Assembly (NCBI GenBank): GCA_937867415.1
Contig: CALMKO010000315.1
Coordinates: 1-37,778, forward strand
Length of the DNA stretch: 37,778 bases
Origin: an uncultured Verrucomicrobiota bacterium
GTDB taxonomy: Bacteria > Verrucomicrobiota > Verrucomicrobiia > Verrucomicrobiales > Akkermansiaceae
Reading direction: 5' to 3'
A program made the translations under genes and the position numbers. Positions 1-37,778 of the stretch are shown here, piece after piece. How positions within the stretch are numbered: position 1 is the stretch's first letter; each line of letters starts with the position of its first letter. Under the pieces are notes generated by a model. The model was not told the origin of the DNA. It made no database searches and saw nothing but the letters and a program-made list of their open reading frames with translations.

Positions 1-153
1 GGCAAATCGAATTCTTTTTGATGATGTGAAGTTGCTCTCATTCCACGTTGAAGTACTTCTCCAAGCTGATGGGCGGATTCATCAATAGCGGACTTGATGG
101 GTATAATCAAGTACAGTGGTGATGCGATTCCTTCGGATCTGGAATGAGGGTGG

Positions 154-2184
154 TTAAAGTCCGATCGGGAAGGTCTCCGGTAGTTCATCTTTGTCCCACT
201 GGGTGGTCTGATCTAATGGCTCAACGGCCCGCGTCAGGTCGAAGTGGATCACTGCGTCGAATTGATCGGAAATACATGCATCGAAGTAATGACTTCGGCG
301 TTCGGTTTCCGGTCGGTAGACCACGCCGATGGCTCGTTCCAAGCGCGTCGTCTTTAATGCTTCCACGGCTGGGTTCGAGTGTGTTAGGTCGAGGTAGAAG
401 TCCGGGATTCCGACTTGGTGGAACAATTGTTCGTAGCTGCCATCCAATCCCATACGCACGGGTTTTCGCTCGGCGGGTAGGTGCCAGCCGGAGGCGGCTG
501 TAACGGTGCCGGCGAAGGTGGTGAAGCCGACGAGCCTGCTTTGCGTGGGAAACTCCTGGCGCACCAATTGGCCGAGGTTGTATTCGTTGTGACGGCCCAT
601 CGCGGTGGCGCGGGCATCTCCGATATGGGAATTGTGTGCCCATACGACCACCTTGGCCGATCCATGGTGGGATTGGAGGTGGGCGAGGAGTTGCACGAGG
701 GTCTCCATCATGTGTTCATCGCGCTGGTTCCACGACGAGACATCAGAGCGGAACATTTTTTGATAGTATTGCTCGGCGTTCTTCACTAGACGGGCGTTCT
801 GCTCGGCGAAAAAGTACTCGTCAGCTGCGGCCTGTCCGTTTTTGGCGAGGTAGGCGGCCTCCTTGGCTCTTAGATCCCAAAGCTGTTGGATCACTTCAGT
901 GCGGCAGCTTTCGGCCATGCCTTTTCCCACCATGATACCATAGTTTTGCGGGTCCTTGCCGTAGCGGTCCATGCAGCTGTAGAGTGCCTTCGCCTTGGCT
1001 GCTTCTACCGGGTCCCTGTGTTCGAGATAGGCGACGACCTCGCTAATGGATTTGTGAAGGCAGTAGAGGTCCAACCCATAGAATCCGACCTGGCGGTCCA
1101 TTGAGTGGACATTCTCATTGTGGTTCCTGAGCCAACCGATGAATTCGAGCACGTCGGCATTGCGCCACATCCATGAGGGGAAGCGTTCGAAGCCTGCAAG
1201 AGATTCCACACTTTCGTTGTCACCGGGTTCGCTGCGCACGAAGCGGTTCACTCGGTAGGCGTCCGGCCAGTCTGCTTCGACCGCCACGGCGTTGAAGCCT
1301 TTTTCAACAATGAGCCGTTTGGTGATTTCTGCCCGCTCGCGGTAGAACTCGTGGGTGCCGTGTGATGCCTCTCCAAGAAGGACGACGCTTCTGTTACCGA
1401 TCATTTCAATCAGATCGTCGTAGTCCTCTTTCGCTCCGGTGAGGGGTCTGACGTGCTTACGGAGATGGTCAAGGATACTTTTGCTGGATGCGGTTGGAGC
1501 GGATGGTCGATGGTTTCGTTCACGGATAGCCGAGGTCGAGGCGAGCAAGTGGCGGACTTCGTCGTCAGTGATTTGTGAGAAGTCTTCGTACCACTGGCTA
1601 ACCGAGTTGAAGGGCTTGGGTTCCATCAGGACAACTACGTCGTCGGCCTCGTCGCGCAGTCGGGCCACCGTGGTGCTCGGGGCGATAGGCACGGCGACGA
1701 CGATACGCCGCGCTTGCTGGTGGCGCAGGAGCGCGACAGCTGCGGACATGGTGGAGCCGGTTGCAATGCCATCGTCAACGACGATCACGGTGCGTCCGGT
1801 GACTTCTGGCGCGGGGCGTCCGTTGAAGTAGATCTGCTCCTTGCGGACGACTTCTGCGGTTTCACGGGCAATCGTGGCGGTAACCTGGTTCTTGGTGAGT
1901 CCGAGTCTCTGGATTAGATCATGGCTTAGAACGCGGATCCCACCGCTGGCGATCGCGCCCATCGCGACCTCCTCATGTCCTGGAACCCCAAGCTTTCGAA
2001 CGATGAGCAGATCGAATGGCTTGTCGAGCATCGCTGCTATCTCCGCTGCGACCGGTACTCCGCCTCGGGGAAGCGCGAGTATGACGATGTCTTCGACGCC
2101 CTTGAAATCGGTCAAGGCGCCGGCCAACTTGCGGCCTGCGTCACTACGGGTTGCAAAGGGGTATTGAATGGATGAGGTTTTCAT
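154..2184 (-). CDS. Phosphoribosyltransferase / erythromycin esterase-like fusion protein
   Basis: A 676-aa two-domain protein. Residues about 1-220 are a type I phosphoribosyltransferase: the PRPP-binding loop is at 133-146 (VIVVDDGIATGS) and an early LPRGGVPVA loop is at 38-46. Residues about 235-676 match the erythromycin esterase/succinoglycan-biosynthesis family: GEASHGTHEFY at 271-281, AVEADWPDAYR at 301-311 and a later WAHNSHIGDAR segment, supplying the His and Glu residues (H275, E303) expected at that active site. The protein is probably cytoplasmic, as no signal peptide is visible. It lies 18 bp downstream of the alpha/beta hydrolase gene on the same strand, so the two are probably co-transcribed. 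Stand-alone and fused versions of these domains are known in bacteria, but the substrate is not established. A true macrolide-resistance role is uncertain, because many members of the family do not act on macrolides. The domain calls are firm and the biochemical role is open. Confidence 0.9.
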   Translation of the reverse strand: MKTSSIQYPFATRSDAGRKLAGALTDFKGVEDIVILALPRGGVPVAAEIAAMLDKPFDLLIVRKLGVPGHEEVAMGAIASGGIRVLSHDLIQRLGLTKNQVTATIARETAEVVRKEQIYFNGRPAPEVTGRTVIVVDDGIATGSTMSAAVALLRHQQARRIVVAVPIAPSTTVARLRDEADDVVVLMEPKPFNSVSQWYEDFSQITDDEVRHLLASTSAIRERNHRPSAPTASSKSILDHLRKHVRPLTGAKEDYDDLIEMIGNRSVVLLGEASHGTHEFYRERAEITKRLIVEKGFNAVAVEADWPDAYRVNRFVRSEPGDNESVESLAGFERFPSWMWRNADVLEFIGWLRNHNENVHSMDRQVGFYGLDLYCLHKSISEVVAYLEHRDPVEAAKAKALYSCMDRYGKDPQNYGIMVGKGMAESCRTEVIQQLWDLRAKEAAYLAKNGQAAADEYFFAEQNARLVKNAEQYYQKMFRSDVSSWNQRDEHMMETLVQLLAHLQSHHGSAKVVVWAHNSHIGDARATAMGRHNEYNLGQLVRQEFPTQSRLVGFTTFAGTVTAASGWHLPAERKPVRMGLDGSYEQLFHQVGIPDFYLDLTHSNPAVEALKTTRLERAIGVVYRPETERRSHYFDACISDQFDAVIHFDLTRAVEPLDQTTQWDKDELPETFPIGL

Positions 2185-2202
2185 GGTGGATCCGGTTCTT
2201 TT

Positions 2203-2874
2203 CTATGTGATCGGTGTTAGGTAGTGCTTAAACCAAGCAGCGGCTATGGTGGCGACCTCTTCCAGAGCGCCCGGTTCCTCGAAAAGATGGGTGGCGCTTG
2301 CGATTTGAGAGAGGTGCTTGATGCCGGGTAGGCGATTGAGGGTTTCTTCGTTCCATCTGATGACCGGCCTGTCGTTTTCACCGACAATTAAGAGGGTTGG
2401 GGCGAATACGTGTTGTGCTTCGGTTCCCGCAAGGTCGGTGCGGCCACCCCGCGAGACGACGGCCTGGACTTCCGGTATTCGGGCGGCGGCGCAGAGGGCA
2501 GCAGCGGCTCCGGTACTTGCACCAAACAGCCCGGTGCCTAGGTTTTTTAGTTGTTTTTCCTTTTGCGACCAACGAATGACGGCGGCTAGCCTGTCCGTGA
2601 GAAACGGGATGTTGAACCGGAGTTCGCCCGTAAGTTTTTCGCCCACGGCTTCCGAAGCGGTCATGAGGTCGAACAAAAGGGTGGCGAGGCCTTGGTGATT
2701 CATTTCACTGGCAACCATCCGGTTGCGTGGACTCAGGCGGCTGCTTCCGCTGCCGTGGACGAAGATGACGATGCCAGAGGCACCGGCTGGAATCGCGATG
2801 TCGCCGTGAAGTTCGACACCTGCGCATGGGATACGCGCTTTGTATTCCCTCAAGGTGGATAGTTCAGTGTTCAT
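2203..2874 (-). CDS. Alpha/beta hydrolase, dienelactone hydrolase-like
   Basis: A 223-aa single-domain alpha/beta hydrolase. The oxyanion-side FVHGSGSS motif is at 38-45, the nucleophile elbow is GASTG with Ser120, and the other triad candidates are Asp168 (in GENDRPV) and His196 (in SATHLF). It has no signal peptide, so it is probably cytoplasmic. It is the upstream partner of the phosphoribosyltransferase/esterase fusion gene (18 bp apart, same strand). Hydrolases of this type are often found beside phosphoribosyltransferase genes, which suggests a shared job in small-molecule processing or stress. Family knowledge supports hydrolysis of an ester or lactone; the substrate cannot be read from the sequence. 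The start at 2874 is ATG and the N-terminus fits the family. Upstream there is about 1.4 kb without a convincing gene, so the promoter should lie just above 2874. Confidence 0.88.
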   Translation of the reverse strand: MNTELSTLREYKARIPCAGVELHGDIAIPAGASGIVIFVHGSGSSRLSPRNRMVASEMNHQGLATLLFDLMTASEAVGEKLTGELRFNIPFLTDRLAAVIRWSQKEKQLKNLGTGLFGASTGAAAALCAAARIPEVQAVVSRGGRTDLAGTEAQHVFAPTLLIVGENDRPVIRWNEETLNRLPGIKHLSQIASATHLFEEPGALEEVATIAAAWFKHYLTPIT

Positions 2875-4328
2875 GGGGTTTCAAATGTTTAATCATTGGA
2901 AAAACTAAAGTCCGTGGCTACACGGAAACGGTTCAGCGGCTGTCAGGGTGGAGGATATCCAACGTGGTTTAGTTAGGGGTGTCGGCGTGGTTCTTGAACG
3001 AGGGTATTTATACTTTTCGCAAGCAATTTCCTATTTTCTTTGGTCATTGGAATGCAGGTGTATCTTGGAAAGCTGATGGATTGATTTCTTTTCGAAATAC
3101 AGCGGCCTTCATCATATAAAAATCGCTTTTTATGTTGGGTGATGTCGATGAGGGATGTTTTATCACTAGTAGTGTTTCTGCTGTTTTTTGTTGCGGAAGG
3201 TGGGGCGCTCAAAAAAAGCAATAATGGTCGATGGTTCAGCTCATTCAGTTCTTTGATTGAAGTTCAATGAGCGAGTGAGTTGATGGGTTGATCGATCCTT
3301 ACTTTGGCGTTTGTTTTCGCCGGTTCTCTGCGCCGGATCGACAGAAACTCGTCAGGGGAATAGCGCTTTTTGTGTTGTATGAGTGGCTCTGTCGTTCTTC
3401 ATGAAGCACCATGACCGATTTTACCCGTGACTGCTCCCCGTCTTTTGTCAAAGGTGACACGGTTTTTTCGGTTTCATCTGTCGGGAACTGGCCATGCTTG
3501 ATTTCTGGTGATATTACTTATTTTCAGGAATCGTATATTCGTAACGGCGCCTTATCACCACGTGATCTATTCAAGTATCAGGACAGACTGAGGCTTTAGT
3601 GCCTCCATACCCATCAAATGAGGTCAGTTCACTCGGTTCAGCAAGTCTCCCCCTGTCAAAATCGAGGAGGTGCCTGGTGATCGTCGTTCCGTAATCTGGA
3701 TCCATCCGGCTGGGTGTGGATCAGGTGTGCCACTGGCCTGCGGTGTCATGTGACGTACGAGGGGGCACCTGGCATCTCCGCCTATGACCTTCCCGGCAAA
3801 GACGGGTCCCTAACCCTGCGGATCTTCCCTTGGGGAATCCCTTTGGCAGTGTTTGGATACGCTATTGCTCCGTCCATACGAGTTAGGCTTTATAGACGGA
3901 AGGTAGGCGATTCGGTCACGGCTTCGAGTATTCTCGCCGCATTTACAAGTCCTCTACGGCATGCAGTCCTTGCTCCGGCACGAGGTTTCGCTCGTCATCA
4001 CTTGCGAAATCTGGCCACGACATGGCCCACGGGCGGGTGGGGCTGAGTCGCTGGTTCCAAGGCATTTCATCCGGTGGCACGACAGAAGTAAGGTGACTGC
4101 TCAAGGCGCGTTGCGCGGGAAATTGAGGGCATCGGCTCAATCGCCGCGTGGATGTTGAAGCCTTTTTGGTGCGATGTCGCTTCCATGAAAATGAGAGGAA
4201 TGGCCTTGTTGGTTCCATTCTTGCGTGATTGAAAAGCACCTCCAAACTCAACGACTCCGCGGAGTGGCACGAAATCCGCTGGTTCTCGGAAATTCCTAGA
4301 CCATCCAGCAGTATTTTCGTCTCCTACC
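2875..4328. other. 1.45-kb stretch without a convincing gene
   Basis: This gap separates two divergent operons, so it must hold the promoters of both the hydrolase gene (minus) and the semialdehyde dehydrogenase gene (plus). The part from about 2880 to 3600 is visibly more AT-rich than its surroundings and has only short frames with atypical composition. A 7-bp inverted repeat (GCTCATT...AATGAGC) lies at 3239-3272. From about 3710 to 4250 GC rises and several short frames overlap on both strands. None has a recognisable domain, and together they look like decayed sequence. I could not assign a mobile element or an RNA gene. Confidence 0.5.
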
Positions 4329-5828
4329 ATGAGCTCATCTGAAAACCCAATCTGCCCGCTTTACATCGATGGTAAGTGGATCACTCCAGCTCACAAATTG
4401 AGCAGCCCCGTCTTCAACCCCTCGCGTGGTAGCGTCATCGCCAGAGTCCCGATGTGCGGGCCAGCGGAAGTCGATCTCGCCGTAGCCTCTGCCTCGGCGG
4501 CTTTTCCGGCCTGGCGTGATACTCCTCCGAACGAACGCGCACAGGTCCTCTTCCGGTTGAAGATCCTGCTCGAGGAGTCATTTGAAGAGCTTTGCCTCGG
4601 AATCGCCACCGAACATGGGAAAACGCTTTCGGAAGCACGTGGCGACCTTCGACGTGGCATTGAAGTGGTGGAATATGCCTGCGGTGCACCCTCGCTTTTG
4701 ATGGGTGAAAGCTTGGAAAACATCGCCCGTGGCATCGACTGCCACACCGACCGCCACCCGCTCGGCGTGGTGGCCGGGATTTGCCCGTTCAATTTCCCCG
4801 CCCTCGTGCCGATGTGGATGTGGCCCATCGCCATCGCCTGCGGGAATACCTTCATCCTCAAACCCAGCGAAAAAGTTCCGCTCACCATGCAGCGGATTGT
4901 TGTGTTGTTGGAGAAGGCCGGTCTCCCTCCCGGCGTTATGAACATCGTCCACGGCGGTCGTGAATGCGTGGATGCCATTCTCGAACACCCAGATGTCAAG
5001 GCGATCAGCTTCGTCGGCTCCACTCCGGTTGCCCGCGCGATTCATCGCAAGGGCGTCCTTCATGGCAAACGCGTGCAAGCCGCTGGCGGTGCGAAGAATT
5101 TCATCATCCTCATGCCCGACGCCGATGTGGATCGCACCGTGGAAGCAGTGAAAGACGGTGCCTTCGGTTGTGCGGGCGAGCGCTGCATGGCCGGGTCCAC
5201 CGCCGTCGCCGTCGGCGAGGCGGGCGTGAGGCTACTCCCCGCTCTCGCAGACCTGGTGAAGGCCATGAAAGTCGGCCCCACGGATGTTAGGGACCCACAG
5301 CCGGACATGGGTGCTGTCATTTCCGCAGACCATCGGGCCCGAGTCGCCGGCCTCATCGCAGCGGGCGAGCACGCCGGTGCCAAGGTTCTAGCCGATGGCA
5401 GAGCGACCGAAGTGGCGGAAGCTCCCGCCGGATTCTTCCTCGGCCCGACTCTCATCGACCACGTCTCCGAATCCAACCCACTCATGGAAACTGAGGTCTT
5501 CGGTCCGGTGCTGGCCGTGATGCGCGCCAAGACTCTCGATGAGGCAATCGCCTCGGCAAACCGCCAGGCCTTTGGCAATGGGGCCGCTATTTTCACCAAC
5601 TCCGGCAAAGCCGCCCGCGAGTTCCGGCGGCGGGTTAGCGCCGGTATGGTCGGAATCAACGTAGGCGTTCCCGCACCACTCGCCTATTTCCCTTTCAGTG
5701 GCTGGAACGATTCCTTTTTCGGCGATCTCCACATCCAAGGGAAAGAAGGCGTCGAATTCTATACCCAGCGCAAAACCACTACGACCCGCTGGTTCGGCTT
5801 CGGCGACGGGGAAATCTGGGCGAAATAA
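4329..5828 (+). CDS. mmsA: CoA-acylating (methyl)malonate-semialdehyde dehydrogenase
   Basis: A 499-aa aldehyde dehydrogenase superfamily protein of the methylmalonate-semialdehyde dehydrogenase type. It has the N-terminal IDGKW segment, PFNFPALVPMWM at 153-164, KPSEKVPLT at 178-186, SFVGSTPVA at 227-235, and the catalytic-cysteine motif GERCMAG with Cys286. The usual ALDH general-base glutamate region reads AAGGAKN (251-257), as in CoA-dependent members. The family converts malonate semialdehyde or methylmalonate semialdehyde plus CoA and NAD to acetyl- or propionyl-CoA. It is the first gene of a four-gene plus-strand operon, with 6 bp to the hydantoinase gene. In that context the likely substrate is malonate semialdehyde made by the aminotransferase from beta-alanine (or the methyl homologue from thymine). 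myo-Inositol or valine catabolism is an alternative for the family, but no genes for those pathways are nearby. The ATG at 4329 fits the family N-terminus. Confidence 0.93.
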   Translation: MSSSENPICPLYIDGKWITPAHKLSSPVFNPSRGSVIARVPMCGPAEVDLAVASASAAFPAWRDTPPNERAQVLFRLKILLEESFEELCLGIATEHGKTLSEARGDLRRGIEVVEYACGAPSLLMGESLENIARGIDCHTDRHPLGVVAGICPFNFPALVPMWMWPIAIACGNTFILKPSEKVPLTMQRIVVLLEKAGLPPGVMNIVHGGRECVDAILEHPDVKAISFVGSTPVARAIHRKGVLHGKRVQAAGGAKNFIILMPDADVDRTVEAVKDGAFGCAGERCMAGSTAVAVGEAGVRLLPALADLVKAMKVGPTDVRDPQPDMGAVISADHRARVAGLIAAGEHAGAKVLADGRATEVAEAPAGFFLGPTLIDHVSESNPLMETEVFGPVLAVMRAKTLDEAIASANRQAFGNGAAIFTNSGKAAREFRRRVSAGMVGINVGVPAPLAYFPFSGWNDSFFGDLHIQGKEGVEFYTQRKTTTTRWFGFGDGEIWAK

Positions 5829-5834
5829 TTCATC

Positions 5835-7262
5835 ATGAACCTGTTGATTCAAAACGGAACCATTGTCACCGCCGAGACCCAGTTCATCGGTGATCTGCTG
5901 TGCCGCGATGGGGTGATCGTCGAAATCGGGAGGAATCTAACATATAGAGGCGAGGCTGAGCTTGTCGATGCCACCGGAAAGTATATCTTCCCCGGATTCA
6001 TCGATCCCCATGTGCATATCTATCTGCCATTCATGGGCACCTTCGCCAAGGACGACTACGTCAGCGGCAGCAAGGCGGCCTTGATGGGGGGCACGACGAC
6101 TCTCATCGAAATGTGCTGCCCCTCGCGGAGCGATGATCCCCGCGAGGCGATCCGACTGTGGAAAAGCAAGGCGGCGGGAATCTCATCCTGCGACTATACC
6201 TTTCACATGGGGGTGACCCGCTTTGACGAAGGCACGGCGGATGCGCTGCGGGCGATCGTGGCCGAGGAAGGCATCACTTCGTTCAAGGTCTTTCTCGCCT
6301 ACAAGGGGGCCTTCGGGATCGAGGACACGGAGCTCTATCAGACACTTTCACTCGCCAGGGAGCTGGGTGTGGTGGTCACCGCGCATTGCGAAAACGCGGA
6401 TTTGGTCGCGGCGACCCAGAAGCGCCTCGTCGCCGAGGGTAAGACCGGCCCCGAGTGGCATGAGCCGTCCCGCCCCATCGCCGTCGAGACGGAGGGCTGC
6501 CACCACCTGATGACCTTCGCGGAAATGACGGGAGCGGAAGTCTATGTCGTGCACACCAGTTGCATCCCCGCCGTGGAGGCCGTCATCGCCGCGCGCAAGC
6601 GGGGAGTGAAGGCGTGGATCGAGACCGTAGCGCCCTATCTCACGTTAGACTCCTCCTACGCCGAACTCCCGGACTTCGAAGGAGCCAAGTATGTCATGAG
6701 CCCGCCGATCCGGTCCAAGGACCATGGCGATTTCCTGTGGGCATGCCTTGCGAATGGAACGGTTGACACCGTGGGGACCGACCACGCGCCCTTTGATTTC
6801 GCCACCCAGAAGCACATGGGCCACCCGCAAAATCCAGTGGATGCGAGTTTTCGCCCGACTGGCAAGCCCGGGGATTTCACCTTCATCCCCAACGGCATCC
6901 CCAGTGTCGAAGAGCGGGTCAAGCTGCTCTACACCGAGGGGGTCTGCCGGGGGCGGATCGATCTACAAGCCCTCGTCCGCATTGCGAGCACCAACGCCGC
7001 GAAAATCTTTGGTCTTTATCCACGAAAAGGAGCGATCGAGGTCGGCAGCGATGCGGATCTCGTCATCTGGGATCCTCAGTGGAGCGGTCAAATTTCTGCA
7101 ACAACCCACTCGATGGCCACTGACTATTCCGCCTTCGAAGGCCGGGAAATCCAGGGCCGCGCCGAGGTGGTGACCGTGCGCGGCAAGGTCATGGTCCGCG
7201 CCGGTGGCTGGGTCGGCGAAACTGGCTGGGGTAGTTTTATCCACCGCACCCCGAACATCTAA
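5835..7262 (+). CDS. hydA: Dihydropyrimidinase / D-hydantoinase family amidohydrolase
   Basis: A 475-aa cyclic amidohydrolase that opens dihydropyrimidine or hydantoin rings to N-carbamoyl amino acids. All binuclear metal ligands of the family can be placed: His59 and His61 in the DPHVH motif, the carboxylated lysine candidate Lys157 in FLAYKGAF, His184 in TAHCEN, His240 in VVHTS, and Asp316 in GTDHAP. Length is normal for the family. It lies 6 bp after the semialdehyde dehydrogenase and 1 bp before the permease start, so it belongs to one operon. With the aminotransferase and the dehydrogenase it fits the reductive uracil/thymine route (dihydrouracil to N-carbamoyl-beta-alanine). Allantoinase is less likely, because the sequence follows the dihydropyrimidinase pattern and no purine genes are adjacent. 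Substrate preference between dihydropyrimidines and 5-substituted hydantoins cannot be decided from sequence alone. Confidence 0.93.
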   Translation: MNLLIQNGTIVTAETQFIGDLLCRDGVIVEIGRNLTYRGEAELVDATGKYIFPGFIDPHVHIYLPFMGTFAKDDYVSGSKAALMGGTTTLIEMCCPSRSDDPREAIRLWKSKAAGISSCDYTFHMGVTRFDEGTADALRAIVAEEGITSFKVFLAYKGAFGIEDTELYQTLSLARELGVVVTAHCENADLVAATQKRLVAEGKTGPEWHEPSRPIAVETEGCHHLMTFAEMTGAEVYVVHTSCIPAVEAVIAARKRGVKAWIETVAPYLTLDSSYAELPDFEGAKYVMSPPIRSKDHGDFLWACLANGTVDTVGTDHAPFDFATQKHMGHPQNPVDASFRPTGKPGDFTFIPNGIPSVEERVKLLYTEGVCRGRIDLQALVRIASTNAAKIFGLYPRKGAIEVGSDADLVIWDPQWSGQISATTHSMATDYSAFEGREIQGRAEVVTVRGKVMVRAGGWVGETGWGSFIHRTPNI

Positions 7263-7263
7263 C

Positions 7264-8709
7264 ATGGAAAACACCGGTCCAGTCTCCGGCAGTTTGACCA
7301 ACGCGGATCTCGCCCCGGTCGCGCTGGACAAACGTACGTGGTCGCGCTGGGATGTCGCGGCCCTGTGGGTCGGGATGGCGGTTTGTATTCCTACCTATAC
7401 CATGGCCAGTAGCCTCATCGGGAACGGCATGACATGGTGGCAGGCGCTGCTCACAGTATTGTTAGGCAATCTCATCGTTCTGGTCCCGATGACGCTCAAT
7501 GCCCATCCTGGAACTGCGTATGGTATTCCTTTTCCCGTGTTGTTGCGGGCCAGCTTCGGCATTCGTGGAGCAAATATCGCCGCGCTCCTCCGCGGCGTGG
7601 TCGCTTGCGGGTGGTTCGGGATTCAAACGTGGTTCGGGGGGGCGGCCCTGCACGCGACACTGGCGATCATCTTCGGTTTCGATGCGTCCGGAGGCACTCC
7701 GATTCCCGCCCTTGGCATTTCCGCGAGCCAACTCACCTTCTTCCTGATTTTCTGGGCGATGAATGTTTTCTTCATCTGGAAAGGGATGGAGTCGATCAAA
7801 TGGCTTGAAGTGCTCAGCGCGCCGTTTCTGTTAGCTGTCGGGGGTCTGCTCATGATCTGGGCGGTGACCCAGGCGGGTGGGTTTGCCCGGATTTTTGAGG
7901 CGTCCTCGCCGACCAAGGTGGTGACATGGGGCGGTTTTGGCGCAGGGCTCACGGCGATGGTTGGCTTTTGGTCCACGCTTTCGTTGAATATTCCGGATTT
8001 CTCCCGCTATGCCAAATCCCAGCGCGACCAACTGATCGGTCAAGCGGTCGCTCTGCCCACCACGATGACCTTCTATTCGTTTGTTGGCATCGTGGTCACG
8101 GGAGCCACCGTCGTGATCTTCGGCGAGGCCATCTGGGATCCCGTCCAAGTGGTGGGGAAGATCGGGAATAAATGGCTATCCGCGCTAGCGCTCATCGTGC
8201 TCGCCGTCGCCACTCTTTCCACCAACATCGCAGCCAACGTGGTCTCTCCTGCCAATGATTTCTCGAACCTTGCACCAAGCAGGATCAGCTTCCGCGCCGG
8301 AGGCATGATTACGGCGCTGATCGGTATTCTCATCATGCCGTGGAAGTTGGTCGCGGATCCAAGTGGCTATATTTTCACGTGGCTGATCGGATATGGCGCT
8401 TTGTTAGGTCCCATCGCTGGGATCATGATCGCGGACTATCATGTCTATCGAAATCAAATCCTGAATGTCGAGCAGCTCTATCATCCGGATGGGATCTATC
8501 GCTTCACTCACGGTTTCAGTCTTGCGGGGCTGGCCGCGTTTTTCCTCGCCGTGCTGCCGAATCTGCCGGGTTTTCTCGCTCAGACCGGCATCATCGCAAG
8601 TATTCATCCGTGGCTTGGCGCGATCTATCAACAAGCATGGTTTTTCGGCTTCGCATTGTCATTTATTCTCTATCTTGGCTTCCGCAGAATTTCACCGGCA
8701 CCTGTTTAA
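7264..8709 (+). CDS. NCS1 family nucleobase/hydantoin:cation symporter
   Basis: A 481-aa polytopic inner-membrane protein with about 12 hydrophobic helices and the nucleobase:cation symporter-1 layout. The early helix carries GMAVCIPTYTMAS; helix 3 is followed by the RASFGIRGANIAALLR region typical of NCS1; and helix 6 carries the SLNIPDFSRYAK segment. Family members import uracil, thymine, cytosine, allantoin or hydantoins with Na+ or H+. I chose the ATG at 7264, one base after the hydantoinase stop, because the residues before it in a longer frame (from 7204) would overlap the hydantoinase gene and do not look like an NCS1 N-terminus. Its place in the operon between ring-opening enzyme and transaminase makes it the likely uptake system for the substrate of the pathway. 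The exact substrate remains open. Confidence 0.92.
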   Translation: MENTGPVSGSLTNADLAPVALDKRTWSRWDVAALWVGMAVCIPTYTMASSLIGNGMTWWQALLTVLLGNLIVLVPMTLNAHPGTAYGIPFPVLLRASFGIRGANIAALLRGVVACGWFGIQTWFGGAALHATLAIIFGFDASGGTPIPALGISASQLTFFLIFWAMNVFFIWKGMESIKWLEVLSAPFLLAVGGLLMIWAVTQAGGFARIFEASSPTKVVTWGGFGAGLTAMVGFWSTLSLNIPDFSRYAKSQRDQLIGQAVALPTTMTFYSFVGIVVTGATVVIFGEAIWDPVQVVGKIGNKWLSALALIVLAVATLSTNIAANVVSPANDFSNLAPSRISFRAGGMITALIGILIMPWKLVADPSGYIFTWLIGYGALLGPIAGIMIADYHVYRNQILNVEQLYHPDGIYRFTHGFSLAGLAAFFLAVLPNLPGFLAQTGIIASIHPWLGAIYQQAWFFGFALSFILYLGFRRISPAPV

Positions 8710-8724
8710 TCCAATTAAAATCTC

Positions 8725-10059
8725 ATGGCTCCATTACCACCCTACGACTATACCCCGAAGCCCTACGATGGCCCTACTTCTGCGGAGGTGCTGGAAATGC
8801 GCAAGGATTTCGTAAATCCCGCGATTTTCCATTACTATAAAAAACCGATCATGATCGTGGAAGGGAAGGGCCAATATCTCTACGACGAGACCAGTCGGCG
8901 TTACCTGGATGGCTTTGGTGGAATCGTCACGGTCAGTGTGGGGCACTGCCACCCGGAGGTGGTCAAAGCGGCGCAGCTGCAAAACGAGACCATTCAGCAC
9001 ACCACCACGATCTATCTGAATCCCGGAATCGCCCTCTATGCCCGGGAGCTCGCCGCCAAGATGCCGGGTGATCTGAAAGTTTGTTATTTTGTGAACTCGG
9101 GATCGGAGGCGAACGACCTTGCGGTCCTGATGGCCCGCGCCTACACGGGAAACTATGATTTGGTGGCCCTGCGCAACGCTTACCATGGTGGCAGTCCGGG
9201 CACGATGGCGCTGACCTCCCATCATACCTGGAAGTTCAATGTGCCGCACTCGTTCGGAGTCCAGCATGCGCGGATGCCGGACCCCTACCGGGGTCCCTTT
9301 GGCATGGATGACCCGGATGCCGGCGAGAAATACGCCGCGGACGTCGCGGAAACGATCCAGTTCGCCACTTCTGGAAAAATCGCGGGTTTCATCGCCGAGT
9401 CGATCCAAGGCGTCGGTGGCTCGGTCGTTTTTCCGGATGGCTATTTGAAGCATGCTTATGCCCACGCGCGAGCCGCTGGGGCCCTGTGCATCGCGGATGA
9501 AGTCCAGGCCGGGTTCGGTCGCACCGGAACCCACTTCTGGGGGTTCGAGACCCAGGGCGTGATGCCTGACATCGTCACGATGGCCAAGGGCATCGGCAAC
9601 GGTTGCCCGCTTGCAGCGGTGGTCACCACTCCGGAAATCGCGAAGTCTCTGGCCAGCCGAATTCATTTCAACACCTTCGGCGGGAACCCGGTCAGCTGCG
9701 CCCAAGGGAGAGCCGTCCTGCGGGTTATCGAAAACGAAGGTCTGCAAGCGAACTGCCTGAACCTCGGCGCCTATCTAACCACAGGTTTTGAAAAACTCGC
9801 TGAAAAGCATTCCATCATCGGCCAGGTCCGCGGCAAGGGGCTGATGCTTGGGGTGGAACTCGTGAAGGACCGCGGCACCAAGGAGCCGGCCAGGGAGCAA
9901 TGTGCGGAGGTCTTCGAACGCTGCAAGGACTTAGGTCTGCTCATCGGCAAGGGCGGACTCTGGGGGAACACGCTGCGCATCAAGCCGCCGATGTGCATCC
10001 ATCAAGCCGATGCGGACTTCATGCTTGAGGTGGTGGATGCCGCGTTGACCGGCCTTTGA
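8725..10059 (+). CDS. Class III aminotransferase, AGXT2-like (probable beta-alanine/beta-aminoisobutyrate transaminase)
   Basis: A 444-aa PLP-dependent fold-type I aminotransferase. It has the phosphate-side [10 protein letters not shown] at 124-133, NAYHGGSPG at 151-159, [13 protein letters not shown] at 256-268 with Asp258 for the pyridine nitrogen, and the Schiff-base lysine Lys288 in TMAKGIGNG. It looks closest to alanine-glyoxylate aminotransferase 2, whose members also use beta-alanine or D-3-aminoisobutyrate with pyruvate or glyoxylate. In this operon it would turn beta-alanine into malonate semialdehyde, which the first gene product then oxidises. It starts 15 bp after the permease stop. 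Its stop codon is 3 bp from the stop of the convergent rodA gene. Hydantoin-derived amino acids are alternative amino donors. The family assignment is firm; the substrate is inferred from context. Confidence 0.92.
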
Positions 10060-10062
10060 AAA

Positions 10063-11262
10063 TCAGGCCTCGGCGGGCTTGATCTTCAGCTCCGGTTTCC
10101 AGTTGCGGTGAATCCAGACGCTTTGCACCAGTCCGAGCAGAAACATGCAGATGACCACAAAGGTGCCGGAGTAACTCACCAACGGCAGCGGAATTCCGGT
10201 GATGGGCATGAGTAGGACACACATCCCGATGCTTTCAAACACGTGGGCGAAAAACAAAGCGACCACCAGACACGCCAACAGGCGCCCGGAGAGATCGCGG
10301 CTGTAAAATGCGATGAACAATCCCTGAATCAACAGCAACGCGAACGCCGTCAGCAGAAGTAGCCCCCCCCGGAAGCCGAGCTCTTCCGCGATGACCGCGA
10401 AGATATAGTCGTTATGCGCGGTATCCCGGGGGATGAAGCCCTTGTCATGGAGCGATCCTCTTTCCGCCGTCGCCTTGTAACCCGCGCCTTTCCAGCCGGC
10501 CTTGCCCACCGCCATCGAAACATTGTGGGGGGCGTAGGCATCACCCGAGATATCCACTTCCCGGTTTTGCACCATTCTGAGCCAGACATCGATCCGCTCG
10601 GGACCGCGCTTGGACACCAGCGGCAAGGCGACAAAATACAGCAAGGGAATGATGCCCGCGCCGATGAAAGTCATGCAGGTGAGATAACGGAAAGGGATTC
10701 CGCCGATGAGCAGCGCTACGATGAGGACCGGGATCCACACCAGTGCTGAACCCATGTCGCCCATTTTCATCACCATCAGGAATGGAATGGCTGCGACTAG
10801 GCCGATGATGCCGATCCGGATGAAAGGTGCCCCGAACCAGCGGTGGATTTTCGGCAGATCCTGGACCAACCAGGCGATCAAAAGGATTCCTGCGGTGATC
10901 CCGAGTTGCGCGGGTTGGAAGGAAAAACCGCCGAATTTCAATTGGTGCACCGAGTCGTCCTGCTGCATCGCCACGACCATCAGGCCCATGCTCAACAAAT
11001 AGAAGGGAATCCCAAGCCAGCGGATCCAACGATAGTCGATGAATGCGGCTACAAAGTAAGCGATGCTGCCAATCAGGATGAATGTCTTCTGCTTTGAGGC
11101 GAAATACACCCCTGCACTGCCGAACTGGGCGAGATTTTCCTTGGTCACGGAGACGTGACGCGCCGCGCTTTCGATCATGAAAACCCCGAAAATAAGCAGC
11201 GCATACATCACGAGGACGAGCACCCAATTCATTCCCAGGATTTTCCTCAAAAACGGCGTCAT
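10063..11262 (-). CDS. rodA: RodA/FtsW-type peptidoglycan glycosyltransferase (SEDS family)
   Basis: A 399-aa polytopic membrane protein of the SEDS family, which polymerises lipid II glycan strands together with a class B penicillin-binding protein. The conserved catalytic-loop region PRDTAHNDYIFAVIAEELGF is at 278-297, with Asp285 in the position of the essential aspartate, and a SEDS-like C-terminal signature GIPLPLVSYSG follows. An MGDMGSAL segment at 167-174 stands for the usual PDLGTA. One deviation: the QPSE motif reads QPAQ at 116-119, so the usual glutamate is glutamine. Length and topology favour RodA over FtsW, since there is no long cytoplasmic tail. No mreBCD or PBP2 gene is adjacent. 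The gene converges on the aminotransferase, and a 5-bp inverted repeat (10051-10069) covers both stop codons. Confidence 0.9.
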   Translation of the reverse strand: MTPFLRKILGMNWVLVLVMYALLIFGVFMIESAARHVSVTKENLAQFGSAGVYFASKQKTFILIGSIAYFVAAFIDYRWIRWLGIPFYLLSMGLMVVAMQQDDSVHQLKFGGFSFQPAQLGITAGILLIAWLVQDLPKIHRWFGAPFIRIGIIGLVAAIPFLMVMKMGDMGSALVWIPVLIVALLIGGIPFRYLTCMTFIGAGIIPLLYFVALPLVSKRGPERIDVWLRMVQNREVDISGDAYAPHNVSMAVGKAGWKGAGYKATAERGSLHDKGFIPRDTAHNDYIFAVIAEELGFRGGLLLLTAFALLLIQGLFIAFYSRDLSGRLLACLVVALFFAHVFESIGMCVLLMPITGIPLPLVSYSGTFVVICMFLLGLVQSVWIHRNWKPELKIKPAEA

Positions 11263-11479
11263 GACTTACTTCCCAGCGACGATACCCACCCGGCCCTGCA
11301 TGGCAAGGCGTGCTTGACTCGTTTTCCATGAATCTTTGGCGGCGGCGATTCCCTGCGGTTCCGTCGAAGCTTCAGATCATGAGACGCCTGCTCTCAGGCA
11401 CCCGAGGTTTCAGAGTCGCGGCAACTTGACGGGGCTCTCTGCGGACGCCTCAAAAATGGCCTTGGCACAGCCCGCCCCA

Positions 11480-12145
11480 TCATGCCCTGCGACGCCGGGA
11501 AAGGGGGAGCAGCGAAGCAAAAGCGATCAGGAAAGCACTCGAGGGCTCTGGAATTGCGATGTAACTGTAAATAATCCGTGCGCCACTACCGGCGGTCGTG
11601 GATTGTGATGTGAATAGATTCCCGCCGCCACCGAGAACGGTGAGACCGTTGAGCGATTGGGCGTTGATGCTGAAGTTTCCGCCACCGGGTGTCTGCATCT
11701 GTGATATCAATGACGCCAGGTCATAGGTTTTGGACCCCGACGCAGCGAGGGGACCGAAGCTGCTGGTTTGTCCGGGGGCAAACGTTTGCGAGCCGATGGG
11801 GAACTGGAGTTCGACGACTGGGTCGTTGTTCTGCAAAAAGACATCCAGTGGCGCGTAGCCGCTGCTGAAGTAGAGGTTTGACGAACCGGTGACTCTTGCG
11901 TTGATGGTGGTCGCGGCGTTATTGGTAATGCTGATTTCGGTGATCCCGGCACCGTAAAGATTGAGGGTGATGGCGGTGAGCGTGCCCAGGTTGCTGTCGA
12001 AGAATGCGAGGAATCCTGTTTCGTCAATCTCGGTGACGCTCTGGATGATCGGAATCCCGTATTGCGAAGAACTGGTGAGCGTCTGTGCTTGGCAGGCAGC
12101 ACCAAGAACAAAACAGGCAAGCGTAAACATCGATGATTTCAACAT
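11480..12145 (-). CDS. PEP-CTERM exported protein (choice-of-anchor-like beta-rich domain)
   Basis: A 221-aa exported protein. A signal peptide spans residues 1 to about 20, ending at the CQAQT region. A Ser/Thr/Asn/Gly-rich beta-type body carries the LGTLTAITLNLYG segment that resembles choice-of-anchor E domains. The C-terminus is a classic PEP-CTERM signal: IPEPSS, a hydrophobic stretch, then SRRRRA. Such proteins are processed by an exosortase and displayed or released at the cell surface. Family knowledge gives no enzymatic role. The leader immediately upstream of the ATG is a perfect 17-bp tandem duplication, and no Shine-Dalgarno is visible. The neighbours (rodA downstream, zinc-ribbon membrane protein upstream) do not suggest a shared function. 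The PEP-CTERM call is firm and the anchor subfamily is tentative. Confidence 0.9.
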   Translation of the reverse strand: MLKSSMFTLACFVLGAACQAQTLTSSSQYGIPIIQSVTEIDETGFLAFFDSNLGTLTAITLNLYGAGITEISITNNAATTINARVTGSSNLYFSSGYAPLDVFLQNNDPVVELQFPIGSQTFAPGQTSSFGPLAASGSKTYDLASLISQMQTPGGGNFSINAQSLNGLTVLGGGGNLFTSQSTTAGSGARIIYSYIAIPEPSSAFLIAFASLLPLSRRRRA

Positions 12146-12178
12146 GGGGGACGGAGGAGTGTGGGGGACGGAGGAGTG
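12145..12178. repeat. 17-bp perfect tandem duplication at a start codon
   Basis: Two adjacent perfect copies of TGGGGGACGGAGGAGTG (12145-12161 and 12162-12178), followed by a partial third (TGGAGG). They abut the start codon of the PEP-CTERM gene: the first base of copy one is the complement of the A of its ATG. On the transcript the leader is therefore a duplicated pyrimidine-rich tract. The repeat could vary in copy number by slippage. Confidence 0.85.
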
Positions 12179-12358
12179 TGGAGGTCTTGAGGCCGGGGGA
12201 GCTTTTCAGACGCGGTGGTCCTGAAACAGCAGGGAACTTCTATCCCCAAAACCATCTGCTTGATAGCTACGGGATGACGTATCATCCGGAATGCCTGTCT
12301 TTCAGCGGGACTTGACTTTCACCCGCACGCTTTTCCCGGAATGTGTCTGCCCGAAAAT

Positions 12359-13669
12359 CTAACCAAGAGCCCGGTTGACATCGCCTGCCCAGACATCGGC
12401 TGTGTCACCTTCTGTCCACCAAGTGACGCGTTTCGCCTTGCCGTCCACGATCAGGTTGATGCGCTTCATCGGCTTGCCATTGACATGGCCGGTGTTGGTG
12501 GCGCGGACACCACTCACGGAAGATCGGGAAAACGATTGTTCCTTGATCAACCTGCCGTGCTGATAGGTGCGCAAAGCGACCTGTGTTTCGTCACCTTCAA
12601 GCCGCACTTCCCGTTGGCTGCCCGGCCAGCTGCTGCGGACGATCAACAAGCCGATTCCGGTGAAAACGAAGCCCACGATGATGGGAATCAGATTGAAGAG
12701 ACTGAAGACTGCATCGAATACCTGGGAGATCCGGTCCACATCGCCCTTTCCGGAAGAAGAGAAATCCGGCCCTCCGAAAAATCCCATCGCGATGCCCCCC
12801 AGGCCCATGAGCATGAAGAACAAGCCCATGATCCAATGTCCTTTGGGAGCCGCTGGAAGAGGGAATGAGAATGATGCTTGGCGCTGTGCGGCGATTTTTT
12901 CCGGCGAAGCGGCGGCCATCGCCCCCGCGTGGCTTTCTCCGAAGACCGCACGTTTGATATCCGCGACCAGCCAGGCCTTTTCTTCATCTTGCAGCGTACT
13001 GCCGAATCTAAGCTTGCCAGCCTGGCCGCGAATTTCCACGCCATGGATCGGCTTGTAGTTTTGCTGATAGAACTCCACCTGTGCGACGGAGGTGACTTGA
13101 GAGGTGACCATGGACTTATCCTTGGCCTTGCCGAACATCTCGCGACGCAGGGTGACGAGATCGCGGGTCACGCTGATCCGGTGACTGGCGTATTTGTTAC
13201 GGACGGCTGCGTAGAGAAGACCGATGCCAACCGCCCAGAAGATGCCGAAGAACGGATAGAGAAACCAGGGTTTATCCGCCGCTCCCTCGGCGGGCGTGGA
13301 AAACAAAAACGCAGTGCTTACCACGGCGGTGATGGTCACCCAGAACAAGCCGAAGAACAGGAAGAACCCGAACTTGCCATTTGCGGGGATGTGCCAGACG
13401 CATTCGCCAGGAGGAGTGCCTTCGCGCCGGATGCGGGTGTTTTCGGGGATGGCGTCGGGGTGGACTGTGAGGAATGCTTGAGCTTCCGGTTTCCACTCTG
13501 CGGGAAGGGTTTCCGCGCCGCATGAGTGACAGCGCATGAGGGTCTCCATGTCCACCGGGGCGGAGGCCGGCTTTTGGCCGCAGTTCGGACAGCGTAGCAG
13601 CCCGTTCAAGTGGGCCTTGTCCATGGCTGCTTTTTCGGCTTTGGCAGCGAGTTTTTCGAGGAACGTCAT
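12359..13669 (-). CDS. Zinc-ribbon membrane protein of unknown function
   Basis: A 436-aa protein from the ATG at 13669; an in-frame TTG at 13681 would add four residues. Near the N-terminus are two CxxC pairs (CPNCGQK and, about 20 residues on, CHSCGAE), which form a probable zinc ribbon. Four hydrophobic segments follow in two pairs, each separated by soluble parts: FGFFLFFGLFWVTITAVV, a second at PFFGIFWAVGIGLLYAA, and two more around WIMGLFFMLMGLGGIAMG and LIPIIVGFVFTGIGLLIV. The soluble middle part (after RNKYASHRISVTRD) and the C-terminal part look like two PH-like beta domains (inference). It is probably an inner-membrane protein. I do not recognise a named family, and the neighbours give no functional hint. 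Confidence 0.8.
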   Translation of the reverse strand: MTFLEKLAAKAEKAAMDKAHLNGLLRCPNCGQKPASAPVDMETLMRCHSCGAETLPAEWKPEAQAFLTVHPDAIPENTRIRREGTPPGECVWHIPANGKFGFFLFFGLFWVTITAVVSTAFLFSTPAEGAADKPWFLYPFFGIFWAVGIGLLYAAVRNKYASHRISVTRDLVTLRREMFGKAKDKSMVTSQVTSVAQVEFYQQNYKPIHGVEIRGQAGKLRFGSTLQDEEKAWLVADIKRAVFGESHAGAMAAASPEKIAAQRQASFSFPLPAAPKGHWIMGLFFMLMGLGGIAMGFFGGPDFSSSGKGDVDRISQVFDAVFSLFNLIPIIVGFVFTGIGLLIVRSSWPGSQREVRLEGDETQVALRTYQHGRLIKEQSFSRSSVSGVRATNTGHVNGKPMKRINLIVDGKAKRVTWWTEGDTADVWAGDVNRALG

Positions 13670-13692
13670 CGTTGGTTTCAATCGATTTCTAG

Positions 13693-14037
13693 CTCCGGCA
13701 GGCGCGCTTGTCGAAGCAATTCCTCGGGCAGGTCAAGAGCTTGGATTTCGGCACGAAACTGGTGGATGATAGCGCGACCGAGGCATGGGACGGGGTGGTG
13801 GATGCGTTCCGGAGAAGCGATCTAACCAAGGCAAACGAACTGCGCGCGGCGTTTCTGGCAGCGGACTAAAAGACCAGCCCGTATCAGGTGCTGGGAGTGC
13901 AGGTCATGATGGACCTGGCCAACGCTGAGAAGCCGACGGTCACCCGCGATGTCGGGCTGGTTAGAGGATATAGATCCGGTCAAGCGGATGGCACTTGCAA
14001 CTTGTATCGTAACAGCAGAGCGAAAGGAGGGGTGTAA
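13693..14037 (+). pseudogene. Possible decayed gene with an in-frame stop
   Basis: One plus-strand frame runs from after a TAG at 13690 to the TAA at 14035 and is interrupted only by a TAA at 13867. On both sides of that stop the peptide looks protein-like: ATEAWDGVVDAFRRSDL then KANELRAAFLAAD before it, and KTSPYQVLGVQVMMDLANAE then KPTVTRDVGLVRG after it. There is no ATG near the 5' end. The opposite strand in the same codon phase also gives a protein-like end (FRAEIQALDLPEELLRQAR then LPELEID) whose stop lies at 13678, 8 bp before the zinc-ribbon gene. Part of the signal may therefore be a minus-strand remnant. I do not recognise the product. The composition of the second half favours the plus reading. 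Confidence 0.3.
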
Positions 14038-14149
14038 TTGATCCGGCAATTTGAATCGATGCTCTCCGAAGTGAAATCCAAACTCGGCCTAGATTCTCTC
14101 CAGGATCTCGCAGATCGCCACGACAGGTCATTGCCACGAGTCCTCGGAC

Positions 14150-14713
14150 TCAGTCCCGTTGTTGGTTGGGCGGGAATCCCGGCATGGGCTGTGCCGGCTC
14201 GCTTGGACTGCGGAAAAGCCTGGAAGCAGCCCATCTCATGATCACAAAGACGCCTGCTGCCAGTGCAAACAACATCCCGGCGGAACCAAAAAACCCGATG
14301 AACAGGCGCGTCTTGTGAAGCGCGAGCGCGATTGCAAAGCTGCATCCTAACAAAACCATCAGTCCTGAAAGGCGATCAAATCCAGGAACCTGCTCGAATG
14401 GGACTCGCTTGCGGATCGCGACCAATGTGACGATCATGGTGGTGATGGGCAGGAAATAGATCAGCAAATTCGCGTCGAGAAGGTTTTCATTGCTGAAAAA
14501 CAGGCTGTAGGCTGTCAAGACCGACGCGAAAATGCCCGGAATACAAGCCAGATAAACCAGGATGGAGTAGCCGAATTTCCATGGTGCATTACCTCCTTCA
14601 CCACGACGATGAGTCATGCCAAGCAAAATGGAAACGATGGGCACCGCCACGAGAGTCGAACACAGCGGCACCCAGTGCTGGCCTGATGATTGAATGAGTT
14701 CACGGAGCGTCAT
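14150..14713 (-). CDS. Small polytopic membrane protein, unknown
   Basis: A 187-aa protein with about five hydrophobic helices: WVPLCSTLVAVPIVSILLG, SILVYLACIPGIFASVL, LIYFLPITTMIVTLVAI, LMVLLGCSFAIALAL and IGFFGSAGMLFALAAGVFVI. A basic, proline-rich C-terminal tail (SRLFRSPSEPAQPMPGFPP) should lie in the cytoplasm. Codon use fits the other genes of the window, including one TTG-TTA-GG leucine pair, which supports it being real. It is bordered on both sides by sequence without clear genes, so it has no visible operon partner. I recognise no family. The ATG at 14713 precedes a short soluble N-terminus, which is a reasonable start. Confidence 0.7.
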   Translation of the reverse strand: MTLRELIQSSGQHWVPLCSTLVAVPIVSILLGMTHRRGEGGNAPWKFGYSILVYLACIPGIFASVLTAYSLFFSNENLLDANLLIYFLPITTMIVTLVAIRKRVPFEQVPGFDRLSGLMVLLGCSFAIALALHKTRLFIGFFGSAGMLFALAAGVFVIMRWAASRLFRSPSEPAQPMPGFPPNQQRD

Positions 14714-15291
14714 TGGAGGAATTCTGTGGGACGATCAAATACGGTCAGCCGGACGGCACAAGAGATGCAAACTCCGTCGATCTTTCCAAGCAATTTTGGT
14801 GGTTGATGCTGGCTTCGATCCGCTTCAGCGCTTCGCGAAGCAAGCTGGCCCGAACAACCTGAGAGGCGTTTCGAACGCGCAGAGCTTCTCGGTCGTTCAT
14901 TCACCGGGTAGCGCCCATCAAGATCCCTGCGGTTTTTGCGTCACCTCCCGGGGAATCGATTCGCTATGCTGATGGTGCCAGCGGAAGCGCTTGTCGCAGC
15001 GATGATGTTGGACAGCGCTTCAGGATTTCCAAAACCGCCATGTTGCTAGATGCGCCCAAGCGAGGAGTGTTTTGAGGACAAACGAGAGTGCCGCTGGCAG
15101 GAATTTGGGTTACGGATCGTGGATTAAGAAATCCGCACCCTGCAGTGGTGGGGTTGGCAGATGCGTGATCTTTGGAAAACGCCAAGCTCCTCGCAACGGT
15201 TGTCCACTCGCTTCCACGTCAGAACGGGGCCGCCATGGTGCCTCCTCCGGTTCGACTTTGATTCGTCAGGAGTCATCCATTCGGAAGCATG
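14714..15291. other. About 580 bp without a convincing gene
   Basis: Several short frames overlap on both strands (for example plus 14694-14972 and minus 14964-15185), but they change reading frame, lack recognisable motifs and have atypical composition. A minus-strand stretch around 14960-15060 looks mildly protein-like, which may mean decayed coding sequence. I see no RNA gene and no clear terminator. Confidence 0.45.
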
Positions 15292-16407
15292 CTATCGCGG
15301 CACACGGTATGCATTGAACAACAGGTTTTTTCGGGTCATTTTCCCATCAAACAATCGACGGGTGAAGCATCCGGGCGCGAGGTGTTTCTGATAGTATGCG
15401 TTGACGTTCGCGCGCAGTTGGACAACCTCCGCTTGAGACATCCCGAGAGCAGTCTTCACCGTCTCCCGTAGGGATTCGGTGCTGTCGAAGGTGAGCGCGT
15501 TCACGCGGTTTTCCAGAGGACTGGGAAGGTAGTTCGCATACTGGAGGATGGGAATGGCGCCGCCAGCCATCGCTTCGATGAGGTTGTGGCAAAGCGGCAT
15601 GTCAACTCCGGGGCAGGCGAGGAAGAAATCGGAACTCGCCAAGGCATCCACCCAGCGGTCCCTGGGAATGCCGCCTTTCTGGGTTTGGAACATGACGAAA
15701 GGATGCCACACGCCGGAGGCAAGCCACTCGACGGCATCGGCTGGGCGGTGGATTCCCTCGCCAATGGTTTCCGTGGTCACGTCGAGCATCTCACGGCGGG
15801 TGAGGATGCGATAGGTTTTTCCGATCGAGGTCTTGCTGTAGCGGTCTTCGGTGGTGTTTCCACCGAAAAACAGCCTCGCTATCCGCCGGTCTTCGATGCG
15901 GTAGGGATGGGGTAGCTTGATCCTGGCTCCCACATAAGGATGGACGAAAAACGGCATTTCCACATCCTCCTGGCTCTCGCACAAGCGATGCTCGTAAACC
16001 ATTCGAATCACCGTTGTGGCTTGCGTGGGTGTCTGTCTCTCCCGGTCAGTGATCAGTAAATACGGGCCTTGGATTTCCTTAAGCGAACGGATGACTCCGA
16101 ATCGGTTTTCGAGCAAAAAAGACTTTTTCCCCTTGGTGATAAAGCTTGAAACGGTGGTCAGGTGCGCCACAAAAACCGGGAAGAACCCAGCGTCGATGAT
16201 ATCGCGGACCATGCCGGAGTAGTAGCGGCCGCCTACTTTGTCGATCTCCGCGTTGGTAAGATCGCAGACCACGATTGGTTCCCCTTCATGATGATCCGCG
16301 AGCCCGCGCGCGAGCATCTGGCGAAACGCCTGGCGGTGGGATGGTAGGAAATGCGGGCGCATCGCCCGGAGGAACTCCTCAAGGTTTTTTGCTGCGCGCT
16401 TGATCAT
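15292..16407 (-). CDS. Glycosyltransferase, exostosin-like
   Basis: A 371-aa protein from the ATG at 16407. The frame stays open for another 128 codons upstream, but those residues are low-complexity, Pro/Arg/Ser-rich and unlike the rest, so I place the start at MIKRAAKNLEEFL. The C-terminal half has the pattern of exostosin/GT47-type or related GT-B glycosyltransferases: a block SSDFFLACPGVDMPLCHNL followed by IEAMAGGAIPILQYANYLPS, i.e. an acidic nucleotide-sugar site with an EAMAGGAIPI turn, and HPFVMFQTQKGG before it. No signal peptide or membrane segment is visible, so it is probably cytoplasmic or peripheral. The likely role is sugar transfer in surface polysaccharide synthesis. Donor and acceptor are unknown. 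The gene stands alone on its strand between two non-coding gaps. Confidence 0.6.
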   Translation of the reverse strand: MIKRAAKNLEEFLRAMRPHFLPSHRQAFRQMLARGLADHHEGEPIVVCDLTNAEIDKVGGRYYSGMVRDIIDAGFFPVFVAHLTTVSSFITKGKKSFLLENRFGVIRSLKEIQGPYLLITDRERQTPTQATTVIRMVYEHRLCESQEDVEMPFFVHPYVGARIKLPHPYRIEDRRIARLFFGGNTTEDRYSKTSIGKTYRILTRREMLDVTTETIGEGIHRPADAVEWLASGVWHPFVMFQTQKGGIPRDRWVDALASSDFFLACPGVDMPLCHNLIEAMAGGAIPILQYANYLPSPLENRVNALTFDSTESLRETVKTALGMSQAEVVQLRANVNAYYQKHLAPGCFTRRLFDGKMTRKNLLFNAYRVPR

Positions 16408-16991
16408 GTTGCCGGAACCGGAGGAGGCTGGACTCGGGGCTGTCGGGGAAAGGGCAGATCCATAAGATGTGTCGTTATCTGACCTGACGGTCGCTCGGTA
16501 ACAGAAATCGCCACTCCACGCCGGTAGGCAGCGGATTCGGGTGGATTCAGGGTGGTTTTCATGCGTCGGGAGCCTAGGTCTCGGGGGCACTTTGCCAAGA
16601 CTTCTTTTGTCGGTGGTTGATGGGTCGTCCGGTTGCTGGACCATCAGGATTTCTCGGGAACCAGCGCATCGTTCCGCACATGGGAATCTGATCGAGGCTG
16701 TCCGGATGAGGGATGTGGTTCTGCGTCCGGGGTCCATTTCCCGATGAGCCGCCGAGTTGGCTGGGTCGTCTGACTCGGCAGGCCCACCCACCGGGGCGCG
16801 GCTCCAGCTCGATCGAAAAGGCCGGCAATCACTCGGCGTGGTTCGAATTCGAAAAACAGCGGTGTTGGGCGGGGTGGCTGAAACGGCGCGGGCAAGGAAT
16901 CAGACGGCGTATCGATCCTTCGGAATCAGGGCTTCGGGATCATTTCGAAAACCCGTCTGTCAGCACGGCCGTTTCACAAAATGGTGCGGTG
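16408..16991. other. About 580 bp without a supported gene
   Basis: The minus strand stays open upstream of the glycosyltransferase start until about 16791, but the peptide is Pro/Arg/Ser-rich with no recognisable domain. Plus-strand frames here (for example 16713-17126) run into the antisense of the sulfatase gene and look like shadows. The gap should contain the glycosyltransferase promoter. I see no terminator with a T-run for the sulfatase transcript. Confidence 0.45.
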
Positions 16992-19337
16992 CTACTGCGG
17001 CGCATTCACAAGTCGGATGACTGCTTGTTTCAACTCACCCGTAAATTTGAAGGGCATCTTCTTCACGTAATCCTCGTTGACCGGTGTGCCGGTGTCCTCG
17101 CCGCAGTCGAGTGTTTCATCAAGTGAGAGACGGAATGGCAGCGTGCGTCCGATCCGGGCGGAGCCCACGGACTTGCCATCGACTTCGATGGTGCCAATGC
17201 CGCCTTTGCCCAATCCGCCGTCATGCTTGTAATCATAAATGAGAGTGTGCTTGCCGGGGCTGAGTTTCTCATCACCTTTGACATAGAAATGGGCGACACC
17301 GGCGAGGTTGTAGCAGAAGACCGGCTTGCTATCTAGCAGATAGAAGCCGTAGCCCGCAAACCGTCCGCCGTGGGTGAGGATGATGCCCTCCGCCCCTTCT
17401 TCAGGAATCACGATGTCCGCTTCGATCCGCCAGGACTTGTTTTTGGTATCGGGTGCGGCACCTTCTGGAATGCGGACGAGCCCGGGAAAGTAAGTGAACG
17501 TGTCGCGCCCTGCGGTAAGGCTGGGCCGGTTGGTGACGTCGAGGCGCTCGACCTTGCTGTTATCGATAGGCAGCACATTGTATTTCTCCGCCTCCACCCA
17601 GAAGAGTTCCTGGAGCTCCTTGAGTTTCGCGGGCTCCTTTGTCGCGAGGTTGTTAGATTGGGAGAAGTCTTCGGTGATGTTGTAGAGCTCCCATTGGTAA
17701 TCGAGCACAGCGACATTGCCACCGGAGCTTGACCAAGGCGGGGTCGGCGGGGTGGTGGCTGCGACCCAGCCGTCGTGATAGATCGCGCGGTTACCGAGCA
17801 TTTCGAAATACTGGGTCTGACGCTTCGAGGGCGCCTTGGCGTCTTCAAAGGAATAAACCATGCTTACTCCCTCGACAGGCTTTTGGGCGACGCCGTTGAT
17901 GCTTGCTGGTGCGGGGACCCCTGCGGCTTCGAGGATGGTGGGCATGATGTCGATGACATGGTGGAAATGCGAACGGATTCCGCCCTTGTCCTTGATCCGG
18001 TCTGGCCAGGAAATGACAAGTCCGTTGCGGGTGCCGCCGAAGTGGGAGGCCACTTGTTTCGCCCACTGGAAGGGCGTGTCCATGGCGTGCGCCCAACCGA
18101 CCGGGTAGTGGTTGAAGGTGTTTGGTCCGCCGAGTTCGTCCATGCGGCGCATGACTTCCTTGAAGTCCTCGGGGATGGCATTGAAGAAGGTCATTTCGTT
18201 GAGTAGGCCATTGAGGCCGCCTTCGCTGCTTGCGCCGTTGTCGCCCTGGATGTAGATGACGAGGGTGTTATCGAGCTCGCCTTGAGCCTCGATGGCGTCG
18301 ATTACCCGGCCCATCTGGTGGTCGCAATGGGCGAGTGCTGCGCAGTAGACTTCCATCATGTGGGCATAGACTTTTTTCTGTTCGCCGGTGAGGCTGTCCC
18401 ATGGGGGGATGCCAGCCGAGCGCTCGGTGAGTTTGGCATCCGCAGGGATGATGCCGGCTGCTTTCTGGCGGGAAAACGTTTCCTCGCGCACCTTGTCCCA
18501 GCCTTGGTCAAACTGACCTTTGAATTTCTCGATCCATTCCTTGGGTGCATGGTGTGGCGCATGGGCGGTGCCGGGAGCGTAGTAGGCGAGGAAGGGTTTG
18601 TCGGGAGCCGTTGCGTGCTGCATGCGAATCCAGTGGATCGTGCGGTCTGCCATGTCCTTGTCGAAGAAGTAGTCCTTCGCGTCGTGAGGCGGCTCGACGG
18701 GTTTGGTGCCCTCGGTGATGGCCGGATTCCATTGGCTGGTGTCGCCACCGATGAATCCGTAAAAGTATTCAAAGCCCAAGCCGGTGGGCCACAGGTCGAA
18801 CGGGCCGGCAGCGCTGGATTGCCAGTCGGGGACGTTGTGGTTCTTGCCATACCAGGAAGTGTTGTAGCCGTTTTGTTTCAGCACTTCGGCAAAGGTCCCG
18901 CAGCTTTTTGACATCAGCGTGTTGTAGCCGGGGAAGCCGGTGCCTGCTTCCATGATCACGCCCGTGTTGGCACTGTGATGGTTGCGCCCGGAAAGCAGGG
19001 CCGCGCGGGTGGGGGAGCAGAGGGCGGTGGTATGAAACTGATTGTAGCGCAGCCCATTCCTGGCCAACCGATCCATCGTTACCGTAGGAATGGGGCCGCC
19101 GAAGGTGGAGGAGGCGCCAAATCCCACATCATCAGTCAAGATGACAAGAATGTTCGGTGCACCTTTGGGTGCTTCCACGGCTTTCGGAAAGTCTTTGACG
19201 GAGTCCTTCGTGATGCGGCCAATCTTGCCGCTGAAGGGTTGTTCGGGGCGGGGCAGGATTTCCTGCGCGGCTGCCGATGATTTGAATGCAGGGCTGAGCG
19301 CAAGGCAAAGAATCGCGATGATGTTTTTAGTTTTCAT
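16992..19337 (-). CDS. Secreted arylsulfatase (Cys-type, FGly-dependent)
   Basis: A 781-aa sulfatase. Residues 1 to about 24 form a signal peptide, so it acts in the periplasm or outside. The N-terminal metal site is ILTDDVGFG, with Asp69 and Asp70. The formylglycine motif is [12 protein letters not shown] with Cys107, the residue converted to formylglycine by a maturase. The distal half holds a large C-terminal extension beyond the core sulfatase fold, and the total is longer than the roughly 500 aa of compact sulfatases, as in the AtsA-like long arylsulfatases. The protein hydrolyses sulfate esters; whether the substrate is a polysaccharide or a small aryl sulfate cannot be read. Its neighbour on the same strand, 348 bp upstream, is a secreted pectate lyase, which suggests a polysaccharide-degradation context. 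No maturase gene is in the window. Confidence 0.93.
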
Positions 19338-19685
19338 GGCTCTATTAAGAGCAAGCTATCTCATCCGAGCTGAATGGCAAGCATTAGAAGCGCGGAGTTT
19401 TTCCAAGAAGGAGGAGGATCAATCAGGGCGAACGGACTTGGGAAAGGTTTTCATATTTCTGCTAGGAGCCTGAAATTTGGTTGCACGCTCTCGTCGCGGC
19501 CGCAGGTGCGTGGTTTTCATGGGATGGACCGCGTCGGCTGCGTGATTGCTGGCAATGGATCCCACGCGCTTGAACATCGGCCAGGGCATCTTCGGCGGCT
19601 CGGAGCTTCTTGATGAGCTTCTCGGGAGTGTATGGTATGGTTTTGATGGGAGTCGTGGGTGCTCACCACTCCTTGTCAGTTGCGC
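19338..19685. other. Intergenic gap with a possible coding remnant
   Basis: The 348 bp between sulfatase and pectate lyase hold no intact gene. On the minus strand a frame from 19662 down to a TAG at 19462 begins with a protein-like, ATG-less stretch (TPEKLIKKLRAAEDALADVQ) and then loses coding character. The first part distantly resembles the start of IS3-type OrfA proteins, but this is too short to call. The sulfatase promoter should lie just above 19337. Confidence 0.35.
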
Positions 19686-20708
19686 TCAGCGGTAGGACCA
19701 CTTCGCATAGTTTTTCAACACGGATTCACCCCAGTTTCCATACCATGCGTATCCATTCCTGCGTTCTTTGCTGATTTCGTGATAGTTCCATTTCTTGATA
19801 CCATCACGATCGCAGAAGAAGGGTTTTCCGGTTTCAAGATCATAGAAGCGAGCCCAGATCGCGGGAGCGGACGAATCAGTAACGGCCGTGCGCACGCCGT
19901 CGATTTTTTCGATTCTCAATCCCGTAATCTTGGTGTCATCAAACCACTCGACACCGGCTTTTACCGCGCGCACAACCTCAGGCGAGGGATTTTCAATCGA
20001 CATGAGAAGCTTAAGGATTGCACTGCTTTCCGAACCACTCAGTGATTCGAGTTCATAGCTCCGGGCCGCGGCCGGACGGAGTGTGATCTCGTGGTGCTGT
20101 GCGCACCAGGCGCTTGGTTTTCCGTCTTTAAGATACTGACATTTGAGGATGCAATCGATGCCCAGGCTGAAGGATTTTGAAGCTGCAGCCCGCCGTTCTT
20201 TTCCGACGAAATCATATCTCTTTTGATGGGCCACCTCACGCAAGAACTCCAGGATGCGGACCATCGAGTGATCATTGAACGTGATGTGCCGGTGATATTG
20301 CTTGCTGAGGGGGAAGTACTGCGGCCATCCGCCGTTGGGAAATTGCGCCTTGAGAATGTGGTCGAAACCCAAGAGGAAGGAATCTCGGCACGCGATATTG
20401 CCAGTCACCTCGAAAGCACGGGCAAGGAAGCGAAGTTCATCAGTAGTGGAGCCGTTGTCGAAGGTGCCTGTGGTCGGTTTCTTTCCGCTGAAGCGCTCGT
20501 GCGAGTGATCATGGTTCTTCGGCCAGCTACCGGATTCAGCTTGCCATGAGATCACATTGGAAACCGCAGCCTTCCCTTCTGCGGACCTGAACCAGTCATC
20601 AGGGCGTTTAAGGAGCCCGTCCGGGAATGCTGACGCTTGGTGAACAAACATCAGCGCCAGCAGTAATGCGAGACCGGATCTGTTGGGGCTCATTTTTGGA
20701 TTTTTCAT
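19686..20708 (-). CDS. pelA: Pectate lyase, polysaccharide lyase family 10-like
   Basis: A 340-aa secreted enzyme from the ATG at 20708; a second ATG at 20693 is equally possible. A signal peptide (SGLALLLALMFVHQASA) leads into the mature part. The PL10 (alpha/alpha toroid) pattern is clear: SWQAESGSWPKNHD, FDNGSTTDELRFLA, GGWPQYFPL, YHRHITFNDHSMVRILEFL, WCAQHHEITLRPAAARSYE and LESLSGSES, the last two holding the catalytic arginine region. Such enzymes cleave polygalacturonate by Ca-dependent beta-elimination. Length fits the family. The gene lies upstream of the sulfatase on the same strand with a 348-bp gap. The next gene upstream (pilin-like, ending at 20943) is the last gene of a different operon. 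A more upstream in-frame start at 20768 would put extra polar residues before the signal peptide and is unlikely. Confidence 0.88.
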   Translation of the reverse strand: MKNPKMSPNRSGLALLLALMFVHQASAFPDGLLKRPDDWFRSAEGKAAVSNVISWQAESGSWPKNHDHSHERFSGKKPTTGTFDNGSTTDELRFLARAFEVTGNIACRDSFLLGFDHILKAQFPNGGWPQYFPLSKQYHRHITFNDHSMVRILEFLREVAHQKRYDFVGKERRAAASKSFSLGIDCILKCQYLKDGKPSAWCAQHHEITLRPAAARSYELESLSGSESSAILKLLMSIENPSPEVVRAVKAGVEWFDDTKITGLRIEKIDGVRTAVTDSSAPAIWARFYDLETGKPFFCDRDGIKKWNYHEISKERRNGYAWYGNWGESVLKNYAKWSYR

Positions 20709-20942
20709 GTTAAAAAATGATTGGAGGAAGCGCCTTTCATTCAACGGCCAGGAAAAGAGCAGGATCATTCAACCCTGAAACCCCAAAGCACTTGGCGGAG
20801 CTGTGATCGGTTTGGAAGGAGTGCGTGGGGGGAGAGGTTTTACAACCATTTTCATTTGCTGTCAATATAGGACGGCTTGATGGTGATAGCCGCTAAGTTC
20901 GGTGGATGATCGCGCGCATCATCACCGTTTTGCAAATTTCAT

Positions 20943-21749
20943 TTACCTGCCCAAAGAGATCACGAAGTTTGCTTGATTTGTTCGAGCAGCCTGGTGTGAC
21001 CAGCGGCGCATGTCGCGAAGCTGGGATTCATCGAGAAGTTCGACGTTGCCGCCGAGCATGGCCGCCACGGCTTTTCCGCTCCAGCGAAAGTCCACGAAGC
21101 CAAACGCGGATGCGGGACTGTCTGCGGTGAATTCCTTGGCCCGCCACAGCTGTCGCGTGAGCATGGGTGGGCGCACCTCGAAGTATCCCGGCTTTCCCGG
21201 CGCGGAGCGGGCGGACGTGAAGACCAACAGCTTGCTCGGGTCGTCGGAATCGCTGAGGTGACTGACGTAGAACTTTCCGATCGCGTCGAGGATCCGCGGT
21301 GTGGGTGGCAGGGGGCTGCCGCTGCCGAAGTGGCCACCGACGAGGGTCGCGTTGAGTCCGAGATTGGGATGCACGCTGACGAGATAGTCGCGGTTCTCGG
21401 AATCCAGTGCCGCCTCGGTGCCATTGTAGAGCAGCACGCCCTTGACCGCGGGAACGCTGGGGGCGAGCCGCCAGGGGTAGCGCGCGTTCATGGGGTCTGA
21501 TAGCAGTTTTCCTTCGAGGTTGGTGGTGGACGGGTCATTCTGATAGCCGGGCATGACGTAACCATTCTGATCCGCCGCGTTCCCGAGATAGCCGGTGATG
21601 AGAGTGCGTGCGGCGTTGATCTCCACGACCATCCGCGCTTTGTCTCTGGCGCTCCGCACGCAGGTAAGGGTCACGGTGCCCAGAGTGGCGACGATCGCGA
21701 TGCTGACGATGATTTCAATCAAAGTGAATCCGGATGGGTGATGTTTCAT
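20943..21749 (-). CDS. Type II secretion / pilin-like protein with prepilin methylation site
   Basis: A 268-aa protein with a type IV prepilin signal: HHPSG then FTLIEIIVSIAIVATLG. Cleavage is expected after Gly7 and N-methylation at Phe8, with the conserved Glu12. The hydrophobic helix continues to about residue 29. The rest is a soluble globular domain with a C-terminal AMLGGNVELLDESQL stretch, reminiscent of the GG(N/D)V motif in the DUF1559-like pseudopilins common in Planctomycetes and Verrucomicrobia. It is the last gene of a four-gene operon; its ATG overlaps the stop of the preceding gene by 4 bp (ATGA). It may be an assembled pseudopilin or simply a membrane-tethered exported protein that uses the prepilin route. 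No prepilin peptidase is in the window. Confidence 0.88.
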   Translation of the reverse strand: MKHHPSGFTLIEIIVSIAIVATLGTVTLTCVRSARDKARMVVEINAARTLITGYLGNAADQNGYVMPGYQNDPSTTNLEGKLLSDPMNARYPWRLAPSVPAVKGVLLYNGTEAALDSENRDYLVSVHPNLGLNATLVGGHFGSGSPLPPTPRILDAIGKFYVSHLSDSDDPSKLLVFTSARSAPGKPGYFEVRPPMLTRQLWRAKEFTADSPASAFGFVDFRWSGKAVAAMLGGNVELLDESQLRDMRRWSHQAARTNQANFVISLGR

Positions 21750-22831
21750 GGTAGCTTGGTGCGGATGATGCGGAAGAAGGCGCGGTGTTGCGGACTGGTG
21801 CCGGTCCAGGTGAGGACATCCGGTGCCGGGCTGGTCCGGGTGGCGCGCTCCACCCAGGCCGTGGCGCCGAGATCCTCGGAGCTTTGGATGATGTATTGAT
21901 ATCCGGGTGAGGCGTTCCAGGTGAGAGATGCGGTGTCGGTGGTCCGCTCGAATGAAAGAATGCGCAGGGGGAGTGAATACTCCACGCTCAAGCGGGGTGC
22001 CACGTCACCATACAAGGCTTGCTCGGGATGCTCCTTGGTGAAAAATGTGGGGAAACCGCTGCTTCCGGGGCCTGTTACGGGATGAAACGAACTCAAGGTG
22101 CACCATAGAATCCCCTGATGAAGTCCTTGTTGGAGATAGCGGGTGATTTCCGGTGATGCGGGCCTGATGGTGAAGCTGACTTGCGAATAGGCCGGGATGA
22201 TCTCGCCGGGCAGTAGTGCCTGGCCCTGGGATGTGGTGATGCTGCCGGTTGCCCACGGCGAGCCTGGGATGCCGCGCGTCACGTTGTTTGTCAGATCCTG
22301 CGCCACTCCGTTTTCATCGAAACCCAAGGCAAAGGCATTCCTGTTTCCATAAGGCGAGGTCTCAACAAATGACAGCGCGCTGAAGCCGTTGCGAAAGCCG
22401 GTGCCATGGAGCTCGAGAGGTCGCCCTGCATCTGGATCGGCCGTGGATGGCGCTGCCCCTAACGACGTCAACGGATCTTCGCTGGGATCATAATGCAGAG
22501 GGTCGTTCGAGGCATAAACGGCGGTGAGGACTAGGTGATGGATTTCATAGTTTTCCGGTCCAAGTCCCGTTGGGATGCCCATGGCTGCGGTGTTGAATCC
22601 GATGACGAACTGCCCGAAGCGGTCATCCGCCCCGGTGAATGGCAGAAATGAGAAGGTGGATGCGGTGATGCGTGTTCCCGGTGTCGAGTTGCTTGGATAC
22701 ATCCAGCGGTCTCCAGTGGGCTCGAGTGCCTGGGCGGTGAAGGGGCCTGTGCCGTCACCATGCACGCTGGTTGCGGCGAGTCGAAAAACGAACACGATCC
22801 AGAGTATGCAATGAAGCGGACTTTTAAACAC
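21746..22831 (-). CDS. Secreted protein of unknown function with C-terminal beta-sandwich-like domain
   Basis: A 361-aa exported protein: a signal peptide spans residues 1 to about 25 (CILWIVFVFRLAATSVHG). The body has no catalytic motif I recognise; it includes YEIHHLVLTAVYASNDPLHY and DPSEDPLTSL. The C-terminal 80 residues (from about SLPLRILSF to FFRIIRTKLP) form a beta-rich module with WNASPGYQYIIQSSEDLGA and AFFRI, a type widespread at the C-termini of secreted verrucomicrobial proteins. The gene overlaps the PEP-CTERM gene by 8 bp and the pilin-like gene by 4 bp, so translation is probably coupled. The context argues that it is part of an exported assembly. Function unknown. Confidence 0.82.
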   Translation of the reverse strand: MFKSPLHCILWIVFVFRLAATSVHGDGTGPFTAQALEPTGDRWMYPSNSTPGTRITASTFSFLPFTGADDRFGQFVIGFNTAAMGIPTGLGPENYEIHHLVLTAVYASNDPLHYDPSEDPLTSLGAAPSTADPDAGRPLELHGTGFRNGFSALSFVETSPYGNRNAFALGFDENGVAQDLTNNVTRGIPGSPWATGSITTSQGQALLPGEIIPAYSQVSFTIRPASPEITRYLQQGLHQGILWCTLSSFHPVTGPGSSGFPTFFTKEHPEQALYGDVAPRLSVEYSLPLRILSFERTTDTASLTWNASPGYQYIIQSSEDLGATAWVERATRTSPAPDVLTWTGTSPQHRAFFRIIRTKLP

Positions 22832-23447
22832 GGCGGCGGATGAGGGTGAGGGTGAGGGTGAGGGCGGTGAGTCCTAACAAGGCGCTGGAGGGCTCCGGGA
22901 TGACCTGTGCGAACGAGTTTCCCGCGGTGACGGCCAGGCTTGTGGCGGCGTAGTGTCCTGAATAAATGATTTCATACGAAGTGATCCCGGGAACGCCTGA
23001 TAGATCCCACTGCCAGGCGCGTTCGGGATAAGGACTGCCAGGGACGACGAGTGAGAAACCGGCCGCGAGCGCTTGGTTTCCGCCGTTGTAGTTCAGAACT
23101 ACGGAGTCGAGGGGATCACTGATCCTGCCCTGGAAGATGACCGTCGCCAAGTTGGCAAGCGGTGAGGAGTCCTGGATGGAGAAGACTCCTGTCACGGCAG
23201 CGGTGTAGAGAAACGCGCTGCCGATGTATCCCGAGCCACTGACCTTGCCTAGGACGGCGCTCGCGGATCCCGCGTCAGGGGACACGGTGGAAGTCCACGG
23301 ATTCGCGGCGGTCCTGAAAGTGTTGAATCCGGGGTGATTGGTGCTGCTCAGTGCCCAGCTTGCGAACTCGGAGTTTCCGGGCAAGCTGAAGGAAACGGCG
23401 CCGAGCGCGGGCCCCGCGAGGGCGAGAAGGGTGAAGATGGATTTCAT
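22824..23447 (-). CDS. PEP-CTERM exported protein, operon member
   Basis: A 207-aa exported protein with a signal peptide (MKSIFTLLALAGPALGA) and a small beta-rich body rich in Ser, Asn and Gly. A C-terminal PEP-CTERM tripartite signal follows: VIPEPSSALLGL, a hydrophobic stretch that includes LTLTLTL, then IRRRV. It would be processed by an exosortase, which is not in this window. The hydrophobic part of the sorting signal is encoded by a GAGGGT hexamer repeat, so its length could vary in steps of two residues. It lies 5 bp after the DUF6607 gene and overlaps the next gene by 8 bp. No Shine-Dalgarno is visible at 23447. I recognise no further domain. Confidence 0.88.
   Translation of the reverse strand: MKSIFTLLALAGPALGAVSFSLPGNSEFASWALSSTNHPGFNTFRTAANPWTSTVSPDAGSASAVLGKVSGSGYIGSAFLYTAAVTGVFSIQDSSPLANLATVIFQGRISDPLDSVVLNYNGGNQALAAGFSLVVPGSPYPERAWQWDLSGVPGITSYEIIYSGHYAATSLAVTAGNSFAQVIPEPSSALLGLTALTLTLTLIRRRV
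22842..22865. repeat. GAGGGT hexamer tract in a coding region
   Basis: Three perfect GAGGGT units (22842-22859) and one GAGGGC unit. On the minus strand they encode alternating Thr-Leu residues of the hydrophobic stretch of the PEP-CTERM sorting signal. Being a multiple of three, gain or loss of a unit would change anchor length by two residues without a frameshift. Confidence 0.8.
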
Positions 23448-23452
23448 GGGAC

Positions 23453-24370
23453 TCAGTGTGAAGTTGCGAGATAGGGTGCGAGGGTTTTGATGACCGCCTC
23501 CGGTTCGGGTTTGGTTTTTTCCAACTCATCAAACTTCTTGCTCAGGCCGGTGCCGTCCAAGGTGGTGAGGAAGGAAAACTCCGGCCCCGCTTGTTCTCCC
23601 GCAGTGATCCAGAAGTTCCGGATGGAGTTCCAGACCGCGGCGTTTTCCTGCCACCAGTCGCTGGCCTGGTTGGCGAGCGCGTCATCGGTCCGGGTGTAGC
23701 GGTTCAGGCCGATCTCATGGGCGATGATGAATTTTTTCCCGTCGCGATCCACCACCTTGCGGTTGTCTTGCGAGTGGACCCACCCGTTCGGGGTAAGCGT
23801 GTGGCGGTTGGAAGCAATGAGGTAGTCATAGTCGTCACGTTTTTCGTATTCGCGCCGTGGCAGTGGTCTGCGGGTGGGCTCGCTGGTCCATGATGATTCC
23901 CCGAACTCATGCACCCAGCGGCCGATGCCTTCGTAGCGTGGCGTGTCGTCCACGCTGGTGACCAGTTGCGACCAGCGGCCCTTGGCTTGATCTTCCGCGA
24001 CGACGTGGCGTAGCCAGACGTCATGGCCGTCACTGCCGGCGTAGTCCAGGATGCGTGTGTCTTCCCAGGTCCATACCTGCGCCCAGTGTTTGATGACGCG
24101 GGATTTTCCCGCCTTCTCGACGACTAACAGATGTTGCAGGGTGATGCGTTCCGGGCTGTCCTCCGCCACCCTGACCACTTCGAGTGCCTCCTCATGGTAG
24201 GGCTTGCTGGTGGTCGGATAGTTTTGCGCGATTGCCGCGGTTTCTTGAAAGTCGAAAGTGACTTTGAAGTTGCCAGCCATGGCGAGGATGGCTTGGCGGT
24301 CAGCTTCGGGAGCGGCGGCGAGAGCGAACGAGGCGCTGGCCAGGAGGATGAGTGGAATGTGGCGTTGCAT
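23453..24370 (-). CDS. DUF6607 family exported protein
   Basis: A 305-aa protein from the ATG at 24370; an in-frame ATG at 24385 would add five residues. A signal peptide runs to about residue 20 (LILLASASFALAAAP). The body carries the segments typical of the DUF6607 family: FKVTFDFQETAA, RITLQHLLVV, VIKHWAQVWTWEDTR, RWVHEFGESSWTSEPTRRP, LPRREYEKRDDYDYLIASNR and HTLTPNGWVHSQDNRKV. The biochemical role of this family is unknown to me. It is the first gene of a four-gene operon of exported proteins, 91 bp downstream of a pseudouridine synthase gene. The leader is structured: a perfect inverted repeat at 24390-24432 and a hairpin (24361-24376) that places the ATG at 24370 in its loop. Confidence 0.8.
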   Translation of the reverse strand: MQRHIPLILLASASFALAAAPEADRQAILAMAGNFKVTFDFQETAAIAQNYPTTSKPYHEEALEVVRVAEDSPERITLQHLLVVEKAGKSRVIKHWAQVWTWEDTRILDYAGSDGHDVWLRHVVAEDQAKGRWSQLVTSVDDTPRYEGIGRWVHEFGESSWTSEPTRRPLPRREYEKRDDYDYLIASNRHTLTPNGWVHSQDNRKVVDRDGKKFIIAHEIGLNRYTRTDDALANQASDWWQENAAVWNSIRNFWITAGEQAGPEFSFLTTLDGTGLSKKFDELEKTKPEPEAVIKTLAPYLATSH

Positions 24371-24376
24371 AACGCC
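24361..24376 (-). promoter_or_regulatory. Start-codon hairpin of the DUF6607 operon
   Basis: GGCGTT-ATGC-AACGCC on the minus strand: a perfect 6-bp stem whose 4-nt loop contains the ATG at 24370. If it forms in the mRNA it could limit initiation at this ATG, or favour the alternative ATG at 24385. The stem is seen directly; the effect is inferred. Confidence 0.5.
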
Positions 24377-24389
24377 GCATAACATGGGT

Positions 24390-24432
24390 GCTGATCCGGG
24401 AATCCGCTAACGGCGGCTTGCGTCGGATCAGC
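24390..24432 (-). promoter_or_regulatory. 9-bp inverted repeat upstream of the DUF6607 operon
   Basis: GCTGATCCG at 24390-24398 pairs perfectly with CGGATCAGC at 24424-24432, with a 25-nt spacer that contains a smaller CCG/CGG repeat. It sits between the pseudouridine synthase stop and the DUF6607 start. There is no T-run on either side, so it does not look like a standard intrinsic terminator. It could be a leader hairpin, an operator or a Rho-type end. Confidence 0.5.
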
Positions 24433-24461
24433 GGTGGATTGCGGAAGCGCTGCGCCACTTC

Positions 24462-25196
24462 TCAAGCCCCGCGTTTTTTGGCGGGCTTGGGGTTGCCTAA
24501 CAGCATTTGGATTTCCAAGGCGTTCAAGGAGCCCCATGCGCCGGGTTCGAGATCGCCGAGCCAAAGCGCGCCGATGCGGACGCGGAGCAACTTGGTGACT
24601 TGATAGCCCAGTGAGTCGAACATCACGCGGATTTGGCGTTTTGCGCCGTGGTCGAGCACGATTTTGATGCGGCGTGACGAGAGTCGCTCGATGGCCTTTG
24701 CCTTCAGCTTGCCCTCGGTGGTGAAGACGCCTTCGAGGAATTGGTCGAGGTGGGCGTTTTCAAATGCCTGGTTCGAGGTGACGAGGTATTCCTTCTCGAC
24801 CGACTTGGACGGGTGCATCAATTGTTGCGAGAGGTCGCCGTCGTTGGTGAGGATGAGGAGTCCTTCCGAGTCGCGATCCAGCCGCCCGACGTGGTGGAGC
24901 GAGTGGAGTGAGGCGGGGAGCAGGGCGTAGATGGTTTCCCGGCCGAGTTCGTCCTCGCGGGTGCAGACGTAGCCGCGTGGTTTGTGGAAGGCGATGATGA
25001 GCGGCTCGCGCGGGGCGACCCGTTTGCCATCCACCTTGACGTGGTCACCGGCGGAGATGCGGGTTCCCATGTTGAGGCAGGGGCTGCCGTTGACCTCCAC
25101 ACGGCCAGCTTTGATGAGTTCGTCGCAAGCGCGACGCGAGCCCACCGCGCACGAGGCGAGGTATTTATTGAGGCGGGTGCCGTCCTGGTTTGCCAT
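24462..25196 (-). CDS. RsuA/RluB-family pseudouridine synthase with S4 domain
   Basis: A 244-aa protein from the ATG at 25196; an in-frame TTG at 25205 would add three residues. An S4 RNA-binding domain is at about residues 6-60 (RLNKYLASCAVGSRRACDEL and IKAGRVEVNG). A pseudouridine synthase domain follows with HKPRGYVCT at 71-79 and the catalytic motif GRLDRDSEGLLILTNDG, in which Asp107 is the nucleophile. It isomerises a uridine in rRNA; RsuA (16S) and RluB/RluE/RluF (23S) cannot be separated reliably without a tree. It lies 69 bp downstream of the small basic protein gene on the same strand and 91 bp before the DUF6607 operon. The TTA leucine near the C-terminus is in the TTA-GG context seen across the window. 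Confidence 0.9.
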   Translation of the reverse strand: MANQDGTRLNKYLASCAVGSRRACDELIKAGRVEVNGSPCLNMGTRISAGDHVKVDGKRVAPREPLIIAFHKPRGYVCTREDELGRETIYALLPASLHSLHHVGRLDRDSEGLLILTNDGDLSQQLMHPSKSVEKEYLVTSNQAFENAHLDQFLEGVFTTEGKLKAKAIERLSSRRIKIVLDHGAKRQIRVMFDSLGYQVTKLLRVRIGALWLGDLEPGAWGSLNALEIQMLLGNPKPAKKRGA

Positions 25197-25265
25197 GGAA
25201 GTCAATGCAAAAGGCGCGAACCCGGTGGGATCCGCGCGTTCTAGTGGTTGTTGAAAGCAAGGGGC

Positions 25266-25421
25266 TTAGCCCTCGTGCTTGGTCTTCGGAAGTCCGACTG
25301 GGGACTTGCCGGCTTTCCACTCGCCACGCTCTTTGAGGAGTTTGACGCGCTCGAAGCGCTTGAGGACGGAACGTTTGCCGCCTACGGTGGCATTGGACTT
25401 GAGGCTATTGTGCTTGGACAT
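25266..25421 (-). CDS. Small basic protein (Chlamydiae/Verrucomicrobia/Planctomycetes family)
   Basis: A 51-aa, strongly basic protein reading MSKHNSLKSN at the start, GGKRSVLKRFERVKLLKERG in the middle and VGLPKTKHEG at the end. This matches what I know as the small basic protein shared by the Planctomycetes-Verrucomicrobia-Chlamydiae group (TIGR04137-like). Its role is unknown to me; the size and charge suggest association with ribosomes or nucleic acid. It lies upstream of a pseudouridine synthase gene on the same strand (69 bp) and just after a terminator-like hairpin (25504-25548) that ends the enzyme I transcript, so its promoter should lie at about 25422-25500. It is the best single clue to the phylum. 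Confidence 0.85.
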   Translation of the reverse strand: MSKHNSLKSNATVGGKRSVLKRFERVKLLKERGEWKAGKSPVGLPKTKHEG

Positions 25422-25503
25422 CTCGGAATGAGGTTAAAGATCGCGGGAGGCGGAAGCTAGGGACGACATTCGCCCATGGCAATCCGAAAAAGGGGGAATT
25501 TCC

Positions 25504-25548
25504 AAAAAAGCGGGCGTGGATGGATTTTCGGCGCCGTGAATCCGCCCG
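25504..25548 (-). terminator. Intrinsic terminator after PTS enzyme I gene
   Basis: On the minus strand, 17 bp after the enzyme I stop, a CGGGCG/CGCCCG stem (25543-25548 with 25511-25516) with an inner GATT/AATC pairing is followed by a run of six T residues (25504-25509 on the plus strand as A). Confidence 0.65.
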
Positions 25549-25565
25549 GACGAGGGTTTTGGAAC

Positions 25566-27332
25566 CTAATCGAGCAGGTTCGGGTAGTGTTTCCGGGCAA
25601 GATTCATCGAGAGATCGAGGATTTTCTGGCTGCGGGATTGGCGGAGGGCCTCGTCCGCCATGGCGGCGCACTCGGCATGGCTCAACGAGCGAATCGCCTG
25701 ACCCACGCGTGGAACCTGCTGCGGGCCCACGGAAAGTTCTTCGACGCCGAGACCTAACAAGAGGGGGGTGAGCCGGATGTCGCCGGCCATTTCGCCGCAG
25801 ACGCCTGTCCAGATGCCATTGGCCGTGGCGGCATCAATCGTCCTTTTAATCAGGCGGATGACGGCCGGGTGGGTCGGGCGGTAGAGCTCGGCGACGTGTG
25901 GATTCACACGGTCTGCGGCCACGGTGTATTGGATGAGGTCGTTGGTGCCGATTGAGAAAAAGTCCACTTCGGGGGCGAGCAGGTCGGCGCAAAGGGCAGC
26001 GGCAGGGACCTCGATCATGATGCCTACGGGAAGATCCCGGTCGAAGGGGACTTTTTCTTCCTCAAGTTCATCCATGCAGCGGCGGACCATGTCTTTGCCC
26101 CGCCAAACTTCCGACAGGCCTGATATCATGGGGAACATCAGGGCCACCTTGCCGTAGGCGCTGGCGCGCAAAACCGCCCGGATCTGCTCGCGGAACATCG
26201 CCGGGCGGGCGAGCGATACGCGGATTCCGCGCCAACCGAGAAACGGGTTGGGTTCCGGATCGGTGAGGGGTTCGACGGGTAGTTTGTCTCCGCCGGCATC
26301 GAGAGTCCGGATGATCACCATGTGGGGTGACATCTCGCGGGCGACCTTGGAGTAGGCGAGGGCTTGTTCGTTTTCATTCGGCATTTCCTCGCCATTGAGG
26401 AGGAGGAATTCGGTTCGATAGAGTCCGATGCCCTTTGCGCCGCTGCGCCTCACCAGTGCGAGCTCGTCTACCAGTTCGATGTTCGCGGAGAGCGTGAGGG
26501 GTCTGCCATCGACCGTTTCGGTCGCCGCGCCGCGCATGGCGTCCAAGGAGCTGCGGACCTTTTCCTTGGCGAGCATCAGGGTCCGGTAGCGCTCCAAGGT
26601 TTCCGGGGTGGGGAAGAGGATGAGCTTGCCGGTGTAGCCGTCGAGGATGGAGGGCGTGAGTGCGATGATGTCGATGACGGCGACATCGAGTCCCACCACA
26701 GCCGGGATTCCGAAGGCGCGGGCGAGGATGGCGGTGTGGGAGTTGACGCTGCCCTGCTCGGTCGCGAATCCGAGGACGTGGCGGCGGTTCATGGAGGCCG
26801 TGTCGGAAGGAGCGAGGTCGTAGGCCACCAGCACGTGTTGGTCATCGGGGCCTTGCGGGCGGACGTCGCCGGCGGCGTTGAAGTTCCGGAGGACCCGCTG
26901 TGCGACGTCCTCGATGTCGGCGGTGCGCTCGCGGAGGTAGGGATCCGGGATCCGGCGCATGGCTTCGAGGAAATTCTGCATGACCGCGTAGAAGGCGAAC
27001 TCGGCGTTTTGCTGGCGTTTGGAAATGGCCAGGAGGACGCGGTCAACCACCGAGCGGTCTTCAAGGATCATGACATGGGCCTCGAAGATCCCGCTTTCGT
27101 TGTCGCCTGAGAGGTCTTCGAGCCGGCTTTGGAGTTCGATCAGTTGGCGCTTGGTGACTTCGAGCGCCTCCTTGAAGCGTTGTTGTTCTGATGGGACTTC
27201 AGATTCCGGGATTTCATAGACTTCAGGAGCTGAAAACCCGCGGGCGACCACATGCACCGGAGCGATGGCAATCCCGGGGGAGGCAGGGATCCCCTCGTAG
27301 ATAATTTCTGGCGCATGGACTCCCTTGGGCAT
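25566..27332 (-). CDS. ptsI: Phosphoenolpyruvate-protein phosphotransferase (PTS enzyme I)
   Basis: A 588-aa protein from the ATG at 27332; the frame is open further upstream but those residues do not fit the family. Enzyme I takes phosphate from PEP and passes it to HPr. The N-terminal phosphohistidine domain has GSVNSHTAILARAFGIPAVV with His199 as the phosphorylated residue; the usual GG(R/K)TSH reads QGSVNSH. The C-terminal PEP-binding barrel shows GIGLYRTEFLLL, FLGWRGIRVSL, IGTNDLIQYTVAADR and the active-site cysteine motif GVCGEMAGD. Length fits. No HPr or sugar-specific enzyme II gene is adjacent, so it may serve a regulatory PTS or distant partners. A T-run hairpin ends the transcript. 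The MFS gene lies 115 bp upstream on the same strand. Confidence 0.93.
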   Translation of the reverse strand: MPKGVHAPEIIYEGIPASPGIAIAPVHVVARGFSAPEVYEIPESEVPSEQQRFKEALEVTKRQLIELQSRLEDLSGDNESGIFEAHVMILEDRSVVDRVLLAISKRQQNAEFAFYAVMQNFLEAMRRIPDPYLRERTADIEDVAQRVLRNFNAAGDVRPQGPDDQHVLVAYDLAPSDTASMNRRHVLGFATEQGSVNSHTAILARAFGIPAVVGLDVAVIDIIALTPSILDGYTGKLILFPTPETLERYRTLMLAKEKVRSSLDAMRGAATETVDGRPLTLSANIELVDELALVRRSGAKGIGLYRTEFLLLNGEEMPNENEQALAYSKVAREMSPHMVIIRTLDAGGDKLPVEPLTDPEPNPFLGWRGIRVSLARPAMFREQIRAVLRASAYGKVALMFPMISGLSEVWRGKDMVRRCMDELEEEKVPFDRDLPVGIMIEVPAAALCADLLAPEVDFFSIGTNDLIQYTVAADRVNPHVAELYRPTHPAVIRLIKRTIDAATANGIWTGVCGEMAGDIRLTPLLLGLGVEELSVGPQQVPRVGQAIRSLSHAECAAMADEALRQSRSQKILDLSMNLARKHYPNLLD

Positions 27333-27447
27333 GGTCTGACGCCAGTATGGTGGAGCCCGGCGAGGAGATACAAGATTCAATTTACCGGAGGCTCCCGAGC
27401 CGCGGGGTGGAAACAAGTCCCGCGTGGGGGTGTCGCGTTTTCATGAA

Positions 27448-28758
27448 TCAAGGAATGGAGGGAGGTTCGGCGTCTGCGGGTGCATTCGTGGCGGGGCGGG
27501 TTAAGCCCGCCCAAACGAACAGCCCTGCAAGGATCACTGCGAACGCGGGCACCTGCCAGAACAAGGCACGGGCCAGGGCTTCGCCTGCGGGATGGTCCGG
27601 GAAAGCGGCGAGCATGCGCGAAAAGGCAAGGCTGAAGAGTCCATAGCCGAGATTGAAGGCCAGTCCTTTGACGGAGAGCACGGTGGCGCGTTGTGAGGAG
27701 TCCGCTGCGGCATGGAGCGCGCGGCTGATGGTGAACCCAAGGAAGCCCATGGTGGTCATCAAGAGCATGGCAGGCAGGATTCCAAAAACGGGCCAGGCAG
27801 GCGCGAGAGCCGCCAGGCCGATGAGGGTGATGGTGGCGGCGATTCCGAGATTGGCGAGCGTGCTGAAGCGGCGGTTCAAATTCGCGGCGATCGCCGGCAC
27901 GAACCAGCCCAGGATTCCGAGGGCTGCGCCGATGAAGCCATAGGTCCACTCGGGGAGGTCGATGAGGCGGTAGTAGCTGCTGTTGATGGTGGCGAAGTTT
28001 CTTACGATGGAATCGATGGCGAGCCCGATGACCACGACCCCGAGTGTTTTGGGGTGGGTGAAAACCCAGCGGGCGGTTTTCAAGGTGAGTTTGATGGCGC
28101 TGAGGCAGGGGTTGCCAGCATGGGCGTGATGGCTGCGCGGGGGCTCTACCATCGCCAGGGTGGTGATCAGACAGAGGAGCGCCTGACCGAGGACGACAGC
28201 GACGGGCAGGCGGTGGGCGATGTCTGAGGTGACTTGCAGACTTGCAGGTAGCAGGCTGTTGAGGGGTTCTGGATTGTAAATCAAGGCACCGAGAATCATC
28301 GCGATCACATAGCCGATCGAGCGCCAGCGCATCGCGGTGGCTAGCAGGTGGTCCCACGCGGCGGCGCGTTCCTGCGCGGGGAGCGAATCGTAGGCGAGTG
28401 CTTCGTCCGCACCGCTTGCGCAGGCTTCTGATAGGCCTGAGCAGACGCGGTTGATGATGCACAAGGCGAGCAGGGTGCCACCTCCATGACGTGGTGCGAG
28501 GAGGAGGCAGAGCATTTCCACGATCATCAGCCCGGAGGCCGCGACGAGGAGTTTCTTTCTACCGATCACATCCGCGAGCGCGCCGGAGGGGACTTCGAAG
28601 AGAAAAATGGTCGCCGCCCAGATCAGGTTGAGTAGGACGAATTGATCCAGCGTAAGTCCGAGATCGAGAAATAGAATGGCCAGAACCGGGTAGTAGGCCC
28701 TGGCATTGTAAAACACGGTGAACCGGACGAAGCGGCCGGGATTTCCTGATAAATCCAT
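27448..28758 (-). CDS. MFS transporter
   Basis: A 436-aa protein with about 12 hydrophobic helices. The family motif A lies between helices 2 and 3 as GALADVIGRKKLL (about residues 59-71), preceded by IFLFEVPS. A hydrophilic central loop (EPPRSHHAHAGNP) splits the two halves. This places it in the major facilitator superfamily; the substrate is not apparent. Drug or metabolite export and sugar uptake are both possible. It starts 6 bp after the stop of the DEAD-box helicase gene, so both are on one transcript. The N-terminus (MDLSGNPGRFVRF) is short and compatible with the start at 28758. The C-terminal tail is Pro/Ala-rich. Confidence 0.88.
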   Translation of the reverse strand: MDLSGNPGRFVRFTVFYNARAYYPVLAILFLDLGLTLDQFVLLNLIWAATIFLFEVPSGALADVIGRKKLLVAASGLMIVEMLCLLLAPRHGGGTLLALCIINRVCSGLSEACASGADEALAYDSLPAQERAAAWDHLLATAMRWRSIGYVIAMILGALIYNPEPLNSLLPASLQVTSDIAHRLPVAVVLGQALLCLITTLAMVEPPRSHHAHAGNPCLSAIKLTLKTARWVFTHPKTLGVVVIGLAIDSIVRNFATINSSYYRLIDLPEWTYGFIGAALGILGWFVPAIAANLNRRFSTLANLGIAATITLIGLAALAPAWPVFGILPAMLLMTTMGFLGFTISRALHAAADSSQRATVLSVKGLAFNLGYGLFSLAFSRMLAAFPDHPAGEALARALFWQVPAFAVILAGLFVWAGLTRPATNAPADAEPPSIP

Positions 28759-28764
28759 GCCGAT

Positions 28765-30477
28765 TTAGCCGCGATCACCGGGGCCGCGGTCCACGTCCAT
28801 GCGGAACGGGCGGCCGCGCAGGCGGGCGCTTTTGGTGCGATCCATCACCTGCGCGACGAATTGATCCGGCACATCGACCAGGGAATGCTTCGGGAAGAGC
28901 GAGATGCGGCCGAGGCAGCCATCCGGCAGGCCGACTTCACGGTAGAGCATCCCGACGATTTCCTTGGCCATGACGCCGTGGGTCTTGCCAAGCGAGAGGA
29001 AGAGGCGCGTCATGCCGGCCTCGGAGCCCGGGCCTGTGCTGCGCGGTGCGCGCTCGAAGCGTTCCTGGCGCGGGCCGCGGTCGTCGCGTTGATGATTCTC
29101 GTGGTGGGTGTCGCGCTGCGGGCGAGAGTCGGGGCGGGCTTTGCGCTCCGGTTCGCGATCCTCTTCGATGGCGGACCCTTCGCGCCCGCTGGCTTCGCGG
29201 ATCATGGTGACGAGTGCCCCGGCGATGTCGGTGGGAGTGTGACCTTGCTCTAACAAGCGGTCGATATTGTCTTGGTAGCTTTCAAATTTTCCGGATTCGA
29301 GGCGTTCTTTGAGGTCGTCGAAAATCAAGTCCGCTCGGCGGCCCTCGACCTGCTCGACGGAGGGGATGCGCTCGCGTTTGATCACGCTGCGGGTGTAGCG
29401 CTCGATGGATTGCATGCGATAGATTTCGCGTCCATAGACAAAGCTGACCGCCCGTCCCGAGCGGCCGGCACGACCGGTGCGGCCGATGCGGTGGACGTAG
29501 TCCTCGGGGTCGGTGGGCAGGTCGTAATTGAAAACGATGTCGATCTCATCAATGTCGAGTCCGCGGGCGGCGACGTCGGTGGCGACGAGGATTTCCACGG
29601 CTCCGTCGCGGAAGCGTTTGAGGACGCGCTCGCGCATTTGCTGGGTGATGTCACCGTGGAGGCGGTCGGCGGCATAGCCGCGGTTGACGAGATCCTCGGT
29701 GCACTCGTCCACGGAGCGCTTGGTGTTGCAGAAGACGATGCCGAGGCGCGGCGGGTTCATGTCGAGGATGCGGGAAAGCACCTCGACCTTGGAGCGCTGG
29801 CGGACTTCGAAATACGATTGTTCGACGGTGGAGACCGTGCGGGCCTTTTGCTGGATTTCGATGATTTCCGGGCTGTTTCCGAATTTTTGAATCAGGCGGG
29901 AGACGCCTGGGTTCATGGTTGCGGAGAAGAAAAGCGTTTGGCGGGTAGGGGGAAGGGCGGCGAGGAGTTCGTCCATTTCGTCCTTGAAGCCCATGTCTAA
30001 CATCCGATCCGCCTCGTCGAGCACGGCCATCTTGATACGCGAGGCGTCGAAGCTGCCGCGGCGGAGGTGGTCGAGCAGGCGTCCCGGGGTTCCGACGACC
30101 AGTTGGGCACCGTTCCGCAGGGCGCGGAGTTGGCGGTCGATGGGAGCGCCGCCGTAAACCGGGGTGGCTTGGAGTCCTTGCATTTTGGCTCCGAGGCGGT
30201 GGACTTCCTCACAGACTTGGACGGCCAGTTCGCGGGTGGGGCAGAGGATGAGGACCTGGGGATAGGCGAGCTTGACGTCGAGGTTGGCGAGCGCGGGCAG
30301 GGTGAAAGCCGCGGTTTTGCCGGATCCGGTGGCGGAGAGGCCGACGAGGTCCTTGCCGAGAAGGGCGGGAGGAATGCTCATCGCCTGGATGGGTGATGGA
30401 CGCTCGTAGCCGAGAGTTTCGATGGCGGCGAGCAGGGTATCGGGCAAGCCGAGTTCGGAGAAAGGAGGCGTATCCAT
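28765..30477 (-). CDS. DEAD-box ATP-dependent RNA helicase with DbpA-type RNA-binding domain
   Basis: A 570-aa RNA helicase. The Q-motif region is at 23-32 ([10 protein letters not shown]). Motif I is ATGSGKTAA at 49-57, motif II is [11 protein letters not shown], motif III is SAT, and motif VI is [13 protein letters not shown]. After the RecA-like pair there is an Arg/Asp/Glu-rich linker (about 420-475) and a C-terminal DbpA-like RNA-binding domain ([20 protein letters not shown] and [15 protein letters not shown]). This layout fits the DeaD/CsdA-type helicases used in ribosome assembly and mRNA turnover, often cold-induced. The ATG at 30477 gives a normal N-terminus. It is the first gene of an operon with the MFS transporter (6 bp apart). 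Between it and leuB upstream is a 345-bp gap holding the leuB terminator. Confidence 0.93.
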
Positions 30478-30822
30478 GGCAAATATAAGTCAAATTCCCG
30501 CGTCGTCAGTCGTTGTTTCGCGCCGGGCTGGGAGGCTATGGATGATTTTTGGGATAAAACAAGCACGGATGTGAAACGAAAGACATTTCCGCCTGGATTG
30601 CTCTTCATGCGGCCGGGCAGCTATGGGGGATTTGGAAACTTCGCCGGGCAAGTGGCGTCCAAGCGCTGCATCATGGGCGAAAAAAAGCGGCCCGACCGAT
30701 CATCCCCAGGGAAAACCCATTAACCCCGGGGCATCTCAGTCGGACCGCCTAGTTGTGTCGCGACAAATCAAAACACAGCAACTCGCGTGCCAGTTTTGAA
30801 ATGGAAAATAAAATTTCGGATT
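30478..30822. other. Gap between leuB and helicase gene
   Basis: The 345 bp contain a T-run hairpin that ends the leuB transcript (30680-30748). The remaining 200 bp (30478-30679) should hold the helicase promoter and leader; cold-shock helicases often have long leaders. I see no coding frame worth calling. Confidence 0.5.
30680..30748 (-). terminator. Intrinsic terminator downstream of leuB
   Basis: On the minus strand GCGGTCCGAC (30739-30748) pairs with GTCGGGCCGC (30687-30696), a 10-bp stem with one mismatch, followed at once by seven T residues (30680-30686). Inside the 42-nt loop a second near-perfect stem forms (30704-30711 with 30723-30730). It lies 75 bp after the leuB stop. Confidence 0.75.
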
Positions 30823-31968
<1,146 letters not shown>

Positions 31969-32062
31969 TCAGTGGAGAATCGCGGGAGGGGGAAAGCTGA
32001 TAGATCAGTTCTTGGAAGCTTCGCTTGCGGATGGCCCGGGATGCGTGCATGTTCCGCGCATC

Positions 32063-32359
32063 ATGCAGGCTGTTACCGATCGTTTGAAAAATTTCCTCCA
32101 ATATGTGGCGGTCAGTTTGATCGACGAACCCGCCAAGGCGCAGTTGAAGGTTGCGGAATTGGGCCCGAAGAAACTGCGTTTCAAGCTCATCCTTGCGCAG
32201 CCGGATGTGGCCATGTTGATCGGGAGGAATGGTTTCACGGCATCGGCGATTCGCAGCATCCTCAAGGCTGCGGCGGATCGGGAAGGGGTGCAGGTGAGTT
32301 TGCAGATCCATTCCCAGGAGGAAGAGGCTGAGTTCCAGGCGCGCGAGGGAGCGAGTTGA
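32063..32359 (+). CDS. KH-domain RNA-binding protein (KhpA-like)
   Basis: A 98-aa protein from the ATG at 32063. An N-terminal helix (QAVTDRLKNFLQYVAVSLID) leads into a KH domain with the RNA-binding loop LIGRNGFTASAIRSILKAAA (52-71), where IGRNG stands for the GxxG loop. A short acidic tail ends it. It fits the KhpA/YlqC type of small KH proteins, which bind RNA and in Gram-positives pair with KhpB; the usual length is about 75-80 aa, so this one has a slightly longer tail. The frame remains open upstream to 31496, but that part is antisense to leuB. The gene is divergent from leuB and converges on oppD, with 9 bp between stops. Confidence 0.8.
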   Translation: MQAVTDRLKNFLQYVAVSLIDEPAKAQLKVAELGPKKLRFKLILAQPDVAMLIGRNGFTASAIRSILKAAADREGVQVSLQIHSQEEEAEFQAREGAS

Positions 32360-32368
32360 CAAAAAGGA

Positions 32369-33349
32369 TTAGGCGGTGGCCAGGCAGCCGGGGCAGTTCT
32401 GCGCGAAGTGCCCGGGGTGGATTTCTTCGAGTAGGGGAGGATGGGCGGTGAGGCAGAGTTCGGGTTTACCGATGCGGTTGCGCGGGTGGAAGGCGCAGCC
32501 TGGAGCTGGCCGGGATAGATCAGGAGGCAGTCCCGGGATCGTATAGAGTGGTGTGCCTTTCGGGTGGATCGCGGGGATCGACTTCAACAACGACCTCGTG
32601 TAAGCGTGCAACGGATTGCGGAAAAGTTCCGATTTTTCCGCGCTTTCGATGATTCTCCCTGCATACATGACGTTGATGTGATCGCACATTTCCGACACTA
32701 CGGCGAGATCATGGGTGATGAAAATGACGGCAGTTCCGAGTTCTTTTTGGCGGTCCCGGATCAGGTCGAGCACCTGCTTTTGCACCGTCACGTCGAGCGC
32801 GGTGGTGGGCTCGTCACAGATCAGGAGTTCAGGACGGGTGATCAGCGCCATCGCGATCATCACCCGTTGGCGCATCCCGCCCGAGAACTCGTGGGGGTAG
32901 GAGTGAATGCGTTTTTCCGGGTCCGGGATGCCGACTTCCGCCAAGGCGTCGATGGCGCGGATGAGGGCCTTGGCGCCGCGGCATTTCTCGTGTAGGGCAA
33001 GGGGTTCGGTGAGTTGGTCGCTCACCCTCATGAAGGGATTGAGCGAGGTCATCGGATCCTGGAAGATCATCGAAATGCGCTTGCCTCGGATTTTCCGGAG
33101 CGCTTTTTCAGGGGCTTCCAAGAGGTCCATATCTCCGAAAAAGGCCCTGCCGCTGTGAATCCGTCCGGGAGGTTGGGGGATCAGGCCTAACAACGAATAA
33201 CAAGTGACGGATTTCCCCGAGCCGGACTCACCGACGATGCCCAGTGTCTGCCCTTGGTCCACTGAGAACGAGACGTCCTCCACCGCATGGACCACCCCGT
33301 TGCGGGTGTGGAATCGCGTGGTGAGGTTCTTGACGGCTAACAGCGGCAT
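32369..33349 (-). CDS. Oligopeptide/dipeptide ABC transporter ATP-binding protein (OppD/DppD type)
   Basis: A 326-aa ABC ATPase from the ATG at 33349; the frame opens at 33376. Motifs: Walker A GESGSGKS, Q-loop region SMIFQDPMTSLNP, signature SGGMRQRV, Walker B LLICDEPTTALDV and a switch histidine in FITHDLA. The C-terminal oligopeptide-specific extension is PAPGCAFHPRN to FAQNCPGC and has four cysteines, as expected of the metal-cluster-bearing OppD tails, but the usual PRC reads PRN. It powers uptake of peptides or nickel with two permeases, an OppF-type partner and a binding protein. None of these is adjacent in this window. Downstream it converges with the KH gene. The small membrane gene ends 10 bp upstream on the same strand. 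Confidence 0.9.
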   Translation of the reverse strand: MPLLAVKNLTTRFHTRNGVVHAVEDVSFSVDQGQTLGIVGESGSGKSVTCYSLLGLIPQPPGRIHSGRAFFGDMDLLEAPEKALRKIRGKRISMIFQDPMTSLNPFMRVSDQLTEPLALHEKCRGAKALIRAIDALAEVGIPDPEKRIHSYPHEFSGGMRQRVMIAMALITRPELLICDEPTTALDVTVQKQVLDLIRDRQKELGTAVIFITHDLAVVSEMCDHINVMYAGRIIESAEKSELFRNPLHAYTRSLLKSIPAIHPKGTPLYTIPGLPPDLSRPAPGCAFHPRNRIGKPELCLTAHPPLLEEIHPGHFAQNCPGCLATA

Positions 33350-33359
33350 GGGGGGTGTG

Positions 33360-33692
33360 TTAGAAAGGCTTGGCAAGTCCGAGCCAGGCGGATGCGGCGG
33401 CGGCGGCGATGCAGAGCGCCAATACCGCGGGCGCGGGGAGGACCTTGCGTTTGGCGAAGACAGGCGCGACGCCGATGAAGAGCCAGAGTCCCAATTTTAC
33501 CATCCACCAATAGGCGTCCATGGGTGGTTTCTTGAGCATGGCGAAGCCGATGAGCAGGATGAAGACGAGCGAGATTCCGTGGAGGATCGAGGCGCTTTTT
33601 GCCCGTGATCCGCCGAGGATGGTGGCACCGAGAGAGCTGAAAAGTGCGAAAACGCCGGCGAGGTGAAGTGTTTTGAGTAAAAATGGATCCAT
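33360..33692 (-). CDS. Small polytopic membrane protein, unknown
   Basis: A 110-aa protein from the ATG at 33692; an in-frame TTG at 33698 would add two residues. It has about four hydrophobic helices: FLLKTLHLAGVFALFSSLG, ILHGISLVFILLIGFAML, WWMVKLGLWLFIGVAPVF and VLALCIAAAAASAWLGLA. Early His and the overall size recall the SirB/CopD-like small membrane proteins, but I see no decisive motif. It ends 10 bp before the OppD-type gene on the same strand, so the two are likely co-transcribed. Function unknown. Confidence 0.7.
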   Translation of the reverse strand: MDPFLLKTLHLAGVFALFSSLGATILGGSRAKSASILHGISLVFILLIGFAMLKKPPMDAYWWMVKLGLWLFIGVAPVFAKRKVLPAPAVLALCIAAAAASAWLGLAKPF

Positions 33693-33734
33693 ATTCAAAG
33701 GGCTGCGGTGAGTCTCACCCCGTTTTGCGAGGAA

Positions 33735-33890
33735 TCAAGCAAGTTCCCAAGGGGAGGGTGGATGAGAGGGGGTGCTTCCGGCTTCCGTGGTTCTTGTCCA
33801 GCACCAGAGCGTGGGCTTGAGTTCGGCGCGGGCGGCTGTGGCGAGGGCCTGTGCGTCTGCTTCGGGTTTTAGGTAGTAACTCCTGAATCG
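33735..33890 (-). pseudogene. Possible 3' gene remnant
   Basis: A 51-codon minus-strand frame with no ATG, opened by a TAA at 33891-33893. It reads YYLKPEADAQALATAARAEL then KPTLWCWTRTTEAGSTPSHP and ends PSPWELA. Composition and the high GC at third positions look coding. It lies between the HsdR stop and the small membrane gene. I do not recognise the family. It may be the tail of a gene lost during turnover beside the restriction locus, or a chance frame. Confidence 0.3.
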
Positions 33891-33968
33891 TTAAAAATGG
33901 GTTGGTTTTGGTGGAAGCGCTCAACGGACAGGCGTCGGGTGGTTCTGGCAGCCGGGACATAGGGGCTG

Positions 33969-36900
33969 CTAGGAATTTGCTTTTGGGGCGAAGGCCGTTG
34001 AAAGAGCCGGTGGCCAGTCCTGAGGCGGGGAAAAGGGGCTTGTCACCTTCGGCAGCGTCTCCTCCAGCGTATGGAAGAGGCCGTCGATGATGTTGGGTTT
34101 GCCTGCGAAAAGTCCCTCCGGACCGCCGGCGTGGATGCTGCTGAAGGGGGCCTCGTAAAGGGCGGCGGGTTCCATAAAACCTCGGGCGGTGAGTTGGTCG
34201 ATGACGAGTTCAACGAAACGCATCTGCGGGGCGTTGAGGCTGCGGTCCGCGAGAAAGGTTGCGAAGGCGGCTTTGGCGGCGCTGCGGTCCATGCCGACGA
34301 TGCGGCGAACGAGGTGGGCCAGCGTGGGAACCTCGTGGAGCTGGAGCATGCTGGTTAGCAGACGCTCGCCTTCATCTTCACCGATGGTGAGTAGCGTGGT
34401 CTCCAAGGACTGGAGATCGGTCGGGGTGAGTGGCTGGTTGTTGCGGAGGCGTTGGATGGCAATCTCGTCCTGATGGCTGCGGAGGTAATCCTCGACCTTC
34501 TTGGCGTATTGGTTGCCGGTCATCTTGGGCATGTAAATGCCCACTTCCTCGCGGACACCGATGATCTCGTCCTTGAAGTTGGTGTAAACGATCTTGCGCT
34601 TGGACTTGTCGATAAACTGAACGAGGCCGCGCAGGCGGAGGCGGAGGTCTTCGAGTGCCGCGAGATCCATGCCTTCCCAGAACTCGGTGGTTTGAAGGGC
34701 GCGGAGGTATTCAAGCTGCTGTTTGACTGCGGGGATGCCGTCCTTTTCCTCAAGGCTGGCGGCGATCTCGATGACTTTCTTGCGGACGGACTCGAAGGGC
34801 CCGGTATCTTTCTTGATCAAGGCGATCTGCATCCGCAGGGCACTGAGGTCGAAGAAGCGGGCTTCGATCTCATCGGTTGCGATCTGGCTGGGCAGTCCGG
34901 CGACGTGGAATTCGATGTCGTGGATGTCTGAATCCGTTAGCGATTCCCATGCTGCGGGATTCTTGAATCTTTCGACATGCTGGAGGTGGGCGCGCACCAT
35001 GAAGTTGTCCGGGTTCATGCTGCTGACTTCACCGTGCAAGGTGCTTGCAAGAGTGGTGCGGAGTGCGCCGGAGGACTCCAACTCGGGAGTTCTTTGGACG
35101 GCTGCGAGGAGTTGAACGCGGCTCTTGAAGAGGCGGGTGCCGAGAGCCTCACCGCCACTGCCTTCGATGCCGTTGGGGTTCTCGCGGAAGAAGTCGAAGT
35201 TGAAGCAGAAGTCGAAGATGCGGAAGTGTTCCTTGTGCTGGTCCGGGCCGAAGAGGTTTTTGCAAAGGCGGGTGCCGCGGCCGATCATCTGCCAGAACTT
35301 GATCTTGGAATAAACCGGCTTGAAGAAGACCAGATTGACGATCTCCGGCACGTCGATGCCAGTGTCTAACATGTCCACGGAAATGGCGATGTGCGGGGCT
35401 TTGTCCTTCTGGGAAAAATCGTCGATGAGGCTTTGCGGGTATTTCGCGTAGTTGTCGATCACGCGGGCGAAGTGTCCGGCGTATTGCGGGTAGTGGAAAT
35501 TGAAGCGCTGCTCGATGAAGAGCGCGTGCTCATGATTGCGGGCGAAGATGATGGTCTTGCCGAGGCGGTCGCCACCTTCAACTTTGAGGCCTTCCTCCAT
35601 CAGGTGCTGAAGCATTTTATCCACCGTGTCGGTGTTGAACAACCAACTGTTGATCGCGGAGGCCTGCACCGTGTCCGCGACGCCGATGTCGCCGTTGTTG
35701 TCGCCCCAGTCGAGGGATTCCCATTCCGCTTTCTCCGCATCGCTGAGGTCATCGTAGTGAATGCCATCGCGGGGGAATTTGAGATCCACTTGCCGGACCT
35801 GGGGCGGCACGAGGAAACCGTCGCTGACCGCCAGATCGAGCTCGTAGGCGTCGGTGGGCACGCCTTCCTCAAGGTCAAACAACTCGTAGGTATTCTTGTC
35901 CACCTGTTCACGCGGGGTAGCGGTGAGCCCGACGAGTAGGCAGTCGAAGTAGCGGAAAATCTCGCGGTAGCGCTGGTACACCGAGCGGTGTGCTTCATCG
36001 ATGATGATCAAATCAAAATGCCCGACACCGAAGCGGGCGGCGCCGCCGTCGGTGACGTCGATGAGTCCCATCATCGTCGGATAGGTGCAGACATAGACGC
36101 GGCCCTCGGTGTTCTTTTCCGTGACGAGATTCACGGGGCTGGAATCCGGTAGGTGTGCTTTGAAGGCATTCCCGGCTTGGTTGACCAGAGAGATGCGGTC
36201 GGCGAGGAAAAGCACGCGCTTGGCCCAATTTGCCCGCTGGAGGACATCCACGAGGGCGATGGCCATGCGGGTTTTGCCGGTCCCGGTGGCCATGACGAGC
36301 AAGGCCTTGCGCTGCTTCTTGGTGAAGTGTTCGCAGATGCTGGAGATGGAGCGTTTCGCATAGTAGCGCTCGACGATCACGCCATTGATCGGAACCGTCT
36401 TGAAGGGCTTGCGGGTGCTGCGGCGGAGGATGAGGCGGGCGAGTTCCTCCTTCTTGTAGAATCCGGACACGCGGCGCGGTGGATAGGCGGTATCATCCCA
36501 GATCCATGTCTCGTAGCCATTGGTGTAAAAGATGACCGGGCGCTGGTCATACATCTTCTCAAGGCAATCGGCGTAGAGCTTCGCTTGCTGCTGGCCCACG
36601 CGGGCGTCCACTGTGGTTTTCTTGGATTCCACGATGCCGAGCGGCTTGCCGTCATCGCCCCAAAGCACGTCGTCCACGTAGCCCTTGCCGACTTGGTTCG
36701 GCATTCCGGTCACTTCGAATTCCTTGTCACGCTTCTGGTCGAGCGGCCAACCGGCGCGTTTGAGTTCGAGGTCGATGAGATAGTGACGGGTTTCTGTCTC
36801 GGTGTAATCGTGGGTGTCCGGCTTTTTCTCCGCTGCGGCCTTGGCTTCCGCGAGCTGGGAGCGGAGGGCTTGAAGCTCGGAATCGAGAGCGTCTTTTTCC

Positions 36901-37418
36901 TGCTGCCGCTGGAGGGCTTCCTTGGCCTGCTCCTCAAGCTGCTTTTCCAGTGCCTCCAAGTCCTTGCGTGGGACGACCGCCGCGCTGGCGGCAGGCTGGG
37001 GCACGCGGCTGTCCGACCATGCGGCACCCTCACGGGAGGCAACCGGCGCATAGGTGCGGGTGAGCCAGTAGCAGAGGTGATGCAGCTCCTTGACCACTTG
37101 CATGGCGACCTGCTGAAGCACCGGGCGCGACTCGTGCACGGCTTGATTGCCATACTGCTGGATGAACCGAGCTTTCTGGAATACCGCTTCCGGTAACAAG
37201 TTGCGGAAACCGGGGTCATGAATCATCGCCCCGAGACTCGTGTCATACGGCATCCGCAGACTGGTGTCGTAGCGGTAAAGCCAGCGCACAGCCACCTCCA
37301 GCGCGAAGCGGGCGTGGAAACACGCGGCGCGGGGATCGCCCATGACCTGCGCCTCCGCTTTGCGGGAGGCTTCCGCGAGATCCTTGAACGCTGTTGGCAG
37401 GAAGGTGAAATTGCTCAT
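33969..37418 (-). CDS. hsdR: Type I restriction-modification system, restriction subunit HsdR (EcoEI-like) with DUF4145-like N-terminus
   Basis: A 1149-aa protein from the ATG at 37418. The frame opens at 37586, but the extra residues overlap the upstream gene and do not fit. Order of parts: a DUF4145-like helical domain (about 1-125, with HARFALEVAVRWLYR and NQAVHESRP); a coiled coil (about 150-200, Glu/Gln/Lys-rich); an HsdR nuclease domain (about 205-340) with Asp250 and the ESK triad Glu264-x-Lys266 as PD-(D/E)xK residues; and an SF2 translocase with ATGTGKTR at 377-384, IIIDEAHRS and SATPRE-like VGLTATPRE. Helicase C and the EcoEI-type C-terminal domain follow. It cleaves unmethylated DNA with HsdM and HsdS, which are not in the window. 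The ATG overlaps the upstream TGA (ATGA), so translation is coupled. Confidence 0.92.
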   Translation of the reverse strand: MSNFTFLPTAFKDLAEASRKAEAQVMGDPRAACFHARFALEVAVRWLYRYDTSLRMPYDTSLGAMIHDPGFRNLLPEAVFQKARFIQQYGNQAVHESRPVLQQVAMQVVKELHHLCYWLTRTYAPVASREGAAWSDSRVPQPAASAAVVPRKDLEALEKQLEEQAKEALQRQQEKDALDSELQALRSQLAEAKAAAEKKPDTHDYTETETRHYLIDLELKRAGWPLDQKRDKEFEVTGMPNQVGKGYVDDVLWGDDGKPLGIVESKKTTVDARVGQQQAKLYADCLEKMYDQRPVIFYTNGYETWIWDDTAYPPRRVSGFYKKEELARLILRRSTRKPFKTVPINGVIVERYYAKRSISSICEHFTKKQRKALLVMATGTGKTRMAIALVDVLQRANWAKRVLFLADRISLVNQAGNAFKAHLPDSSPVNLVTEKNTEGRVYVCTYPTMMGLIDVTDGGAARFGVGHFDLIIIDEAHRSVYQRYREIFRYFDCLLVGLTATPREQVDKNTYELFDLEEGVPTDAYELDLAVSDGFLVPPQVRQVDLKFPRDGIHYDDLSDAEKAEWESLDWGDNNGDIGVADTVQASAINSWLFNTDTVDKMLQHLMEEGLKVEGGDRLGKTIIFARNHEHALFIEQRFNFHYPQYAGHFARVIDNYAKYPQSLIDDFSQKDKAPHIAISVDMLDTGIDVPEIVNLVFFKPVYSKIKFWQMIGRGTRLCKNLFGPDQHKEHFRIFDFCFNFDFFRENPNGIEGSGGEALGTRLFKSRVQLLAAVQRTPELESSGALRTTLASTLHGEVSSMNPDNFMVRAHLQHVERFKNPAAWESLTDSDIHDIEFHVAGLPSQIATDEIEARFFDLSALRMQIALIKKDTGPFESVRKKVIEIAASLEEKDGIPAVKQQLEYLRALQTTEFWEGMDLAALEDLRLRLRGLVQFIDKSKRKIVYTNFKDEIIGVREEVGIYMPKMTGNQYAKKVEDYLRSHQDEIAIQRLRNNQPLTPTDLQSLETTLLTIGEDEGERLLTSMLQLHEVPTLAHLVRRIVGMDRSAAKAAFATFLADRSLNAPQMRFVELVIDQLTARGFMEPAALYEAPFSSIHAGGPEGLFAGKPNIIDGLFHTLEETLPKVTSPFSPPQDWPPALSTAFAPKANS

Positions 37419-37778
37419 GGCTCGCGGGTTCGGTAGGCTTGCTGCTCGTGGTTGGGTTGCTGGGGAAATCGTCGCTCCAAAAGCCCTTCTTCGATCAATG
37501 GCTTGACGAAGCGATTCCTCAGCCCTCGGGGAGACCGATTGAGGAGTGAGGCGAGATTGACGACCGAAAGGAATCTCCCCCGACACAGTTTCAGGATCGT
37601 TTGTTGGATGATTTGAGGGTCGGCTTTTCCGGAGTTCCTCACCGTTTCAGCGATTTCGACCAATTTGGAGACCTCCATTGGCTCCAAATGTGACAAGCTC
37701 GGATTCAAATGTGACGAGCTCGCCTCCAAATGTGAGGAGCTCGGATTCAAATGTGACGAGCTCGCCTCCAAATGTGAC
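37415..37778 (-). CDS. Winged-helix protein with heptapeptide repeats (5' end outside the window)
   Basis: The minus frame is open to the window edge, so the gene is partial. A TTG at 37771 is only a nominal start. The visible 119+ residues have two parts. The N-terminal side is a tandem of heptapeptides: SSSHLNP, SSSHLEA, SSSHLNP, SLSHLEP. The rest is a winged-helix domain: ILKLCRGRFLSVVNLASLLN, then RSPRGLRNRFVKPLIEEGLL, then ERRFPQQPNHEQQAYRT. The latter resembles the C-terminal winged helix of AlbA/Schlafen-type ATP-binding proteins, which also often carry short tandem repeats before it. The stop TGA overlaps the hsdR ATG. Such proteins are known passengers of type I restriction loci, so the missing part may be an AlbA_2/ATPase region. 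This identification is inferred. Confidence 0.65.
   Translation of the reverse strand, partial: SHLEASSSHLNPSSSHLEASSSHLNPSLSHLEPMEVSKLVEIAETVRNSGKADPQIIQQTILKLCRGRFLSVVNLASLLNRSPRGLRNRFVKPLIEEGLLERRFPQQPNHEQQAYRTREP
37681..37778. repeat. 21-bp tandem repeat (42-bp alternating super-unit)
   Basis: Four full 21-bp units start at 37681, 37702, 37723 and 37744, and a fifth is cut by the window edge. Two unit types alternate: those starting GATTCAAATGTGACGAGCTCG and those starting CCTCCAAATGTGA(C/G)GAGCTCG, giving a 42-bp period. The first copy is diverged. Each unit holds a GAGCTC palindrome (AAGCTC in the first) and encodes one heptapeptide of the winged-helix protein. The array continues outside the window. 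Confidence 0.9.

Follow-up and report, generated by a model that had tools for sequence, protein, structure and literature searches.

A probable haem-acquisition operon joining a RhuH-type haemophore to exosortase- and pilin-route proteins in Akkermansiaceae

The four genes at 20943-24385 of the window (the whole stretch of 37,778 nucleotides analysed here) probably form a single haem (haem-iron) acquisition operon, in which a haemophore-family protein, DUF6607, is encoded with a PEP-CTERM protein (PEP2), a secreted two-domain protein (C5) and a pseudopilin (PIL) that would together do the part of a receptor. The haem role is well supported by sequence comparisons. The substitution of the PEP2/C5/pilin set for a TonB haem receptor is suggested by a genome comparison whose outcome depends on the cut-off used.

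Results

The four open reading frames all lie on the minus strand and are joined by a 5 bp gap followed by overlaps of 8 bp and 4 bp (Table 1). The coordinates that we re-derived agree exactly with the frames and the +5/-8/-4 bp spacings of an earlier note on this DNA, and the four export signals it had listed (Sec, PEP-CTERM, Sec and prepilin) were all found again when the translations were judged by eye, without a signal-peptide program, the Sec-type leaders being those of the DUF6607 and C5 proteins. The same note had named a comparison of DUF6607 neighbourhoods as a check, and in this comparison the order recurs, being neither confined to one strain nor scattered, while DUF6607 is also found with other partner sets at other loci. 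The complete order DUF6607-PEP2-C5-PIL (the type-A operon) is present in 11 genomes, including that of the window, under three genus labels; the ten others show 34-72% protein identity in the pairs reported, and one carrier of the whole operon is the cultured Haloferula rosea KCTC 22201 (locus L127). Judged from sequence, this conserved order is beyond chance and marks the four genes as a real module. The ATGA overlap may also couple translation of the C5 and pseudopilin genes. Predicted sigma-70 promoters (1, against 1.0 in shuffles) and terminators (5, against 4.2) around the operon were uninformative. In type C loci, which were counted against the haem-operon reading, DUF6607 is accompanied by a divergent pilin and by a large, weakly PATR-like protein in place of C5.

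Table 1. Coordinates of the operon and associated features in the window
Feature	Position	Strand	Remarks
Predicted operator, tandem direct repeat GCAATCCACCGCTGAT-N5-GCAAGCCGCCGTTAGCG	24405..24442	-	21-bp period
DUF6607 / RhuH-type haemophore	23453..24370	-	PF20311 and 8xjc homology; alternative upstream in-frame ATG at 24385
PEP-CTERM protein (PEP2 family)	22824..23447	-	VIPEP...IRRRV C-terminus; conserved neighbour
C5 secreted two-domain protein	21746..22831	-	GTG start; CBM96-like fold and C-terminal FnIII-like domain; conserved
ATGA overlap	21746..21749	-	C5 stop codon / pseudopilin start codon; in 11/11 complete type-A operons
Prepilin-like pseudopilin (PIL family)	20943..21749	-	GFTLIE N-terminus, C-terminal RDMRRWS motif

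The DUF6607 protein, which had been described earlier as belonging to an uncharacterised family, matches PF20311 in Pfam with 236.7 bits (cut-off 27; E 4.2e-70) and, over residues 23-262, the RhuH haemophore of Riemerella anatipestifer (PDB 8xjc; E 2.6e-53, 184 bits), so that by sequence homology it is a member of the RhuH haemophore family. In RhuH, His96 is the haem-iron ligand in a model of the complex that is backed by a point mutant, and the propionate contacts are AlphaFold3 predictions (PMC11967795). When the 8xjc alignment is read against the residue numbers of that paper, His96 falls on the H of IKHW, which is kept in 81/81 DUF6607 homologues, including that of the window. The predicted contacts Arg143 and Tyr144 are each kept in 81/81, Arg170 in 80/81 and Gln198 in 75/81, and the window protein has all four of these. 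Arg183 is found in 0/81 and is Ala in the window, a loss that was counted against the haem-operon reading. The window protein may bind haem, which RhuH-type haemophores would be expected to do with high affinity, taking it from haemoglobin. It shares with RhuH the family membership, the ligand histidine and four predicted contacts; it differs from RhuH in coming from Verrucomicrobiota and not Flavobacteriales, in being encoded with exosortase- and pilin-route proteins and in the missing Arg183. RhuH homologues have been described as predominantly from Weeksellaceae and Flavobacteriaceae (PMC11967795). In the open-licence literature, we found no paper on DUF6607 and none on point by title for Verrucomicrobi and hemophore, and among the matches listed for RhuH only PMC11967795 treats the haemophore.

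The PEP2 protein has a leader, a VIPEP...LIRRRV end and a predicted C-terminal helix at 186-206, and its model (pLDDT 84.3) shows a predicted beta-sandwich followed by the sorting helix. Residues His165, Trp147 and Asp148 are invariant in 14/14. Pfam at E 1 gave no match for the window PEP2 or C5 protein, including no PEP-CTERM domain, and the PEP-CTERM-type match of NCBIfam at the PEP2 C-terminus (18.9 bits) lies below its cut-off of 65. With its PEP motif, hydrophobic helix and basic end, and with two exosortases above cut-off in the window genome, the PEP2 protein nevertheless carries the sequence features by which exosortase substrates are recognised. The best structural match of its model is a phage baseplate protein (Z 10.0), carbohydrate-binding modules (CBMs) being weaker (Z 7-9); the beta-sandwich arrangement is a common one, and a function was not drawn from the fold.

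The C5 model (pLDDT 87.5) comprises a core, residues 28-286, that resembles 8wab (Z 14.4) and 7vbo (Z 13.0), and a C-terminal part, residues 287-361, that resembles FnIII domains (Z about 7). With Foldseek alone, neither the PEP2 nor the C5 model had a convincing match over the whole chain. The CBM96 likeness of C5 is one of fold only, since none of 25/25 C5 proteins had a sequence match to a CBM family in Pfam at E 0.1. Nine receptor-type loci encode a protein related by profile to a CBM96 protein of Pfam (Pfam was run on one, L055); an identification of C5 with the CBM96 protein of these loci by sequence was rejected, as only the C-terminal 75 or so residues align (probability 76). The likeness of the modelled C5 core to the CBM96 core therefore rests on fold and does not prove homology. 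In four distant loci, a single protein combines PEP2-like and C5 domains. The PEP2-like domain of these fusions first appeared in a small database, with 28-41 bits at three loci and 10 bits at L195, and was confirmed by profile comparison (hhalign probability 97.6, E 4e-12). For another family, c70, hhalign gave a probability of 0.3, and homology to PEP2 was rejected.

The PIL protein matches N_methyl (PF07963) in Pfam with 25.5 bits (cut-off 21.2), and its counterparts in the ten other operons are 48-57% identical to it. The window genome encodes a prepilin peptidase (Peptidase_A24, in two pieces of one 425-residue frame, each above cut-off), so that the prepilin motif and the genomic peptidase together give PIL the sequence hallmarks of a type IV pilin-like protein. 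In a PIL tree that leaves out rows below 120 bits and rows whose first 150 residues are shared with another, 59/87 rows show no DUF6607 and no HemS/FecCD within the fetched stretch (C5 being present in 20, k23 in 1 and none of these in 38), some of them because the contig ends. This was counted against the haem-operon reading, and we do not extend the predicted link to haem to the PIL family at large or to the planctomycete C5-PIL pair.

The predicted operator precedes the ATG at 24370 by 34 nt and that at 24385 by 19 nt, and it is the sole site in the window that scores at least 12. Under leave-one-out, none of the 51 short-type DUF6607 upstream regions scores above it (38.0), and 0/100 shuffles scored as high. 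Both the seed consensus, chosen by eye, and the 39 sites used to train the model came from these DUF6607 upstream regions; leave-one-out therefore does not make the DUF6607 sites an independent sample. Because of this circularity, the independent test of the operator is its occurrence beside other module families: 40/69 other sites lie within 300 nt upstream of such genes, stretches that make up 5% of bases (repeated identical 38-mers being left out of the site count). The shuffled control for the motif consisted of a single first-order shuffle of the sequences. In relatives, the same motif is found upstream of haem-receptor, TonB, flavodoxin, PEP-CTERM and pilin genes. The regulator that would act at the tandem repeat is most likely of the AraC family and may bind it directly. 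The type-A AraC regulator has one clear ortholog in the window genome (427 bits, the next being 85); it lies on another contig and has no operator site of its own there, which was counted against the haem-operon reading.

The neighbourhoods of related genes also point to haem. In the DUF6607 tree, from which rows below 250 bits were left out, haem TonB receptors adjoin 27/81 DUF6607 genes, and PEP2 is also there in 11 loci; the partner classes in this tree and in that of PIL rest on our own profiles and not on curated families. These sister loci, which share the predicted operator, pair DUF6607 and PEP2 with receptors of the known haem/haemoglobin TonB systems (PhuR, 8the; TIGR01786), and the receptor-type loci have DUF6607 without a pilin in the mapped stretch. 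In a further 11 loci without DUF6607, PIL lies beside HemS (10 loci) and/or FecCD (9), with C5 or PEP2 and/or a PEP2-like protein. Loci of this kind (in Kiritimatiellae, Opitutia and others), where HemS occurs with a FecCD/periplasmic-binding/ABC importer, resemble the HemS/HmuS and haem ABC importer operons. Among the first 40 loci, the neighbour clusters present in at least five were DUF6607, AraC, the TonB receptor, the module families, another PEP-CTERM family, the unassigned c6 and a single set of antisense frames. The c6 family, seen next to several loci of the receptor type, has the predicted operator too; it was rejected as a HemS homologue (profile comparison probability 5.7; its member L048 has no Pfam match).

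The window genome is a 470-contig draft, 95.75% complete. Unlike the TonB receptor systems, the window operon has no haem-class receptor, and none is above cut-off in the draft, where the best TIGR01786 match scores 129 bits against a cut-off of 323.75. It also differs from HemS/HmuSTUV import, since HemS gave 0 matches at E 0.001 and FecCD a single partial match (35.1 bits, above the Pfam cut-off of 26.5); for the inner-membrane step, this was counted against the haem-operon reading.

We compared pilin and receptor across 195 genomes of the family, with receptors called at the TIGR01786 cut-off of 323.75 and five candidates scored per genome. The pilin was present in 23, a haem receptor above cut-off in 20 and both in 0. 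DUF6607 was found in 22/23 pilin genomes, 20/20 haem-receptor genomes and thus 42/43 genomes with either, compared to 77/195 overall; 35/77 DUF6607 genomes had neither partner by the cut-offs used. The negative association was significant within DUF6607 genomes (Fisher 4.2e-4) and had a Fisher p of 0.14 over all 195. It holds separately inside two genus labels (p 0.002 and 0.02), with 6 pilin, 6 receptor, 0 both and 0 neither among the 12 genomes of one (g1), and 4 pilin, 7 receptor, 0 both and 2 neither among the 13 of the other (g7). This exclusivity depends on the TIGR01786 cut-off: some weaker TonB-receptor match occurs in every pilin genome, a receptor of 251 bits lies near the operon in one of them (G093), and receptors of 240-312 bits occur in G008 and ten other DUF6607 genomes. 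The DUF6607 tree requires several partner changes, at least one of them inside the type-A clade (support 100/100), in which the pilin is missing from three genomes (G036, G141 and G155) whose receptors exceed the cut-off, and another (G086) retains only a C5 remnant.

Discussion

In the explanation that we propose, the RhuH-type haemophore encoded by gene 1 would capture haem through its histidine ligand, and genes 2-4 would form a surface apparatus in which the exosortase-sorted PEP2 beta-sandwich and the CBM96-fold C5 work as a pair, with a dedicated pseudopilin translated in coupling with C5. Expression would be switched by iron or haem, most likely through the AraC-family regulator at the tandem repeat that precedes the haemophore gene. 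Since sister genomes pair the haemophore with a TonB haem receptor, the receptor's part most likely falls to the PEP2/C5/pilin set; this set may dock the haemophore or a haemoprotein at the surface and pass haem across the outer membrane, perhaps via a pilus/T2SS-type secretin. The transport step and a physical complex of the four proteins are what we infer from this arrangement. A stricter version, in which haem passes from haemophore to PEP2-C5 pair and the pseudopilin then drives haem or the loaded haemophore through such a secretin, as a TonB-independent importer that replaces the TonB receptor in the window's family, with a version feeding HemS/FecCD in Kiritimatiellae and Opitutia, seems to us decidedly unlikely. 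That haem can pass by way of pilus machinery and not a haem receptor has a precedent in Neisseria gonorrhoeae, where haem enters by a mutant form of the pilus secretin PilQ (Chen et al. 2004, as cited in passages of the review PMC6449446); that case is a point mutation, in contrast to a dedicated haem module, and we draw the likeness by analogy. The open-licence literature yielded nothing that joins PEP-CTERM with heme uptake in Verrucomicrobi, or PEP-CTERM/exosortase with hemin and pilin, and nothing on point by title for pseudopilin, heme uptake and TonB.

GFTLIE-class pseudopilins usually serve secretion or pili, and the pseudopilin, C5 and PEP2 could instead export and display the haemophore by T2SS-like secretion and anchoring, with haem entering via one of the lower-scoring TonB receptors that the window genome holds elsewhere. 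We consider this possible though somewhat doubtful: the absence of a pilin from the receptor-type loci suggests that it is unneeded for export of the DUF6607 family, and secretion alone predicts neither the pilin/receptor split nor PIL beside HemS/FecCD where DUF6607 is missing. The split would also be left without explanation if genes 2-4 were an iron-regulated adhesion or polysaccharide-binding set that holds the cell to haem- or iron-rich particles or polymers without handling haem, which we think rather improbable. The C5 core does resemble chondroitin- and alginate-binding CBMs, the PEP2 model is weakly CBM-like, and planctomycete relatives of C5 have dockerin-like tails and none was seen by haem genes; a CBM-like fold is, however, no proof of sugar binding, and the C5 proteins lack CBM matches in Pfam.

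The split itself might be an artefact of shared ancestry and the receptor cut-off, with the module serving simply as an accessory to haem uptake. Genomes that share ancestry do not count as independent, and the 251-bit receptor close to one operon and the association over all 195 genomes agree with such a view, to which we would give limited credence, as the split recurs inside two genus labels and the DUF6607 tree needs repeated partner changes. The earlier note had seen one machine for surface assembly or envelope remodelling. That the genes belong together is borne out by their order in 11 genomes, the ATGA overlap in all of these and the fusions of relatives of genes 2 and 3; the role is now highly improbable, for the markers point to haem/iron acquisition. 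Three export routes within one operon would suit it, but no envelope-biogenesis family was among the clusters in at least five of the first 40 loci (a weak test, with part of the neighbours annotated), and it was dropped mainly because of the haem evidence.

With haem acquisition as the preferred reading, DUF6607 gains a likely function in the Akkermansiaceae lineage, and both an exosortase substrate and a pseudopilin are seen to accompany haem genes behind a shared predicted operator. The mutual exclusion of this module and the TonB haem receptor (0/43 genomes with both at the cut-off) would make the usual view that haem uptake across the outer membrane requires a TonB receptor testable in the cultured Haloferula rosea.

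Conservation of the four-gene module

The four minus-strand reading frames described in the earlier note, and their spacings, were borne out: a 5-bp gap is followed by overlaps of 8 and 4 bp (see the table). They encode DUF6607, a PEP-CTERM protein (PEP2), a secreted protein (C5) and a prepilin-like protein (PIL). Pfam matched DUF6607 of the window at 4.2e-70 and detected the N_methyl motif among the operon proteins, while PEP2 and C5 of the window had no Pfam match at E 1. A single copy of the DUF6607 gene, two exosortases and a prepilin peptidase frame were found in the draft genome, which is 95.75% complete in 470 contigs.

Conservation of the same gene order, which that note had named as support for a system, was found in 11 of 80 mapped DUF6607 loci (the window and 79 fetched, 11 of the latter belonging to two further families in the class), under three genus labels: the window, L035, L036, L046, L047, L053, L060, L065, L069, L096 and L099. 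In all 11 operons ATGA is common to the C5 stop and the PIL start, and the other ten are 48-57% (PIL) and 38-44% (C5) identical to the window proteins. A further locus, L092, is broken off by a contig end, with C5-PIL on another contig of its genome. Besides this genome, three of the 15 with a PIL like that of this operon type (type A-like) lack a complete operon: in G001 the module is divided among contigs; in G152 PEP2-C5-PIL is interrupted by a contig end, and a long-type DUF6607 follows the remainder of PIL; in G046 C5-PIL is present and DUF6607 was not found. An AraC-family gene adjoins nine of the 11 operons, the exceptions being L036 and the window, whose genome has one clear ortholog (427 bits; next 85) on a different contig. 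A pseudouridine synthase gene lies 76 bp upstream of the window operon on the same strand, and its cluster also 68 bp upstream of the operon in G061 (L036); a gene for pectate lyase (PF09492), lying 174 bp beyond the operon's downstream end, is outside the conserved module.

Coordinates of the operon, its surroundings and features at other mapped loci
Feature	Sequence	Position	Strand	Remark
DUF6607	window	23453-24385	-	earlier note's ATG at 24370
PEP-CTERM (PEP2)	window	22824-23447	-	
Secreted protein (C5)	window	21746-22831	-	GTG start
Prepilin-like (PIL)	window	20943-21749	-	
Predicted operator	window	24405-24442		window's only site; 34 nt before ATG at 24370
Pseudouridine synthase	window	24462-25205	-	
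Pectate lyase	window	19686-20768	-	
TonB, flavodoxin, solute-binding or CbiX-like gene preceded by predicted site	L057	4377-5381	-	
same	L086	2930-3841	+	
same	L087	2398-2865	-	
same	L094	1019-2026	-	
same	L102	13714-14637	+	
Type C locus	L052	10614-14987	-	
C5 relative	L133	1482-2402	+	
C5 relative	L140	7069-7989	+	
c6 gene	L037	5350-6231	-	

The structure model of C5 (pLDDT 87.5) has a core resembling the chondroitin- and alginate-binding CBMs 8wab (Z 14.4, 171 residues) and 7vbo (Z 13.0, 167 residues) and an FnIII-like tail; Pfam found a CBM match at E 0.1 in none of 25 C5 proteins. The PEP2 model (pLDDT 84.3) is a beta-sandwich with generic matches only. PEP2-like and C5 domains are fused in one protein in distant relatives (L137, L138, L142 and L195), and profile comparison of the fusion's domain with PEP2 gave a probability of 97.6 and an E of 4e-12, with the invariant His aligned; this fusion suggests that PEP2 and C5 work together. 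C5 relatives at L133 and L140 end in a PEP-CTERM-like signal of their own, and planctomycete relatives (L190, L192, L196, L177 and L183) carry dockerin-like tails, with a weak Dockerin_1 match in 3/25 C5 proteins. The C5 relatives thus have one core and different anchors.

The first gene belongs to a haemophore family

A PDB sequence search with DUF6607 returned 8xjc, annotated 'haemophore', at E 2.6e-53. This is RhuH of Riemerella anatipestifer, for which the published study describes extraction of haem from duck haemoglobin, a Kd for haem of 3.44e-11 M, and coordination of the haem iron by His96 on the basis of a modelled complex and a point mutant (PMC11967795). An alignment read against the published residue numbers places His96 at the H of the window protein's IKHW. 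This position is His in 81/81 homologues, as conserved as Arg143 and Tyr144 (81/81 each); Arg170 is conserved in 80, Gln198 in 75, and Arg183 of RhuH is Arg in none. The first gene of the module is a member of an experimentally studied haemophore family.

Haem and iron genes in the neighbourhood

Within 6.5 kb of 27 of the 81 DUF6607 genes in the tree lies a TonB receptor scoring above 250 bits with our own profile, and in 11 loci both this receptor and PEP2 stand beside DUF6607. For five receptors run against NCBIfam, the best match was in every case TIGR01786 (haemoglobin/transferrin/lactoferrin receptor), whose cut-off was passed by four, that of L084 falling short; the L055 receptor matched PhuR (8the) at 2.8e-67. 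A CBM96-profile relative adjoins the receptor in nine loci (Pfam was run on that of L055). Several receptor-type loci also carry c6 (L037, L059, L087 and L048), a family of ~270-300-residue proteins whose likeness to HemS is no more than a hint. Two Cys are invariant across seven c6 members, and some of the genes lie under the same predicted operator as DUF6607.

A profile search of genome contigs with the PIL alignment yielded 80 loci, nine having DUF6607. HemS (10 loci) and/or FecCD (9) occurred at ≥60 bits in 11 PIL loci without DUF6607; at L134, Pfam-confirmed Peripla_BP_2, FecCD, ABC_tran and HemS (8e-79) genes stand directly ahead of C5-PIL, and a PDB search with the HemS protein from there returned hemin-degrading factors. 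In the PIL tree, both DUF6607 and HemS/FecCD are missing from the available stretch in 59 of 87 rows, of which 20 carry C5 (eight being planctomycetes), one carries the neighbour k23 and 38 carry none of these. Contig ends account for some of the 59, and others group in a clade of their own, whose loci have a different set of conserved neighbours. In the window's draft genome no HemS was found, and FecCD gave one partial match of 35 bits. Some PIL relatives come from MAG records titled Akkermansia muciniphila (L129, L130, L139, L144, L149, L160, L162, L179 and L182); these titles look doubtful, since L129 and L130 belong to genus label g11.

A predicted operator shared with haem-uptake genes

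Upstream of short-type DUF6607 genes we found a tandem direct repeat with the consensus gCAATccA.CGCTAATaTttcGCAAgCcAcCG.TAGCg and a 21-bp period, a spacing common among AraC-family sites. In a leave-one-out analysis, partly circular because the seed was taken from the same upstream regions, 35 of 51 short-type regions exceeded all 100 of their own shuffles, as against 0/30 long-type regions. A scan of the loci found 103 distinct sites: DUF6607 genes account for 34, other families for 40, and 29 lie elsewhere. A single shuffled version of the 1.42 Mb yielded none. The 40 lie ≤300 nt upstream of PEP2, receptor, c6, PIL, c17, PEP7, AraC or c70 genes (c17, PEP7 and c70 being neighbour clusters), in stretches that make up 5% of the bases scanned. 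Near short-type DUF6607 there were 89 sites in 864 kb, 65 scoring ≥25 (training sites included); near the long type there were four in 550 kb, none scoring ≥25. Eight DUF6607-free loci have six distinct sites 56-89 nt before PIL, and the HemS locus L136 has one 70 nt before PEP2. Sites elsewhere precede, among others, two TonB genes and flavodoxin, solute-binding protein and CbiX-like genes. The predicted sites outline a wider iron/haem regulon. The four genes form a conserved module that has its predicted operator and its neighbourhoods in common with haem-uptake genes.

The pilin and the TonB haem receptor

Full-length PIL (≥148 bits; next match 57) was found in 23 of the family's 195 genomes, 15 type A-like and eight type C-like, and TIGR01786 above its cut-off of 323.75 bits in 20, a count resting on ≤5 scored candidates per genome. 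DUF6607 was present in 22/23 PIL genomes and 20/20 receptor genomes, compared with 77/195 overall. No genome had both PIL and an above-cut-off receptor, and 35 of the 77 with DUF6607 had neither; Fisher p was 4.2e-4 within these 77 and 0.14 over all 195, the genomes being related to one another. Among 12 DUF6607 genomes of genus g1, six had the pilin and six the receptor; among 13 of g7, four had the pilin, seven the receptor and two neither. In type C loci (L052, L064, L070, L097, L101 and L109) a PEP7-PIL-c17 set faces DUF6607; their pilin is a divergent PIL branch, and c17 is a ~870-residue protein with a PATR match below cut-off.

The type-A clade of the DUF6607 tree (17 rows, support 100/100) includes G036 and G141, where PEP2 stands with a receptor instead of C5-PIL, and G155, where receptors lie elsewhere in the genome. 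It also includes G086, in which ~30 codons of C5 are left, a search for PIL found nothing and a receptor of 292 bits is on a separate contig. Other observations argue against exclusivity, however. The pilin genome G093 has a 251-bit receptor 3.5 kb past its AraC gene, receptors scoring 240-312 bits, below the cut-off, occur in G008 and ten further genomes with DUF6607, and all pilin genomes have a weaker TonB-receptor match of some kind.

In Flavobacteriales DUF6607 was already known as a haemophore; the literature searched contained no report of it combined with a pseudopilin, a CBM96-fold protein and an exosortase substrate. The pilQ mutant of the gonococcus, described in a review (PMC6449446), offers a precedent for haem passage via the machinery of pili. 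We propose that the module takes up haem, that the AraC-family regulator would bind the predicted operator, and that PEP2-C5-PIL may take the place of the TonB receptor at the cell surface.
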